Positions 1 through 64,000 of a stretch of DNA of 64,000 nucleotides are shown here, piece by piece. Numbering within the stretch: the first letter of the stretch is position 1; each line of letters opens with the position of its first letter. The notes beneath the pieces are model-generated. The model did not search any database. It worked only from the letters and a program-made list of their open reading frames with translations, and was not told where the DNA came from. This stretch comes from Chitinophagaceae bacterium (GTDB lineage: Bacteria > Bacteroidota > Bacteroidia > Chitinophagales > Chitinophagaceae), in contig JAICGN010000009.1 of assembly GCA_025923075.1 (NCBI GenBank), positions 1 through 64,000 on the forward strand, in the 5' to 3' direction. The translations under genes and the position numbers were made by a program.

Positions 1-673
1 AAAATTTGATAAAATCATTTGCCGAGATAGTACCATTTATAAATGGTATCCTCCATTTCGAATCGTCAATAAACTCTTCAACTTTTTTACTTTTATCGTT
101 AATGTAATAAATTAAATTTCTATTTGCGTCCATATATAAAGCCAACAATATTAAAAAATCTATCTTTCCTACTTGTGATAATTGTTTTATGGTTTTAAAT
201 TTCAAGTTCAATGAAAAAGGATCAACAAAACAAAATCTAAGGACCTTTTCTTCCCTTGAATGTTTAGGAATTAAATCAATAATCTTGTCAACATTCTCAT
301 TTGAGTCACCTTTAATAAATTGAACTTTCTCGTATAATTCTGGGAAGTGCCTTTTTACCCGTTGTTGTAAAGCTTGAATGTTTATTTCATCTTTTTCACA
401 AAAAATAAACCTATTGAATTTATGACTCACTGACATTGCTATTAAAGCAGATGTCATTCTTATTTTATTCGTATCCTTAATTTTTGCATATCCCGCTCCT
501 GCAAATAAATCAATGTAGACAAGACTGTCCCATAGATTTTTCATGCCCGTTGTAAAAATTTCACAATAACCTCCTAACAGCTTGTATTTTGTTTCACTCC
601 ATGCACCAACTTCTGGAATAATTAATCCATCATCTTCCACAGGAATAATTGGGCTAAATCTTTTACTTGCCAT
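1..673 (-). CDS. tcmP: Three-Cys-motif partner protein TcmP (3' end cut by window)
   Basis: An open frame runs from an ATG at 671-673 on the minus strand to the window edge without a stop, giving the first 224 residues. It carries YIDLFAGAG (about residues 53-61), a methyltransferase-like glycine motif typical of TcmP, and later CFVDPFS. The family is known for being encoded beside proteins with a CxxxCxxC motif. Here the gene starts 34 bp after the stop of the radical SAM gene that carries exactly such a motif, on the same strand, so one transcript is likely. The molecular function of TcmP is not established. Identification rests on motif recognition; the C-terminal half is not visible. Confidence 0.82.
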   Translation of the reverse strand, partial: MASKRFSPIIPVEDDGLIIPEVGAWSETKYKLLGGYCEIFTTGMKNLWDSLVYIDLFAGAGYAKIKDTNKIRMTSALIAMSVSHKFNRFIFCEKDEINIQALQQRVKRHFPELYEKVQFIKGDSNENVDKIIDLIPKHSREEKVLRFCFVDPFSLNLKFKTIKQLSQVGKIDFLILLALYMDANRNLIYYINDKSKKVEEFIDDSKWRIPFINGTISANDFIKF

Positions 674-707
674 ATTATTAAAAGATCTTCCAAAATACAA
701 AAGTAAT

Positions 708-1859
708 CTAAAACAATCTCCCCTGCCCTCCGGGCACCCTAAATCGTGTTCTATCCAAACTCCACTCCTCCGCATTCATCCCATACAGCTTTCCATACTT
801 TTTATACTGCTGCGCAACCATTTGAGCAATCGCTCCTTCACCACGCATACGTACACCCCAGCGGGAATCATTTACTTTTCCATCATGGCTGTTCTCTATC
901 AAATGCCAAACCTTATCGGCCCGATCAGGAAAATTTTTATAGAGCCAATCGTGAAACAAGAATTTAATTGCTCCATTTAACCTGATAAAAGTGTATGCTG
1001 TAAAAGTCGCCCCGTTATCCCTTGCTTCTTTCATGATCCTTTGCATCTCATGTTCGTTCAATCCCGGTATCATTGGGCCCATCATAACTCCCATTCGAAC
1101 ACCTGCAGCACTTAATTCGTTGATCACTTTTAATTTCTGTTTGGCTGTTGTTGTTCTTGGTTCCATCACTCTTCTTAAGTCTTCATTAAAAGACGTAATA
1201 GAAACCATTGCCGAAACAATATTCTTTTTTGCCATTTCCTGCAACACATCTTTGTCTTTTAATATCCATGAATTTTTCGTCAGTATACCAGCGGGCTGAT
1301 TAAATTCATTGCAGACCTCCAGTAATGCTCTTGTTAAACGATATGTTTGTTCAGCTGGTTGATAGCAATCTGTGTTACCACTTAACATGATCGGAGTTGC
1401 ATCCCATTTTGGATGATTTAAAAACTTTCGCAAGAGTTGCGGTGCATTCTTTTTTACAATGATTTTCCTTTCAAAATCAAGCCCGGCACTATAGCCCCAG
1501 TATTCATGCACATTTCTTGCATAGCAATAAATACATCCATGCTCACAGCCTGCATAAGGATTCATACTGTACATCATCCCTACATCAGGACTATCTACTT
1601 TATTGACTATTGTTTTTGATTCCTGTTCGAGATATTGCGTCTCTACATTTGATTCCTCCCAGTCATCAATAGCTTCAATATGCTCTTTTGTTTTTTCATC
1701 TTTTAAAAACTTATTTTTTGTATTGATCTGTGCTCCTCTTCCTTGCAGGTATTGAGAAGCCCCCTCTAAATCTCCTCCGCGAATTGGCGGAGAGACTTTT
1801 GAAGGTTCATGATTTTTCGGAATTACTTTAAAATGGTCCTGCTTAAGTTTTTCTGACAT
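708..1859 (-). CDS. PA0069/Rv2578c-family radical SAM protein
   Basis: A 383-residue protein with the cluster-binding motif C105xxxC109xxC112 (GCEHGCIYCYAR) following NPYAGC, as in the PA0069 family. The motif binds a 4Fe-4S cluster that cleaves S-adenosylmethionine; the substrate of this family is unknown. The RGAQINTKNKF segment near residues 41-51 is the usual family N-terminus. Ahead of it, residues about 21-36 are encoded by a dispersed repeat (1758-1800), and the extreme C-terminus (PGGQGRLF) is also encoded by a short GC-rich palindrome, so both ends appear repeat-modified. It is followed by tcmP on the same strand. Confidence 0.9.
   Translation of the reverse strand: MSEKLKQDHFKVIPKNHEPSKVSPPIRGGDLEGASQYLQGRGAQINTKNKFLKDEKTKEHIEAIDDWEESNVETQYLEQESKTIVNKVDSPDVGMMYSMNPYAGCEHGCIYCYARNVHEYWGYSAGLDFERKIIVKKNAPQLLRKFLNHPKWDATPIMLSGNTDCYQPAEQTYRLTRALLEVCNEFNQPAGILTKNSWILKDKDVLQEMAKKNIVSAMVSITSFNEDLRRVMEPRTTTAKQKLKVINELSAAGVRMGVMMGPMIPGLNEHEMQRIMKEARDNGATFTAYTFIRLNGAIKFLFHDWLYKNFPDRADKVWHLIENSHDGKVNDSRWGVRMRGEGAIAQMVAQQYKKYGKLYGMNAEEWSLDRTRFRVPGGQGRLF
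1758..1800 (-). repeat. Dispersed palindromic repeat inside the radical SAM gene
   Basis: On the minus strand this reads AAGTCTCTCCGCC, a short spacer, GCGGAGGA, then a G-run. The same order of blocks occurs at 19416-19450 and, degraded, at 59477-59510. It forms an imperfect hairpin. Here it lies in frame near the N-terminus of the radical SAM protein and adds a segment of about 14 residues. Confidence 0.75.
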
Positions 1860-1978
1860 AGAAAATGAATTGATAAGATTTAATGGTTAACAGCGGATAG
1901 GATTAATGAACGTACAAGGTGTCCTTCGATAAACTCAGGGTAAACTTGCAATAGGCGATAATGGCGGTCTGATGCTGA

Positions 1979-2602
1979 CTACATAAATAACTCCCCCTGC
2001 TTTGTTGTCACGGGCAAATTCTGAAATTCGAATCGCTGTACTACCTGGTATTTTTTTTCATCGAGTGGTCTTTTTAATAATAACATTCCGTCAGCAATAA
2101 ATCTTCCTGTGAAATTCTTATTGCTGTATTCCAACCATCCCTTTTCATATTGCCAGGGTTGCAATTTTCTTGCGATCGTTATATGTGGTTCAAGAATGAA
2201 ATGCGGTTTATTATCATCATTCAATTTCATGAGCCGTTGTGTTTCTTTTCTGACTTCCTTCACCAACGTTTGCACGGGAACTTTGCTGATCACATTTATA
2301 TAGATAGTGTGACTTGGAAAACTTCCATAATCTTTAAGCTCTACTTTGATCGGATGAAAACCCATCGCTACTACTTTCAATCGGTTCACTAATCTTTCCT
2401 CCATCATTTCGTACTGAAGAAAATTTGCCAATATTAAATTTGGCCTTCCACCTAACGCAGTCGATGCTTTATATTCTTCATAAAATTCCCGCCTTACCTT
2501 CATGATCTTGTGTCGCAACTCTTCATGGGGATTTAGTACAAGCAGGTATTCAAAGATCCGGTAACCCGGGATCGTAACCGTGGTAACAGATTGTAATTGC
2601 AT
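1979..2602 (-). CDS. 2H phosphodiesterase / 2'-5' RNA ligase superfamily protein
   Basis: A 207-residue protein with two histidine motifs of the 2H superfamily: H98-T-I within SHTIYI and H140-I-T-I within EPHITIAR. These enzymes open cyclic phosphodiesters or join RNA ends; which reaction this one performs cannot be read from sequence. It is divergent from the umuD-like gene across a 105-bp gap that holds an 18-bp inverted repeat, so the two may share regulation. The start at the ATG ending at 2602 gives a hydrophobic first beta strand and is plausible. Confidence 0.8.
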   Translation of the reverse strand: MQLQSVTTVTIPGYRIFEYLLVLNPHEELRHKIMKVRREFYEEYKASTALGGRPNLILANFLQYEMMEERLVNRLKVVAMGFHPIKVELKDYGSFPSHTIYINVISKVPVQTLVKEVRKETQRLMKLNDDNKPHFILEPHITIARKLQPWQYEKGWLEYSNKNFTGRFIADGMLLLKRPLDEKKYQVVQRFEFQNLPVTTKQGELFM

Positions 2603-2634
2603 AACCCATCCTCCTGTTTTTGGTACAAAATTAT

Positions 2635-2652
2635 TTAGTATAAATTTACTAA
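2635..2652. promoter_or_regulatory. Candidate operator: TTAGTA-N6-TACTAA
   Basis: A perfect 6-bp inverted repeat with a 6-bp spacer lies midway between the divergent phosphodiesterase and umuD-like genes, 56 bp before the umuD-like ATG. Its position fits an operator for a DNA-damage repressor, but the SOS box of this group is not known to me. The region is very A+T-rich, so chance is a real alternative. Confidence 0.35.
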
Positions 2653-2707
2653 TATTTTTAGTTTATCTCAAAAAATTTTATCAACTTTATTTAGAAAAAT
2701 ATTTTTT

Positions 2708-3142
2708 ATGGAAGGCGAAGAATTTTATGGTGCTGCGTATAAAGGCACAAAGCAATTCACCCAAAAGGAAGTGAAAACAGCAAACGCTACGGGGTTTGGT
2801 GCCGCCGCCGATGACTATATGGAGCGGGGTATTGATCTGAACGAGCAACTCGTTCGCAACAAACCGGCCACTTATTTCTTTCGAATGAAAGGAGATGCGA
2901 TGCAGGAGGCCGGCATTTTTGATGGCGATATCTTAATCGTTGATCGTTCATTGAAACTGGTGAATGGAAAAGTTATTGTTGCGATATTAAACGGAGAATT
3001 ATTGGTGAGAAGGTATCATCAGAATTTTTCTTCTGCATTTCTAATTCCGGATAATAACAGATACAAGCCGATCAATGTAGCGGAGTTTAGTGATTTTAAA
3101 ATGTGGGGAGTTGTTGTTTATTCTATTCATTCCTTGGGCTAA
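2708..3142 (+). CDS. umuD: UmuD/LexA-type S24 protein lacking the catalytic dyad
   Basis: A 144-residue homologue of UmuD, collinear along its length: AAADDYMERGIDLNEQL matches the region after the UmuD cleavage site, and FDGDILIVD and GVVVYSI match the core. UmuD is normally a Ser-Lys self-cleaving partner of the UmuC polymerase. Here the serine position of GDSM is alanine (A64 in GDAM), the lysine position is arginine (R101 in GELLVRR), and the cleavage residue before Gly29 is threonine. The codons (GCG, AGA) are plain in the sequence. The fold looks preserved, so the protein may act as an uncleavable or constitutively active subunit. The stop codon lies inside the left hairpin of the following RAYT element. 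Confidence 0.88.
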   Translation: MEGEEFYGAAYKGTKQFTQKEVKTANATGFGAAADDYMERGIDLNEQLVRNKPATYFFRMKGDAMQEAGIFDGDILIVDRSLKLVNGKVIVAILNGELLVRRYHQNFSSAFLIPDNNRYKPINVAEFSDFKMWGVVVYSIHSLG

Positions 3143-3700
3143 AGCCCAGAGCAAGTCAAGAAAAGCATCTGATAAAATACAAATTCAGGTGTATGGGATA
3201 TACAAAAATGTGGGTTCACCTTGTTTGGGCAACTAAAAGAAGAGAACCCGTTCTTGATAAAGCAATTCGTGTAAGGATCTTTGCACACATTAGAGAAAAT
3301 GCGTTGAATAAGAATATTCACATTGATTTTATAAATGGGTGGGTTGATCATATTCACATCCTTGTCTCATTAGACGCCGATCAAACAATCGCCAATATAC
3401 TTCAGCTGATCAAAGGGGAAAGTTCTTACTGGATCAACAAGAACAAATTACTCCCGCAAAAATTTGAATGGCAGGATGACTATTTTGCAGTGTCTGTAAG
3501 TGAATCAGGGATAAATCAGTGAGAGAATATATTAAGAACCAGGAGAAACATCATGCAAAGAAGACCTTTCAACAGGAATATGATGAATTTATGGAGAGAT
3601 ATGAATTTGCATTGATAAGCTCACGGCCTGAAAGCCGGGGCAAATCAGGCCGGGGCAAATCAGAGGAAACCCATGAATTGCTCAGGCCTTTAGGCCTGAG
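3134..3700 (+). mobile_element. RAYT (REP-associated IS200-like) element between umuD and umuC
   Basis: The element is bounded by two hairpins of the kind that flank RAYT genes. The left has TGGGCT/AGCCCA arms at 3135-3148 and the right has CTCAGGCCT/AGGCCTGAG arms with a 2-nt loop at 3681-3700. Between them lies a Y1 transposase frame. A weaker hairpin (CGGC/GCCG) is at 3624-3637. The insertion separates umuD from umuC, which normally abut. It supplies the loop holding the umuD stop and ends 15 bp before umuC. Confidence 0.65.
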
Positions 3701-3704
3701 TTAA
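3193..3704 (+). pseudogene. Frameshifted REP-associated tyrosine transposase (Y1_Tnp)
   Basis: The first part (3193-3522, from ATG in MGYTKMWVHLVW) carries the HUH metal motif as DHIHILV and ends at a TGA just after SESGINQ. The second part (3519-3704) continues the family sequence as VREYIKNQEKHH, which contains the expected catalytic tyrosine. Loss of one G near 3519 explains the break: the two halves join if CAG is followed by GTG. The frames overlap at GTGA, so two-polypeptide coupling or -1 slippage is conceivable, but no slippery heptamer is seen. A sequencing error would look identical. The last residues come from the terminal repeat region. Confidence 0.78.
3634..3663 (+). repeat. Two tandem copies of a 15-bp unit
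   Basis: GCCGGGGCAAATCAG occurs twice head to tail (3634-3648 and 3649-3663) at the 3' end of the transposase frame, just before the terminal hairpin. It adds residues SRGKSGRGKS-like to the tail and looks like a recent slippage duplication. Confidence 0.85.
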
Positions 3705-3715
3705 AATAAAATAAT

Positions 3716-4996
3716 TTGAAGGCCATTGTAGATTGTAATAATTTTTATTGTTCCTGCGAGAGGTTATTCAAACCACATCTTGACAGGAAACCGGTTGTTG
3801 TGCTAAGCAATAACGACGGTTGTATTGTTTCAAGAAGTGATGAGGCAAAAAAATTGGGTGTGGAAATGGCGGGCCCTTATTTTATGGCAAAGCCATTGAT
3901 CGAAAAACATGATGTAGCCGTTTTTTCTTCCAATTACAATTTATATGGCGACCTGAGCTGGCGGGTAATGGAAACACTACGAATGTTACTTGGCAAAAAA
4001 AATGTGGAAGTGTATTCAGTTGATGAGGCTTTTGTTGACCTCAGCATTTTTCCAGTGGAGGAGCTGCCTGCTATCGCAAAAGAAATAAGAACAACAATAG
4101 AAGATTGGACGGGTATCAAAGTTTCAGTGGGTGTGGCTCCTACAAAAGTTTTGGCAAAGCTGGCCAACCGCATGGCTAAAAAGAATAAACATATAACAGA
4201 TTGTATAATGGTACTTGACACTGAAGAAAAGATCAGTGCAGCGCTGCATAGAACACCTGTAAGTGATATTTGGGGAGTGGGTCATCAGTATGCAAAAAAA
4301 TTGCAAGATGTGTGGGGAATTTATGATGCATGGCAGTTAAGAAATTTAACCGAAGACTTTGCTCATACACATCTTGGTGGTGTGGTTGGTATCCGGTTAG
4401 TTCGGGAATTAAAAGGAACCCGTTCCAATGAAATGGAAGATGAGTTGGTAAATAAAAAAATGATCGCCACTACCAGAATGTTTGGCAATCCTGTTGGAGA
4501 TATTGCTTCTATAAAAGAAGCGGTTGCCACCTATACATCGAGAGCAGCAGAAAAATTAAGAAGACAGCACAGTGCTGCCAGCGTTATAAATGTCTTTGTG
4601 GTTTCAAAGGGAGAAAACCATAATGTTGATTTTCGAGGAGCAACACATTCTGACTACATGACATTACCAACGGCAACTTCATCCACCAATGAACTAATAA
4701 AGCCAGCTGTTGCTCTCGTTGACAAATTATATAAAAAAGGCACATTCTATAAAAAAGCCGGAGTGGTGCTAAGTGGCATCGTTCCTGATATGTCTATACA
4801 GGGAAATCTATTTCTATCCGAAAACAAGAACTGTGAAAGAAAGTTGATGGACATGATAGATAATATCAACTTCAGTCAACGGGATGATGTTTTAAAGTTT
4901 GCAGCAAGCGGCACTACAAGAGACTGGAAAATGCGGCAGGAATTGAGAAGCCCGAGATATACAACAAGATGGGATGAGCTGTATCAAGTGCGTTAA
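3716..4996 (+). CDS. umuC: UmuC-type Y-family DNA polymerase (Pol V subunit)
   Basis: A 426-residue translesion polymerase. The palm metal ligands are D6 (IVDCNNF) and D103-E104 (YSVDEAF), with SNNDGCIVSRS in the nucleotide-binding region and helix-hairpin-helix sequence near WGVGHQYAKKL; a C-terminal UmuC-specific DUF4113-like region follows. The first in-frame start is TTG at 3716 giving MKAIVDCNNF, the usual UmuC N-terminus. The weak TTG probably reflects loss of the original ATG context when the RAYT element inserted upstream. It overlaps the convergent DUF72 gene by 4 bp. Confidence 0.95.
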   Translation: MKAIVDCNNFYCSCERLFKPHLDRKPVVVLSNNDGCIVSRSDEAKKLGVEMAGPYFMAKPLIEKHDVAVFSSNYNLYGDLSWRVMETLRMLLGKKNVEVYSVDEAFVDLSIFPVEELPAIAKEIRTTIEDWTGIKVSVGVAPTKVLAKLANRMAKKNKHITDCIMVLDTEEKISAALHRTPVSDIWGVGHQYAKKLQDVWGIYDAWQLRNLTEDFAHTHLGGVVGIRLVRELKGTRSNEMEDELVNKKMIATTRMFGNPVGDIASIKEAVATYTSRAAEKLRRQHSAASVINVFVVSKGENHNVDFRGATHSDYMTLPTATSSTNELIKPAVALVDKLYKKGTFYKKAGVVLSGIVPDMSIQGNLFLSENKNCERKLMDMIDNINFSQRDDVLKFAASGTTRDWKMRQELRSPRYTTRWDELYQVR

Positions 4997-5925
4997 TCAA
5001 ACAATCCTTTCTGTATATTCTTTCTAATTGGTTCAGTTTCTATAAACTTTGGCTTTATTAAATTCAAGCCACACTCCTTATTTAGCTTATCTGCTAAATA
5101 AATTGTTAACTCCGGTGAAGTAGCTTCATCATGCATATGCATAAAAAAATATATTTCCTTCACTCCGTGATCCAGCCAATATTTCATTCTTTGTACCCAA
5201 ACATCTGAACGGGCAAAATCAGTCGCATGTAAATTATTGCCTGCATAACGAATAAATACTTTTGGAATTGTCAAACGCATATGAGCACAATCCCGTCTTC
5301 CTGGCGTATCGGTAATCACCGCTCCTATATTATTTGCAGATAGAAATTCAAATAACTCTTCGCTTTCTTTTTCTTTACTTAACCAGGCGGGGTGACGTAC
5401 TTCAAGAAAGAATTGTAGCTCTTTTGGTAGCGATAACATAAACTTGAACAAATCAGCCTTTCTATTTGGGGAAAATGAATCGCTGACTTGTACGAAGATG
5501 GGACCGAGATGTTCTTCAAAAGCTTGTACTCCTCGAAGAAATTCTCTCGTAAGAAATTCTTTTCCTTTTAATGTGCCGCGATGAGTAATTCCCTGATACA
5601 TTTTTGGACAAAAAAGAAAATCTTTTCCTTTTGCTTTCTCTTTCCATTTTCTTATTCCAGCTGCACCATATATCTTATAATGCGTTATATTCAGTTCAAC
5701 GCAGTTATAGTGCTCAACATAATGTTGTAAGAAATTCTTCTCTCTTGTGTTTGGCGGATAAATTTTTCCGACCCATTCTGATCGTCCCCATTTAGCACAG
5801 CCCAGGTATACCTTAGCATTTTTGAATGGCTTACCCTTTATTATTTCTCTATTGGATGCAGGTTCTGCAGGTAATGAAAAATCAATAGTGTTCAATTCAT
5901 TTTCATCAACTCGTCCGAATTCCAT
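4993..5925 (-). CDS. DUF72 (YecE-like) domain protein
   Basis: A 310-residue TIM-barrel-like protein of the DUF72 family, with the characteristic YLGCAKWGRSEWVGKIYPP start and the EVRHPAW and DTPGRRD segments. The biochemical role of the family is not known. It is convergent with umuC and follows the amidase gene by 17 bp on the same strand, so it may be cotranscribed with the amidase. Confidence 0.88.
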   Translation of the reverse strand: MEFGRVDENELNTIDFSLPAEPASNREIIKGKPFKNAKVYLGCAKWGRSEWVGKIYPPNTREKNFLQHYVEHYNCVELNITHYKIYGAAGIRKWKEKAKGKDFLFCPKMYQGITHRGTLKGKEFLTREFLRGVQAFEEHLGPIFVQVSDSFSPNRKADLFKFMLSLPKELQFFLEVRHPAWLSKEKESEELFEFLSANNIGAVITDTPGRRDCAHMRLTIPKVFIRYAGNNLHATDFARSDVWVQRMKYWLDHGVKEIYFFMHMHDEATSPELTIYLADKLNKECGLNLIKPKFIETEPIRKNIQKGLFD

Positions 5926-5942
5926 AACCAGCGGATTTTATT

Positions 5943-6758
5943 TTATTGATACTTTCTCATCAAATCAAATAAAATTTTTTTATCGGTATCATTTATTACG
6001 TTCGTTGTGTCGTGCGGCACAAAATGAATCTTATAGGATTGGATCGCTATATCGGGTTTATTAATATTATAACCAACGATTCGTAAGGCTTGCAATGCAT
6101 TAAAATCGATTGGTACGTCAACGTTCGTTGTATCAAACCAAAAGCCAAACCCCTTATCAGCAAGTAAATGCCATGAAAAAAATCGACTGGGATCAACTTT
6201 CCTTCCCGGTGCAACATCGGCATGCCCGATAAAATTTGCCTGTGGAATATTATAAGCTCGTTTTAACCTGTCAAGAAGTTGCAACAAGCTATTCATTTGC
6301 GCCTCGGTAAATGGTTCGCTCCCGTTATTATCAATTTCGATCCCGATGCTCATTGAATTCAGGTCAGTTGCATTTCCCCACTTACTTACTCCGGCATGAT
6401 GTGCCCGCAACAGGTCATTCAGCATGTGATGAACAGTGCCATCGCGACAAATTACATAGTGAGCACTCACAGCGGTTCGTGGCAATGTAAAAGTTCTCAA
6501 AGTTTGACCACAGGAATCCTGGGCTGTATGATGTATAACAACAAAGTTGGGACGCCGCATTGTGAAATTCGTAGTTCCTACCCAGATATCCGCAAATAAT
6601 AATCCTGATGAATCCTTTACCGGATATTCACGCAAAAGTTTTGCATAGTTTTTTACCTGCTTTTTATAACTGCGATTTGTAGACCTATATAAGTTGGACG
6701 AACATGCAGAGATAGTAGCCAACCAAAAAATGCTGAGGTATAAAAAAATCGGTTTCAT
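5943..6758 (-). CDS. N-acetylmuramoyl-L-alanine amidase lipoprotein (AmiD/AmpD type)
   Basis: A 271-residue protein with a lipobox (ATISAC, Cys at residue 19), so probably anchored in the outer membrane facing the periplasm. The amidase_2 zinc ligands appear as VIHHTAQ, the HHMLNDLLRAHHAG region and GHADVAPGRKVDP. It would cut the MurNAc-L-Ala bond of wall fragments, which fits the peptidoglycan sugar salvage genes further along, though it is not linked to them. Confidence 0.87.
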   Translation of the reverse strand: MKPIFLYLSIFWLATISACSSNLYRSTNRSYKKQVKNYAKLLREYPVKDSSGLLFADIWVGTTNFTMRRPNFVVIHHTAQDSCGQTLRTFTLPRTAVSAHYVICRDGTVHHMLNDLLRAHHAGVSKWGNATDLNSMSIGIEIDNNGSEPFTEAQMNSLLQLLDRLKRAYNIPQANFIGHADVAPGRKVDPSRFFSWHLLADKGFGFWFDTTNVDVPIDFNALQALRIVGYNINKPDIAIQSYKIHFVPHDTTNVINDTDKKILFDLMRKYQ

Positions 6759-6876
6759 GTAAATAAGAATTCACGTGTAAAATACAGAGATTTTTTTCTA
6801 ATGCATTTCTACCCAGTGGTATCATTTTTGAAACACGTTGGTATAACCTATTTATTTAAACCGAAAAAAGATAGTT

Positions 6877-7455
6877 ATGGCAACTCTGACAGGAAAGAAA
6901 GTCGCTATTCTCACAGAAAACGGCTTTGAGGAAGTGGAACTCACCAGCCCAAAAAAGGCATTAGAAGATGCAGGGGCTGAAGTGGAAATCATTTCACCGC
7001 AAAAAGAAAAAGTAAAAGCCTGGGCTCATGATCACTGGTCAATAGAAATACCTGTCGATGTGAATGTGGAAGATGCTGATCCAAATGAATACGACGGCTT
7101 AATAGTTCCCGGTGGTGTTCTAAATCCTGATAAGATGCGGATGAATGAGAATTGCGTAAAATTTGCCCAACATTTTTTAGAAACTGGTAAACCGGTGGCC
7201 GCAATTTGTCATGGGCCACAACTCCTTATTGAAACTGGCTTGCTTGACGGCAGAAATATGACGTCATATGCTTCAATAAAAACTGACTTAATAAATGCAG
7301 GTGCATCATGGATAGACCGGGAAGTTGTAGTTGATAATGGTCTCGTCACGAGTCGTAGCCCAAAAGATCTTGATGCATTTAATAAAAAGATGATCGAGGA
7401 GATTAAAGAGGGAAAACATTCACCGGTGACACGAACACCAACGCCAACACATTAA
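6877..7455 (+). CDS. DJ-1/PfpI family protein (type 1 glutamine amidotransferase fold)
   Basis: A 192-residue protein of the PfpI/YhbO branch. The nucleophile elbow is AAICHGPQLL with C111-H112, and GFEEVE near residue 17 supplies the conserved acid. Members are described as proteases, glyoxalases or deglycases with disputed activity, so the substrate is left open. It stands alone between a divergent amidase and a convergent icmF, and is followed by an intrinsic terminator. Confidence 0.9.
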   Translation: MATLTGKKVAILTENGFEEVELTSPKKALEDAGAEVEIISPQKEKVKAWAHDHWSIEIPVDVNVEDADPNEYDGLIVPGGVLNPDKMRMNENCVKFAQHFLETGKPVAAICHGPQLLIETGLLDGRNMTSYASIKTDLINAGASWIDREVVVDNGLVTSRSPKDLDAFNKKMIEEIKEGKHSPVTRTPTPTH

Positions 7456-7473
7456 TAAGATTTAACTTTTCAG

Positions 7474-7500
7474 AAGCTTCTCTAATCAGAAGCTTTTTTA
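7474..7500 (+). terminator. Intrinsic terminator after the PfpI gene
   Basis: An 8-bp stem AAGCTTCT/AGAAGCTT (7474-7481 and 7488-7495) with a 6-nt loop is followed by a T-run. It sits between convergent genes. Confidence 0.8.
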
Positions 7501-7507
7501 TTTCAAC

Positions 7508-10500
7508 TTACATATTTCTTCTATACTGTCCTCCGACTTCGTAAAGTGCATGTGTTATCTGGCCAAGAGAACAGTATTTAACTGTCTCCATTAACTCTTC
7601 GAAAAGATTTCCGTTTTGTATCGCTACCGACTTTAACCGGTTCAGCATCTCATCAGCCCTGGTTTCATTTCTTGTCCAGAAAGCGTGTAGATTTTTTATC
7701 TGCTGTTCCTTTTCTTCCTTTGTACTTCTTATTACTTCATTCGGAATAATGGTGGGAGAACCCTGCTTATTTAAAAACGTATTGACGCCAACAATTGGAT
7801 ATTCACCAGTGTGTTTTTGATGTTCGTAATACAAACTTTCTTCCTGGATCTTATTTCGCTGATACATTCGTTCCATTGCTCCCAATACACCACCACGTTC
7901 GGTGATGCGGTCAAATTCGGTAAGTACGGCCTCTTCAACCAGATCAGTCAACTCTTCGATGATGAAGGACCCTTGTATGGAATTTTCCGTTTTTGCCAGG
8001 CCTAGTTCACGGTTAATAATTAACTGTATCGCCATCGCTCGTCTTACACTTTCTTCAGTCGGCGTTGTTATTGCTTCGTCATAGGCATTTGTATGAAGAG
8101 AATTGCAATTATCATAAATGGCATACAATGCCTGTAAGGTTGTACGGATATCATTGAAATCAATTTCCTGTGCATGCAAGCTTCTTCCCGATGTTTGGAT
8201 GTGATATTTCAACATCTGGCTGCGCTTATTGGCTTTGTATTTATACCGCATTGCTTTTGCCCATATCCGCCGCGCCACTCTTCCAATCACACTATATTCC
8301 GGATCCATTCCATTGCTAAAGAAAAAAGACAGGTTCGGTGCAAAGTCATCAATGTTCATTCCGCGGCTTAAATAATACTCTACATAAGTAAACCCATTTG
8401 ATAATGTAAATGCGAGCTGGGTAATAGGGTTTGCGCCTGCTTCAGCAATATGATAACCGCTGATACTTACACTATAAAAATTCCGAACCTTTTTCTGAAT
8501 AAAATATTCCTGTACATCACCCATCAGCTTTAATGCAAACTCAGTAGAAAAAATACACGTGTTTTGCGCCTGGTCCTCCTTTAAAATGTCTGCCTGCACC
8601 GTTCCTCGTACCTGTTGCAAAGCCGTTTGTTTACATTGCTCATAAATTTCTTTTGGTAAAATTTCGTCCCCTGATAATCCAAGTAATTTCAAACCAAGTC
8701 CATTATTTCCTGTTGGTAAGCGGTTTGGTGATGATGTATTATTGTATACAGGTTTAGAAAGATTTTGATATTTTTTGTTCAGCATATCATTAACCATTGA
8801 CCATTGACCATTCGCTTCAAGCCACTTTTCACATTGCTGATCTATTGCTGCATTCATAAAGAAAGCAAGCAGCATCGGCGCAGGTCCATTGATCGTCATT
8901 GAAACAGAGGTTTTCGGATCACAAAGATCAAAACCGCTGTATAATTTTTTTGCATCGTCAACGGTTGCAATACTTACTCCCGCATTACCGATCTTCCCAT
9001 AAATGTCGGGCCGAAAATCAGGATCTTCACCATAAAGTGTTACGCTATCAAAGGCGGTGGATAACCTTTTGGCCGGTTGATCGACACTTACATAATGAAA
9101 ACGTATATTGGTTCGTTCAGGTCCTCCTTCTCCGGCAAACATTCTGGTCGGATCCTCGCCTTCTCTTTTTAACGGAAATACACCCGCAGTAAATGGAAAA
9201 GATCCCGGCACGTTCTCCTGCGCCTGCCAACGCAGCAAGTCACCCCAATCTTTATATTTTGGTAAAACAACTTTGGGGATCCTGGTACCTGATAGACTTT
9301 TACTAAACATTTCCTGCTTGATTACTTTATCACGAACCTTATATTCATAATAATCCTTGCCGTAAGCTTTTACTTTTTCCTGCCAGTTCGTAATCAGCTT
9401 TTTTGCGACTGGTGTCAATTTTTCCTCATAGAACAATTTCATCTTTTCAAGCACGGCAGTAGAATAACCCTGGGACCCTTGTGCAAATGAAAAATCTCTC
9501 ATTTCATCCAATACTCCCTGTAACTGATAAAGTTTTGAAGCAATTTCTGACTGCTCTTTAACCAATTGATCATAACCCCGGTTGTTCTCGCTTATTTCAC
9601 TTAAATACCTGACCCTGTTAGAAGGAATAATCGCCTGTGTAACTTTAGCTGTTTCGGAAAAATGATACTCGCCAAATGAATTCTTTGTTTTTGCTTCTAT
9701 TTTTTTCAGCAACATCCCGAACAAATGATTTACTCCGTCATCATTAAACTTACTTGCCACGGTACCAATAACCGGCAGTTCATCGTCTTTTGCCGTAAAC
9801 AACTGGTGATTTCTTTTGTATTGCTTTCTTACGTCATTCAAAGAATCTAATGCCCCTGCTTTATCAAACTTATTAATGCAGATAAGATCCGCAAAGTCAA
9901 GCATATTGATCTTTTCCAATTGCGATGCAGCACCGTACTCGGGCGTCATCACATACATGCTTACATCGCAATGATCGAGAATACTTGCATCACTTTGCCC
10001 AACCCCTGCACTTTCCAAAACAATAAAATCAAAGCCTGCTGCTTTACATATATCAATCGCTTCCTGCACAGCGCCACTTAATGCAGTATTATCATCTCTT
10101 GTAGCTAATGACCGCATATAAGCTCTTGGATGAGAGATCGAGTTCATTCTTATCCGGTCACCCAACAAAGCACCACCGGTTTTTTTCTTTGATGGATCAA
10201 CAGAAATAATTGCAATTGTTTTATCGGAAAAATTGCTCAAGAAGCGACGAACGATCTCATCTGTCACAGACGATTTACCGGCACCACCAGTCCCTGTTAT
10301 GCCTAAGACCGGTATTGTGCTGGCTCCTGGCTCCTGACGCCTGACTTCCGGCTTACCATTGTTTTCTGCATTTGTAATTTCTCTCGCAATCACCCTTACA
10401 TCCTTCACTTCTCCTAATTTCAAAGGAGTTTTGTAATCTGCTTTTCCATTTAATTGAATATCGCATTGCATGATCACATCTTCAATCATTGCTTCCAATC

Positions 10501-10879
10501 CCATCTTTCTTCCATCATCTGGAGAATAAATTTTTGTGATTCCATATTTGTGCAAGTCCTCGATCTCTTCGGGTAAAATAGTTCCGCCTCCGCCTCCAAA
10601 AATTTTTATATGGCCGCAACCATTTTCATTCAACAGGTCTTTCATGTATTTAAAGAACTCTACGTGTCCTCCCTGGTAGCTGGTGATCGCAATTCCCTGG
10701 ACATCTTCCTCAATTGCAGCTTCCACAATTTCTTTTACTGAACGATTGTGCCCAAGATGAATGATCTCTGCTCCTTTTGATTGCATGATCCGTCGCATAA
10801 TATTAATTGCAACATCATGCCCGTCAAATAACGAAGCCGCAGTAACTATCCTGACTTTATTTTTTGGGCTGTATGCCAT
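7508..10879 (-). CDS. icmF: Fused isobutyryl-CoA mutase IcmF
   Basis: A single chain of about 1123 residues with three parts. First is a cobalamin-binding domain (DGHDVAI with the lower-ligand His near residue 21, and GGHVEFF). Next is a MeaI-like GTPase chaperone (P-loop GTGGAGKSS near 196-204). Last is the large acyl-CoA mutase domain ([22 protein letters not shown]). IcmF interconverts isobutyryl- and butyryl-CoA using adenosylcobalamin. I start it at the ATG at 10877-10879 ([10 protein letters not shown]). The longer frame from 10924 would include a promoter-like TATTTTTG, and its extra residues match nothing in the family. Two heptamer arrays lie inside the gene at variable segments. Confidence 0.95.
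8788..8815 (-). repeat. Heptanucleotide tandem array in icmF
   Basis: On the plus strand four 7-bp units run without gaps: CATTAAC, CATTGAC, CATTGAC, CATTCGC. They lie in frame in a variable loop of the mutase domain (protein [10 protein letters not shown]). Confidence 0.75.
10321..10348 (-). repeat. Second heptanucleotide array in icmF
   Basis: Plus-strand units are TGGCTCC, TGGCTCC, TGACGCC, TGACTTC. They encode the linker ([10 protein letters not shown]) between the cobalamin and GTPase domains. On the coding strand the units read GTCAGGn or GCCAGGn. Confidence 0.7.
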
Positions 10880-10886
10880 CGAACTA

Positions 10887-10894
10887 CAAAAATA
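10887..10894 (-). promoter_or_regulatory. -7 element of the icmF promoter
   Basis: The minus strand reads TATTTTTG, a match to the Bacteroidota TAnnTTTG element, ending 7 nt before the chosen ATG. Transcription would begin at or next to the start codon, suggesting a leaderless or near-leaderless message. Confidence 0.55.
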
Positions 10895-10984
10895 GACGAA
10901 AAAGCTAATGCCTGTTAGTGACACAAGCTATTGATTTCAAACTCCTCCAAAAGCATTCCTTTCAAAGGTTTGGGTGGGGTTTAT

Positions 10985-10992
10985 TACATTTG
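10985..10992 (+). promoter_or_regulatory. -7 element of the kinase-RapZ promoter
   Basis: TACATTTG matches TAnnTTTG and ends 4 nt before the ATG at 10997. The frame could extend upstream to 10931, but the promoter position argues for 10997 and a leaderless message. Confidence 0.6.
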
Positions 10993-10996
10993 CCAC

Positions 10997-12487
10997 ATGC
11001 AGCAGATCATCGAATCTACGCTTCAACTATATGAAAAATGGCGCGGAAAGGAAGCGGTTTCTATTGACGTACTCCCGCGGTCAGGCAGTGAAAGAAGATA
11101 TTTTCGCATTCATGAACAGGGCGGTCCTAGTGTTATTGCCACGTATGGGGCTAATATAAAAGAAAATGAAACTTTTTTTTATTTCTCTGAGAATTTCTTC
11201 CGCAAACAACTACCTGTGGCAAATATCCTTGCCATCAGTGATGATCGTATGTTTTACCTGCAGGAAGATTTTGGTGATATCTCACTAATTGACAGGCTAG
11301 AATCTGAAGGCTATACCGATGAGATCTATAAACTTTTCCAAAAAAGTTTGCAAACACTTGCAATGCTTCAAGTAAAAGGCGATGCAGGACTTGACTATGA
11401 TCGCTGCCTTACAAATAAAGACTTTGGCAGACAGGCGATCATGGCTGATCTGTTATACTTCAAATATTATTTTTTAGATGCACTAAGAAAACCATATGAC
11501 AAACAAAAACTGATCGATGATTTTGAAGCGCTGAGTAATTATTTAACTCATACCGAGTATAAATATTTCATGTTCCGCGATTTTCAAAGCAGGAATATCA
11601 TGGTAACCTCACCCATGTCCTCCTCAGGAGGGGGAAAGGGAGAGGCTATACACTTTATAGATTACCAGGGCGGAATGAAAGGAGCCCCGCAATATGATGT
11701 GGCAAGTATGCTTTGGCAGGCAAGAGCAAACTTAAATGATGAATGGAAAGAAAGGCTATTGAATGATTATATCATTGCTTTGGAGAAAATAATTGGATCG
11801 AAGGTCAACAAAACAGTTTTTAAAAGCCAGTACAATGGTTATGTAATGATCCGCCTGCTGCAGGTACTGGGTGCATACGGTTTTCGTGGTTTATTTGAAC
11901 GCAAAGCACATTTTTTAACAAGCATTCCTTTGGCATTAACCAATTTAAAATGGTTTATAAACCATCAAAGCATCGGAATTTCATTGCCTGAATTTAAAAA
12001 GGTGCTTGATATCTGCGTAGATGATGAGATCATTCAGCAGTTTACTCCCCTGCAGGCAAATGAGAAAACGCCATTAATAATAAAGATCAATAGCTTCTCC
12101 TATAAAAAAGGATTGCCTGATGATAGCACGGGGCATGGTGGCGGGTTCGTTTTTGATTGTCGCGGCATTTTGAATCCGGGAAGGATCGAAGAATTCAAAT
12201 CACAAACCGGTCGTGATAAATCAGTAATAGATTTCCTTGAACAACAAACCAAAATGAATGACTTTCTCAACAGCGTGTTTGATATTGTAGATATTACTGT
12301 TGAAGATTACCTCAAAAGAGATTTTGAAAGTTTGATGATCAGCTTCGGCTGTACCGGCGGGCAACACCGCAGCGTATATGCGGCCGATGCGTTGGCAAGG
12401 CATTTAAAAAATAAGTTCAAGGTGAAAATTGAGCTAAAGCATCACATTCAGGACGAAAAGAAATGGATCAATACCCCCAACCCCTAA
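10997..12487 (+). CDS. AmgK-like sugar kinase fused to a RapZ C-terminal domain
   Basis: A 496-residue two-domain protein. Residues about 1-330 form an aminoglycoside-phosphotransferase-type kinase: GSERRYFRI, catalytic loop FRDFQSRNIM and metal loop IDYQGG. This resembles AmgK, which phosphorylates MurNAc/GlcNAc at C1. Residues about 355-490 match the RapZ C-terminal domain (HGGGFVFDCRG, GCTGGQHRSV), which in enteric bacteria senses glucosamine-6-phosphate; the RapZ P-loop domain is absent. A MurU-like gene lies just downstream, which supports a cell-wall sugar role. A dispersed repeat sits in frame between the catalytic and metal loops (11607-11645), and the last codons lie inside the DUF559 cassette arm. 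Confidence 0.88.
   Translation: MQQIIESTLQLYEKWRGKEAVSIDVLPRSGSERRYFRIHEQGGPSVIATYGANIKENETFFYFSENFFRKQLPVANILAISDDRMFYLQEDFGDISLIDRLESEGYTDEIYKLFQKSLQTLAMLQVKGDAGLDYDRCLTNKDFGRQAIMADLLYFKYYFLDALRKPYDKQKLIDDFEALSNYLTHTEYKYFMFRDFQSRNIMVTSPMSSSGGGKGEAIHFIDYQGGMKGAPQYDVASMLWQARANLNDEWKERLLNDYIIALEKIIGSKVNKTVFKSQYNGYVMIRLLQVLGAYGFRGLFERKAHFLTSIPLALTNLKWFINHQSIGISLPEFKKVLDICVDDEIIQQFTPLQANEKTPLIIKINSFSYKKGLPDDSTGHGGGFVFDCRGILNPGRIEEFKSQTGRDKSVIDFLEQQTKMNDFLNSVFDIVDITVEDYLKRDFESLMISFGCTGGQHRSVYAADALARHLKNKFKVKIELKHHIQDEKKWINTPNP
11607..11645 (+). repeat. Dispersed palindromic repeat inside the kinase domain
   Basis: A C/T-rich then G-rich stretch centred on CCTCCTCAGGAGG lies between RNIMV and HFIDYQGG. 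It encodes about 13 extra residues rich in Ser and Gly in a surface loop between two catalytic motifs. Confidence 0.65.
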
Positions 12488-12495
12488 AGGGGAGT
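12471..12495 (+). repeat. Left arm of 25-bp inverted repeat flanking the DUF559 gene
   Basis: A 25-bp sequence with core CCCCTAAAGGGG. Its reverse complement matches 12904-12928 at 23 of 25 positions. The TAA stop of the kinase-RapZ gene (12485-12487) lies inside it, so the C-terminus NTPNP is repeat-encoded. Confidence 0.85.
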
Positions 12496-12514
12496 AATGA
12501 AACTTTAAAAAATT

Positions 12515-12895
12515 ATGGAAAAAAAAATGCATGCCGGCGCAATTAAGCCGCTATACCAAAGGGCACGAGAATTTCGAAATAATGCCACGCATGCTGAAAC
12601 CATCTTATGGGGATACTTAAAAACGAAGCCATTGGGTTACAAATTTCGCAGGCAACATCTATATTCAAATTATATACTTGATTTTTATTGTCATGCTATA
12701 AAATTGGTTATTGAAGTAGATGGTCCGATACATGATATGCTTGAAGTTAAAATCAATGATGGGCAAAGACAAAGCACATTACAGAACGATGGATTATTCG
12801 TGTTAAGATTTTCAAATGAAACGGTAGAAAAAAAATCAGAACTCGTTGTTCTTGAGATTGAAAATTTCTTATTAAAAAAGAAAAATGAAAAATAG
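12515..12895 (+). CDS. DUF559 (Vsr/restriction-endonuclease-fold) nuclease
   Basis: A 126-residue protein with the DUF559 pattern: REFRNNATHAETILWGYLK at the start, then KFRRQHLYSNYILDFYC and IEVDGPIHD, matching the PD-(D/E)xK-like core. Similar small proteins are common and scattered in Bacteroidota; their role is unknown. It is inserted between two genes that belong together functionally (kinase-RapZ and MurU) and is bracketed by 25-bp inverted repeats. The arrangement suggests a mobile or selfish gene cassette. Confidence 0.88.
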   Translation: MEKKMHAGAIKPLYQRAREFRNNATHAETILWGYLKTKPLGYKFRRQHLYSNYILDFYCHAIKLVIEVDGPIHDMLEVKINDGQRQSTLQNDGLFVLRFSNETVEKKSELVVLEIENFLLKKKNEK

Positions 12896-12903
12896 GGATG
12901 CCA

Positions 12904-12928
12904 ACTCCCCTTTAGGGGCCGGGGGTAT
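12904..12928 (+). repeat. Right arm of 25-bp inverted repeat flanking the DUF559 gene
   Basis: Core CCCCTTTAGGGG. It pairs with the left arm at 12471-12495 with two mismatches. The ATG chosen for the murU-like gene begins at 12927, on the last two bases of this arm. Confidence 0.85.
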
Positions 12929-13676
12929 GCAGGCAATGATTTTTTCCGCCGGGCTCGGCACAAGATTTAAACCATGGACTGATAAGTATCCAAAAGCTCT
13001 TGCAATTGTAAATAATAAATCATTGCTGCAAAGAAACATTGAGTATTTACAACAATACGGAATTAAAGATGTTGTTGTCAATGTTCATCATTTCGCTGAT
13101 CAGCTGATTGAGGCTATCATAAAAAGCAAAGGATGGGGAAGTAAAATCACGATAAGTGATGAACGGGATAAGGTGCTTGAAACTGGAGGCGGTTTATTGA
13201 AAGCAAAAGAATTTTTTATCCCGGGTGAAAGATTCATAACCTGCAACGCAGATATTCTTACCGATCTTGATATAAATAAGCTGATCGCATTTCACACTGA
13301 AAAAAAAGCATTGGTCACATTTGGCGTTACACAAAGAAAAACTTCCCGCTATCTTTTGTTTGATGAAACGGATCGCCTTTGGGGCTGGAGAAATGCAACA
13401 ACCGGAGAAGAAAAAGGCCCCATCTTATCCTTCCAACAAGGGGAAGGAATAAAAGACACTATTATCGAAAAAGCCTATAGTTGTGTGGTTGTTTTTGAAT
13501 ATGATGTTTTCAGATTAATGGAAGAAAAGGAATTCTTAGGAAAATTTTCACTTATTGATGTATACCTCGCTTTAGCCGCTGAGCATCTAATTTTTGGTTT
13601 TGATCATACCGGGGATAGGTTCGTGGACGTTGGAAAACCCGAAAGCATCGCCATAGCTGAATCAGTTTTCCCCTAA
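12927..13676 (+). CDS. murU: MurU-like MurNAc-1-phosphate uridylyltransferase
   Basis: A 249-residue nucleotidyltransferase. [22 protein letters not shown] is the nucleotide-binding start, followed by the metal aspartate in [18 protein letters not shown] is near the end. In the AmgK-MurU salvage route this enzyme makes UDP-MurNAc from MurNAc-1-P. The AmgK-like kinase gene lies just upstream, interrupted only by the DUF559 cassette. The frame opens at 12885, overlapping DUF559, but the first 14 residues come from repeat sequence, so ATG 12927 is preferred. Substrate assignment rests on this context. Confidence 0.82.
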
Positions 13677-13756
13677 CCATGGATTGGTTTTTTAAACGGT
13701 ATGTTCATTCTTATCGATTTAAATTATATTACACGCCGATTTTAAAAAATATCTAC

Positions 13757-15700
13757 ATGAAGAAAGTTATTGTTGGATTTATTTTATCAGTAATTGCTGT
13801 AACGCAATATGCGCAGGTAACAAAATATGATAACAAAGAAGCATTTTATCCTCAATTCTATCCTTACCCCGGAAATGATTTTCGCAGTGCAAGTGGTGAA
13901 CCGGGACCAAAGTACTGGCAGAACCGTGCTGATTATAAGATCAACGCAACACTCGACACAGGTTCTCACAAAGTAATTGGTGACGTTGAGATTACTTACA
14001 CTAATAACAGCCCGGATAATTTAAAATTCCTATGGCTACAGCTCGATCAGAATATTTACCGTGAGGATTCCCGTGGCTCGGCAACTACCACACAAGCAGG
14101 TGGTCGTTGGGCAAATACAAAATTTACCGAAGGAGAAGTGATAAAATCAATAAGTGTTGACGCAGCAAAGCCGTATACTCCAAAGTATATTGTAACAGAT
14201 ACAAGAATGCAAGTGTGGTTGAATGATGCATTAAAAGCTTCCGGCAATAAAATAAAATTGAAGATCAGTTTTGAATTTACGGTGCCTGAGTATGGAACCG
14301 ACCGCATGGGAAGATTAAAAACAAAAAATGGAATAGTCTACGAAGTAGCACAGTGGTTTCCCCGCTTATGTGTATATGATGATATCCAGGGTTGGAACAC
14401 CTTGCCTTATATCGGGCAAGGAGAGTTTTACCTTGAATACGGAGACCTGGAATATACCATCACGGCACCATCTGATCTGATCGTTGTTGGTTCAGGCGAG
14501 TTATTGAATCCGCAGGATTGCTATACAGCAGAGCAGCAAAAAAGATGGGCTGAGGCAAAGAACAGTGATAAGACAGTGGTCATCCGTGGTGAAAAAGAAA
14601 TAAGGGACGCATCATCAAGACCGGCTAAACCAAACTGCACATGGAAATTTAAGATTGCTAATGCCAGAGATGTGGCATGGGGTGCCTCAAAAGCATTTGT
14701 GCTGGATGCAGCCAAAATTAATTTGCCCAGTGGCAAGAAATCAATGGCCATCAGTGCTTATCCTGTTGAAAGTATAAAGAAAAATGGATGGCAACGTAGT
14801 ACTGAGTTTGTAAAAGGTTCCGTCGAACATTATTCAAAAAAATGGTTTGAGTATCCTTATGCTGCTGCCACGAATGTTGCCGGAATCGTTGGTGGTATGG
14901 AATACCCCGGCATCGTGTTTTGTGGTTATACGGCAAGTGGTGGTGGCTTATGGGGCGTTACTGATCACGAATTTGGTCATACCTGGTTTCCCATGATCGT
15001 TGGTAATAATGAAAGAAAATATGCATGGATGGATGAAGGCTTTAATACGTTTATTAATGGTCTTTCGACGGACGAATTTAATAACGGAGAGTTTGCCTCA
15101 GCGTCATTTTTTTCGGGCGATCTCACTAATTATGTTTTTAAGGATGATATGGATGGATTATTCAATGCGCCGGATGTGATCGGGCAGAACGATCTTGGTA
15201 TTGCAGCTTATGAAAAACCATCGATCATGTTAAATGCCTTGCGTGAAGTAGTGCTTGGAGCAGATCGGTTTGATCTGGCCTTCCGTGAATTTATAAACCG
15301 TTGGGCATTCAAACATCCTACCCCATGGGATTTCTTTCATACTATGGAAAATGTTTCAGGCGAAGACCTGGGTTGGTTTTGGCGCGGATGGGTGCTGAAT
15401 ACGTGGAAGCTGGATCAATCGCTAAAAGATGTAAAATATATCCGCAATGATCCGAGTAATGGAGTGAATATTACTATTGAAAACCTGGAGAAAATGCCAA
15501 TGCCGGTTTTGATCCAGATAAAAGAAGAGAATGGAAAAATCCACGATCTGAAACTCCCCGTAGAGGTCTGGCAGCGTGGCTCGACATGGACATTCCATGT
15601 AAATACAACAAGCAATGTGACGGATGTAATACTTGACCCTGACAAAAAGCTACCCGATGTGAATCGAAATAATAATAAAATGAAGGAAAAACCTTTTTGA
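13757..15700 (+). CDS. M1 family aminopeptidase-like metallopeptidase, secreted
   Basis: A 647-residue protein starting at ATG 13757 ([20 protein letters not shown]), which gives a clear signal peptide; the open frame upstream to 13679 is not needed. The gluzincin site is complete: H404-E-F-G-H408 and E427 in WMDEGF, spaced by 18 residues. GGMEYPG stands where the substrate-binding GxMEN motif is expected. It probably trims peptides in the periplasm. It follows the murU-like gene by 80 bp. Confidence 0.93.
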
Positions 15701-15706
15701 TAAAAA

Positions 15707-15732
15707 AGCCCTCCGAACAGGAGGGTTTTTTT
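15707..15732 (+). terminator. Intrinsic terminator after the M1 peptidase
   Basis: CCCTCC/GGAGGG stem (15709-15714, 15720-15725) with a 5-nt loop, followed by seven T. Confidence 0.88.
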
Positions 15733-15748
15733 ATAATTTGCAATTACA

Positions 15749-16183
15749 ATGCGAGCTGTCATTATTGGTTTTGGATTACTTATTCTTTGCTTGCTGGTCT
15801 TGTTCAAGATCGGCGAAGTAAATTTTACCAAAGGCAATGTAAGATTGGAGGTGATCGTAGCAATTGTGGCATTGATCTTCTTTTTTGTTGGCCTTTACTT
15901 TAACAACCAGGCACAGAAAAAAACGTCCGGGAATAGTAGTGAACCATTAGTTTCGACACAAGGCATAGACTATGACCAGATCAAAAAAGTGGGACTTACT
16001 CAACGGGAACATGATGTACTTGTAAAAATGGCAGACGGATTAAGCAACCAGGAAATTGCAGAGCATTTATTTCTGTCTGAAAGCACGGTGAAAACGCATG
16101 TCTCCAATATTCTTTTTAAGCTGGATGCAAAACGAAGAACGCAAGCCGTCCAGGCAGCTAAAAAACTGAAAATTGTAGCGTAG
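15749..16183 (+). CDS. Membrane-anchored LuxR-type regulator
   Basis: A 144-residue protein with two N-terminal transmembrane segments (about residues 3-20 and 34-52), a short linker, and a C-terminal LuxR/GerE helix-turn-helix (LTQREHDVLVKMADGLSNQEIAEHLFLSES). There is no receiver domain. It would keep a DNA-binding domain at the inner membrane. Control by membrane state or proteolytic release is possible but not shown. It is followed by a DUF4199 membrane protein gene. Confidence 0.85.
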   Translation: MRAVIIGFGLLILCLLVLFKIGEVNFTKGNVRLEVIVAIVALIFFFVGLYFNNQAQKKTSGNSSEPLVSTQGIDYDQIKKVGLTQREHDVLVKMADGLSNQEIAEHLFLSESTVKTHVSNILFKLDAKRRTQAVQAAKKLKIVA

Positions 16184-16287
16184 TACGCTGCAGGACCATT
16201 GTTTTCCAACGAAGGAATGAGCTATTTCATGCTTTCGGATGAAAAGAAAAGTTCTTTGCTGCAGTAGTTTGCATAAAACTTTTAATT

Positions 16288-16809
16288 ATGAAATCAACTG
16301 TTTATCGCTACGGCATTTATGCCACATTAACTATTGTTGGGCTGTCATGGGGCGTTTTCTTCCTCCTAAAAAATCTGGGCCAGGGCTTACAGGAAGCGGC
16401 CGGCTACCTAAGTATCCTGCTGGCAATGATCTTTATTTTTTTGGGTATCCGTCATTTCCGCGATCGGGTAAATGGAGGCTATCTGAGTTTTAGCCAGGGT
16501 TTGAAGATCGGGGTGTTGATCGTCCTAATTCCGGCGGTGGCTTTTGGACTTTTCGATATCCTTTATACAGAGGTCCTCAACCCAACCTGGAAAGAGGATT
16601 ATTACTCCAAGTACATAGAGGATCTAAGAAAATCTGTTGCAGCCGATAAGCTCGATGCAGCGATCAAAAAAGCAGAGAAAGAAAAAGAGATGTTCTCAAA
16701 CCCTCTGTTTCAATTCCTATTAATGGGCGGAACTGTATTTATCATTGGTTTTATCGTTGCAATTATTTCTTCACTGACGCTACGCAGAAGTAAAACTGCG
16801 ATTGCCTGA
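16288..16809 (+). CDS. DUF4199 membrane protein
   Basis: A 173-residue protein with four predicted membrane helices (about residues 9-28, 40-53, 70-92 and 144-164) and a charged helical segment at 105-135, the DUF4199 pattern common in Bacteroidota. The function is unknown. Its stop lies 25 bp before the VOC gene start. Confidence 0.85.
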   Translation: MKSTVYRYGIYATLTIVGLSWGVFFLLKNLGQGLQEAAGYLSILLAMIFIFLGIRHFRDRVNGGYLSFSQGLKIGVLIVLIPAVAFGLFDILYTEVLNPTWKEDYYSKYIEDLRKSVAADKLDAAIKKAEKEKEMFSNPLFQFLLMGGTVFIIGFIVAIISSLTLRRSKTAIA

Positions 16810-16834
16810 ATTAATAACCCTTCAAAAATTTTTT

Positions 16835-17278
16835 ATGACTGCAGATCAAATAAAAGATACCACAACGCCGCGGGTCACTGGGATTGGCGGCATCTTCTTT
16901 TATTCCAAAAATCCCAAAGCCACGAACGAATGGTATGGTAAAAATTTAGGATTGGCGATCGATGAGTGGGGTTCACCATTTGAGGTCAGAAATGCTAACA
17001 GGCCTGAAGAGATCAATTATCTTAGATGGTCATCTTTCGATGAAACAAGTGATTACTTTAAACCCTCTGATAAGGAATTCATGATCAATTACAGGGTAAA
17101 TAATATCGAAGGATTGGTAAAGAAACTCAGGGATAATGGGGTAAGCATAGTAGATAATATCCAGGTGTATGAATACGGAAAGTTTGTTCACATAATGGAT
17201 AATGAAGGAAACAAGATCGAATTATGGGAACCTGTTGACAGCGTTTTTACAGCAATGGGTGGAGTAACTACGAAATGA
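16835..17278 (+). CDS. VOC (glyoxalase/bleomycin-resistance fold) protein
   Basis: A 147-residue protein with the paired beta-alpha-beta modules of the VOC superfamily: GIGGIFFYSKNPKATNEWYGKNLGL and VHIMDNEGNKIELWEP, the last containing the usual C-terminal metal-ligand Glu. ATG 16835 is chosen over an upstream TTG overlapping the DUF4199 gene. The substrate is unknown. Confidence 0.85.
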   Translation: MTADQIKDTTTPRVTGIGGIFFYSKNPKATNEWYGKNLGLAIDEWGSPFEVRNANRPEEINYLRWSSFDETSDYFKPSDKEFMINYRVNNIEGLVKKLRDNGVSIVDNIQVYEYGKFVHIMDNEGNKIELWEPVDSVFTAMGGVTTK

Positions 17279-17315
17279 ACCAGCAAATTTTTTCTAACAG
17301 ATAAAAAATCATGTA

Positions 17316-18023
17316 ATGACCAAAGAGCAAGTGATGAAAGAACTTGAAAAGAAAGGTTCTGAATCGATAAGAAAAATTTTTCAGAATCATGGGAACAGTG
17401 AACCCATGTATGGTGTAAAGGTTGCTGATCTGAAAATAATTCAGAAAAAAGTAAAGAAAGATCATGAACTCTCAATGGAGCTCTATTCAACCGGTAACTA
17501 CGACGCCATGTACCTCGCCGGTCTTATTGCCGATGAATCAAAAATGAGCAGGAAAGATATTCAACAATGGGCCGAAAGATCGACAAGCAAGGGCATCAGT
17601 GAATACACCGTGGCATGGGTGGCAGCCGAAAGTGACTATGGCTGGGAACTGGGGATGAAGTGGATCGATTCGCCAAAGGAAAATATTGCTTCAACAGGGT
17701 GGAATACGTTATCAGGCGTTATTGCTATGAAACCCGATAATGAACTTAATATGGCGACAATTAAGAAACTGTTGCAGCGAATTGTGAAGAATATTCATGC
17801 TGCGCCTAATCGTGTTCGTTATACAATGAATGGCTTTGTGATCGGTGTTGGCGGCTATGTAAAAGAGCTAACGAAAGATGCCATTGAAATTGCAAGAAAA
17901 ATAGGAGATGTTTATGTTGATATGGAGGGAACAGCCTGTAAAGTTCCATCAGCTGCAGATTATATAAAAAAGATGGAAGCAAAAGGATATATTGGCAAGA
18001 AAAAGAAGACGGTGAAGTGTTGA
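17316..18023 (+). CDS. DNA alkylation repair protein (AlkD-like HEAT repeat)
   Basis: A 235-residue all-helical protein. VKVADLKIIQKKVKKDHELSMELYSTGNYDAMYLAG matches the AlkD/DUF1061-type family, and aromatic residues (WVAAESDYGWELG) lie where substrate-contacting residues sit. AlkD removes bulky alkylated bases. It shares a direction with the VOC gene and is convergent with the metallophosphoesterase. A few heptamer-like units follow it. Confidence 0.85.
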   Translation: MTKEQVMKELEKKGSESIRKIFQNHGNSEPMYGVKVADLKIIQKKVKKDHELSMELYSTGNYDAMYLAGLIADESKMSRKDIQQWAERSTSKGISEYTVAWVAAESDYGWELGMKWIDSPKENIASTGWNTLSGVIAMKPDNELNMATIKKLLQRIVKNIHAAPNRVRYTMNGFVIGVGGYVKELTKDAIEIARKIGDVYVDMEGTACKVPSAADYIKKMEAKGYIGKKKKTVKC

Positions 18024-18057
18024 TGAGATCATTAATTATTGTACGGCTTCTATCATG

Positions 18058-18085
18058 CATAATCTACAATTCGCAATTAGAGTAA
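18058..18085. repeat. Weak heptamer array
   Basis: Units CATAATC, TACAATT, CGCAATT and a poor fourth run at a 7-bp period. The metallophosphoesterase stop codon lies in it. This is the least certain of the heptamer loci. Confidence 0.35.
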
Positions 18086-19276
18086 TGCCTGCAATTTATC
18101 AAGCGAAATTTCCTCCAGCACTTCCCTGTTTTTGGCAAGACTCCATTTTACCAATGAGATCTTTTTATAAGTGATCTCTATGCCGGTGATATCACCATCG
18201 CGGAAGCAACAACAGCCGGAGTTGAAATAAGATGGTTTTATATCAAGATACTGCGCAGGGGTTGTTTTATAATCCCTGCCTCTTCTTTTTATTTCCTGCT
18301 CAATTTTGTTTGCTTCTTCGGAAAGATTAGCCTTGATCGCATCACCAAGTTTTTTATATAATCTTTCCGGGTGTGTCAGTGATTCAAAAACGGGTTGATG
18401 AGTGTGACCTGTGATCAACACCAGGTTTTTATATTTTGCTGACCATTCATACATAATGAGGTTGTGTGCTGTTTTTAGATCTTCATCGTAAGCCGGTGTA
18501 TTGAAATTTATCCGTAAATAAGATTGCAGTGGCGCCCAGATATTTGACACAAAAAATTTACTGAACCAGTTGCCATCACTGCTGGCATCGCCCTGGTGAC
18601 CATGTGTGAGGAAAATGGTCAAGGGGCAATCGGCAGTTGGCAAAGCTTCATTATCTGCACTTGAACTTTTTTTGAGAAACGAAAAGGGATCAGTACGTGC
18701 GTTCTTGCCCGGATTGTTTTTTATCGATTGATTAAAGCTTTTTTTATTTTCATCGTCTACTTCAAGAATAACCCCTTCAAAGACACGAAGTTTCTTTCCG
18801 TAAATTGTTTTTAACTGCTGCATTGCCATGGGGCTGTTGTCCCAATAAAGATCATGATTGCCAAAAATTTTAAAAAACCTGTCCCGTAAAACAAATTTTT
18901 TTTCAGCTTCGAAGGTTTGGGAGTTATTTTTTTTTACACTAGCCAGAGTGTTTTCCCAAAGCTCTTCGCAATCTCCCAGACTTATAAGCTGGAATTTATG
19001 ATTAAAATAATGATCAAGAGCAATCAGGTAGCTGCCTTCAGCTTTCATAAAATCATCAGCGCCGTTCTTTGCGCCGCGATGATGATCGGAAAAAACAATA
19101 ATGCGGCTATTCTCCTTGAGTGTAAGGATGATTCCTTTCTTTCCCGGTTCCTCCTTTATATTTCTGAATAAATCTGACAAGGCTTTGAATATTCTTGATC
19201 GCTCCGGACGGGAAGTAAATTTTCTTGAGAACCACAAAATTGGTTTCAATAAGAGCATTTGGACAAGCCGGCGCAT
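18077..19276 (-). CDS. Calcineurin-like metallophosphoesterase
   Basis: A 399-residue protein with the full metallophosphoesterase motif set: FSDHHRG, SLGDCEELWEN, FGNHDLYWD, LTHGHQGD and ITGHTHQPVF. The N-terminal basic and hydrophobic segment suggests membrane association. The substrate is unknown; size and motif spacing recall Bacteroidota proteins annotated only as metallophosphoesterase. Confidence 0.9.
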   Translation of the reverse strand: MRRLVQMLLLKPILWFSRKFTSRPERSRIFKALSDLFRNIKEEPGKKGIILTLKENSRIIVFSDHHRGAKNGADDFMKAEGSYLIALDHYFNHKFQLISLGDCEELWENTLASVKKNNSQTFEAEKKFVLRDRFFKIFGNHDLYWDNSPMAMQQLKTIYGKKLRVFEGVILEVDDENKKSFNQSIKNNPGKNARTDPFSFLKKSSSADNEALPTADCPLTIFLTHGHQGDASSDGNWFSKFFVSNIWAPLQSYLRINFNTPAYDEDLKTAHNLIMYEWSAKYKNLVLITGHTHQPVFESLTHPERLYKKLGDAIKANLSEEANKIEQEIKRRGRDYKTTPAQYLDIKPSYFNSGCCCFRDGDITGIEITYKKISLVKWSLAKNREVLEEISLDKLQALL

Positions 19277-19415
19277 AAGGTAATTGATTATGATGATTAG
19301 CGATAAGCACCCTGAAGAGTGCGACGCAACATAAGCTAAATAGATGTAACGACGCCTGGAATAAAAAATAAATTACGTCGATAATTTCTTCATTCTCTAT
19401 TGGGCTTTTCAACCT

Positions 19416-19450
19416 AAGTCTCTCCGCCTCGGGCGGAGGACAGGGGGGGT
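19416..19450 (+). repeat. Dispersed palindromic repeat next to ridA
   Basis: AAGTCTCTCCGCC, a 4-nt spacer, GCGGAGGA, then a seven-G run. It shares three blocks with the copy inside the radical SAM gene (1758-1800, opposite strand) and abuts the ridA stop codon. A short hairpin GCAC/GTGC about 100 bp to the left may be another degraded copy. Confidence 0.8.
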
Positions 19451-19830
19451 CATTTTACAGCAATCATACTGATCTCCACATTCACAAATTTTGGCAATGC
19501 TGAAACCTGGACTGTCTCTCTTGCAGGAAATATATCAGCAAAGTATTTTCCATACACTTCATTAATTTCAGAGAAACGATTCATATCGGTTATAAATATT
19601 GTTGTCTTTACCACATTATGAAAACCCATATCTGATGCGGTAAGGATAGCGCGGAGATTGTGCATCACCTGGTGAGTTTCTTCCTGTATATCCTGTTTCT
19701 TTAATGTGCCGGTATCCGGATCAATGCAGATCTGTCCGGAAATAAAAAGTATATCGCCGGCAAGTATTGCCTGGTTGTATGGCCCTATAGGGGCCGGTGC
19801 GGTTGGTGTATTAATTATCTGTTTCTCCAT
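19450..19830 (-). CDS. ridA: RidA family enamine/imine deaminase
   Basis: A 126-residue protein with APIGPYNQAI, FISGQICIDP and the active-site Arg in ARETVQV followed by NVEISMIAVK. RidA hydrolyses reactive 2-aminoacrylate-type enamines made by PLP enzymes. It is a single gene, divergent from the next gene. Confidence 0.95.
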   Translation of the reverse strand: MEKQIINTPTAPAPIGPYNQAILAGDILFISGQICIDPDTGTLKKQDIQEETHQVMHNLRAILTASDMGFHNVVKTTIFITDMNRFSEINEVYGKYFADIFPARETVQVSALPKFVNVEISMIAVK

Positions 19831-19889
19831 TTATCTCATTTAAGGATAACGAATTTAGGTTTATGCCCTTTCTTTGCAAAAAATAATGT

Positions 19890-20522
19890 ATGAGGTTGGT
19901 GGTATTTGCTAATGAACAACAAAGGGAAGAGCTTTTATCTGCAGGAATTAATGATAATTGTAAAATTGACTGGATAACTTCTTCAAAAGACTTCTCATTA
20001 TATCCGGATGCCGATGCAATAATGGATCTGTTATTTGAAGAAAATAAATATGATGTCGTTCATTTAAAAAGTTTTCTACGAAAAATCATTTTTGTTAATT
20101 CGATCGCTAAAACTATTTCAGAAATTGATTTGCCTTTTATTCGTATAAATGCATGGCCGGGTTTTTTGAAAAGAAATATCGCAGAAGTGGCATGCCGGAA
20201 TGAAACAAATAAGAAAGATGCGGAAAAAATCTTGAGTTTATTGAATAAAAAAACAGAGTGGGTTCCTGATATAAAGGGCTTTATTTCGGTAAGAGTTGTG
20301 AGTATGATCATTAATGAAGCCTGGTTTGCTTTGGAAGAAAATGTAAGCACAAAAGAAGAGATCGATATTGCAATGAAACTGGGAACAAATTATCCCTACG
20401 GGCCGTTTGAATGGGGCAAAAAAATCGGGTTAAAGAATATTGCAAATCTTCTCCGTGAGTTAAGCTTAACTGAAAAAAGATACCTGCCGGCAACGCTATT
20501 GATAAAAGAAGCGGAAAAATAA
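19890..20522 (+). CDS. 3-hydroxyacyl-CoA dehydrogenase C-terminal-domain protein with degenerate N-terminus
   Basis: Residues about 105-200 match the C-terminal helical domain of 3-hydroxyacyl-CoA dehydrogenase (KGFISVRVVSMIINEAW, EIDIAMKLGTNYPYGPFEW). Residues 1-100 occupy the Rossmann position and retain a PFIRINAWPG strand, but have no GxGxxG and no catalytic His in the usual HFFNP setting. The protein is 210 residues against about 280-300 for the enzyme, so NAD-dependent activity is doubtful. Its stop TAA is directly followed by the ATG of tsaB. Confidence 0.75.
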   Translation: MRLVVFANEQQREELLSAGINDNCKIDWITSSKDFSLYPDADAIMDLLFEENKYDVVHLKSFLRKIIFVNSIAKTISEIDLPFIRINAWPGFLKRNIAEVACRNETNKKDAEKILSLLNKKTEWVPDIKGFISVRVVSMIINEAWFALEENVSTKEEIDIAMKLGTNYPYGPFEWGKKIGLKNIANLLRELSLTEKRYLPATLLIKEAEK

Positions 20523-21185
20523 ATGGCACTCATATTAAATATCGACACAGCTATTGATTCTGCCTCTGTGTGTCTTGCCAAAGATGCTGAAGTTTTGTCG
20601 ATCGTTAAAAACGAAAAGCAAAAAGATCATGCTGCATGGCTGCACCTTGCTATCAAAGAAGTTTTTGAGAAAAATTCGCTGGAACTAAAAACGATCGATG
20701 CAACTGCCGTAACGGGTGGGCCAGGCTCCTACACTGGTTTAAGAATTGGAATGGCAACGGTCAAAGGAATTTGTTATGCATTGGCTAAGCCAATGATCGT
20801 TTTGAATACGTTGGAGGTGATGGCCAATGCTGCAAAAAATGAAGACGCTGATTTGCTATGCCCGATGATCGACGCAAGACGCATGGAGGTTTTTACAGCG
20901 ATGTATTCAAAAGATTTACAAACAATAAAAAAACCAGCCGCCATTACATTGAATGAAAAAAGCTTTGACGAAGAGTTATCAAAACACAGCATCTGTTTTT
21001 TTGGAAATGGGAGTAATAAGTTTCGATCAATCAAAAAAAATAAAAACGCTCTTTTTATTTTAATCGATACAGATGCTTCATACATGGTTTCATTATCAGA
21101 AGATAAATTCAGACAAAAAGAATTTGCTGAACTTGCTTATGCTGAACCTTTATACCTGAAAGAATTTTATACGCCGGCGAAATGA
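20523..21185 (+). CDS. tsaB: tRNA threonylcarbamoyladenosine biosynthesis protein TsaB
   Basis: A 220-residue ASKHA-fold protein: ILNIDTAIDSASVCLA at the N-terminus and VTGGPGSYTGLRIGMATVKG, the TsaB signature. With TsaD and TsaE it makes the t6A modification of ANN-decoding tRNAs. The start abuts the stop of the upstream gene, so translation is probably coupled. Confidence 0.95.
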   Translation: MALILNIDTAIDSASVCLAKDAEVLSIVKNEKQKDHAAWLHLAIKEVFEKNSLELKTIDATAVTGGPGSYTGLRIGMATVKGICYALAKPMIVLNTLEVMANAAKNEDADLLCPMIDARRMEVFTAMYSKDLQTIKKPAAITLNEKSFDEELSKHSICFFGNGSNKFRSIKKNKNALFILIDTDASYMVSLSEDKFRQKEFAELAYAEPLYLKEFYTPAK

Positions 21186-21200
21186 TCTTTTACTAAATGT

Positions 21201-21208
21201 TACTTTTG
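21201..21208 (+). promoter_or_regulatory. -7 element upstream of the ArsR-type regulator
   Basis: TACTTTTG matches TAnnTTTG and lies 29 nt before the ATG at 21238. Confidence 0.45.
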
Positions 21209-21237
21209 ATCATCCTAACACCAACCAACAACTTGTC

Positions 21238-21576
21238 ATGAATAGCTATTCTCTTACTATCATCCCGGCAACACCATCGGAACCCGAGTTGAAAATTGAT
21301 ACACTTGACATCAAGAAAGCTGCTATAATCCTGAGGTCTGTTAATCATAAATTGCGGCAAGTAATTTTAAGATATATCGGTGAGAAAGAAAGAGTGACCG
21401 TAACCGAAATTTTCGAACATTTACTCCTTGAGCAGGCAGTGGCATCCCAACAACTTGCTATTTTAAGAAGAACGGGCTTTGTAAAAACAAAACGCGAAGG
21501 AAAATTTATTTATTATTCAGTAAACAGGCAAAGATTGCTGGATCTCAATAAGTTTGTCAGTGAATTGCTTGAATAG
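21238..21576 (+). CDS. ArsR-family winged-helix regulator without cysteines
   Basis: A 112-residue protein with an ArsR-type helix-turn-helix (VTEIFEHLLLEQAVASQQLAILRRTG) and wing (KREGKFIYYSV). It contains no Cys, so it lacks the dithiol switch of BigR/SqrR and the thiolate metal sites of classical ArsR proteins. It sits 77 bp before the persulfide dioxygenase-rhodanese gene, the usual place for BigR, so it is a candidate regulator of that gene through some other signal. Confidence 0.85.
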   Translation: MNSYSLTIIPATPSEPELKIDTLDIKKAAIILRSVNHKLRQVILRYIGEKERVTVTEIFEHLLLEQAVASQQLAILRRTGFVKTKREGKFIYYSVNRQRLLDLNKFVSELLE

Positions 21577-21630
21577 CAAGTGATCCATGTTAATATTTTC
21601 ATTTACTTTCATGGCTTCTTTTATCTCAAT

Positions 21631-21638
21631 TATCTTTG
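21631..21638 (+). promoter_or_regulatory. -7 element upstream of the persulfide dioxygenase-like gene
   Basis: TATCTTTG matches TAnnTTTG and ends 15 nt before the ATG at 21654. The gene therefore has its own promoter separate from the regulator. Confidence 0.6.
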
Positions 21639-21653
21639 CATCAAATTTAAAAT

Positions 21654-23063
21654 ATGTATATAGAACAGTTATATACCGGTTGCCTGAGTGAAGCGGCTTA
21701 TTATATCGAAAGCGATGGCGAAGCTGCTATTATTGATCCGCTTCGTGATATTGATGAATACCTCCATTTGGCGAATGAACGCAAGAGCAAGATCAAATAT
21801 ATTTTTGAAACGCATTTTCATGCAGATTTTGTAAGTGGGCATATTGATCTCGGTAAGGTGACCGGCGCCCCAATCGTTTATGGGCCAAACACCGAAACAA
21901 AATTTCCAGTACATGTGGCTAAGGATGGTGAAAAATTTTCGGTCGGTAAGATTACGATTGAGGTGCTCCATACTCCTGGTCATACCCTTGAATCCTCGTG
22001 CTACTTGCTGAAAGATGAAAAAGGAAAAGATCATTGTGTATTTACAGGAGATACATTATTCGTTGGGGATGTGGGTCGCCCTGACCTTGCACAAAAGGGA
22101 GCTCATCTTACTATGCAGGATCTGGCTGGGATGATGTATGACAGTATTCATAATAAATTACTTCCGTTAGCAGATGACGTGATTGTTTATCCTGCTCATG
22201 GTGCAGGCAGCAGTTGCGGAAAGAATTTGGGCAAAGAGACTTTCAGTACTATCGGTGAGCAAAAGAAACATAACTACGCTTTGGAAGCCAAAACAAAAGA
22301 AGAATTTATAAAAGTTGTAACGGATGGCATAGTTGCCCCTCCGCAATATTTTCCTATCAATGCCCAAATAAATAAAGAAGGATATGAAAGTCTTGACGAA
22401 GTGCTGGAACAGGGATTAAAGGGATTTTCCGTTCATGAATTTAAGAACCTGATAAATGACGATGTTATCATTCTTGATACAAGAGCTGAAACAGAGTTTG
22501 TAAAAGGATTTGTACCCGGCGCAATAAATATCGGCTTGAATGGCCGGTTTGCCGAATGGGCCGGCAGCCTTTTGCCTTTTGATAAATCGATACTGCTTGT
22601 AACTGAGCCCGGAAAAGAAAAAGAAACAATCATACGATTAGCAAGAGTTGGTTTTGAAAAAATTGATGGCCATCTCAAAGGGGGCTTTGATACCTGGAAA
22701 GAAGCAGGTGAAAAAGTCGATATTATTGTTGAAGTCGAAGCTGATGAGCTTTTAATGGATCAGCAGTTTGACGAAAATCTTATCGTCCTTGATGTAAGAA
22801 AAGAAAATGAATTTGCAGAAGGTCATTTACCGGGTGCTGTTAACTTACCTCTTAATGAGATGATCGATCCGGGTACTATGGCAAATATTGAAGATGGACA
22901 TAATCTTTATGTGCATTGTGGAGGCGGCTATCGGAGTGTGATTGCGTGTTCATTATTAAAACGCCAGGGTATACATAATCTTCGCAATATCGCTGGTGGT
23001 TGGAATGCTATTAAAGAACAGGAAAAGGTTGAGATCGTGAAGGAAAAAAGTGTGCTTAATTAG
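21654..23063 (+). CDS. Persulfide dioxygenase-like MBL protein fused to two rhodanese domains
   Basis: A 469-residue protein. Residues 1-240 form a metallo-beta-lactamase-fold domain with ETHFHADFVSGH, HTPGHT and FTGDTLFVGDVGRPDL, as in ETHE1-type persulfide dioxygenases. Two rhodanese domains follow. The first (about 260-355) has no active-site Cys (LLVTEPGKEKE at the loop), and the second (about 370-460) has an intact VHCGGGYRS loop. The protein would oxidise persulfides and transfer sulfane sulfur. A cysteine-free ArsR-type regulator precedes it. Confidence 0.93.
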   Translation: MYIEQLYTGCLSEAAYYIESDGEAAIIDPLRDIDEYLHLANERKSKIKYIFETHFHADFVSGHIDLGKVTGAPIVYGPNTETKFPVHVAKDGEKFSVGKITIEVLHTPGHTLESSCYLLKDEKGKDHCVFTGDTLFVGDVGRPDLAQKGAHLTMQDLAGMMYDSIHNKLLPLADDVIVYPAHGAGSSCGKNLGKETFSTIGEQKKHNYALEAKTKEEFIKVVTDGIVAPPQYFPINAQINKEGYESLDEVLEQGLKGFSVHEFKNLINDDVIILDTRAETEFVKGFVPGAINIGLNGRFAEWAGSLLPFDKSILLVTEPGKEKETIIRLARVGFEKIDGHLKGGFDTWKEAGEKVDIIVEVEADELLMDQQFDENLIVLDVRKENEFAEGHLPGAVNLPLNEMIDPGTMANIEDGHNLYVHCGGGYRSVIACSLLKRQGIHNLRNIAGGWNAIKEQEKVEIVKEKSVLN

Positions 23064-23084
23064 TATTGCATTTGCATTTTAAAA

Positions 23085-23112
23085 AGCCGATCCTGCATCG
23101 GCTCTTTTATTT
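23085..23112 (+). terminator. Intrinsic terminator after the MBL-rhodanese gene
   Basis: AGCCGAT/ATCGGCT stem (23085-23091, 23097-23103) with a 5-nt loop, followed by C and a T-rich tract. Confidence 0.85.
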
Positions 23113-23296
23113 TCCTAATGAAAAGTTAACGCCCCTGATTTTAACCACTCGTCAAGTAGGAAATGCCATTCAACTAATTGATTCGGATTCCTTCTTCTTC
23201 TGCCATTATTTTTATTCTACGAATGTTTTAGTAACAAAAACATTTTAACGTGTAACAAATCGAGGTCTCAGTTCGTTTAGTTGTAACTGTATAACC

Positions 23297-25774
23297 ATGA
23301 ACCACAAAACCAACTTTGCTCTGGTGGGCATTTTATTTCTTTCCCTGGTTGTAAAGGCCCAGGCTCCTCCTCCTAAAGAATTACCCGCTAAAAGAACGAC
23401 GCAGGTCGTAAAGATTGATGGCTTACTTAATGACGCTGCATGGAAAGATGCCCCCCTCATGACTAATCTTGTTGAATTTCGTCCAAAGATGGGTGCTGTG
23501 GAGGCGCATGATGTTCGAACTGAGGCTTACCTGATGTATGATGATGAAGGAATCTATTTTGGTGGCTTTTGTTATGAAAGAACAAAAGACAGCATTGCAA
23601 GAGAACTATCAGGCCGCGATGGTTTTGGTGCTAATGATTATGTAGGGATCATTTTCGATACATATTATGACAAACTGAATGGCTTTGAATATTTTGTTAC
23701 TCCACTGAATGAACAATGGGATGCTAAAATGTCGCCCGGAGGGAATAATGGAGGCGAAGATTTTACATGGAATGCGGTATGGAAAAGCGGCGCCGTTATT
23801 CATGATAATGGATGGAGCTTTGAAATGTTCATTCCGTATTCTGCAATACGGTTTGGAAAAAAAGATGTACAAAACTGGGGAATGAATATCACGCGTCGTC
23901 GCAGGAAGACAGAACAACAATCGACATGGAATCCAGTTGATATAAATGTCAATGGCTTTCTTACACAGGAAGGTTTGTGGACAGGTATAACGAATATCAA
24001 ACCACCTTTACGTTTACAGTTCTCACCTTATTTCTCTGTATATGCAAATCATTATCCGCATAATAAACCCGGTCTGGAAAACACAACAACAAGCTTTAAT
24101 GGGGGCATGGATGTGAAATATGGAATCAACCAGGCTTTTACGCTGGATGTGACGTTGATCCCTGATTTTGGCCAGGTGCAAAGTGATAACCATGTATTGA
24201 ACCTCACTCCGTTTGAAGTAAAATACAATGAATACAGACCCTTCTTTACCGAAGGAACAGAATTATTCAGTAAAGGGAATCTATTTTACTCAAGAAGAAT
24301 TGGCGGCACTCCTATTCATCTATATGACGCGTATAGCGTTGCCGCACCCGATGAAACAGTGATCAAAAATCCAACGGAGTCAAAACTGATCAATGCTTCG
24401 AAAATATCAGGAAGAACACAAAAAGGCCTGGGTATTGGTGTTTTGAATGCCATTACAAAACCCCAATATGCAACTATCGAAGATGTGAATACAAAGGATC
24501 GCTGGAAATATGAGACGAACCCGCTGACCAATTATAATATTTTCGTGCTGAACCAAAGTTTAAAAAACAATTCAAGTGTATCACTTGTAAATACTAACGT
24601 ATGGAGAAGCGGAAATGATTATGATGCAAATGTAACTGCCGCACTTTTTGATTTTAATAATAAGAAAAACATGTGGAATGTAGGCGGTAAAGCGGCAATA
24701 AGCAACCTCGTAGGTTATGAAACAAATGGTGATACAAAAACCGGTTACAATCAGCAACTATATTTTGGTAAAATTAGCGGCAGATTCAACTTTACTGTAT
24801 CGCAGGAACTAACAGATACAAAATTCAGCAGTAATGATCTTGGTTACTTTACGAATAATAATTTTCTTGATCATAATGCATGGGTTGGCTATCGGTGGAC
24901 GAAACCGAAGGGCTTTTATAATAGGATAGGAATAAATTTCAATGTCTATACAAGCCATTTATTTACGCCTATCGGTAGTATTGATCAAAAATATCAACGC
25001 TCAAATTTTAATTTCAATGGTCATGTTCAAACCAAAAAATTATTATGGTTTGGAAGTTTTTGGAATTATACACCCTATCAAAATGATTTTTATGAACCCC
25101 GCACAACAGGATGGTTTTTCCGAAGAGGTTCAAGTTTATCCGGCGGAGCATGGTTTGAGACGAATTATTCAAAAAAATATTCGGGGTTTTCAGAGCTGGC
25201 AGTTCGAAATTATTTCAACTTCTACGACCAGCTAAATATAGATTGGATACTTGGACATACTTATCGTTTTAGCAACAAGTTTTCCCTGAATCACCGGTTG
25301 GGGTTGAACCCACGTTTCAATAACATAGGCTATACATGGTCTGATAATACACAGATCATCTTTGCAAGAAGAGGTGTAAAAACGGTAGAAAATACCTTAA
25401 CGGCTAAATATAATTTCACGAACATGATGGGTATAAATCTTCGTATCCGTCATTATTATAGCAGTGTCGATAATAAAGAATTTTTTACACTACAGCAAAG
25501 TGATGGTTCGCTAAAGCCCAATTCCACATTTACGACAAACACTGATCAAAATGTAAACTTCTTTAATCTCGATATGGTCTACACCTGGCAATTTGCTCCC
25601 GGGAGTTTTATAAATGTGGTGTGGAAAAACGCCGTGTTTGACTATACCGATGTAGTAGAAGAAAGCTATTTCAAGAACTTCGGCAATACCATGGAAGCCG
25701 ATCAGAATAATAATATTTCACTTAAAGTGATTTACTTCCTGGATTATCTCCAGTTGAAAAAGAAAAAGACTTAA
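23297..25774 (+). CDS. DUF5916 protein with CBM9-like N-terminal domain, outer-membrane barrel
   Basis: An 825-residue exported protein: signal peptide to about residue 22 (LSLVVKAQA), then a CBM9-like beta-sandwich (VKIDGLLNDAAWKDAP, YDDEGIYFGGFCYE) to about residue 230. The rest is DUF5916, rich in alternating aromatic strands that suggest a large beta-barrel. Ligand and function are unknown. The 230-bp region upstream shows no clear TAnnTTTG. Confidence 0.87.
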   Translation: MNHKTNFALVGILFLSLVVKAQAPPPKELPAKRTTQVVKIDGLLNDAAWKDAPLMTNLVEFRPKMGAVEAHDVRTEAYLMYDDEGIYFGGFCYERTKDSIARELSGRDGFGANDYVGIIFDTYYDKLNGFEYFVTPLNEQWDAKMSPGGNNGGEDFTWNAVWKSGAVIHDNGWSFEMFIPYSAIRFGKKDVQNWGMNITRRRRKTEQQSTWNPVDINVNGFLTQEGLWTGITNIKPPLRLQFSPYFSVYANHYPHNKPGLENTTTSFNGGMDVKYGINQAFTLDVTLIPDFGQVQSDNHVLNLTPFEVKYNEYRPFFTEGTELFSKGNLFYSRRIGGTPIHLYDAYSVAAPDETVIKNPTESKLINASKISGRTQKGLGIGVLNAITKPQYATIEDVNTKDRWKYETNPLTNYNIFVLNQSLKNNSSVSLVNTNVWRSGNDYDANVTAALFDFNNKKNMWNVGGKAAISNLVGYETNGDTKTGYNQQLYFGKISGRFNFTVSQELTDTKFSSNDLGYFTNNNFLDHNAWVGYRWTKPKGFYNRIGINFNVYTSHLFTPIGSIDQKYQRSNFNFNGHVQTKKLLWFGSFWNYTPYQNDFYEPRTTGWFFRRGSSLSGGAWFETNYSKKYSGFSELAVRNYFNFYDQLNIDWILGHTYRFSNKFSLNHRLGLNPRFNNIGYTWSDNTQIIFARRGVKTVENTLTAKYNFTNMMGINLRIRHYYSSVDNKEFFTLQQSDGSLKPNSTFTTNTDQNVNFFNLDMVYTWQFAPGSFINVVWKNAVFDYTDVVEESYFKNFGNTMEADQNNNISLKVIYFLDYLQLKKKKT

Positions 25775-25806
25775 AACTGAGTAGTTTTGTGTAGTGATGA
25801 AAAACG

Positions 25807-25836
25807 GCCCCTGCTTTCTAGCGGGGGCTCTTTTAT
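25807..25836. terminator. Bidirectional intrinsic terminator
   Basis: GCCCCTGC/GCGGGGGC stem (25807-25814, 25821-25828, one G-U pair) with T-rich sequence on the right and A-rich on the left. It lies between the convergent DUF5916 and acyltransferase genes. Confidence 0.85.
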
Positions 25837-26711
25837 TTAATTATTTGGCCATACTCCGGTTTCCAACTCCATTTCCAGCGACGGTGGCTCCACAGCCACA
25901 TATCGGGATATTGCCGGATAACTTCCTCCAGGTAAACCACAAATTTTTCCGTCAGCTCCTGCCCCGTGAATGCAGCTGGATCTTCTGTTGCAAGTTCAAA
26001 AACGGCTTCATAGAATCCACGTCGTGGTTTATGGATAAATGCAAACACAACTGCGGTATCATTTAACATAGCGCCCTTGGCGGGTCCTTTTAAAAACGCT
26101 GTTGGTATGTTAAAAAAATTAAACCACCATGCATTCGCGGGATCTCCCGGGCTTTGATCAGCTATCAAACCAAGTAAGTATTGCTTATTTCTATAGGGTA
26201 AAAATTCTTCCCGCATAGAGGTAGCACGTAAAAAAATGGCACCATTACGGGTTCGTAACTTATAAAATAATCTTTCGAAAATTTTATTTGTTATCGGCAT
26301 ATAGACAGCCAAAAAATTGAATGTGGTGTAATTTGTCAATATTGAGTTGCCCCATTCCCAGTTAAAATTATGACCGAGGTGCACCTGTACACTTTTACCT
26401 TTTTGTTCAAGACTCTGGATCAATTCCCAGTTTGCCGTAAACCGCCTGGCAATAAACTTATTTGACACAGATATCATCTTGATCGTCTCCAAAAACATAT
26501 CAGTAAGGTTCTTATAGAATTTTTTTGCAATAGCTATTCTTTCCCTTTCTGTTTTTTCAGGAAAAGCCTGCAGCAGGTTTCCCATGACAACTTCCTTTCG
26601 GTACCCCATAACATAATACAAGACGAAATAAATAAAATCAGAAATCAGGTAAAGGAGCGACAATGGCAATAAGGAGATCAAATAAAGAAATCCGTAAACG
26701 AGATAGTACAT
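25833..26711 (-). CDS. LpxL/HtrB-type lysophospholipid acyltransferase
   Basis: About 292 residues starting at MYYLVYGFLYLISLLP, a membrane anchor. HLGHNFNWEWG provides the HX4(D/E) catalytic motif and IADQSPG the second conserved block, as in late acyltransferases of lipid A biosynthesis. The open frame continues upstream to 26762, but that stretch is a dispersed repeat (26728-26746), so the internal ATG is preferred. Confidence 0.88.
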   Translation of the reverse strand: MYYLVYGFLYLISLLPLSLLYLISDFIYFVLYYVMGYRKEVVMGNLLQAFPEKTERERIAIAKKFYKNLTDMFLETIKMISVSNKFIARRFTANWELIQSLEQKGKSVQVHLGHNFNWEWGNSILTNYTTFNFLAVYMPITNKIFERLFYKLRTRNGAIFLRATSMREEFLPYRNKQYLLGLIADQSPGDPANAWWFNFFNIPTAFLKGPAKGAMLNDTAVVFAFIHKPRRGFYEAVFELATEDPAAFTGQELTEKFVVYLEEVIRQYPDMWLWSHRRWKWSWKPEYGQIIK

Positions 26712-26727
26712 GAGCAAAGATAAGAAC

Positions 26728-26788
26728 CCTTCGCTTCGCTCAGGGCAGCGTGTGCGTCGCAACGAAAGTTTCCTGATAGCTATCGGGA
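26728..26788 (-). repeat. Cluster of palindromic repeats before the acyltransferase
   Basis: Two repeats lie here: CCCTTCGCTTCGCTCAGGG (26728-26746) and the hairpin CCTGATAG/CTATCGGG (26772-26787, one G-U pair). The first belongs to a CCTTCG...CTCAGG type; fragments are also seen near 1925 and 57241. They form the acyltransferase leader. Confidence 0.6.
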
Positions 26789-26811
26789 CAAAAGCCGGCT
26801 AAATAAAAATA

Positions 26812-28413
26812 TCATAACACAATATTCTGTACCAGTTCACTCTTGCCTGTATAGTCAGTATTGTAATGCAGACCGCGGCTTTCTTTGCGGAAGCTGGCAC
26901 CCTTTACGATTAAATAACCGACAGTGATCATATTTCTGAGTTCAAGTAGTTGTGGAGAAACGGTGGTTGTCTGGTACAATTGTTCGGTTTCCTCCCATAA
27001 CAGATCGAGACGACGCGACGCCCGTTGCAAACGAATATCGTTACGAACGATACCGACATAATCACTCATCACCAATTGAAGTTCTTTCAAGCTTTGTGTG
27101 ATAAGGATCATTTCACCCGGTTGTGATGTTCCTTCTGCATTCCAATCAGGAATGTTATTTTGAAAAGAAATTGCATTTACTTTTTCTGCCGCATCAATAG
27201 AACAGCGGTGAGCAAAAACAAGGCCTTCAAGCAGCGAGTTACTGGCAAGCCGATTGGCCCCATGCAAACCGGTAGACGCGCATTCACCGCAAGCATATAA
27301 ATTATTGATGCTGCTTCGTCCCCATTCATCGGTTTTTATTCCACCACAACTATAATGCGCCGCCGGCGCTACCGGGATCATGTGTTCGGCAACATCAATC
27401 CCGATCGATAAACATTTTTGATAAATATTCGGAAAATGCTCAATAAACTTCTCCTTATTGAAATGACGACAGTCGAGCCACACATGTTCAGTACCTGTTC
27501 TTTTCATTTCGCTGTCAATTGCTCTTGCAACAATATCTCTTGGCGCCAGGTCTTTTCGTTCATCATATCGCTGCATAAAGGCTTCGCCATCCTTATTTCG
27601 AAGAATACCACCATCACCACGAACAGCTTCTGTAATTAAAAATGCCTGGCCACCAACTCCCGGCTCGTACAATGCGGTTGGATGAAACTGAATGAATTCC
27701 ATATTTTCAATTCTTCCTTTGGCACGATATACCATTGATATGCCGTCCCCGGTAGCGATAGATGGATTTGTAGTGGTTCTGTAGACCTGGCCATTGCCAC
27801 CTGTTGCCATCAGCGTGATCTTGGAAAGAATTTTTTCTATTTGATTTGTTTCGAGATTTAATACATAGACGCCATAACATTCTACATCGGGAGTTGCTTT
27901 GGTAACCAAATAACCAAGATGGTGCTGCGTGATAATATCAATAACAAAACAATGTTTGATAAACTCAATATTTTGCTGTTTGCTTACTGCATCCAATAAC
28001 GCTCTTTCCATCTCCCAGCCGGTAATATCCTTATGATGAAGTATCCTGAATTCAGAATGACCACCTTCCCGGCCACGTTTATAACCACCATCGGTTTCTT
28101 TATCAAATCGGGCACCCCATTCAATTATATCGTTTACTCTTTCCGGTCCTTCCTTTACCACAATCTCGACTACCTTTTCATTGCATAATCCATCACCGGC
28201 AATTAGTGTATCATCAATATGTTTCTCGTAGCTGTCATTCTCAAGATCATTTACTACTGCAATACCACCTTGTGCATATTTAGTATTGGTTTCATCGGCT
28301 GCGGCCTTGGTCATCACCAATACTTTTCTATCTGGAAACTGTTCGGCTACTTTTAACGCATAAGTAAGCCCTGCAATACCCGAACCGATAACAAGGAAAT
28401 CTGTTTGTCGCAT
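26812..28413 (-). CDS. nadB: L-aspartate oxidase
   Basis: A 533-residue flavoprotein: FAD-binding VIGSGIAGLTYA at the N-terminus, the TKYAQGGIAVV and HTALYEPG-like catalytic segments, and CGGIKTDEWGRSSINNLYACGE. It oxidises L-aspartate to iminoaspartate in NAD synthesis. No nadA or nadC is adjacent. Confidence 0.96.
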   Translation of the reverse strand: MRQTDFLVIGSGIAGLTYALKVAEQFPDRKVLVMTKAAADETNTKYAQGGIAVVNDLENDSYEKHIDDTLIAGDGLCNEKVVEIVVKEGPERVNDIIEWGARFDKETDGGYKRGREGGHSEFRILHHKDITGWEMERALLDAVSKQQNIEFIKHCFVIDIITQHHLGYLVTKATPDVECYGVYVLNLETNQIEKILSKITLMATGGNGQVYRTTTNPSIATGDGISMVYRAKGRIENMEFIQFHPTALYEPGVGGQAFLITEAVRGDGGILRNKDGEAFMQRYDERKDLAPRDIVARAIDSEMKRTGTEHVWLDCRHFNKEKFIEHFPNIYQKCLSIGIDVAEHMIPVAPAAHYSCGGIKTDEWGRSSINNLYACGECASTGLHGANRLASNSLLEGLVFAHRCSIDAAEKVNAISFQNNIPDWNAEGTSQPGEMILITQSLKELQLVMSDYVGIVRNDIRLQRASRRLDLLWEETEQLYQTTTVSPQLLELRNMITVGYLIVKGASFRKESRGLHYNTDYTGKSELVQNIVL

Positions 28414-28523
28414 GTTGTAATTATTATGTGCCCGACATTTGTTTTACTATTAATCTTTTGTTGCCTTTGAATCTTCCATCGGAATATCCGCACTATTGTA
28501 TGCTGCAATTCTATTCAGCAAAT

Positions 28524-29204
28524 TTATTGTTTTGATACTGAAGTAAGATATCGCACGGCTCCAAGAGTAATCAGCAACTGGGCTATTCCATAAGTAAACA
28601 TTATCGCAATACCAGCATAGTCAAATGAACTATAAAACTTATTGATAGCAAGTAATGAATCTGAAGTAATAAACAAAATAGCTCCAGCAATCATCAATCC
28701 TGCAGCATACCGATCCTTTATCATGCCGGTTTGTAATGCCTGTATTAACATATAGCTGATCACAATCCCATAAATGCGAACCGCGAGTTTCATATCGCCA
28801 AGAAGAGGTGATAAAATATAAATTAGTGAAACATAATAAATGAGTACCGGAATAAACCACCAATAATTCTTTTTGAGATTCTCCAATCGAATAATGTTTT
28901 CATAAAATAGTATATAGAAAATATGAGCGATGAGAAAAGCAACTAATCCGAACATAAAAAAGGCGGGGTTCATTGATTCGAACATGAGTAATACATCACC
29001 AAACCATGAAAAAACAAGAGCAAATACGATCCATTTTTTTAATGGTGAAATGAAAGTAGTTGTATTGAGGATAAAATAAACCACAAGAAGTGGCATCAAC
29101 AACGGCTTAGCAACATACCTCAGCATTTCATTTCTAAAATAAATTGCAGCAATGTCAATAAGAAGAATAACAAGAAAAAGACTTATCCAGAACCGTTTTT
29201 TCAC
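28524..29204 (-). CDS. Lysoplasmalogenase (YhhN/TMEM86 family)
   Basis: A 226-residue protein with about eight membrane helices and conserved FSWFGDVLLMF and ITSDSLLAINKF, the YhhN family pattern. Family members hydrolyse the vinyl-ether bond of lysoplasmalogens. The start is GTG at 29202-29204, directly following four heptamer units. The gene lies 30 bp after ispG on the same strand, so it is probably in its operon. Confidence 0.85.
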   Translation of the reverse strand: MKKRFWISLFLVILLIDIAAIYFRNEMLRYVAKPLLMPLLVVYFILNTTTFISPLKKWIVFALVFSWFGDVLLMFESMNPAFFMFGLVAFLIAHIFYILFYENIIRLENLKKNYWWFIPVLIYYVSLIYILSPLLGDMKLAVRIYGIVISYMLIQALQTGMIKDRYAAGLMIAGAILFITSDSLLAINKFYSSFDYAGIAIMFTYGIAQLLITLGAVRYLTSVSKQ

Positions 29205-29231
29205 TTTTGACTTTTGACTTTTGACCTTTAA
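29204..29231 (-). repeat. Heptanucleotide tandem array in the ispG-lysoplasmalogenase gap
   Basis: Plus-strand units CTTTTGA, CTTTTGA, CTTTTGA, CCTTTAA run to the start codon of the lysoplasmalogenase gene. On the coding strand they read GTCAAAA repeats. Confidence 0.8.
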
Positions 29232-29234
29232 CTC

Positions 29235-31250
29235 TCACGGCTCTATCCACGCATTACTTTCTCTTAAAAGACCGATCAACTCATCTACCGCTATTTCGCT
29301 GTTTACATTTCTTTTTACAATCTCTTTTCCCCTGTAAAGAGTGATTTTTCCTGGCCCGCTCCCAACGTACCCGAAATCAGCGTCTGCCATTTCACCAGGA
29401 CCATTGACAATACAACCCATGATTGCAATCTTCACTCCTTTCAAATGATTGGTCCTTGAACGGATCTTTGCCGTTGTTTCCTGCAAGTCAAACAGCGTTC
29501 TGCCACAACTTGGACAGCTGATATATTCTGTTTTCGAAATTCTTGTTCTTGTTGCCTGCAATATTCCAAACGAAGTATTATTAATAAATTGTTCAATGGT
29601 TAAGTTGTTAGAATAATTTCTTCCGCTTGCATTCATTTGTTCATAGCTCGCAGCTAATTGGTCATAACTTTTCTTCGTCATTCCCAGACAAATTCCATCT
29701 CCCATGCCATCTAATAACAATGCGCCTGTTTCAGCTGCAAAATGAATTAAATGCTCATCTGCTGTCTGCCAGTTACTGTCAGTAATATTGATTACAGGGT
29801 TTTTTATTCCACGGTTCATTAATTCAGCATACATTCTCCTCACCGATTGCATTGCATTTTTATTTGTGCTGCTAAGGCAAACAACAACCGTGGGATCATT
29901 TGCTATCTGGTCAAGATATATAAAAGAATCAACACCATCATTAAAGCAATCAACCATAACGAAATTCAGTTGATCGCTTTTGATATCGGATGCCGAATAC
30001 CCACTATCCTGGTAGATCGGAAAATATTTGGTTTTGTCTTTTGCCCGTGTCCATGCTTCAGGATAAACGATCACCTTCAGGGTTCCAGGCAATGCAAAAT
30101 CCAGCAGCTGATTACCCGTAAAAATATAATCGGCCGCTGTATCGCTGATATTCCATTTATCACTGGGTTCATCATAACTATAACCAACAGGTTGCAAATC
30201 CTTATAAGTAATTTTTTCGATTTTACTCAAATCAGCAATTACTACCGGCACATGTTTCGCGCCTATATTTCCAACTTCAAAACTTTCTCTTCGCTGGTAG
30301 GTAAATGGATCATAAGGAAGCTTATCCATTGAAGGAATTATTTCACGACTCACGTTTACTGTTTCACGATCCGTATATCTTTTCACCAGATCCTTACAAA
30401 CCGGAATTTCCAATTCGGGATCTTCAGTCAATGAAACTCTGATCGTGTCGCCCAAACCATCCTCGAGCAATGTACCGGTACCTACGGCACTTTTGATTCT
30501 TCCATCTTCCCCATCGCCCGCTTCGGTAACGCCCAGATGCAATGGATAACATTCGCCAAATTCATCAAACATGGTTTTTACCAGCAAACGATAAGCCTGT
30601 ACCATTACTTGTGGGTTACTGCTTTTCATGCTCAGCACAATATTGTGATAGCTTTCATTTCTTGCAACCCGCAAAAACTCCATGGCGCTTTCAACCATTC
30701 CCATTGGTGTATCGCCATATCGACTCATGATACGGTCACTCAGCGAACCGTGATTGGTTCCGATTCGCATGGCCGTACCGTATTCCCTGCAAATTCTTAT
30801 TAATGGAGTGAATCGTTCACGAATGCGATCAATCTCTTCGGCATAGTCAGCATCTGTGTATTCGATCAACTCGAATTTTTTTTTATCAACGTAATTACCA
30901 GGATTCACTCTTACTTTCTCCACAATTCTTGCAGCGATCTCTGCCGCATTGGGCGTAAAATGAATATCGGCAACAAGGGGAGTAGAAAAGCCCCTTTTTC
31001 TTAATTCATTTTTTATATGCAACAAGTTTTCCGCATCATTTTTTGAGGGGGCAGTGATACGCACTAATTCAGCGCCGGCTTCAATGCAACGAATGGATTG
31101 TTCTACTGTTGCCAAAATATCCATTGTGTCAGTTGTAGTCATTGTCTGCACACGGATAGGATGGAAATTGCCCAGTAACAAATCTCCGATCTTAACTTCT
31201 TTAGTTTTAAGTCGCTTGTATTCCGTCAATGATTCACTATAGAATTGCAT
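29235..31250 (-). CDS. ispG: 4-hydroxy-3-methylbut-2-enyl diphosphate synthase, long form
   Basis: A 671-residue IspG. The N-terminal TIM barrel (VQTMTTTDTMD, ADIHFTPNAAEIAA) is followed by the insert domain that makes the Bacteroidota and plant enzymes about 250 residues longer than the E. coli form. The C-terminal 4Fe-4S domain has CPSCGRTLFDL and GCIVNGPGE. It acts in the non-mevalonate isoprenoid pathway. Confidence 0.97.
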   Translation of the reverse strand: MQFYSESLTEYKRLKTKEVKIGDLLLGNFHPIRVQTMTTTDTMDILATVEQSIRCIEAGAELVRITAPSKNDAENLLHIKNELRKRGFSTPLVADIHFTPNAAEIAARIVEKVRVNPGNYVDKKKFELIEYTDADYAEEIDRIRERFTPLIRICREYGTAMRIGTNHGSLSDRIMSRYGDTPMGMVESAMEFLRVARNESYHNIVLSMKSSNPQVMVQAYRLLVKTMFDEFGECYPLHLGVTEAGDGEDGRIKSAVGTGTLLEDGLGDTIRVSLTEDPELEIPVCKDLVKRYTDRETVNVSREIIPSMDKLPYDPFTYQRRESFEVGNIGAKHVPVVIADLSKIEKITYKDLQPVGYSYDEPSDKWNISDTAADYIFTGNQLLDFALPGTLKVIVYPEAWTRAKDKTKYFPIYQDSGYSASDIKSDQLNFVMVDCFNDGVDSFIYLDQIANDPTVVVCLSSTNKNAMQSVRRMYAELMNRGIKNPVINITDSNWQTADEHLIHFAAETGALLLDGMGDGICLGMTKKSYDQLAASYEQMNASGRNYSNNLTIEQFINNTSFGILQATRTRISKTEYISCPSCGRTLFDLQETTAKIRSRTNHLKGVKIAIMGCIVNGPGEMADADFGYVGSGPGKITLYRGKEIVKRNVNSEIAVDELIGLLRESNAWIEP

Positions 31251-31274
31251 AAAATTTCAGCGCATCAATTACTG

Positions 31275-31282
31275 CAAAACTA
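31275..31282 (-). promoter_or_regulatory. -7 element of the ispG promoter
   Basis: The minus strand reads TAGTTTTG, a TAnnTTTG match, 24 nt before the ispG ATG. Confidence 0.5.
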
Positions 31283-31326
31283 ACAAAGAAAGAGGGGTGA
31301 CGTTTGATAAATTTTGAAAGTAATTG

Positions 31327-32157
31327 TTACATTTTACCCTCGAAAAAACCAAGTTGTTTGAGGATTCCTTTCAGTATTTTCATTCGTATTGCCGGGATAT
31401 CTGCATTAATATCCGTGGATTCAAAATTCAATACGAAAAAATAAGGATGATTATTTTCTTCGATCCAGCCAACGAGCCATGCAAGATGATCTCCGTTCTC
31501 GTTTTTGCCCCAGCCGGTTTTATAAGCCAGCCTATAAGTTGTTTCGTTCTCAAACAACATTGCCCTTTTTACTTTCTCCTGGTAAGTTTTAAAAAAAGGA
31601 AGCTGGTTGAAGTATAACATTTTTACGAGCCCGAGTTCTTCGTCAGGAGTGAGCTTTAATGTGTTATCAAGCCAGAAAGTGTCTATCGCAGTTTTTATTT
31701 GGAACGCAGTGTCTTTTGAACCTGCGCCGTAATTAACAGTATCCATCCAGTATTCCATCCGGTCCTTACCAATCCTTCTTGCCACTTCCTGGTAATATGG
31801 AACCGCTGAAACACGGAAAGCCTCATACATAGTCAGGTCTTTGTTCCAGTCAGCGATCTTTCTCTGTACTCCATCCCATTTTATGACCATACTGTCGCTG
31901 CTAATAACTCCTGTTTGCAAACCAATCAACGAATTAACGATCTTAAATGTGGATGCAGGCAAATAGCTGCTGTCGGTAAATCTTTTCTTATTATAAAAAG
32001 TGAATTGATTGGTTGCATTATTATATAAACCGAAACATCCTCTTACCCTATTTTCGGTAAAATATTTTTCAAGGCTTTTATCCTCATCAACATTGTTAGA
32101 GGAGCAGGAGAAAAAGAAAGATATCGAAACCGAAAGAAAAAACAATTTGAACTTCAT
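31327..32157 (-). CDS. Class D beta-lactamase family lipoprotein
   Basis: A 276-residue protein with a lipobox (FFFSC). It has class D active-site motifs: STFK (Ser nucleophile and the carboxylated Lys position), S-A-V and KTG, plus the FWL tryptophan. The usual YGN triad reads YGA. It is a chromosomal homologue without nearby mobile genes other than repeats, so it is probably intrinsic. Whether it hydrolyses beta-lactams cannot be told; related proteins include penicillin-binding sensor domains, but no sensor partner is visible. Confidence 0.87.
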   Translation of the reverse strand: MKFKLFFLSVSISFFFSCSSNNVDEDKSLEKYFTENRVRGCFGLYNNATNQFTFYNKKRFTDSSYLPASTFKIVNSLIGLQTGVISSDSMVIKWDGVQRKIADWNKDLTMYEAFRVSAVPYYQEVARRIGKDRMEYWMDTVNYGAGSKDTAFQIKTAIDTFWLDNTLKLTPDEELGLVKMLYFNQLPFFKTYQEKVKRAMLFENETTYRLAYKTGWGKNENGDHLAWLVGWIEENNHPYFFVLNFESTDINADIPAIRMKILKGILKQLGFFEGKM

Positions 32158-32210
32158 CTCTTATAAAAATTTGCTGGCAAAGTTAATTCCATGCACTTAA
32201 CTACCCGCAA

Positions 32211-32236
32211 AATAAAAAACCCGGTGTGTACCGGGT
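32211..32236 (-). terminator. Intrinsic terminator for the small lipoprotein gene
   Basis: Perfect 7-bp stem ACCCGGT/ACCGGGT (32219-32225, 32230-32236) with a 4-nt loop. Read on the minus strand it is followed by a six-T run. Confidence 0.85.
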
Positions 32237-32260
32237 CAAAAAAAGTGAGGTGAAATACGT

Positions 32261-32389
32261 TTATAAATAAATGCCGTTTTTAAGCTTTGCATGTCTTACG
32301 CCGTTGCAGTCTCTCTTCATAGTTGTACACGAGCTTACGGTCATCGTGATTAATGATCCTGCAAGCAGGATGAACAACAGTTTTTTCAT
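32261..32389 (-). CDS. Small lipoprotein, 42 residues
   Basis: A short frame from ATG 32387-32389 encodes MKKLLFILLAGSLITMTVSSC, a signal sequence with a lipobox (VSSC, Cys 21), then a mature part of 22 residues with a second Cys (RDCNGVRH) and a C-terminal NGIYL. A strong terminator follows 25 bp after the stop. Signal, lipobox and terminator together make this a real gene. The function is unknown. Confidence 0.75.
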   Translation of the reverse strand: MKKLLFILLAGSLITMTVSSCTTMKRDCNGVRHAKLKNGIYL

Positions 32390-32697
32390 ACTTGTTTTTT
32401 AAAGTTTTTAAAAGGTGAATTAAAACTGGTATTCAAAGGAGGGTTGGAAGGTGGTCGTCCGAAGGTGAAAACGAAAATACTATGCCATAATTGTATTTCA
32501 TAACGTTTAACAGAAAATATTACAGCTACATTCAGAAAATCGACCCAAATCAAGTCTTGGAATAGTAAATCTCCTCACTTTCCCGGGGAAGGGATTTTAG
32601 TAACTATGTCCAGCGCTTGCGCAACAAGAAATATATGTGTTTTTGTCAGCCTTTGCAATTTTCATCAGGCAGTTGAGTATAAATTCCCGAACACCTT
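32390..32697. other. Intergenic region between kbl and the small lipoprotein gene
   Basis: About 300 bp without a credible gene. It should contain the promoter of the small lipoprotein on the minus strand, but no clean TAnnTTTG was found. No hairpin with a T-run is evident after kbl. Confidence 0.5.
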
Positions 32698-33900
32698 TTA
32701 TTGCGCAACTTTCTTCTTTAAAACATCCAGTTCCTTGCCGATTTTAGTAAATGCAGCAATTGCTTTATCTAAATGGTGTTCTTCATGCGCGGCACTTAAT
32801 TGCACTCTTATTCTCGCCTGTCCTTTAGCTACAACAGGAAAGAAGAAACCAATAACATAAACACCTTCTTCAAGAAGTTTGGCCGCCATTGTTTGGGCAA
32901 GCACCGCATCATACAACATGATCGGCACAATAGGATGGTCTCCCGGCTTAATATCAAAACCGGCATCAGTCATTTTTTTACGAAAATATTTTGTGTTGAA
33001 TTCAAGCTTATCTCTCAATTCAGTGGTTTCCGTAAGCATATTTAACACGGCTATAGAACCGCCCACAATTGATGGAGCCAGGGTATTGCTGAATAAATAG
33101 GGTCTTGATTTTTGGCGGAGCATCTCAATTATCTCTTTTCGACCACTGGTGAATCCACCACTTGCGCCACCCAGTGCTTTGCCCAGGGTACCCGTAATAA
33201 TATCAATTTTATCCATCACTCCGTGATACTCATGTGTGCCCCTTCCTGTTTTTCCTAAAAAACCTGATGAATGGCATTCGTCGATCATAACGATGGCATC
33301 ATATTTATCTGCAAGAGCACAAATCTTATCTAATTGTGCTATCGTCCCGTCCATACTGAAGCTTCCATCGGTGACGATTATCCTGCTCCTGAGATGAGCC
33401 GATTCCTGCAACTTCATTTCGAGATCGGCCATGTTGTTGTGTTCATAACGGTAACGCTGTGCTTTGCACAAACGAACCCCATCAATAATACTTGCGTGAT
33501 TTAATGCGTCGGAAATGATCGCGTCTGCCTCGTTGAATAAAGGCTCAAAAACACCTCCGTTTGCATCAAATGCAGCGGCATATAGTATGGTGTCTTCTGT
33601 CCCTAAAAATTCAGACAATCTTTTTTCCAATTCCTTATGAATATCCTGTGTGCCGCAAATAAATCTTACGCTGCTCATCCCATAGCCGTGGGAATCGATA
33701 GCCCGGTGCGCTGCTTCGATGACTTTTGGATGTGATGATAATCCAAGATAATTATTGGCACAAAAGTTCAAAACAGTTTTGCCGTTAACGATGACCTCAG
33801 CTCCCTGCGGGCTGGTAATAATTCTTTCAGTTTTATAAAGACCGGAAGATCTTATCTCTTCAACTTCCTTTGCCACGCGTTTAACAAATTTCTCATTCAT
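32698..33900 (-). CDS. kbl: Glycine C-acetyltransferase (2-amino-3-ketobutyrate CoA ligase)
   Basis: A 400-residue PLP enzyme of the alpha-oxoamine synthase family: FCANNYLGLSSHP, DECHSSGFLGKTGRG and the PLP lysine in GTLGKALGGASGG. The N-terminus and length match Kbl better than BioF or serine palmitoyltransferase. It converts 2-amino-3-ketobutyrate to glycine and acetyl-CoA in threonine breakdown. No tdh is adjacent. Confidence 0.93.
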   Translation of the reverse strand: MNEKFVKRVAKEVEEIRSSGLYKTERIITSPQGAEVIVNGKTVLNFCANNYLGLSSHPKVIEAAHRAIDSHGYGMSSVRFICGTQDIHKELEKRLSEFLGTEDTILYAAAFDANGGVFEPLFNEADAIISDALNHASIIDGVRLCKAQRYRYEHNNMADLEMKLQESAHLRSRIIVTDGSFSMDGTIAQLDKICALADKYDAIVMIDECHSSGFLGKTGRGTHEYHGVMDKIDIITGTLGKALGGASGGFTSGRKEIIEMLRQKSRPYLFSNTLAPSIVGGSIAVLNMLTETTELRDKLEFNTKYFRKKMTDAGFDIKPGDHPIVPIMLYDAVLAQTMAAKLLEEGVYVIGFFFPVVAKGQARIRVQLSAAHEEHHLDKAIAAFTKIGKELDVLKKKVAQ

Positions 33901-33918
33901 AGCATCCTATTTGGGCTA

Positions 33919-33926
33919 CAAATATA
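33919..33926 (-). promoter_or_regulatory. -7 element of the kbl promoter
   Basis: The minus strand reads TATATTTG (TAnnTTTG), 18 nt before the kbl ATG. Confidence 0.55.
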
Positions 33927-33997
33927 ACGAGAAGGGTGTTGGATTCTGTTTGTCCGCTCATTGGTCTGAAGGCGTTTACCAAATAAAAATCCAAGGC

Positions 33998-34045
33998 TGT
34001 GAAGGTGCGATCCGATATTTCCTTTGTGCCTTCACACCTTTTTTT
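33998..34045 (+). terminator. Orphan hairpin with T-run between divergent genes
   Basis: TGTGAAGG (33998-34005) pairs with CCTTCACA (34029-34036), followed by CC and seven T. No plus-strand gene precedes it (kbl points the other way), so it may end a small RNA or leader transcript. Confidence 0.5.
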
Positions 34046-34110
34046 CTGCATTTCGCCGGGTAAATAAGGCATTTTGTCAGAATGTCCTGGTCAGGTGCTT
34101 AATGAAAAAT

Positions 34111-34118
34111 TAAATTTG
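34111..34118 (+). promoter_or_regulatory. -7 element upstream of the 76-residue membrane protein
   Basis: TAAATTTG matches TAnnTTTG, 33 nt before ATG 34152. Confidence 0.5.
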
Positions 34119-34151
34119 CTGTAACATTTCCAGAAATACCTTCGTCAAATC

Positions 34152-34382
34152 ATGAAACTGACACCTATGCAACACAAATACCTGTTAAGAGCCGCCCTGA
34201 TACTTCTGCTGATAGCAGGTAGTTATCTTGTTCTTTGGTCTGCTACCAGGACACGCACGTCAAGGGAAACCTGCACTGAAAGCATGGAAGATTGCTCCAA
34301 AAAGCAGGATAATAAAGACTCATCCGGTGAAATGATCTGGGAGACACTTTCCCGTCAATTCATTTCCACATCAATCAATTAA
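34152..34382 (+). CDS. Small single-pass membrane protein
   Basis: A 76-residue protein with a basic start, one membrane segment (about residues 11-30, LRAALILLLIAGSYLVLW) and a polar tail with two Cys (TCTESMEDCSKK). I do not recognise the family. It has its own TAnnTTTG and precedes the ECF sigma gene by 122 bp. Confidence 0.65.
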   Translation: MKLTPMQHKYLLRAALILLLIAGSYLVLWSATRTRTSRETCTESMEDCSKKQDNKDSSGEMIWETLSRQFISTSIN

Positions 34383-34477
34383 ACTTTGATTTTTAGGCTC
34401 TTGAGCGTAAAAAAAATCCATTTATTACTGTAACTTTTTTATTCACCAGGCGTACTACTTGAAGCAAGGCTGTTAAC

Positions 34478-34485
34478 TACCTTTG
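34478..34485 (+). promoter_or_regulatory. -7 element of the sigma factor promoter
   Basis: TACCTTTG, a full match, 19 nt before the ATG at 34505. Confidence 0.6.
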
Positions 34486-34504
34486 CCTGCAATCCCGGCT
34501 GTTT

Positions 34505-34990
34505 ATGACCGAACGAGAGTATAACGAGTGTGTCACTACCTACGCAGACAATGTGTATCGTTTTATCCTGAAAAACCTCAGGAATGAAGAGGATGCCCGT
34601 GATGTGGTGCAGACGGCTTTTGAGAAAATGTGGCGGCACCGCGACGAAGTTGACGCCTCGAAAAGTAAATCATATCTCTTTACTGTGGCCTACAGGCAAA
34701 TGATTGATCATATAAGAAAAGTGAAAAGAATACAATTAAAGGAAGAATTCAACGAAACTGTCAAGGTTCAAAACAAACCTGCCAACAATTTGAAGAAGAT
34801 ACTGGATGAAGCATTGGCCCGGTTAAGCGAAACACAAAGAACATTAGTTCTTTTAAAAGACTACGAAGGATATAGTTATGAAGAAATAGGACAAATAACT
34901 AACCTGAGCGAAAGCCAGGTAAAAGTTTATCTGCACCGTGCAAGAGTTCAATTAAAAGAGTATTTAGTGAAAGTGGACAATGTGATCTAA
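34505..34990 (+). CDS. ECF-type RNA polymerase sigma factor
   Basis: A 161-residue sigma-70 family protein with region 2 (FILKNLRNEEDARDVVQTAFEKMWR) and region 4 (LKDYEGYSYEEIGQITNLSESQVKVYLHRAR) and no region 3. It begins a three-gene set with an anti-sigma-like membrane protein 11 bp downstream and an outer-membrane protein, the common arrangement for envelope-responsive ECF systems. Confidence 0.93.
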   Translation: MTEREYNECVTTYADNVYRFILKNLRNEEDARDVVQTAFEKMWRHRDEVDASKSKSYLFTVAYRQMIDHIRKVKRIQLKEEFNETVKVQNKPANNLKKILDEALARLSETQRTLVLLKDYEGYSYEEIGQITNLSESQVKVYLHRARVQLKEYLVKVDNVI

Positions 34991-35001
34991 AGAAAACAAC
35001 T

Positions 35002-36069
35002 ATGATTATTGATCGCCATAATTACGAAGAGTTTTTTATCCTTTACTGGGATGGTGAGCTTATTGCATCGCAAAAGCAGGCGGTCGAGAATTTTGTGAAC
35101 GAAAATCCAGATCTGCAGGAAGAATTCAGACTACTGGGCGAGACACGGTTTGTTCCGGATAAAAATGTACAATTTGAAGAAAAGGAATTCTTACTGAACA
35201 GCTCATCTATAAATATTACCAATTACGAGGAACAACTTCTAAACTATATTGATGATGAGTTAAACAACAATGAAAGAAACGAGATTGAAAGATTAGCGGC
35301 AAAACTACCTGTCATTCAAAAAGAGTTGTTGCTTTTACAAAAAACAAAACTTCAGCCCGCTACAGAAGTTTTTTTTCCTGATAAATCAATCCTATACAGA
35401 AGGGAAGAAAGAGTTCGTGTGATCAGCATGACATGGTTCAGGGTGGCTGTTGCTGCTGCTATTATTCTTATTGCCGGGTTTGTTACGCTTAGGTTGGTTA
35501 ATACTGATAATGGTGGCGATGAAATTGAAGTTGTAAAAAATAGTGACCCTGAAAATCAGCCATCGGATCAAAAAGCAGCTGAGAAAGGAATTCAACCCGG
35601 CCATCAGCCCCAGCAAGATCCAAAAGAAAGTTTGGCGAACACTGAGAAAAAATCTTCTTCACAACCAACACCTGAAAAGACCAGCAAAAAGCCAGTTATT
35701 GAAAATAAAGTTCCGGCACCTTTAATTGCTCACAAAGCTGAGAATAAAAATAATTTGCCGATCACACAACAGAAGGCAGACAATAACGATGAGACGCTTA
35801 TTGCGTCAGTTGAAATACCAAAAGATAATAACAAGGCCGCTCAGAAATCAGAATTAGAAATAATAGGTGATCCTTTAGGCAATTCTTCTGTAACAAAATC
35901 TTCTACTCCTACGTTTGCTATAATGGATGATGATTTCGAAAAAGAAAAAGGCGGCCTCAAAGAATTCTTAAGAAAAACAACCCGGGTATTTGAGCGCCGG
36001 ACGAAAATTCAAACCACAACCGACGACAACAAACTGCTGCTTGGTGCTTTTGCAGTATCATTAAAATAA
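35002..36069 (+). CDS. Anti-sigma-factor-like membrane protein
   Basis: A 355-residue protein. Two helical repeats at the N-terminus (YEEFFILYWDGELIASQKQAVENF, YEEQLLNYIDDELNNNERNEIE) resemble anti-sigma domains without zinc ligands. A membrane segment follows (about 148-166, VAVAAAIILIAGFVTLRLV), then a long Pro/Lys/Gln-rich periplasmic tail. Its place after the ECF sigma gene indicates it restrains that factor. Confidence 0.82.
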   Translation: MIIDRHNYEEFFILYWDGELIASQKQAVENFVNENPDLQEEFRLLGETRFVPDKNVQFEEKEFLLNSSSINITNYEEQLLNYIDDELNNNERNEIERLAAKLPVIQKELLLLQKTKLQPATEVFFPDKSILYRREERVRVISMTWFRVAVAAAIILIAGFVTLRLVNTDNGGDEIEVVKNSDPENQPSDQKAAEKGIQPGHQPQQDPKESLANTEKKSSSQPTPEKTSKKPVIENKVPAPLIAHKAENKNNLPITQQKADNNDETLIASVEIPKDNNKAAQKSELEIIGDPLGNSSVTKSSTPTFAIMDDDFEKEKGGLKEFLRKTTRVFERRTKIQTTTDDNKLLLGAFAVSLK

Positions 36070-36097
36070 ATTTTTTAAACAGGAAAAACATTTTTGC

Positions 36098-36934
36098 ATG
36101 AAAAGTATTTTACTCGTATGCGTAGCAGCTTGCCTATTTCACCCAGGCTTTGCCCAGGAGGATACGACGGGAAAGAAAGAAACCAATGACACTATTCGAA
36201 TCGGCGGAATGATCATTATAAAAAAAGGTGGTACCAATGATTCTGAAATTATCACCGGCGAAAAAACAGTGCGAATACCCAGCCGTAGAAGAAAACCTGA
36301 AAACCTGACTACTAACTGGTGGATATTTGATATTGGTTATTCAGGTTTTGAGGATAAAACAAATTATGCTTCAGCCGAAGCACAGGCTTTTGCGCCCGGT
36401 AGTACGGAAGATTGGTTTGATCTTAGAGGCGGCAAATCAAGAAGTGTGAATATCTGGGTCTTTATGCAGCGACTGAATATGATCAAGCATGTTGTAAATC
36501 TTAAATACGGAATCGGTTTGGAACTAAATAATTATTTCTTTGATGATGAGAGCATTCGTTTCGAAAAAAATCCTACGCTGGTTACCATGGATCCCACACT
36601 TAAAGGCGCTAAAAAGAATAAACTGGCTGCCGATTACCTCACAGTGCCGTTGATGCTTAATTTTAATTTCACTCCTGAGAGAAGAAATGGCTTCGGTTTC
36701 AGCGCTGGTATCAGCGCAGGCTATATGTACAGCGCACGACAAAAAGTAAAGATTAGTGATGATAAGTTTAAAATTCATAACGATTTTGACCTGGAAAGAT
36801 GGAAGCTCTCCTATATCGGGGAAGTGAACCTCGGGCTTGTAAAGCTTTACGGCAGTTACGCATTCGAAAGCATGTGGGAAAAAGGTCTGGATCAAACACC
36901 TTATAACGTGGGTTTAAGATTCAGCAATTGGTAA
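36098..36934 (+). CDS. Outer-membrane beta-barrel protein (PorT-like size)
   Basis: A 278-residue protein with a signal peptide (ACLFHPGFAQ) and alternating-residue strands in the second half ending in GLRFSNW, a typical barrel C-terminus with an aromatic last residue. It belongs to the operon with the ECF sigma and anti-sigma genes and may be the sensor or target of the system. Confidence 0.78.
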   Translation: MKSILLVCVAACLFHPGFAQEDTTGKKETNDTIRIGGMIIIKKGGTNDSEIITGEKTVRIPSRRRKPENLTTNWWIFDIGYSGFEDKTNYASAEAQAFAPGSTEDWFDLRGGKSRSVNIWVFMQRLNMIKHVVNLKYGIGLELNNYFFDDESIRFEKNPTLVTMDPTLKGAKKNKLAADYLTVPLMLNFNFTPERRNGFGFSAGISAGYMYSARQKVKISDDKFKIHNDFDLERWKLSYIGEVNLGLVKLYGSYAFESMWEKGLDQTPYNVGLRFSNW

Positions 36935-36959
36935 AAGCTCTTTAATTTCTCATGATAAA

Positions 36960-36990
36960 ACCATCCGCCTGAGACGGGTGGTTTTTTTAT
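36960..36990 (+). terminator. Intrinsic terminator after the sigma/anti-sigma/OMP operon
   Basis: ACCATCCG/CGGGTGGT stem (36960-36967, 36975-36982, one G-U pair) followed by seven T. Confidence 0.87.
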
Positions 36991-37125
36991 TCACAGAAAA
37001 AATAATAAGTAACTTCTCCGGCTTACTCACATTCATTTAACATATTTCACCAAAGATTTTCCATGGTAAATTCCAGTTGTATGGGCACCGGAAATTCTGT
37101 TGTTTTGTAAACGTAGCGTTAAAAC

Positions 37126-37143
37126 CTGCCTGCCGGCAGGCAG
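37126..37143. repeat. Perfect 18-bp palindrome
   Basis: CTGCCTGCCGGCAGGCAG, a G+C-rich self-complementary sequence in an A+T-rich gap with no T-run after it. It looks like another dispersed repeat rather than a terminator. Confidence 0.75.
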
Positions 37144-37216
37144 AGATACCCACCTGCTGTAATAAAAGGTTACGGCATATCGTTTGACAACAACTCACCC
37201 GGACAATTGGAGGATA

Positions 37217-37777
37217 ATGGAAATGAAAACTTATTTGGTGCTCGCATCAATTATCGCAGGTAGCGGCGTTATTGCTACACATAATTATACAGATAACAAT
37301 CCTGAGAAAGACCGCAGCAAGAATTCCGCACCTATCGGGACGATTTATGTCCTTATTGACAAATCAGATTATGAGTTGAGCGTGTACGATGAAAAGGGCT
37401 GGTATGCTACCTACCCGGTGGTCTTTGGAAACAGCTCTCTTTCTGATAAAAAAATGGAAGGGGATAAAAATACTCCTGAAGGAAGCTTCAGAATAGCTTC
37501 CAAACGGGTACATGATAAATGGCATCGCTTTCTTGCCCTGGATTATCCAACCAAAGAAAGCTGGGATAAATTCAATCAACGGAAATTAAAAGGAGAAATC
37601 CCTTCTTCGGCACGGATTGGGGGCGGCATCGGTATTCATGGCACATGGCCTCATGAGGATTTTCAAATTGACCGATATAAAAACTGGACGCTGGGATGCA
37701 TTTCGATGAAAAATGAAGACGTGGAAGATTTTTACAGGTACTGCCAGGTAGGAACAAAAATCATAATCCGTCGTTAA
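37217..37777 (+). CDS. L,D-transpeptidase (YkuD domain)
   Basis: About 186 residues with an N-terminal membrane or signal segment and a YkuD domain: IGIHGTWP and the catalytic WTLGCISM with the active Cys. These enzymes form 3-3 crosslinks or attach proteins to peptidoglycan. The start at ATG 37217 follows GGAGGATA, a rare good ribosome-binding site here; ATG 37223 is an alternative. It overlaps the convergent hydrolase by 4 bp. Confidence 0.88.
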   Translation: MEMKTYLVLASIIAGSGVIATHNYTDNNPEKDRSKNSAPIGTIYVLIDKSDYELSVYDEKGWYATYPVVFGNSSLSDKKMEGDKNTPEGSFRIASKRVHDKWHRFLALDYPTKESWDKFNQRKLKGEIPSSARIGGGIGIHGTWPHEDFQIDRYKNWTLGCISMKNEDVEDFYRYCQVGTKIIIRR

Positions 37778-38745
37778 TTGCTTAAGAACTCATTCACCGT
37801 TTCCTTCCATTTTAATTCATTGCCCGCAAGAAGCGGCGCATGTCCCGCTCCTTCATATATCTGAAGTTTCTTTTTGGAAGAGTTGATCGCGGCAAAAATT
37901 TTTTCTGTTTCATTTTTCAGAACATAGTCATCATTGTTGCCCCACTGAAGTAAAACAGGACAATTTATTTCTTTAACATACCGTGCGGTCTGGACACCAT
38001 AACCCCAGTAACCCTGTTCGATACCCGTCCAAAAAGTTACAAAAAAACCAAACGGCTCCCCAGGGAACCCACTTATCCTCGCTCTTGCGTTGATATGATC
38101 CTGCAGCCTGTTAAAAGGCATTTCAAGAATTATTTTCTGCGGTTGAATACCATACTGCCAGATTGCCTTTGATATGATAACCGCTCCCAGCGACATTCCC
38201 CAAAGCACAATATTGTTTTCACCTTTTTTCAATATGTGATCATAAGCTAGTTTCACTTCTTCTGACTCTTTATAACCAAGCGTGCTAGTTGTGCTTTCGC
38301 TGTTTCCATGAGCCCTCATATCGACAAGCATAACATTGTAATTAAAAGAGATGAATTCAAAAGCTTCAGCCAGCACGTTTCCTTTGTTTGAACTTAGTCC
38401 ATGAAATAAAATAACTGTTCCTTTTGCGGAATCAGCCTTCATGTACCATGCTTCGAGTTTAATTCCAGTTGTCGTTGTTAGCTGAACGGTATCATAAGGG
38501 AGGTGTGGATAATAACTAATAGGGGACCTGGCCAGCTTTTTTCCGGTCATCATTCGCCAGGTGCGAAGAAAGGGTTTGCCTTGTGAAGATTCCTGGCTTC
38601 TTATTTTATCATCATCATAATAATGCGTAAAGCGGTAGGCATGAAATGCTGCACTAATGTTGATTAGTATCAACTGGACAAGCAAGACATTGCCGATCCA
38701 TTTGAGTATGCGTACTGTCTTGTTACTGGTCTTTTTGTCTTTCAT
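37774..38745 (-). CDS. Alpha/beta hydrolase with N-terminal membrane anchor
   Basis: About 323 residues. An N-terminal membrane segment (WIGNVLLVQLILINISAAFHAY) precedes a serine-hydrolase fold with LFHGLSSNKG, the nucleophile elbow WGMSLGAV, and the catalytic His in GAGHAPLL. It is similar to BEM46/YqkD-type proteins. The substrate is unknown. The frame could begin 7 codons earlier; MKDKKTSN is preferred as a basic start. Confidence 0.85.
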   Translation of the reverse strand: MKDKKTSNKTVRILKWIGNVLLVQLILINISAAFHAYRFTHYYDDDKIRSQESSQGKPFLRTWRMMTGKKLARSPISYYPHLPYDTVQLTTTTGIKLEAWYMKADSAKGTVILFHGLSSNKGNVLAEAFEFISFNYNVMLVDMRAHGNSESTTSTLGYKESEEVKLAYDHILKKGENNIVLWGMSLGAVIISKAIWQYGIQPQKIILEMPFNRLQDHINARARISGFPGEPFGFFVTFWTGIEQGYWGYGVQTARYVKEINCPVLLQWGNNDDYVLKNETEKIFAAINSSKKKLQIYEGAGHAPLLAGNELKWKETVNEFLSN

Positions 38746-38915
38746 AGAAATGGGAGCCGGAAGCAAACGGATTCAAAAATAGATTTTCATTTTAGAAAAT
38801 CTTAATTAGCTGTGGATATTTTCTTGATAGCTTTTTTGATCAGAAATACGATTGAACATATTTGGGGATTAAATTCGCTGCCAGTTTTACTTGACTAACC
38901 CTTCAACATATTTCG

Positions 38916-38949
38916 AAAAACCTTTTAAAGCAGCTGACCCGGCTGCTTT
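38916..38949 (-). terminator. Probable terminator after acs
   Basis: AAAGCAGC/GCTGCTTT stem (38927-38934, 38942-38949); on the minus strand it is followed by AAAAGGTTTTT. Confidence 0.6.
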
Positions 38950-38954
38950 ACTTT

Positions 38955-40892
38955 TTACAGCTTATTATTTTTTATTTCATCAACAACTGCAGGATCAAGC
39001 AACGTTGTGGTATCCCCTAAATTAGAAACATCTCCCTCAGCGATCTTTCTTAGGATACGTCGCATGATCTTACCACTTCGGGTTTTTGGCAAGCCAGATA
39101 CAAATTGAATCTTATCCGGTTTTGCAATTGGACCAATTATTCTTATTACTGTTTGTAAAATATCTTTTCTCGCCATTTCATCATCACCATGCTTACCATT
39201 ATAGATGACGTACGCATAAATTCCCTGTCCTTTTATATCATGCGGATAACCTACAACCGCACTTTCTACGACTCCAGCATGCATATCGATCGCATTTTCC
39301 ACTTCAGCGGTTCCAATGCGATGACCACTCACATTTAAGACATCATCAACCCGACCGATGATCCTGTAATTACCTCTATCATCTTTTAATGCGCCATCTC
39401 CTGTGAAATATAAATTTTCATAAGTAGCGAAATAATTTTTTCGACAACGTTCATGATCGCCATAGGTAGTTCTTATAATACCCGGCCATGGGGCTTTGAT
39501 GCAAAGATTTCCTTTCAGATAACCATGTTCATCTTTTTCTGTTACTTCTTTCCCATTTTCATCAACTAATACTGGTTGCACACCTGGCATTGGCAATGTT
39601 GCCCATGAAGGTATTGACGGCGTCACCCCCGCTAAGTTTGAAATAAGACAAGCTCCTGTTTCTGTTTGCCACCAGGTATCGACGATGGGGCACTTCTTTT
39701 TTCCTACATTCTCATCATACCAATGCCATGCTTCTTCATTGATCGGCTCCCCAACTGTTCCCAAAATTTTTAACGATGAAAGATCTTTTCCTTTTAACGG
39801 CTCCGTTCCAAACCCCATCAGGCTCCTGATTGCTGTGGGTGCTGTATAAATAATGTTGGCTTTATGCTTGTCCACTATATTCCAAAAACGACCCGCATCA
39901 GGCCAGGTAGGTATTCCTTCAAACATGATTGAGGTAGCACCAGCCGCCAACGGACCATAAACAATATAACTGTGTCCCGTTACCCACCCGATATCTGCAG
40001 TACAAAAATGTATCTGTCCCGGTTTATATTGAAACACATTTACAAACGTGTAGGTGGTCCAGATCATATAACCAGCACATGTATGAACCACACCTTTTGG
40101 TTTGCCTGTGCTGCCTGATGTATATAAAATAAACAACGGGTCTTCGGCATCCATTTCTTCAGCGGGAAAAGAAACAACCCCGTCTCTCTCTACCTGCGTT
40201 TCGGCATGTTCCATTTCATCTTCCCACCACAGGTCTCGTCCTTTGATCATTGAAACAGGAGTTCTTGTTCTTGTATATACAATTACGTTCTTTACTTTTT
40301 TATTTCCGATCAGTGCATCATCGATTACACTTTTAAGCGGAATATCTTTTCCCCCGCGGTAAGCTCCATCACACGTAATGATATATTCCGCTTGTGCATC
40401 TTCTAATCTGTCCGCAATGCTTTGCGCCGAGAATCCACCGAAAATAACGCTGTGTATTGCTCCAATTCTTGCACATCCCAGGATTGCATACACCAATTCG
40501 GGCACCATTCCCATATAAATGCAAACCCGGTCTCCTTTTTTTACCCCATTATTCTTTAACATTTGCGCTACCTGGCAAACTCTTTTATGTAAACGATTAT
40601 ACGTAACGACTCGCACTCTGTCTTCGGGGTTATTTGGCTCCCAAATAAAAGCAGGTTTTTCTCCCATGGTTTTCAGATGACGATCAATACAGTTTTCAGT
40701 GATATTAAGTTTGCCTCCCTGAAACCATTTAATATTGGGTTCTTTAAAATTCCATTCTAAAACTTTCTCCCATTTTTTTCTCCAACGAAAATGTTCGGCA
40801 ATAGACGCCCAGAACTGTTCAGGTTGATTTATGCTTACCCGGTAAGCCATTTCATACTGTTCCTGGGTTTTTATCTGGAAAGGATATGACAT
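38955..40892 (-). CDS. acs: Acetyl-CoA synthetase
   Basis: A 645-residue AMP-forming ligase with the full-length Acs N-terminus, YTSGSTGKPKGVVHT (ATP loop), WWQTETG and the C-terminal acetylatable Lys in PKTRSGKIMRR. It activates acetate to acetyl-CoA. It is divergent from a porin and an MHS transporter gene across a 96-bp gap, suggesting coordinated acetate or short-chain acid uptake. An imperfect -7 element (TACTTTTA) precedes it. Confidence 0.96.
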   Translation of the reverse strand: MSYPFQIKTQEQYEMAYRVSINQPEQFWASIAEHFRWRKKWEKVLEWNFKEPNIKWFQGGKLNITENCIDRHLKTMGEKPAFIWEPNNPEDRVRVVTYNRLHKRVCQVAQMLKNNGVKKGDRVCIYMGMVPELVYAILGCARIGAIHSVIFGGFSAQSIADRLEDAQAEYIITCDGAYRGGKDIPLKSVIDDALIGNKKVKNVIVYTRTRTPVSMIKGRDLWWEDEMEHAETQVERDGVVSFPAEEMDAEDPLFILYTSGSTGKPKGVVHTCAGYMIWTTYTFVNVFQYKPGQIHFCTADIGWVTGHSYIVYGPLAAGATSIMFEGIPTWPDAGRFWNIVDKHKANIIYTAPTAIRSLMGFGTEPLKGKDLSSLKILGTVGEPINEEAWHWYDENVGKKKCPIVDTWWQTETGACLISNLAGVTPSIPSWATLPMPGVQPVLVDENGKEVTEKDEHGYLKGNLCIKAPWPGIIRTTYGDHERCRKNYFATYENLYFTGDGALKDDRGNYRIIGRVDDVLNVSGHRIGTAEVENAIDMHAGVVESAVVGYPHDIKGQGIYAYVIYNGKHGDDEMARKDILQTVIRIIGPIAKPDKIQFVSGLPKTRSGKIMRRILRKIAEGDVSNLGDTTTLLDPAVVDEIKNNKL

Positions 40893-40988
40893 AGCAATGT
40901 TTTTACGCTTTAAAAGTACGAAACATGATTATTTTTGAATTCTGGAAATAAAAAGTAGAAAGATAACGAGATTATACCCATTGCAGTC

Positions 40989-42056
40989 ATGAAGATTACC
41001 ATTTTTACTATGCTGGTGGTTTCTGGGATAACTGTTTCGGCACAGGATTCATCTGTAAGTGAGAAAAAATCAGGATGGGAGATCTCAGGCTATGCTGATA
41101 TCTATTACCAATACGATTTCAATAAACCGCCTGACAAACTAAGGCCTCCCTTTTTATACAATTTTAAGAAGCATAATGAGATCAATACGAACCTTATTCT
41201 GTTGAAAGCCTCTTATGATGGAAAAAAAATCAGGGCGAACCTTGGAGTCATGGCAGGTAATTATTCAAGGTACAATCTTGCGGCCGAGCCGGAATTTTTC
41301 AGATATATCTATGAGGCGAGTATTGGATACAAATTTTCAGAAAAGGTTTCGCTCGATGCCGGCATTCTTCCATCCCATATTGGTTGTGAATCCGCCATTG
41401 CAAAAGATAACTGGAATCTTAGTCGCAGCATATTGGCCGAAAGCTCTCCTTATTACGAAACGGGGATAAAATTCAATTATACGCCCAACGATCAATGGAC
41501 TTTTTCTTTACTTGGATTACAAGGCTGGCAAAATATTAAAGACTATAACTCATCAAAAGCATTCGGTACCCAGATCATTTTTGTTCCCAATGAAAAAATG
41601 ATCGTCGGCTCATCATCGTTTATTGGTAATGAAAAACCCGATAGTGCTAAACAAGTAAGACTCTTCCATAATTTTCATTTCACTTACCACGTCTCTTCGA
41701 AGCTGAAAACATTATTTATGCTTGATTTTGGCGCCGAAAGAAATGCGGACAAAGAAGGCTACAATAAGTGGATGGGAACAGCCTTACTGTTACAGTATTC
41801 CTTTACAACAAAATTTGTTGCTGCTGCAAGAGCAGAATTTTACAGGGATAAATATGGAGTAATCATTTCCAATTATCTGCCAGGCCAATTTGAAACTACA
41901 GGACTGGCGTTCAATCTTGACTTTCATCCAACAAAAAATTTTGTGATCAGGGCTGAAATGAGATCATTACATTCAAAGACTACTATATTCACGAGGAATA
42001 GCACACCAGTGCAAAGCAATTTTTCTTTACTCACTTCCACAGCATTCTATTTCTAA
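40989..42056 (+). CDS. Outer-membrane porin (BBP2/OmpL-like)
   Basis: A 355-residue protein with a signal peptide (VVSGITVSAQ) and the SGYADIYYQYDFNKPP start and RGD-free barrel strands of the beta-barrel porin-2 family, ending in STAFYF. It would let small solutes cross the outer membrane. It is followed 64 bp later by the MHS transporter gene. Confidence 0.85.
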   Translation: MKITIFTMLVVSGITVSAQDSSVSEKKSGWEISGYADIYYQYDFNKPPDKLRPPFLYNFKKHNEINTNLILLKASYDGKKIRANLGVMAGNYSRYNLAAEPEFFRYIYEASIGYKFSEKVSLDAGILPSHIGCESAIAKDNWNLSRSILAESSPYYETGIKFNYTPNDQWTFSLLGLQGWQNIKDYNSSKAFGTQIIFVPNEKMIVGSSSFIGNEKPDSAKQVRLFHNFHFTYHVSSKLKTLFMLDFGAERNADKEGYNKWMGTALLLQYSFTTKFVAAARAEFYRDKYGVIISNYLPGQFETTGLAFNLDFHPTKNFVIRAEMRSLHSKTTIFTRNSTPVQSNFSLLTSTAFYF

Positions 42057-42120
42057 CAATTGTTGGCATCGATTGCGATAAAAAATTTCCATTTGGGTTA
42101 TAATTAATTATCTTAATCGC

Positions 42121-43647
42121 ATGAAACCAACGAGCATCAGAAGTGTGATCCTTGCTTCTTCTGTCGGTACACTCATTGAATGGTATGATTTTTATATTTT
42201 CGGAAGTCTTGCCACTGTAATTGCCAACCAATTCTTCCCAAAAACAAATCCCACTGCAGCATTGCTTTCAACGTTAGCAACTTTTGCCGCAGGTTTTATT
42301 GTTCGGCCATTCGGCGCATTGGTGTTTGGAAGATTAGGAGATCTTATTGGCCGCAAATACACATTTCTGCTTACTCTCATCATTATGGGCGCCTCCACTT
42401 TTGCGATTGGACTTATTCCATCTTATGAAAACATTGGCGTGTTTGCTCCAATTATAATTCTTATTCTGAGATTATTACAGGGTTTAGCACTAGGAGGAGA
42501 ATACGGTGGCGCAGCAACTTATGTTGCAGAACATGCACCAGCTAACAGGAGAGGCTATTTTACTTCCTGGATACAAACAACGGCAACGTTGGGATTATTT
42601 TTATCATTGGGAATTATTTTAATTACTCGTAATAGCCTTGATTCCGATACAGCCAAATCAATAGCAAAATTCAATGAGTGGGGTTGGCGCATTCCTTTTC
42701 TTCTCTCCATAGTTCTCGTAGGTGTTTCCATTTATATAAGGCTAAAGATGAAAGAGTCTCCGTTGTTTGCCAAACTAAAAGACGAGGGAAAGACTTCTGT
42801 TAATCCACTTAAGGAAAGTTTTGCTCACCGCGGCAATTTAAAAATGGTATTGCTTGCATTGTTCGGCGCCACAATGGGCCAGGGTGTTGTTTGGTATACA
42901 GGGCAATTCTATGCACAATCTTTTATTGAAAATGTATGTAAAATAGATTTCGAACAGTCAAGAACAATTCTTATCTGGGCCATTCTTTTTGCGACGCCAT
43001 TTTTTGTTGTATTTGGAAAATGGAGTGATAAAGTGGGGCGAAAATGGATCATGCTCACCGGAATGTTTTTGGCTATTGTTACCTACCGCCCCCTTTTTGA
43101 TCAATTGTTCGCGATCTCAGATACCGATACTAAAAGAGAATTAATTACAAGAAAAGAAATAAATACAAAGCTCATCCCGATCAGTAACACGGGAAATTCT
43201 TTACGGACAGTAACGAGTACACGTCATTATAAGGAAGGAATACGGCTTGTAGAAATAAAAACTGATACACTTTATGCAGAACCCGGAAAAGTTACTTTAC
43301 GGCCGGATATCAGGACATCAAAATTGCTAAATGATGGAAATTACCGATGGATGATCATTATTGTTTTTATTATGATCCTGTATGTAACCATGGTATATGG
43401 CCCTATTGCAGCATTCCTGGTTGAGCTATTTCCAACCAAGATCCGTTATACATCTATGAGCCTCCCTTATCATATCGGCAATGGAGTCTTTGGCGGGTTA
43501 ACGCCTTTTATTGCAACATTATTAACAACAATCTATACGGGCGATAGACTCGTCGGGCTTTATTATCCTATCATAATTGCAGCAGTTTGTTTAATAATCG
43601 GAGTTTTATACGTTTCAAACAAGATTGACCCTAATGTAAACGATTAG
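42121..43647 (+). CDS. MHS-family MFS transporter
   Basis: A 508-residue transporter of the metabolite:H+ symporter type: GTLIEWYDFYIFGSLA in helix 1, GRLGDLIGRKYTFLLTL in the first loop and LRLLQGLALGGEYGGA in helix 4. A hydrophilic insertion of about 80 residues (about 340-415) sits in the C-terminal half. Substrates of the family include organic acids and betaine; the neighbouring porin and acs suggest acetate or a similar acid, by inference. Confidence 0.9.
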   Translation: MKPTSIRSVILASSVGTLIEWYDFYIFGSLATVIANQFFPKTNPTAALLSTLATFAAGFIVRPFGALVFGRLGDLIGRKYTFLLTLIIMGASTFAIGLIPSYENIGVFAPIIILILRLLQGLALGGEYGGAATYVAEHAPANRRGYFTSWIQTTATLGLFLSLGIILITRNSLDSDTAKSIAKFNEWGWRIPFLLSIVLVGVSIYIRLKMKESPLFAKLKDEGKTSVNPLKESFAHRGNLKMVLLALFGATMGQGVVWYTGQFYAQSFIENVCKIDFEQSRTILIWAILFATPFFVVFGKWSDKVGRKWIMLTGMFLAIVTYRPLFDQLFAISDTDTKRELITRKEINTKLIPISNTGNSLRTVTSTRHYKEGIRLVEIKTDTLYAEPGKVTLRPDIRTSKLLNDGNYRWMIIIVFIMILYVTMVYGPIAAFLVELFPTKIRYTSMSLPYHIGNGVFGGLTPFIATLLTTIYTGDRLVGLYYPIIIAAVCLIIGVLYVSNKIDPNVND

Positions 43648-43651
43648 TAAT

Positions 43652-43897
43652 ATGAACTCAATTAAAAGATATGCCGGTTTGCTTTGGATGATAATGGGAC
43701 CAGTTGCCATTTTTTATCTGATCAGGACCGCCGCCGAAGAAATCACAAAAAAGCCCGTGATCGATACAAAAATTCAATGGATCGTTTTTGTAGTCATTTT
43801 TATTCCTATCGCTATTGGTATTATGGTCTTTGGGTGGTATGCATTAAAGGGCGAATACGATCATCTTCCTGAAAGTTCCGCCGAGCTTGAAGATTGA
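43652..43897 (+). CDS. DUF6814-like small membrane protein
   Basis: An 81-residue protein with two membrane helices (about 8-26 and 42-64) and an acidic tail. It starts 5 bp after the MHS transporter stop and is probably cotranscribed, so it may be an accessory subunit. The family assignment is from memory of similar proteins beside such transporters. Confidence 0.75.
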   Translation: MNSIKRYAGLLWMIMGPVAIFYLIRTAAEEITKKPVIDTKIQWIVFVVIFIPIAIGIMVFGWYALKGEYDHLPESSAELED

Positions 43898-43986
43898 TGG
43901 TTTAATAAAATCATGTTGAGTCTTCATTTGAACGGACTTTTACAATCTTTAAACAATTGGCCATCTTAGCTGTTGTCAGTTGCAAC

Positions 43987-43994
43987 TACCTTTG
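43987..43994 (+). promoter_or_regulatory. -7 element of the PPPN small-protein gene
   Basis: TACCTTTG, a full match, 7 nt before ATG 44002. This fixes the start against the longer frame from 43957. Confidence 0.6.
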
Positions 43995-44001
43995 CACAGC
44001 A

Positions 44002-44283
44002 ATGAATAAGATCACCTTCATATTTCTGCTGCTTTTCTCTCTCGTGGAGGTGGCGCCCGCCTTTATGGCCGAACATGGTGATACTACATCAGTTTTCATT
44101 GCCGAAGACAAAAATGGTGAAGAGAAAAATGAAAGTGCTGAAAATAAAGACCAAAAATATTTCACGCAATTTTCCAACATTTCCGGAGCGTTTTCAGATG
44201 ATTCAAATACAGGTTTCCATTTAGCTGAAAGAATATATACCTCTCCTTGCCTCGAAAAGCTGACACCTCCTCCCAATTTTTAG
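44002..44283 (+). CDS. Small exported protein with C-terminal PPPN
   Basis: A 93-residue protein with an N-terminal hydrophobic segment (ITFIFLLLFSLVEVAPAF), a charged middle (KNGEEKNESAENKDQ) and the C-terminus KLTPPPNF. It resembles the protein at 52582-52956 in layout and in the terminal PPPN. I do not recognise a function. It is a single gene with its own promoter. Confidence 0.7.
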   Translation: MNKITFIFLLLFSLVEVAPAFMAEHGDTTSVFIAEDKNGEEKNESAENKDQKYFTQFSNISGAFSDDSNTGFHLAERIYTSPCLEKLTPPPNF

Positions 44284-44306
44284 TGTTCATTTCGTCCTTT
44301 ATCTTT

Positions 44307-44389
44307 TTCATGCACCGCATGAAGATCTGAGTAACCAATCAATAGCAAATCTATCGACAATTGTAAAATCGGTGGCATGGCTATTGATT
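44307..44389. repeat. Inverted repeats in the gap after the PPPN gene
   Basis: A hairpin TTCATGC/GCATGAA (44307-44323) is followed by a 10-bp inverted repeat AATCAATAGC/GCTATTGATT (44337-44346 and 44380-44389) with a 33-nt spacer. There is no T-run, so these are not standard terminators. Confidence 0.5.
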
Positions 44390-44476
44390 CTAAAAACGTC
44401 GAAACAAAATGTTTTGAAACTTGATCAGCCTGTTATGATCTACATGCATATCAGGTAATAAATAAAAATTAAAAAC

Positions 44477-44728
44477 ATGAAATGTCCCAATTGTGAAGAA
44501 ACCCTGATAATGACCGAGCGGCAAGGGGTTGAAATTGATTATTGCCCCAAGTGCAGGGGCGTCTGGCTCGACAAAGGAGAGCTGGATAAGATCATTGAAA
44601 AATCGCAGGGCGAAATGCGCCAACAAAACCTGGATCGATTTGACGAGGACGATGATGATTTTGGAAGAAGAAATCCTGGTCAGCGTAGACGAGGCGGATT
44701 TCTGGGTAACTTGTTTGACTTTGACTAG
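44477..44728 (+). CDS. TFIIB-type zinc-ribbon protein
   Basis: An 83-residue protein of the zf-TFIIB family: CPNC at residues 3-6 and CPKCRGVWLDKGELDKI, four Cys for one zinc. An acidic then Arg/Gly-rich tail ends in FLGNLFDFD. The function is unknown; it is common beside unrelated genes. Confidence 0.87.
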   Translation: MKCPNCEETLIMTERQGVEIDYCPKCRGVWLDKGELDKIIEKSQGEMRQQNLDRFDEDDDDFGRRNPGQRRRGGFLGNLFDFD

Positions 44729-44745
44729 GCAAATTCATTCCCTGG

Positions 44746-44783
44746 CTATTAAACAAACCTGCCTTGGTAGGTTTGTTTAATAG
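44746..44783 (+). terminator. Long hairpin after the zinc-ribbon gene
   Basis: A perfect 15-bp stem CTATTAAACAAACCT/AGGTTTGTTTAATAG with an 8-nt loop. The T-rich right arm may act as the termination tract. Confidence 0.7.
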
Positions 44784-44816
44784 TAAAACGACCAATAACA
44801 TAATCAACTCCCCATA

Positions 44817-45560
44817 ATGGACTATCAAATTCTCATATCATTGCTTACGCTAATTGCGCTGGAAGTAGTATTAGGCATTGATAATATTATTTTCATTTCA
44901 ATTTTGTCAGGCAAATTGCCGGCGGACGAGCAAAAAAAAGCACGAACATGGGGTATATTACTTGCCATGGTATTGCGACTCGGGTTGCTGGCTGCTATTT
45001 CCGTGATCATGAAATTGGATAAAGAGCTTTTCTCATTGCTGAGCGTCAGCATAAGCGGGAAAGACCTGATATTGATACTTGGTGGCTTGTTCCTGATGTA
45101 TAAAAGCACAAAAGAGATCTATCATAAAATGGAAGGTGAACACGAAGACATGGAACTTAAGATCCGTAAAACAACTTTTGCAAATATCATCGGGCAAATA
45201 TTACTGCTTGACCTGGTTTTTTCCGTTGACTCCATCATAACTGCGGTTGGATTAGTAAATGAAATATGGGTGATGTATACAGCCGTCGTTGTTTCAGTAA
45301 TCGTAATGCTGATCGCTGCTGGTCCTATCAGCAATTTTGTAAACAAACATCCTGCGTTTAAGATTTTAGCACTAAGTTTTCTGCTGTTGATCGGGTTTAC
45401 ATTGCTGATAGAAGGATTTCATGTACACGTACCCAAAGGCTATGTATACTTTGCAATGGCGTTTGCATTGCTGGTCGATATCATTCAAATGAAAGTGGCC
45501 GGCAAAAAATCTCATCCGGTGAAACTAAATGAACATTACGCTGAAGATCCAAAAAACTAA
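44817..45560 (+). CDS. TerC family membrane protein
   Basis: A 247-residue protein with seven or eight membrane helices and the paired acidic motifs of TerC: GIDNIIFISIL (residues about 21-31) and DLVFSVDSIITA (about 129-140). Family members export metal ions such as Mn2+ or serve secreted metalloproteins. It is convergent with dabB, with 28 bp between stops. Confidence 0.9.
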   Translation: MDYQILISLLTLIALEVVLGIDNIIFISILSGKLPADEQKKARTWGILLAMVLRLGLLAAISVIMKLDKELFSLLSVSISGKDLILILGGLFLMYKSTKEIYHKMEGEHEDMELKIRKTTFANIIGQILLLDLVFSVDSIITAVGLVNEIWVMYTAVVVSVIVMLIAAGPISNFVNKHPAFKILALSFLLLIGFTLLIEGFHVHVPKGYVYFAMAFALLVDIIQMKVAGKKSHPVKLNEHYAEDPKN

Positions 45561-45588
45561 AAGCTATAAAATAAATACCTGCTGATCC

Positions 45589-47466
45589 TCAAGAAGACCG
45601 GAAAGCGACAGGATGATAAAGTTTTTTATGCGGCCCCATATAAATACGTAAGAAAATTCGAATTGCGGCCAGCTCAATGAATATAAAACAAAGAGCCAAC
45701 AACGTAATTAATACGGCCTGACCACTGTCAACATAAGTAAAGAAGACATCGATACCAATAACCGCGGTAGTCACGGGGAAACCCAGTAAACCAATGGAGG
45801 CAATTAAAAATAAAACGGCTGTTGCTTTATCCTCGTATACATAACCATGAAACTTATTTAAACTGACATCTTTGTCGATTGAATAAGTTTTTTGCAAACA
45901 GAATATTCCTATGGTGTAGGCAACAAGTACACCGGCTATATACAAGATCACTTCGGTCCAGTGAATATATCCTGCATTGATTGTGATAGCTGAAATAATA
46001 AGAATATGTGGAATGATCAAATTATCCCAGCATTCTCTTGCAGATCTTCGTGAAGCAAAAGAAGCAAGCAGAATCAACAATGCAACCCCAAGGAACAATG
46101 CCGGCAATAATCCGGAAACACCTGCCCAAACACCGGGAGTTATAAAAGCCGCATCAATAGCCAGTAAGGCAACAACTATCAACGAGATTTTTCCAACCCT
46201 GCTTTCCAATAATTGCACCTGTTTGCCTATCCACTTAAAAGGACTCCACAAATATGTAAACATCATCGTGTCAAGATTCCATTCTTTAACAGCAAGAATG
46301 TACAGCGCTGCTTTCAGCCTGCTAACAGCTTTATTCTGCGGCGGATGATAATGAAAATATTGATGATGCACCAAGTAATTCAACACGGAAGGCGATACCA
46401 GCAACTGGTAAGTTCTTAAAAATGCATTACCTGCAAAATGAATAAGTACCAACCAGTGAAAGCCCAGTGCTATTTCAATAAACATGATCCCGATCTGTGC
46501 GGCAGAAGAGTATGCTATCTGCGTTTTTACATTGGGTTGAACACGGGCAATCAACGTGGCAAAGATCCCTGTTAATGCGCCGATGATGATGATAGTAATT
46601 TTTGCCCAAAGCATATCCTGCCAAAAAGCATGTGTACGCAATAATAAAAATACGCCGACATGTACGCTCAGTGAGCCATAGAATATGGCTGATGAAGACG
46701 TAGGACCTTCCATTGCCCTCGGCAACCAGGTAGTAAAAGGAAATTGCGCCGACTTAACTGCAGCAGACAATATAAACATGCAAACTATAAACATGGCCAT
46801 GCTTGCATGATTTGTTTGTGCAGCAATTTCTCTGGCCTGGTCTAATTGTGTGTATGCAATATTCTGGTGGGTAAGATGGTGCATCATCCACATGGCGAGT
46901 ATCAATGCCACGTCGCTGATGCGGTAATTGGAAATTGTCTTGAACGCATTTTTAACCGGCAAATAGCGGTTGCGGTAAAAAGCGATCAATAAAAAAGAAC
47001 AAAGGCCTTTTATTTCCCAGCCGACAAACAGTGTTTCAAAATTGCCTGAGAAAATTATTAGGTTGTACCCGGCCGCAAATAACAGGATAATATTGAAGAA
47101 TCGTTTAAACCCTTCATCTCGATGCATGTAATACTTGCTGAAAGTTGCTACAAGAAAAAATAATAATGATCCAACGATACTAAATACCGCTGTTACTTCA
47201 TCATAATAAAATTGTATAGCAAATACAAAATGATCAGTTTGGTAAATTGCCGCCAGCTTATAACTGATCGGCGTAAGTCCATTCACAATCCAGCCCGCCA
47301 CAAAAACAACAGAAAGCAGGATATAAAATATTTTGGCACCGCGTACTATGCTCCCAATCGTTTTTTCACTCTTATTTTTCAAAAGTGTTGTGATAAGAAA
47401 TGCGACCAGCGGAACGACGATAAATAAGCTGAGAGCCTGGCTGAGTATGTTTTGGAGTTGATTCAT
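45589..47466 (-). CDS. dabB: DabB: NuoL-like cation-channel subunit of the DAB inorganic carbon transporter
   Basis: A 625-residue membrane protein related to NuoL/MrpA antiporter subunits: KGLCSFLLIAFYRNRYLP, FPFTTWLPRAMEGPTSSSA and about 15 helices. Its place directly after dabA identifies it as DabB rather than a respiratory subunit; no other nuo or mrp genes are present. DabB passes H+ or Na+ to power DabA. A dispersed repeat fills the dabA-dabB gap. Confidence 0.92.
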   Translation of the reverse strand: MNQLQNILSQALSLFIVVPLVAFLITTLLKNKSEKTIGSIVRGAKIFYILLSVVFVAGWIVNGLTPISYKLAAIYQTDHFVFAIQFYYDEVTAVFSIVGSLLFFLVATFSKYYMHRDEGFKRFFNIILLFAAGYNLIIFSGNFETLFVGWEIKGLCSFLLIAFYRNRYLPVKNAFKTISNYRISDVALILAMWMMHHLTHQNIAYTQLDQAREIAAQTNHASMAMFIVCMFILSAAVKSAQFPFTTWLPRAMEGPTSSSAIFYGSLSVHVGVFLLLRTHAFWQDMLWAKITIIIIGALTGIFATLIARVQPNVKTQIAYSSAAQIGIMFIEIALGFHWLVLIHFAGNAFLRTYQLLVSPSVLNYLVHHQYFHYHPPQNKAVSRLKAALYILAVKEWNLDTMMFTYLWSPFKWIGKQVQLLESRVGKISLIVVALLAIDAAFITPGVWAGVSGLLPALFLGVALLILLASFASRRSARECWDNLIIPHILIISAITINAGYIHWTEVILYIAGVLVAYTIGIFCLQKTYSIDKDVSLNKFHGYVYEDKATAVLFLIASIGLLGFPVTTAVIGIDVFFTYVDSGQAVLITLLALCFIFIELAAIRIFLRIYMGPHKKLYHPVAFRSS

Positions 47467-47495
47467 TGAAAGTCCTTTTTCTTTAGTTTTTCTTA

Positions 47496-47523
47496 TTTCC
47501 CCTTTAGGGGCTAGGGGGCTTAA
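47496..47523 (-). repeat. Dispersed palindromic repeat in the dabA-dabB gap
   Basis: CCCCTTTAGGGG (47499-47510) followed by CTAGGGGGCTTAA. It shares its core with the arms of the DUF559 cassette but is a lone copy, and it begins at the dabA stop codon. Confidence 0.8.
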
Positions 47524-50177
47524 TCTAACAAATACACTGGCAAATTCTCCTCGGTTGCATGTACAATATGATTTGTTTCCATTTCCCTTGCACCTTCAAT
47601 AAATTTTTCCATATTATGAATAGTACCGATCTCTTTCGCATGAGTAATTGGCTGGTATTTCTCAAACACGTTATTCCTGAAATAATAAAATTGTTTTTCT
47701 TCAGGATCCAGCGCCACGATATGCACCCATTCGTTTTTATACCACTCAAACACATCCGGAGAAGATTGAATTGCTTTTAAAACAATTTCTGGTTTGTGTT
47801 CAACGATCACCAGCAGGCGAACGGGATCATGCACTTCGATCATTTGCCAGGGTAACCCGGGGCGCAGATCGCCATCACTGCTATTGGCTACACCAAAAAG
47901 ACCCATCACATTATGCGGCAGTTTTGTGCCGGCTCCCATTTTTATATTATCAACCCGTGAGAAATAGTATTCAAGATTGATACCACCGCAAACCAAACCA
48001 ATCGGACGCATCACCGCGGTGAGAATTGCACCATCGGGATCAGTAGAAAAATCGTAGCTATTTAAAAAGGCACGACGATCAAGAAATAATCCTTTGGTTG
48101 TCTGCCTGCGGCCAATGATAGCCAGCGTGTTCGTACCATGACCCAATTCCGGTCTTGGTTCAAACAAAGAAACCGAACGATCATGAATGGCTTTACGAAC
48201 CTGCTCCAATCGTTGTTTTGTATTAATAGATGCAAAACGACGGCTGCGTTCTTTTGCATTTAAGTTTAACGCAGTCTCGAAGCTTTGTTTGTTGAGTAAA
48301 TGATATTGAAAATTTCTTTCGCTTAGCGTCTGTTCATCATAATAGCCGATTACATCTGCAGCGGTGTCATGCATGCTGCCAACAAATTGGGTAGTCGTTG
48401 GAATAACGATCCCTTTTGAGGCGAGTACCTCTCTCACTTTTTTGTGATTTAAAATAAAAGACTGCACTCTTGCATTGGTAGCACCCGGTCTTCCACTGCA
48501 GGCGCCGCAATCATGTGCGCCATGATGCGGGTTATTAGCACTGCTGCTGCCATGTGCAACAATATAAACAACCGGTGCAAAATTTTTGACCAAACCAATT
48601 CCACGCAAAAAGTTTTCAGCCCTTGTTACCATTTCATCAATTGTATAGCCTATCTGCAATCCGTTCTCAACATCATCGGGACTTTTATTTTCAATCGTTA
48701 AAGCAGATTGCCTGTCCATATGGCCGTAAGCATTTGAAATTGCCGGGCTCATTTTTGGACTGAACATCATCTGCATTTTTTTTCCAAGCGCCCAGAAACC
48801 GTAAGTAATACTTAACACAAAGCCGGTAAAAAATCCATGAGTAAGTTTTGTGTAAAGTGGCTCCCCTTTTCTTGGTTCTTTGGCATCAAACTCTTTGATC
48901 AAATATTTTGGTGTAACAGGGGCAGGGCATAGCTTATCATAAAATTTGCTCCCCTCCTGCTGAAAATAAAATTCAACACCAAAAAAACCGGGGGCTCCAA
49001 ATGTTTCGCAATCTCTATCTACCGCTTCAATGTGTCGACGAATCGAATCTTCACGTTCATCGATACAAAAGATGGCCTGGAAGCCCCCGGACCCCTTAAC
49101 CCCAAAACCAGGGGTTTTATCTAACCCATTACCAAGTTCAGGGAGTATTTGGCCGTTATTTAAAATATGCTGATGGGAACGTTTTGCCGAGGCTAATAAT
49201 ATTCCTTTCAAAACTGAATCATAATAACTCCATTCAAAAGCATCCTGCCACAGCTCGATTACGTCGGCAATTTCTGTTTTTGATACATCCGCTAACAAAT
49301 CAAGAGGTGGTTCTGTTATACGTTGTGTTAGTGGTTGCCATTTGCTGCCAAAGCGATCATTCAATGCATCCAATTCCATCAGCAATTCAAACTCTATTAA
49401 TTCTTTCAGCGTTATCTTTTTCCTGTCAAGCAAGGTTTGTGGATTATCTTCCACTGCAGATGCAAAACCGCTCCAGCCAGGATGAGCAAATTGCTGATCA
49501 AATAAATACTGGTCGAAGTATTCTTCCTTGCCAACTATTGTTTTTAATAATTCTGTTATTGAATAATTACCAGATAAAAATTTTTGTTTGACTGCCCGGG
49601 TTTTAAAAAAACTGGCAATTCCATTTTGCTCTAAGTCTTTTATACTATCAATAAACGATTTGTTGGGGACCGGAAAATCTTCAACAGCAATGCCCTGGTC
49701 TAAAAAGACACAAAGAATTCGAAACAGCAGAGGGTGGACACTATTATCGAGATCAAATTGATAAGCCTCTTTCCAGTATCGGCGCAACTGGCCAATTCGC
49801 GGATGATTTATTGTATCATACTCTTTGCTGATTAGTCGTTGCTGCCATTTGGCAACGGCTTCTTTTCCCTTTTTATTGGCAATAATCATCTCCAGTATAT
49901 CTTTCCTGATGCGGCCGGTTTGATACATTTCCCTGTACTCATGCAATTGCAAGTGTACCTGGAACCCAAAGATTTTTGACGCTTTAAAAATGGCATCATA
50001 AAATTTCAACTGCTGAAATGCATGCAGCGAGTTATGATGGATAAAATCCTTCAACGCCTGCTGTGAGGGCAAATAGTGTTTCAGCTCGTGGATGGAATGT
50101 GCCTCATCAAAAAGATGTTCTTTCACCTGTTGATCAATGTGTGCTGACGGGCTTGTTTGCTTTATTGCTATACTCAT
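47520..50177 (-). CDS. dabA: DabA: carbonic-anhydrase-like subunit of the DAB transporter (DUF2309)
   Basis: An 885-residue cytoplasmic protein. HYLPSQQALKDFIHHNSLHAFQ begins the DUF2309 domain. The zinc and acid ligands are C371-x-D373 (IFCIDERED), and the second cluster includes AHGSSSANNPHHGAHDCGACSG (His and Cys) near residues 540-562. DabA is thought to hydrate CO2 in one direction when driven by DabB. A dispersed repeat lies in frame about 12 residues before the C-x-D motif (49081-49117). The start overlaps the sulP end by 44 bp; no later start keeps the conserved N-terminus. Confidence 0.94.
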   Translation of the reverse strand: MSIAIKQTSPSAHIDQQVKEHLFDEAHSIHELKHYLPSQQALKDFIHHNSLHAFQQLKFYDAIFKASKIFGFQVHLQLHEYREMYQTGRIRKDILEMIIANKKGKEAVAKWQQRLISKEYDTINHPRIGQLRRYWKEAYQFDLDNSVHPLLFRILCVFLDQGIAVEDFPVPNKSFIDSIKDLEQNGIASFFKTRAVKQKFLSGNYSITELLKTIVGKEEYFDQYLFDQQFAHPGWSGFASAVEDNPQTLLDRKKITLKELIEFELLMELDALNDRFGSKWQPLTQRITEPPLDLLADVSKTEIADVIELWQDAFEWSYYDSVLKGILLASAKRSHQHILNNGQILPELGNGLDKTPGFGVKGSGGFQAIFCIDEREDSIRRHIEAVDRDCETFGAPGFFGVEFYFQQEGSKFYDKLCPAPVTPKYLIKEFDAKEPRKGEPLYTKLTHGFFTGFVLSITYGFWALGKKMQMMFSPKMSPAISNAYGHMDRQSALTIENKSPDDVENGLQIGYTIDEMVTRAENFLRGIGLVKNFAPVVYIVAHGSSSANNPHHGAHDCGACSGRPGATNARVQSFILNHKKVREVLASKGIVIPTTTQFVGSMHDTAADVIGYYDEQTLSERNFQYHLLNKQSFETALNLNAKERSRRFASINTKQRLEQVRKAIHDRSVSLFEPRPELGHGTNTLAIIGRRQTTKGLFLDRRAFLNSYDFSTDPDGAILTAVMRPIGLVCGGINLEYYFSRVDNIKMGAGTKLPHNVMGLFGVANSSDGDLRPGLPWQMIEVHDPVRLLVIVEHKPEIVLKAIQSSPDVFEWYKNEWVHIVALDPEEKQFYYFRNNVFEKYQPITHAKEIGTIHNMEKFIEGAREMETNHIVHATEENLPVYLLD
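49081..49117 (-). repeat. Dispersed palindromic repeat inside dabA
   Basis: On the coding strand ACCCCTGG, a T-run, GGGGTTAAGGGG, TCC, GGGGGC. It encodes KTPGFGVKGSGG between LPELGNGLD and FQAIFCIDE. Related DabA proteins have a variable segment here. Confidence 0.7.
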
Positions 50178-51774
50178 TATTTGCCGTTTGAATTATTAAG
50201 TCTTTCTCAGAATGAACGTGAAGGGCCTGCATTTTATAGGCCGGTTTAAAATTTCTCAGTGTAACTGAGATATTCTTATCCTTTGATCCGTAATTCAGGA
50301 AATCACGGATCAGCTGAAGCACATCATAGTCGATATAAACCGTGCCCGCCGCGTCAATAACCACTTTACTATTTGCCGGTAAATGCGCCAATGTTTGCTT
50401 TACTGCTGCCTTGTTTAAGAAGGAGACCTCCTGGGCCAGGTCGATGTGAATCGTTTCACCTTCATGATGTTCTTCCTTTTTGAAAAAGTAAGCCAGTTTC
50501 ATATTCCCTTTTAGAATAAAGAAAACGCTTACCATCAAACCTATACCAACACCTCTTAGCAAATCAGTTGCTACTACAGCAACAACGGTAACAATAAAGG
50601 GAATGAATTGGTATTTGCCCGCTTTCCACATGTGTATAAAAACTTTTGGACTTGCCAGTTTCAATCCGATCATTATTAATATAGCCGCGAGGCATGCCAT
50701 TGGCATCTTATTCATTAAGCCCGGAATCAGGATCACTGCCATCAGCAATAACGCACCATGCACAATTGCCGAAATTTTTGTTTTGGCGCCCGCATTTATA
50801 TTCGCTGTTGTCCTTACAATTACTGAAGTCATAGGTAGACCACCGATCAATCCGGCCAAAATATTTCCAACACCCTGTGCTTTTAATTCTGCGTTGGCGC
50901 TTGAGTATCTTTTCATCGGATCCATTTTATCTGCCGCCTCGAGACATAACAAGGTTTCGATACTTGCTACGGCAGCAATAGTGGCAGCGGTTATCCAAAC
51001 CGCGGGATTGGTAAAACCAGAAAAATCCGGAAAGGTAAACTGACCAAAAAATTCACTCGCCGTTGAGGCGGTTGGTAATTGCACCAGATGCTCTCCCCCG
51101 ATTTGCAGTGATGGACTGGTCGCTTTAAAGATTTCATTGATGATAATACCTGCAATAACTACAACAAGTGCTCCCGGTAACACTTTAATTTTCTTTAGAA
51201 ATGAGAATTTATTAAAAGCTACCAAAATGCCGATGGAAATAATAGTGATAATGATGGCACCGGTATGAGCAAAGTTGAAGGAGTGAATGATCTCTCCAAA
51301 CAACCCTTTATCTGCACTGTCAGTCAGTTGATACGAAAAGAAATCGCCTTCATGTTCCTTATCATAACCCATGGCATGGGGCAGCTCTTTCTTGATAATG
51401 ATAATTCCGATTGCCGTCAACATGCCTTCAATAACACCCGAAGGAAAATAACTTGAGATAGTTCCCGCTTTAGCGAAACCTAATACTAATTGAAACACTC
51501 CTGCCAACACCACTGCTAACAGGAAGTTTCCGAATCCAAGAGTAGTGATGGCCGCCAAAACGATTGCGATAAGCCCGGCTGCGGGGCCTGCTACACTTAC
51601 ATTAGAATTGCTTAAGTAACCAACAACGATACCACCAATGATACCTGTAATAATACCTGCAAATGGTGATGCTCCGCTTGCTACCGCAATACCCAGGCAC
51701 AGCGGCAGGGCAACTAAAAATACCACCGTGCCGGCTAAAAAATCAGATCTGATATGTTGTGTATTGAGTTTCAT
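50134..51774 (-). CDS. SulP-family anion transporter with STAS domain (BicA-like candidate)
   Basis: A 546-residue transporter: LVALPLCLGIAVASGASPFAGIITGIIGG and VGYLSNSNVSVAGPAAGL in the first helices, then a C-terminal STAS domain (about 455-530). Members carry sulfate or bicarbonate. Its position between a carbonic anhydrase and dabA makes bicarbonate the likelier substrate, by inference. It is the second gene of the minus-strand carbon operon if the CA gene is counted first. Confidence 0.9.
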   Translation of the reverse strand: MKLNTQHIRSDFLAGTVVFLVALPLCLGIAVASGASPFAGIITGIIGGIVVGYLSNSNVSVAGPAAGLIAIVLAAITTLGFGNFLLAVVLAGVFQLVLGFAKAGTISSYFPSGVIEGMLTAIGIIIIKKELPHAMGYDKEHEGDFFSYQLTDSADKGLFGEIIHSFNFAHTGAIIITIISIGILVAFNKFSFLKKIKVLPGALVVVIAGIIINEIFKATSPSLQIGGEHLVQLPTASTASEFFGQFTFPDFSGFTNPAVWITAATIAAVASIETLLCLEAADKMDPMKRYSSANAELKAQGVGNILAGLIGGLPMTSVIVRTTANINAGAKTKISAIVHGALLLMAVILIPGLMNKMPMACLAAILIMIGLKLASPKVFIHMWKAGKYQFIPFIVTVVAVVATDLLRGVGIGLMVSVFFILKGNMKLAYFFKKEEHHEGETIHIDLAQEVSFLNKAAVKQTLAHLPANSKVVIDAAGTVYIDYDVLQLIRDFLNYGSKDKNISVTLRNFKPAYKMQALHVHSEKDLIIQTANNEYSNKANKPVSTH

Positions 51775-51823
51775 CTTTTAGTCATTAATTTGTTTTTATA
51801 ACTTGTTTAATTTATACCTGGAT

Positions 51824-52480
51824 CTATGAATTGGTTAATTGCTTTGCTTCCTTTTTTCTTCTGGTTAAATTCTTAAAGAAATCAACTTGTCCAGTTTCGA
51901 TATTGTAAACACCACCGATAATACCGATGTCCCCTTTTTTAAACAGTTCCTTTACGATGTCACTTCGTGTCAGTATTTCTTCAAGGCTATTCTCCACATT
52001 CGCATAAGTTGCAGTATCATTAAAGAGATGGGTATCCTCATCTTTAAGCATTGCTTTAGCAATAGAGGGACGGATACGGTCAAGGAGTGCAGTAATATGT
52101 CCGTCTCTTACATCTGCTTTTGCACTTTTTATAGCTCCACATTCCGTATGACCCAGCACCATCAAGACTTTTGAGCCAATGTATTTTACCGCATACTCAA
52201 TGCTTGCCAGGATATCATTGTTCACAATATTGCCGGCTACCCTTATGCTGAATAGATCCCCAAGTCCCTGGTCAAAAATGAGTTCAACTGACGTGCGGGA
52301 ATCCATGCAACTCAGTATCACGGCGAATGGATATTGTCCTTCTCTTGTTTCATTGATCATTTCGAGATGATCACGATCCGATTTAAGATTATTAATAAAC
52401 CGCTTGTTGCCTTCCACCAATATTTCATAACCCTGATATGGCGTCAGATTTTGTAGAAAATCCTTCGAATGTTTTCTCAT
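51824..52480 (-). CDS. Beta-carbonic anhydrase
   Basis: A 218-residue beta-class enzyme with zinc ligands in SCMDSR (Cys and the gating Asp) and GHTECGAI (His and Cys). It interconverts CO2 and bicarbonate. It is 49 bp before sulP and heads the sulP-dabA-dabB run. It differs clearly from the second enzyme at 53202, so the two are not recent duplicates. Confidence 0.94.
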   Translation of the reverse strand: MRKHSKDFLQNLTPYQGYEILVEGNKRFINNLKSDRDHLEMINETREGQYPFAVILSCMDSRTSVELIFDQGLGDLFSIRVAGNIVNNDILASIEYAVKYIGSKVLMVLGHTECGAIKSAKADVRDGHITALLDRIRPSIAKAMLKDEDTHLFNDTATYANVENSLEEILTRSDIVKELFKKGDIGIIGGVYNIETGQVDFFKNLTRRKKEAKQLTNS

Positions 52481-52503
52481 CGTTTAAATATTTAATTAAA
52501 TGC

Positions 52504-52517
52504 TATCAGAAATGATA
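52504..52517. promoter_or_regulatory. Candidate operator upstream of the carbonic anhydrase gene
   Basis: Inverted repeat TATCA-GAAA-TGATA centred 30 bp before the ATG. It is short and A+T-rich. Confidence 0.3.
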
Positions 52518-52581
52518 ACACATTGCTGTAGTTAAAATCCGGCTTAAAGGATAAGCCAATTGTGTATAACAGGAATCTTAA

Positions 52582-52956
52582 TTATGCCTGGTTGGGCGGT
52601 GGTACAAGAAGTTCACCATGAAATGCAATGTAAGTGCCCGCATTTTCACCTTTATGGTATTGGGATATTATAGCAAATAAGTATTCTGAACGGTGATTGT
52701 CGTGTAAGTACTCTTCTGAAAATGAGTTAGACCCATTGGGAGCTTTTTCCTCGGTGTTATTCCCAAAGGGATTAGGAGCTTCTTCCTCGTTTGGGGGAAG
52801 TGGGTTTTCAGCACGGACTATGTTACCCTGTTTGGCCATTTCCTGCTGATGTATGAATACAAAAGGAGTACTCACGGTAAGCCAGCACAATGCAAGCGTC
52901 ATAAGAATTGCAGAGAACCCATGAAACCTATTATATATACATCCTTTTTTCCCCAT
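52582..52956 (-). CDS. Small exported protein with C-terminal PPPN, carbon cluster member
   Basis: A 124-residue protein with an N-terminal membrane or signal segment (about 14-34), a Pro/Asn/Glu-rich middle (EEEAPNPFGNNTEEKAP) and the C-terminus ELLVPPPNQA. It is the first gene on the minus strand of the carbon block, 101 bp before the carbonic anhydrase gene. The protein at 44002-44283 has the same layout and ending. Confidence 0.72.
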   Translation of the reverse strand: MGKKGCIYNRFHGFSAILMTLALCWLTVSTPFVFIHQQEMAKQGNIVRAENPLPPNEEEAPNPFGNNTEEKAPNGSNSFSEEYLHDNHRSEYLFAIISQYHKGENAGTYIAFHGELLVPPPNQA

Positions 52957-53055
52957 AAATAGCGCTGCAAATTAATACAATCAATCTTCTTATCCAAACC
53001 GGTTATGTATGAATTTTGTTTCACAAACAGGTTTGAAGACGTTAACTATGATGAC

Positions 53056-53119
53056 TGCTAAGTAACAGTTAGCATGCTGAATTGTTTAAACTTTTTCATA
53101 ACATTCTAACGAATGTTAT
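53056..53119. promoter_or_regulatory. Two inverted repeats in the divergent carbonic-anhydrase promoter region
   Basis: ATAACATTC-N4-GAATGTTAT (53098-53119) is a perfect 9-bp inverted repeat, and TGCTAA-N7-TTAGCA (53056-53074) lies beside it. Both sit between the divergent starts at 52956 and 53202 and look like operator sites for a dimeric regulator. Confidence 0.5.
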
Positions 53120-53175
53120 TTAATTAATCAATTGAACGATCGGCAGGCTGTTGGTTTTCTTCAGTTAATTACGGC

Positions 53176-53183
53176 TAATTTTG
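53176..53183 (+). promoter_or_regulatory. -7 element of the second carbonic anhydrase promoter
   Basis: TAATTTTG matches TAnnTTTG, 18 nt before ATG 53202, and excludes the upstream TTG at 53181 as the start. Confidence 0.55.
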
Positions 53184-53201
53184 GGATCCAACCATCTGCT
53201 A

Positions 53202-53837
53202 ATGAAACCATACGAGATCTTATTAAACGAGAATAAACTGTGGGCCGCAAATAAAGTTTCGGCTGATCCTCACTTCTTCAAAAAGCTTTCAGAGCTTCAA
53301 ACACCTGAATTTTTGTGGATCGGGTGCAGCGACAGCCGCGTGCCGGCCAATGAGATCACCGGCACGCAACCGGGTGAAATTTTTGTGCATAGAAATATTG
53401 CGAACCTGGTGATTAATACAGATGTAAATGTGTTAAGCGTGCTTGACTATGCGGTTAATCATCTTAAGGTCAAACATATTATCGTTTGCGGTCATTATGG
53501 ATGTGGCGGCATTAAGGCTGCGATTACCAAGCATGATTTTAAGCCCGTATTAAATATGTGGTTGCGTAATATCAAAGACGTACACCGTATTCATCGCAAA
53601 GAACTCGATTCTATAGAAGTTGAAGAAAAAAAAACAAACCGGCTAGTTGAATTGAATGTGCAGGAACAAATTTTTAATCTTGCAAAGACCTCTATTATCC
53701 AACGAGCCTGGAGAAATGAAAATCGTCCGGATTTGCATGGTTGGGTATACGGGTTGAAAGATGGGATCATTCACCCTGTTTGCGAAATGAAAGCGGGCAC
53801 ACATATTGACGAATTGTATGAATATGACGATCTATAA
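53202..53837 (+). CDS. can: Beta-carbonic anhydrase (Can-like)
   Basis: A 211-residue enzyme close in layout to E. coli Can: IGCSDSRVPANEITG (Cys, Asp, Arg) and VCGHYGCGGIKAA (His and Cys). It supplies or consumes bicarbonate in the cytoplasm. It faces away from the dab operon and overlaps the end of the convergent nhaD gene by 6 bp. Confidence 0.95.
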   Translation: MKPYEILLNENKLWAANKVSADPHFFKKLSELQTPEFLWIGCSDSRVPANEITGTQPGEIFVHRNIANLVINTDVNVLSVLDYAVNHLKVKHIIVCGHYGCGGIKAAITKHDFKPVLNMWLRNIKDVHRIHRKELDSIEVEEKKTNRLVELNVQEQIFNLAKTSIIQRAWRNENRPDLHGWVYGLKDGIIHPVCEMKAGTHIDELYEYDDL

Positions 53838-55109
53838 ATTCAGTAAATAATCTTGTAACAAAAAAACAGCGGCACCGGAGAGATAACCTATAACCGCAAG
53901 CCATGCAATTTTTTTCAGATACCATCCGAACCGGATTCTTTCCATGCCCATCGCTGCAACTCCGGCTGCTGAACCGATAATTAAGATACTTCCACCTGTA
54001 CCTGAACAGTAAGCAAGAAATTCCCAAAAGAAATGATCGGTCGGATATTGGTCGAAACTATACATGCCCTGCGCAGCGGCCACTAACGGTACGTTATCAA
54101 CTATTGCAGAAAGAAAACCAATGATGATGGTTATAATGCTGATATTTCCAATTGATTTATCAAGATAGGCAGACACTGAAGTGAGGATACCTGTTGATTG
54201 CAAGGCAGAAACTGCCAATAAAATTCCAAGGAAGAACAAAATGCTTGGTGTATCGATCTTTCGCAATGCGTGGTTAACAGAAAGTAATCCTTTTTCCCGC
54301 TCATCTTTTCCACTATGCACCATTTCAGTAAGGACCCACATGGTACCAAGCCCGAATACAATACCCATATAGGGCGGTAAATGTGTAATGGTTTTAAAAA
54401 CCGGTACAAATAACAAACAGACAACACCAATAATGAAAACTGCTCTTCGTTCGGTGACTGTTGAAAATAATTTTTCCTTCTTTTCCGGCAGGGGCTCCAG
54501 AGCACCTTTCATTTGCATGCTGATAAACAAAGTGGGAATCAAAAAGCAAACCAGTGAAGGCAGGATTGTTTTAATTATGATATTGGCGGTGGTGATTTGA
54601 TTGCCTATCCATAACATAGTTGTCGTTACATCGCCGATTGGGCTCCATGCGCCGCCGGCATTGGCAGATATCACAATCAGCCCGGCAAACATCAGCCTGT
54701 CCTTATGCGCAGGAACGAATTTTCGAAGCAATGAGATCATTACAATGGTGGTGGTAAGATTATCAAGCACGGCCGAAAGAAAGAAGGCAAGTAGACCAAC
54801 GATCCACACCAGTTTGCTTTTCCTTGTGGTATGTATACGTTCTGTGATAATTTCAAAACCATCGTGAGCATCAATAAGCTCGACGATCACCATTGCACCA
54901 AGTAAAAAGAAAAGTATGCCCGCTATGTCAGAAAGATGATGCGCCAGGTCTTCAGAAACTAATTCTTTATTAACTCCCCATAAAGCATAAATCGACCAGC
55001 AGAGAACACCGGTAAGCAAAGCTGAAGCAGCCTTATTTATTTTTAATGAATGCTCAAAAGCAATAGCTAAATACCCTACAACAAATAGGATGGCAACAAT
55101 AATTGTCAT
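53832..55109 (-). CDS. nhaD: NhaD-type Na+/H+ antiporter
   Basis: A 425-residue ion-transporter-superfamily protein with about 12 helices: FFLSAVLDNLTTTIVMISLLRK, ISANAGGAWSPIGDVTTTMLW and GFLSAIVDNVPLVAAAQ are the paired NhaD/CitM-type signature. It exchanges Na+ for H+. Beside a cation-driven DAB system it could maintain the driving gradient, by inference. Confidence 0.92.
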   Translation of the reverse strand: MTIIVAILFVVGYLAIAFEHSLKINKAASALLTGVLCWSIYALWGVNKELVSEDLAHHLSDIAGILFFLLGAMVIVELIDAHDGFEIITERIHTTRKSKLVWIVGLLAFFLSAVLDNLTTTIVMISLLRKFVPAHKDRLMFAGLIVISANAGGAWSPIGDVTTTMLWIGNQITTANIIIKTILPSLVCFLIPTLFISMQMKGALEPLPEKKEKLFSTVTERRAVFIIGVVCLLFVPVFKTITHLPPYMGIVFGLGTMWVLTEMVHSGKDEREKGLLSVNHALRKIDTPSILFFLGILLAVSALQSTGILTSVSAYLDKSIGNISIITIIIGFLSAIVDNVPLVAAAQGMYSFDQYPTDHFFWEFLAYCSGTGGSILIIGSAAGVAAMGMERIRFGWYLKKIAWLAVIGYLSGAAVFLLQDYLLNL

Positions 55110-55174
55110 GACAGTCTAAAAATAAGAATTAGCTTTAATACCATTTAAGAATGAATAAAATATAAATTCGTTTT

Positions 55175-56263
55175 ATGAAGTATCTATTGCATTTGATCAT
55201 TGTTGCAGGTTTTGTAAGCTGTAATTCTTCTGCCGATAAAACCAAAGAAGTTGATTGGGCATTGCTTCCGTTCACAAAAGCAGATGAAGTAAATCCTATA
55301 TTAAGCCATGATACAACCTCGAATTTTCTTTGCCCTGTGCGACATTCCATTGTTCAATGGGAAGAAAAAGATGTTTTTAACCCTGCTGCTATAGTTCGCA
55401 ACGATACAGTGTTTCTGTTATACAGAGCAGAAGATAGTATTGGAAAATTTGCGGGTACCTCAAGGATCGGGTTAGCATGGAGCACCGATGGTTTGCATTT
55501 TAAAAAACATCCTGTGCCAGTTCTATATCCTGATAATGATGCTGAAAAAATCTATGAATGGGAAGGAGGATGCGAAGATCCAAGAATTATAGAAGATGAA
55601 AATGGAACTTATTTTATGACGTACACCGCGTACGATGGTGATAAAGCCAGATTACTGGTTGCATCCTCAAAAGATCTGTATCAGTGGACAAAACACGGGC
55701 ACGCCTTTAAAAATGATACTGCTGAAGTTAATAAATGGAGTAAATCCGGTTCTATTGTTTCCAGATTTGAGAATGCGAAATCGGTTGCCGTGAAAGTAAA
55801 TGACAAATATTATATGTACTGGGGAGATACAGATATTTTTCTTGCGGAATCTGATGATCTGATCAATTGGAAGGTTATTAAAGATGATAAGGGCAAAATC
55901 AAAACAATATTCGGTCCGCGAACAAAAAAATTTGATAGCGATCTTGTTGAGCCCGGCCCACCGGCTATGCTCACTGATAAAGGAATTTTGCTTATTTATA
56001 ATAGCAGGAATGTGCCGTCAAAAGGTGATACAAGCTTAGCAGAAGGAACGTACGCCGCATCGCAAATCCTTTTTGACAAAGATGATCCATCAAAAGTCAT
56101 TGACAGGATGGAAACTTATTTTATAAAACCAGATAAACCATACGAAATTACTGGACAAGTAAACCATGTTTGCTTTGTAGAAGGATTGGTTCAGTACAAA
56201 GACAAATGGTTTTTATATTATGGCACTGCGGATTCAAAGATCGCTGTAGCAGTTCGTCAATAA
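55175..56263 (+). CDS. GH130-like glycosidase/phosphorylase lipoprotein
   Basis: A 362-residue protein with a lipobox (AGFVSC, Cys at residue 16). It has a five-bladed beta-propeller of the GH43/GH130 type: VFNPAAIVRNDTVFLLYRAED, EGGCEDPRI (the usual GH130 Asp) and NHVCFVEGLV. GH130 enzymes phosphorolyse or hydrolyse beta-mannosides. No mannan or SusCD genes are nearby, so it is isolated. Its stop codon lies in the first unit of a heptamer array. Confidence 0.85.
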   Translation: MKYLLHLIIVAGFVSCNSSADKTKEVDWALLPFTKADEVNPILSHDTTSNFLCPVRHSIVQWEEKDVFNPAAIVRNDTVFLLYRAEDSIGKFAGTSRIGLAWSTDGLHFKKHPVPVLYPDNDAEKIYEWEGGCEDPRIIEDENGTYFMTYTAYDGDKARLLVASSKDLYQWTKHGHAFKNDTAEVNKWSKSGSIVSRFENAKSVAVKVNDKYYMYWGDTDIFLAESDDLINWKVIKDDKGKIKTIFGPRTKKFDSDLVEPGPPAMLTDKGILLIYNSRNVPSKGDTSLAEGTYAASQILFDKDDPSKVIDRMETYFIKPDKPYEITGQVNHVCFVEGLVQYKDKWFLYYGTADSKIAVAVRQ

Positions 56264-56299
56264 TCAATAATTATTAATTAATAATTGTTGGTTATTGGA
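56258..56299. repeat. Heptanucleotide tandem array before gldA
   Basis: Six 7-bp units: CAATAAT, CAATAAT, TATTAAT, TAATAAT, TGTTGGT, TATTGGA. The period is exact though units drift. It fills the gap up to the gldA promoter. Confidence 0.7.
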
Positions 56300-56311
56300 T
56301 TGTACACTACT

Positions 56312-56319
56312 TAAATTTG
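56312..56319 (+). promoter_or_regulatory. -7 element of the gldA promoter
   Basis: TAAATTTG matches TAnnTTTG and ends 4 nt before the ATG at 56324, a leaderless-type arrangement like that at 10985. A TTG at 56288-56290 is 21 nt upstream. Confidence 0.65.
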
Positions 56320-56323
56320 CAAC

Positions 56324-57238
56324 ATGTCAATAGAAGTGAAAAACCTCCTCAAAGTTTATGGTGAACAAAAGGCCGTAAACAATATTTCGTTCAAAATAAA
56401 CAAGGGTGAGATCGTGGGTTTTCTGGGCCCGAATGGTGCAGGGAAATCCACAACCATGAAGATTATTACGGGTTACCTGCAACAAAGCGGTGGCGAAGCC
56501 TATGTATGTGGCGTCAACGTAAGTAACGAATCCCTGGAAACAAAAAAGAAAATTGGGTACCTGCCGGAGTTGAATGCTTTGTATTACGAAATGTATGTAA
56601 GAGAATATTTGGCTTTTGTCGCTGAAGTTCACAAAATAGAAAATAAAAAAAAGAAGATAGAAAGTGTAATAGAGCTAACAGGCCTGACTATTGAAAGCAA
56701 GAAAAAGATCGGCCAGTTATCTAAAGGATATAAACAAAGAGTTGGTTTGGCTGCGGCTCTTATTCACGACCCCGAAGTTTTAATTTTAGATGAACCTACT
56801 TCTGGTCTTGATCCTAACCAGATAATTGAAATACGTGAGGTGATAAAAAAGCAGGGAAAGGACAAAACAGTGTTGTTCTCATCCCATATTTTACAGGAGG
56901 TAGAAGCAATGTGCGAGAGGGTGATTATTATTAATAAAGGTGAACTGGTTGCTGATGACAAACTCAACAATCTTCGTCAAAATTCCTCCGCTTCAAACAC
57001 AGTAAAAGTAAATTTTAAAGAATTATTGGAAAAGGAATGGCTGCTGCAATTGTCAGCTGCAAAATCAGTAAACAAAGTTGATGCAAACAACTGGCAGTTA
57101 GCTACCGATCATCCTGAACAGCTTCGCAAACAAATTCTTGAACTCGCATTGCAGCATAATCTCAACATCGTTTCTTTGCACAGTGAAAGCCAGAGCCTCG
57201 AAGATGTATTCAGGGCGCTTACGCAAAAAGCTGAATAG
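56324..57238 (+). CDS. gldA: ABC transporter ATPase, GldA-like
   Basis: A 304-residue ATPase with Walker A GPNGAGKST, signature LSKGYKQRV, Walker B LILDEPTSGLDP and the switch His in FSSHIL. The length and C-terminal 80-residue extension match GldA, which with GldF/GldG forms an ABC transporter required for gliding in Flavobacterium. GldF/G are not next to it, so generic ABC-2 ATPase is the alternative. Confidence 0.85.
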   Translation: MSIEVKNLLKVYGEQKAVNNISFKINKGEIVGFLGPNGAGKSTTMKIITGYLQQSGGEAYVCGVNVSNESLETKKKIGYLPELNALYYEMYVREYLAFVAEVHKIENKKKKIESVIELTGLTIESKKKIGQLSKGYKQRVGLAAALIHDPEVLILDEPTSGLDPNQIIEIREVIKKQGKDKTVLFSSHILQEVEAMCERVIIINKGELVADDKLNNLRQNSSASNTVKVNFKELLEKEWLLQLSAAKSVNKVDANNWQLATDHPEQLRKQILELALQHNLNIVSLHSESQSLEDVFRALTQKAE

Positions 57239-57258
57239 CCCTTCGACAAGCCCATAAC

Positions 57259-58588
<1,330 letters not shown>

Positions 58589-58589
58589 A

Positions 58590-58608
58590 TCCTTCCCAAA
58601 GGGAAGGA
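58590..58608 (+). repeat. Palindrome between eno and the septum gene
   Basis: TCCTTCCC-AAA-GGGAAGGA. It may double as a weak terminator, but its arms match the repeat inside the next gene (58659-58689), so I class it with the dispersed palindromes. Confidence 0.65.
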
Positions 58609-58624
58609 CTTAAAAATCCTTTTT

Positions 58625-58996
58625 ATGGAAAACACGTCTGATAAAGTAAACTTCGAAAGGCCCTTCCTTCGGAAGGGTTGGGGTAGGCCACTAAACCATA
58701 TCCCTGCCTGGCTTAAAAACAAATATTTTCTATCAATAGCTGCTTTTGTTGTTTGGATACTTTTCTTTGATCCGAGAGACGTTTTTACCCAAATGCAGCA
58801 TCGGCGTGAATTGAAAGAATTACAGGTCAGCAGGGCCTGGTATCAAAAAGAAATAGAAAAGGAATCCATTGAGGCTGAACAACTTAGGTCAAATCCGGCG
58901 ACAATAGAAAAATATGCCCGCGAAAAATACCTTATGAAACGGGATAATGAGGATATATTTATCATACCGGAAAAATCCGTTGTTAAGAATAAATAA
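58625..58996 (+). CDS. Septum formation initiator (FtsB/DivIC) family protein
   Basis: A 123-residue protein with one membrane segment (about 37-51, YFLSIAAFVVWILFF), then a coiled-coil (QMQHRRELKELQVSRAWYQKEIEKE) and the family ending KYAREKYLMKRDNEDIFII. It would act in the divisome. The N-terminal segment RPFLRKGWGRPLN is encoded by a dispersed palindromic repeat. Confidence 0.87.
   Translation: MENTSDKVNFERPFLRKGWGRPLNHIPAWLKNKYFLSIAAFVVWILFFDPRDVFTQMQHRRELKELQVSRAWYQKEIEKESIEAEQLRSNPATIEKYAREKYLMKRDNEDIFIIPEKSVVKNK
58659..58689 (+). repeat. Dispersed palindromic repeat inside the septum gene
   Basis: Hairpin CCCTTCC-TTC-GGAAGGG (58661-58677) followed by TTGGGGTAGGCC. It is in frame in the cytoplasmic N-terminus, ahead of the membrane segment. 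Confidence 0.75.
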
Positions 58997-59102
58997 GCAG
59001 ATCCGGCACAATATGGCAACCCAGGAACCGTTTAAATAGCGGACGTTTCGAAATTCAATTTCTTAAGGACAACAAAATTTTAGGACATCAATTGGATTGC
59101 CA

Positions 59103-59333
59103 ATGACAAACTTTACCCCCGAGGATCTTTTATTGTATTTGTACAAGGAGACTACTCCCGAGCAAAATGCCGCGATCGAAGAGGCTTTAAAGAAAAACTG
59201 GTCACTTCGTGAAAAGCTTTCTGTATTGAAAACTTCGATGCAGCGTTTAGACAAGATCAAACAGTCGCCCCGCACAGAAGTGGTGCTGAACATTTTGAAC
59301 TACGCAAAGGAAAAGTCAGAACAAACAGTTTAA
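59103..59333 (+). CDS. Small helical protein, anti-sigma-like
   Basis: A 76-residue soluble protein (MTNFTPEDLLLYLYKETTPEQ...). Its helix layout resembles the N-terminal repeats of the anti-sigma protein at 35002: an acidic aromatic start, then an E/K-rich helix. It has no membrane segment or zinc ligands. ATG 59103 is preferred to TTG 59097. The function is unknown. Confidence 0.65.
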   Translation: MTNFTPEDLLLYLYKETTPEQNAAIEEALKKNWSLREKLSVLKTSMQRLDKIKQSPRTEVVLNILNYAKEKSEQTV

Positions 59334-59351
59334 AGATTCAACCTAATTATT

Positions 59352-59384
59352 AGCATCATAACTTAATTGTTATGATGCTTTTTA
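59352..59384 (+). terminator. Intrinsic terminator after the small helical protein
   Basis: 11-bp stem AGCATCATAAC/GTTATGATGCT (59352-59362, 59369-59379) with a 6-nt loop and a T-run. Confidence 0.88.
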
Positions 59385-59476
59385 TTTACCCCAAACCCCT
59401 AACCGGGCCTGCACACTGCAGATAACCCGAAGTTTTTTAATATTGTAATCAGAAGAAATAAGAACTATAACAAATT

Positions 59477-59510
59477 AAGGCTTTCCGCCGCGGACGATAG
59501 GGGGTTTAAT
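59477..59510 (+). repeat. Degraded dispersed repeat forming the nth leader
   Basis: AAGGCTTTCCGCC then GCGGACGATAGGGGGTTTAAT, directly before the nth ATG. It shares its blocks with 1758-1800 and 19416-19450. A second fragment (CCCCAAACCCCTAA) lies at 59390-59403. Confidence 0.6.
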
Positions 59511-60200
59511 ATGACCAAAAAAGAACGTTACGAATTTGTAATTGATTATTTTCAAAAACACTTACCAGACGCCGAAACCGAACTAGACTATGAAGATCCT
59601 TATGAATTATTGGTCGCTGTGATCTTATCGGCACAGTGCACTGATAAAAGAGTGAATCTTACAACACCTTTGTTGTTTAAAAAATTTCCTGATGTTGCTT
59701 CTTTAAGCAAAACAAACTTTGATGAACTATTTCCCTTTATCAAAAGCATTTCCTATCCAAATAACAAAACCAGGCATCTGATTGCGATGGCCAAAAAAGT
59801 GATGGAAGATTTCAGCGGCAAAATTCCAATGACGGTTGATGAGCTAATGCAATTACCAGGTGTTGGAAGAAAAACAGCAAATGTTGTTACATCAGTGGTA
59901 GAAAATCAGCCTAACATGCCTGTAGATACACATGTATTCAGAGTAAGCAAACGGATCGGACTTGCCTCGCAGACAGCGGGCACGCCACTTTCAGTTGAAA
60001 AAGAATTAGTAAAAAATATTCCAGAAGCATTGATACATAAGGCGCATCATTGGCTTATTCTTCATGGCCGATACATTTGTGTCGCAAGAAATCCAAAGTG
60101 TGAACAATGTGGCGTACGACCTGTATGTCGTTACTTTAATTCAGTCATTTCACCCAAAAATAAGATGCTGGGTTCATCATTAAAAAATCAGAAGAACTAA
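59511..60200 (+). CDS. nth: Endonuclease III
   Basis: A 229-residue DNA glycosylase/AP lyase: LSAQCTDKRVN with the substrate-pocket Gln, the helix-hairpin-helix LPGVGRKTANVV ahead of the catalytic Asp in VDTHVFRVSKR, and the 4Fe-4S ligands CX6CX2CX5C (CVARNPKCEQCGVRPVC). It excises oxidised pyrimidines. Confidence 0.97.
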   Translation: MTKKERYEFVIDYFQKHLPDAETELDYEDPYELLVAVILSAQCTDKRVNLTTPLLFKKFPDVASLSKTNFDELFPFIKSISYPNNKTRHLIAMAKKVMEDFSGKIPMTVDELMQLPGVGRKTANVVTSVVENQPNMPVDTHVFRVSKRIGLASQTAGTPLSVEKELVKNIPEALIHKAHHWLILHGRYICVARNPKCEQCGVRPVCRYFNSVISPKNKMLGSSLKNQKN

Positions 60201-60293
60201 ACTACATTTATTAATTTTACGTACTTACATCCTGTCACTACTTGTCCGCACTTCCTCTGAAAAAAATCCATTTAAACGTTTATAAAGTCAGTA

Positions 60294-62687
60294 ATGGAAG
60301 TAAATACCAGTTATAAAACAGTTCACTATCAAAGCAAGGTCTCTTTTCAACCTTTACTTAGTGTGTTGAAAAGAACGCTGCATCATGGTTCATCGGAAGG
60401 TGCCAAAAAACTTTATTCAGGAATACTGGATTATTCGGATCAGCATTCTGAATTGCAACGTCCCATTGATGATCTTTCAGCACTTGAACCCCATCGTGAA
60501 TGGATTGAAATGCTCGTAAGTATTATTTTCCCTCCTACGGCCAGCGAAAATGAAATGCTTTATTCTGTTGGGGTTCCGTTCTCTTATAAGACTATACATA
60601 CATCCCGGCTTTTTCAGATGTTATTTCTTGAGCCCGGTACGAACGATATAAAAATTCCGGACAATGAAACCGGGAGAGATATTGAACATGACAGGGCCGT
60701 TGGTGCTTACAATCTGATCCTTAGAAAATATTGCAATTATCATGCGCCTGAATTTGTTCTATCGGTTCATCCATATCACGACCCACATTCAGGATTGATA
60801 AAATATATGGAGCTCCAATTAGATACGAGGTATATTGATGTGAAATTTACAGGCACTCATTTGCCGATCCCTGAAGATTTTATCAACAAAAAAGATCATG
60901 GTCTTTTATCATTAGAAGAATTACAACATAATATTCCAATAGAGCAGTTTGCATTTGAAGGGATCGTTATTGGCCGTGTAATTGATGTGACAGAAAGGGA
61001 AGTGATATCGCAAATGAAATCTGAGTTGCTTAACCTGAATGCATTTTCAGAAGGAGCTGTGTATCATAAACTCCAGGATCTTGTTCAGTCACTTATTGGA
61101 CTAAAAGATATAAGAATTGGTATCACACCATTTTTTAAGGTAAACGGCCATTATGTTTTTTCAGAGCTGCACAATAGCAATAGCCTTTTATTCAAGCATT
61201 ATCAAGCAGTGATGGAAAGAGATACAGTGAATGATTGTTGCCGTGAACTGTTTATGGGAACCGATAAACCCATTATTTATGAAAAGGTTGATGAAGAAAT
61301 AGTAAAAGCAATTGATTACCTCGGTTTTTATTTTGACCAGGGATATCGTAGCCTGATACTTGCGCCATTAAAACACAATGGTGATCTATGGGGCATTCTT
61401 GAAATTGGGTCTGATCATGAAGGAAAGCTTAATTACAAACATATCACCAAGCTTGATATTGCCATTCCTTTATTTACACGGGCTATTGAAAAAAGCGCCG
61501 AGTCGTTGGATACCCAGATCGATAAGATGATTAAAGAACAATTCACCGCTGTGCAGCCATCCGTAGAATGGAAGTTCACAGAGGCTGCTTACAATTTTAT
61601 TATTCAAAAACAGCAAGGTAAGGATCCTAAACCGGAAAGAATAGCATTTGAATATGTGTATCCATTATATGGCGCTATTGATATCCGCAACTCCTCAGTT
61701 GAAAGATCGCAATCTATTCAACTGGATTTTATAGAGCAATTGCAAATGGCAGCTGCGATTATAAAAAAGGCACAGGCCAGCATGCCTTTCCCATTGCTGC
61801 AGGAAGTGCAGTTTAAAATTGATAAACATATTTCATCTGCAAGTGATGTATTGCTGAGTGATGAAGAAACAACTATTCATGATTTTTTACTAAACCAGGT
61901 GACTTCCATTTTCAAACACCTGAAAGGAACGGCACCAGCCGTACAAAAAGATATTGACGATTATTTTGCTGCACTGGATAAAAATATTGGGATGATCTAT
62001 CATCACCGGAAGGCATTTGAAGAAAGTATTGCCCAAATAAATGAACAAGTGAGCCGTTTTATTGATAGGGAACAAACCTCTGTACAACAAATTTTCCCTC
62101 ACTATTTTGAACGATATGTAACTGATGGCGTCGATTTTAATATTTATATCGGTCAATCACTTGCACCAAGAAAAAAATTCGATGAATTATACCTCCGAAA
62201 TATGAAGATGTGGCAATTGACAACATTAGCCAAAGCATCGCGCCTTACGAATGAATTGTGTAAACAGCTCAGTCATCCAATGAAAACAACACAATTGATC
62301 CTTGCACATAGTACACCGATCTCAATAAGTTTCCGAGCCGATGAAAGAAAATTTGATGTGGATGGTGCCGGTAACATTCGGTATGAGATCATTAAGAAAA
62401 GAATTGACAAGGTGCGTATAAAAGATACGAATGAACGATTTACTCAGCCCGGCAAGATCTCCATTGTGTATAGTCAACCCAAAGATGCAGAAGAATATGC
62501 CGAGTATATTGAGTTTTTACAGAATCAAAAGCTATTAAAGCCGGGCATCGAGCATCATGAGCTTGAAGAGCTGCAAGGTGTAGTTGGTTTAAAAGGGTTG
62601 AGAGTGGATGTACAATATGAAGATGATACATCGAAAACTCCCCCGCTTTCGACTATTACCGATGAGCAATTGCTGAAAGGGAAATAA
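60294..62687 (+). CDS. GAF-domain protein, large, unknown function
   Basis: A 797-residue cytoplasmic protein with no signal or membrane segment. Residues about 250-400 look like a GAF domain (LVQSLIGLKDIRIGITPFF, SLILAPLKHNGDLWGILEIGSDHEG). The flanking 250 and 400 residues are mostly helical and match nothing I recognise; no kinase, cyclase or HTH output is visible. It is followed by a strong terminator. Confidence 0.8.
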   Translation: MEVNTSYKTVHYQSKVSFQPLLSVLKRTLHHGSSEGAKKLYSGILDYSDQHSELQRPIDDLSALEPHREWIEMLVSIIFPPTASENEMLYSVGVPFSYKTIHTSRLFQMLFLEPGTNDIKIPDNETGRDIEHDRAVGAYNLILRKYCNYHAPEFVLSVHPYHDPHSGLIKYMELQLDTRYIDVKFTGTHLPIPEDFINKKDHGLLSLEELQHNIPIEQFAFEGIVIGRVIDVTEREVISQMKSELLNLNAFSEGAVYHKLQDLVQSLIGLKDIRIGITPFFKVNGHYVFSELHNSNSLLFKHYQAVMERDTVNDCCRELFMGTDKPIIYEKVDEEIVKAIDYLGFYFDQGYRSLILAPLKHNGDLWGILEIGSDHEGKLNYKHITKLDIAIPLFTRAIEKSAESLDTQIDKMIKEQFTAVQPSVEWKFTEAAYNFIIQKQQGKDPKPERIAFEYVYPLYGAIDIRNSSVERSQSIQLDFIEQLQMAAAIIKKAQASMPFPLLQEVQFKIDKHISSASDVLLSDEETTIHDFLLNQVTSIFKHLKGTAPAVQKDIDDYFAALDKNIGMIYHHRKAFEESIAQINEQVSRFIDREQTSVQQIFPHYFERYVTDGVDFNIYIGQSLAPRKKFDELYLRNMKMWQLTTLAKASRLTNELCKQLSHPMKTTQLILAHSTPISISFRADERKFDVDGAGNIRYEIIKKRIDKVRIKDTNERFTQPGKISIVYSQPKDAEEYAEYIEFLQNQKLLKPGIEHHELEELQGVVGLKGLRVDVQYEDDTSKTPPLSTITDEQLLKGK

Positions 62688-62703
62688 TCGAACTTTTAAA
62701 TTC

Positions 62704-62742
62704 AAAGAGGGTCACGTTAATATGACCCTCTTTTATTTTTTT
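62704..62742 (+). terminator. Intrinsic terminator after the GAF gene
   Basis: 11-bp stem AAAGAGGGTCA/TGACCCTCTTT (62704-62714, 62723-62733) and a T-rich tract. Confidence 0.9.
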
Positions 62743-62783
62743 GCTTTTTAGTAAGTTTTGTTTCAAGTCAATTGGCAGAATTT

Positions 62784-63362
62784 TTAAGGATACGTTTCAG
62801 GACTCATGTTCCTGGCTCTATCCAATATCCTGTTGCCTAATTCTTTTTTTGCAAAAGAAAAAATGACTAAAGCAATACCGGCCAAAAGTATTTGCACTCC
62901 TATAAAAAGACTGACACCGATACCTGTGCCAAGATCGAAGATCAACACCACAGCGGCTATTATACACAAAACTCCGGCAATAACTGTGGCCCAACGAAAC
63001 GGTTGATGTTTTTTAAACACTATCCCGGACTCAATAAAATGTAACCCTAAAAACACCATCCATAAGCCAAAAAGGATCGTAATTATTTTCGTCGTTGTAA
63101 ATAAATTGAGCAACATTACTATTCCAAAGACAATCGAAAGGATGCTCCATAACAGACCGGAGTATTCTCTTGCGTTACGATCTGTAGCAAGCCAGGATAT
63201 TATTCCCATAATACCAGTAAGGAATATCAATATGCCGATCCAAACAGAGATACCTTTCAAAGCATTAAGCGGATTATTGAAAATATAAATGCTTAAAATA
63301 ATTAATACAATTCCCTGGATCAGCGCTACCCACCACTTACGTATCATTGGTTTCGGCATCAA
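62784..63362 (-). CDS. HdeD/DUF308 membrane protein
   Basis: A 192-residue protein with six membrane helices arranged as repeated pairs, typical of HdeD: WWVALIQGIVLIILSIYIF near the start and GVLCIIAAVVLIFDLGTGIG later. HdeD is linked to acid resistance in E. coli; the role here is open. It is a single gene. Confidence 0.87.
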   Translation of the reverse strand: MMPKPMIRKWWVALIQGIVLIILSIYIFNNPLNALKGISVWIGILIFLTGIMGIISWLATDRNAREYSGLLWSILSIVFGIVMLLNLFTTTKIITILFGLWMVFLGLHFIESGIVFKKHQPFRWATVIAGVLCIIAAVVLIFDLGTGIGVSLFIGVQILLAGIALVIFSFAKKELGNRILDRARNMSPETYP

Positions 63363-63469
63363 TAAAAATTTACCCGTTCAAAATGGATGATGTGAGGCAT
63401 TGCCAGCATATCGCTCCTGAAAGTTTCAATCCTAAGGATACTTGATCCTTGCCAGTTTCCCCGGAAATT

Positions 63470-64000
63470 CTATTTTGCTTTGGCTCCGCCAAGTTTAAAA
63501 CTTAATCCGCCACCAAGGCCAAACTGCAACATAGAAGAGTAAGTACTTACTCCAGCTCCTGCTCCCCCTGTACCAAAATATAATCCGCCGCCGGCTCCCT
63601 GCACGGCTGACATTAGTTGTCCCTGTAATTTAATTCCCATTCTATCGGATGCCCAAATATTTGCTCCTAATCTTATGCCCCATGCAAATTTTGTTGCGCT
63701 ATTATCACTACCATTGTCAGGATTCTCAACGTTGATGATAACCGCCCCCAACATTGCACCACCATATCCTTCCACTTTACTTCCGGGCTTACTGACATAA
63801 CGATTGCCCGCAAGCATGATCCAGTTAAAACCCACATCGAAATTCGTGTTCTTTTCGGTTATTTGGCCCGGCGCCCAATACCTGGTTGGGGCCGTAGTCT
63901 GCTGGTTCAAGTAAAGAAGCTCAATGCCGGAGACAGCTTGAGGTAAGAATTCAAGTCCTATGCCCCATTGAAGACCTCCCTTAAACTTGCCCTCATAGTA
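63470..64000 (-). CDS. Outer-membrane beta-barrel protein (5' end cut by window)
   Basis: The frame is open from the stop at 63470 to the right edge, about 177 residues visible. It begins YYEGKFKGGLQWGIGLEFLPQ and continues past the ATG-less region into LLYLNQQTTAPTRYW, so a start inside the window near 63910 would be wrong. Strands of alternating polarity and Gly-rich turns (GAGGGLYFGTGGAGAG) indicate a small barrel. The signal peptide lies outside the window. Confidence 0.75.
   Translation of the reverse strand, partial: YYEGKFKGGLQWGIGLEFLPQAVSGIELLYLNQQTTAPTRYWAPGQITEKNTNFDVGFNWIMLAGNRYVSKPGSKVEGYGGAMLGAVIINVENPDNGSDNSATKFAWGIRLGANIWASDRMGIKLQGQLMSAVQGAGGGLYFGTGGAGAGVSTYSSMLQFGLGGGLSFKLGGAKAK

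Follow-up and report, generated by a model that had tools for sequence, protein, structure and literature searches.

A conserved UmuD lineage of the Chitinophagaceae lacks the self-cleavage active site, suggesting a Pol V that works with an uncut partner

Introduction

UmuD is the helper protein of the error-prone polymerase Pol V; its self-cleavage is thought to activate it and is regarded as a safety catch. In Escherichia coli, uncleavable UmuD variants (S60A, K97A) block Pol V mutagenesis and keep UmuC at the membrane (PMC3901139, PMC4552617). The engineered variant "UmuD 3A" (T14A L17A F18A) is uncleavable and mimics UmuD'. Members of the Bacteroidetes, reportedly with Chitinophagaceae among them, have a non-canonical LexA with the operator CTAA-N5-TTAG (Sanchez-Osuna et al. 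2021, PMC8565304). A search of the open-access literature returned no report of a naturally uncleavable UmuD.

Here, we analyzed a 64,000-nucleotide stretch of a Chitinophagaceae genome (contig JAICGN010000009.1, positions 1 to 64,000; the window) that encodes a UmuD homologue belonging to a class without the catalytic residues. The class shares with E. coli UmuD and Pol V (UmuD'2C) the S24 fold, the gene order with umuC, an N-terminal arm and an upstream SOS-type operator; unlike E. coli UmuD, it has neither the Ser-Lys dyad nor the Cys/Ala-Gly site, its arm motif is different and GFGAAA replaces GFPSPA. An uncut arm with replaced docking residues is also found in UmuD 3A, but the class is natural and ancient and has lost the active site as well. 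Independence of self-cleavage would be shared with pre-processed UmuD' forms (the phage P1 HumD type and pre-cut proteins of the Chitinophagaceae), and the loss of Lys is shared with the pre-cut proteins only; unlike all of these, the class has kept and conserved its arm. The non-canonical LexA is likewise an S24 protein, and its operator sits in the class promoter; what sets it apart from class UmuD is a DNA-binding domain together with an intact dyad. UmuDAb of Acinetobacter is a UmuD variant too, but its DNA-binding domain and self-cleavage have no counterpart in the 2708-3142 sequence.

Results

The 2708-3142 product was aligned with E. coli UmuD and UmuD' sequences from the PDB by using HMMER, which paired T28-G29 with C24-G25, A64 with S60 and R101 with K97 (Table 1). 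It matched Pfam Peptidase_S24 with 88.6 bits and the NCBIfam UmuD model NF007621 with 130 bits (cut-off, 110). Of the traits of an autoproteolytic UmuD (NF007621), the S24/UmuD fold and homology, a nearby umuC and an arm ahead of the cleavage site were found, whereas the alignment revealed neither the Ser-Lys dyad nor the Cys/Ala-Gly site. Since this dyad-less protein scores above the Pfam and NCBIfam cut-offs, automatic annotation would call it an "autoproteolytic subunit," a database name that is wrong for the whole clade described below. No DNA-binding domain of the UmuDAb kind was present, Peptidase_S24 being the only match and the arm having 28 amino acids. AlphaFold (AF2) predicted the body with high confidence (92-95) and residues 1 to 50 with low confidence; the predicted body resembled UmuD of the RecA complex and UmuD' (TM score by target, 0.83-0.88).

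Table 1. Features of the umuD locus and its neighbors in the window
Feature	Position	Strand	Basis or remark
PA0069-family radical SAM protein	708-1859	-	
2'-5' RNA ligase-like protein	1979-2602	-	Divergent from umuD
Conserved promoter element TTAG-N10-CTAA-N5-TTAG	2635..2662	+	
CTAA-N5-TTAG operator of Bacteroidetes non-canonical LexA	2649..2661	+	Exact match
UmuD homologue, non-catalytic (A64, R101, T28-G29)	2708..3142	+	ORF with ATG start, 144 aa
Conserved N-terminal arm, residues 1-28, up to former cleavage site	2708..2791	+	
Former Cys24-Gly25 cleavage position, codons T28-G29	2789..2794	+	Alignment to E. coli UmuD
Catalytic Ser60 position, codon A64	2897..2899	+	Alignment to E. coli UmuD
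Catalytic Lys97 position, codon R101	3008..3010	+	Alignment to E. coli UmuD
IS200/Y1 (RAYT-like) transposase in umuD-umuC gap	3193..3704	+	Apparent frameshift near 3522
umuC	3716..4996	+	Full length, TTG start; D6, D103, E104, clamp motif QGNLF, C-terminal DUF4113 tail
DUF72 protein	4993-5925	-	

About 140 distinct close relatives were gathered by a scan of species genomes and by whole-genome searches, and 138 sequences, one of them a more distant row (L026), were aligned. R101 was present without exception (138/138), and position 64 was Ala in 125 (about 91%) and Ser in 11, with a single Thr and a single Asn, the latter in L026; the changes are not due to chance. G29 was invariant and was preceded by Thr, Asn or Ser, not by Cys or Ala, and residues 25 to 48 were the most conserved stretch of the protein. 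In a tree built without columns 64 and 101, the class UmuDs formed a single clade (SH-aLRT, 100). Since isolates, for example, Terrimonas ferruginea DSM 30193, are among the carriers, neither an assembly error nor the history of a single strain accounts for the residues. The first-pass annotation of the window had reported the loss of Ser, Lys and the cleavage residue and had proposed that conservation of A64 and R101 across genera would mark a distinct functional class. The alignment, which spans several genera, confirms the loss and makes the case stronger than originally put; rather than having arisen recently in one strain, all three changes are fixed traits of an old clade.

Searches of the order and the phylum did not find the class outside the Chitinophagaceae; UmuDs elsewhere were at most 49% identical, and the best matches outside the family in the phylum search (2e-34) carried canonical residues. 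A phage or plasmid source was rejected as well, the best matches having less than 50% identity and including no class member. One MAG labelled Sphingomonadales (L065) carries a class UmuD together with a diverged UmuC, a case of misbinning or transfer. In 78 of 87 carrier genomes, including that of the window, no other UmuD type was found; as this tally counts the loci fetched, it may overlook a small number of second copies. The window's genome encodes only two S24 proteins, the 2708-3142 UmuD and a LexA-like repressor (C211); a cleavable second UmuD acting in trans was rejected for this genome because none was found.

Both arm and body of class UmuD are under purifying selection: pN/pS was 0.18 for arm residues 2 to 28, 0.07 for residues 29 to 50 and 0.135 for the body, with synonymous changes near saturation and few amino acid changes. 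Compared with a relative of the same genus, the arm had 12 synonymous and 0 amino acid changes. Its length up to the conserved Phe was 28 or 29 residues in 132 of 145 sequences, whereas it varies between 15 and 52 among canonical arms. At the positions of the E. coli docking residues T14, L17 and F18, the class has T/S18, E/D/Q21 and V/I22, and the position of V22 is occupied by a nearly invariant N26, whereas canonical Bacteroidota arms retain LP....V-x-AGFPSP. Since all four docking residues are replaced, the class arm probably no longer folds over and docks on the body. That AF2 modelled the arm with low confidence is compatible with an undocked arm but is not proof, as it could equally be explained by an absent partner; AF2 was set aside as a test of arm docking because the arm confidence was too low to decide. 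An internal start that would yield UmuD' was rejected, since no conserved in-frame start exists near residue 29; the only conserved Met nearby, Met38, is Ala in 24 of 138 sequences.

Some 6 to 8 UmuDs of the same family (loci L131, L141, L156, L166, L180, L199 and L028) have their start at the cleavage site (MGFPSPA...), and the reading frame extends hardly or not at all farther upstream. Neither that start position nor the lack of an arm applies to the 2708-3142 protein with its 28-residue arm. Lys is lost in all pre-cut UmuDs, and S, A, N or F is found where the catalytic Ser would be. Placed on the UmuC tree, the pre-cut UmuDs represent four separate changes (about four origins) inside canonical clades. 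Judged from these cases, the dyad decays once the arm is deleted, and pre-cut forms without Lys support the view that Pol V of the Chitinophagaceae is able to dispense with regulated cleavage.

Four UmuDs (L301, L303, L304 and L305) from a second family within the order and L026, which comes from a third family, are also dyad-less; near the position of Ser, these five have Q/E, D or N, and they have R or D in place of Lys. The UmuC partners of the dead UmuDs from all three families formed one clade (support, 94/81; 99/97 without L026, the deepest row). This single clade makes a single ancient loss probable: catalysis was probably lost once, ahead of the split of these families, and residue identities at the dead site probably drifted differently afterwards. 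Lys was probably lost earlier than Ser, as every class member has R101 while Ser64 persists in some. Outside the Chitinophagaceae, a UmuD from family f19 of the order (L299) combines a very short arm with Ala at the Ser position and Arg at the Lys position and is a probable further independent loss. At the level of sequence, it can be regarded as established that catalysis was lost, that the loss is old and that it is conserved.

The 28-base promoter consensus was present with at most 6 mismatches in 126 of 143 class promoters, and shuffled sequences never did better than 7. Exact CTAA-N5-TTAG occurred in 134 of 140 class promoters versus 1% of shuffles, in 16 of 25 canonical umuD promoters of the family and in 0 of 21 canonical ones elsewhere. 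The extra, conserved TTAG-N10-CTAA upstream of this operator (2635-2652) is found almost nowhere but in the umuD promoters of the class, with one match each in 21 of 32 genomes, nearly all at umuD; it may be a second site or a promoter element. The LexA-like repressor homologue was single copy in 16 of 16 genomes tested and keeps the Ser-Lys dyad (GDSM, VYKR) and an AAG or equivalent cleavage site, and the operator was present in its own promoter in 14 of 14 homologues with a clear start. In the window's genome, the C211 repressor is cut by the contig end; it is complete in 15 relatives. Canonical LexA was rejected as the regulator, since no more than 2 of the 149 family genomes had a match above its cut-off, and the Bacteroidetes non-canonical LexA is the probable regulator of class umuD. 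Retention of the operator and of a dyad-intact repressor suggests that the SOS switch is kept at transcription while the switch in the protein is gone.

The UmuC partner was described as intact-looking in the first-pass annotation, and this holds: the window's gene is full length, and D6, D103, E104 and the steric-gate Tyr were kept in 124 of 124 class UmuCs, with the clamp motif and C-terminal tail present.

Discussion

The data suggest a polymerase that works with an uncut partner, with gene induction after DNA damage as the only control, and we consider it fairly probable that class UmuD is a cleavage-independent accessory subunit of Pol V under purely transcriptional control. A Pol V lineage would have abandoned self-cleavage, with nucleophile, general base and cleavage residue gone and fold, arm and UmuC kept. 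Uncut UmuD, arm included, would dimerize and directly activate UmuC, on the model of UmuD 3A, and the self-cleaving non-canonical LexA would repress umuDC via CTAA-N5-TTAG until removed upon DNA damage, so that transcription alone would limit mutagenesis. The behavior of E. coli S60A/K97A speaks against this reading, in that cleavage-free activity would need further changes, at which the class sequences only hint. The broader proposal, for which we see a slight balance in favor, is an order-wide Pol V subtype active with full-length UmuD, in which the arm has become a working part and the post-translational switch has been discarded, a start at the cleavage site being a second route to cleavage independence. 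A lineage that has lacked the catch in nature since ancient times, beside an intact UmuC, makes the purpose of cleavage testable and allows one to ask whether transcriptional control alone suffices. Moreover, canonical, pre-cut and uncut but dead UmuDs can be compared within one bacterial family.

If uncut UmuD instead held UmuC in a non-mutagenic state, class UmuD would serve as a checkpoint for damage or as a manager of polymerases. The E. coli variants S60A and K97A behave in this way, as does full-length UmuD early in the E. coli response, and the class arm is kept and conserved. However, class UmuD is the sole UmuD in most carriers, which would leave UmuC without an activator even though its catalytic residues are invariant, and the canonical docking motif is gone from the arm. 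The other UmuDs of the family that became pre-cut and UmuD'-like also point to selection for freedom from cleavage. We therefore consider a locked regulator unlikely. Of the two options in the first-pass annotation, a protein acting uncut or a locked inhibitor, the former is better supported by the sequences, and the latter is weakened, since most carriers lack a cleavable UmuD on which an inhibitor could act and UmuC is intact.

Processing in trans is more doubtful still. Lon, ClpXP or another protease could trim the arm at a new site to give a UmuD'-like form, and the highly conserved residues 25 to 48 could be such a processing site, but the window's genome has no S24 protein besides the LexA-like repressor and class UmuD, and Gly29 is preceded by Thr, Asn or Ser rather than Cys or Ala. 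Slow self-cleavage by Arg101 with Ser or another nucleophile is very improbable: Ser64 in 11 members speaks for it and counts against the preferred cleavage-independent reading, but with Ala in 125 of 138 sequences, including 2708-3142, there is no nucleophile at the site, and the cleavage residue is changed too. Decay of a pseudogene after transposon insertion, as the first-pass annotation had considered in view of the RAYT-like element between umuD and umuC, can practically be dismissed, since the closest relative, which is 98% identical (L031/L002), has the same residues without an insert, and conservation across genera, in isolates as well as MAGs, together with purifying selection refutes both decay and sequencing error.

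The umuD-umuC gap exceeded 300 bp in 28 of 124 class loci but in 0 of 44 loci with other UmuDs. Long class gaps often carry open reading frames for a Y1 transposase or a DUF559-like endonuclease (the loci concerned include L050, L038, L006, L040, L052, L086, L034, L175, L070 and others). The class spacer seems to be a recurrent insertion site, and coupling of the two genes seems to be relaxed.
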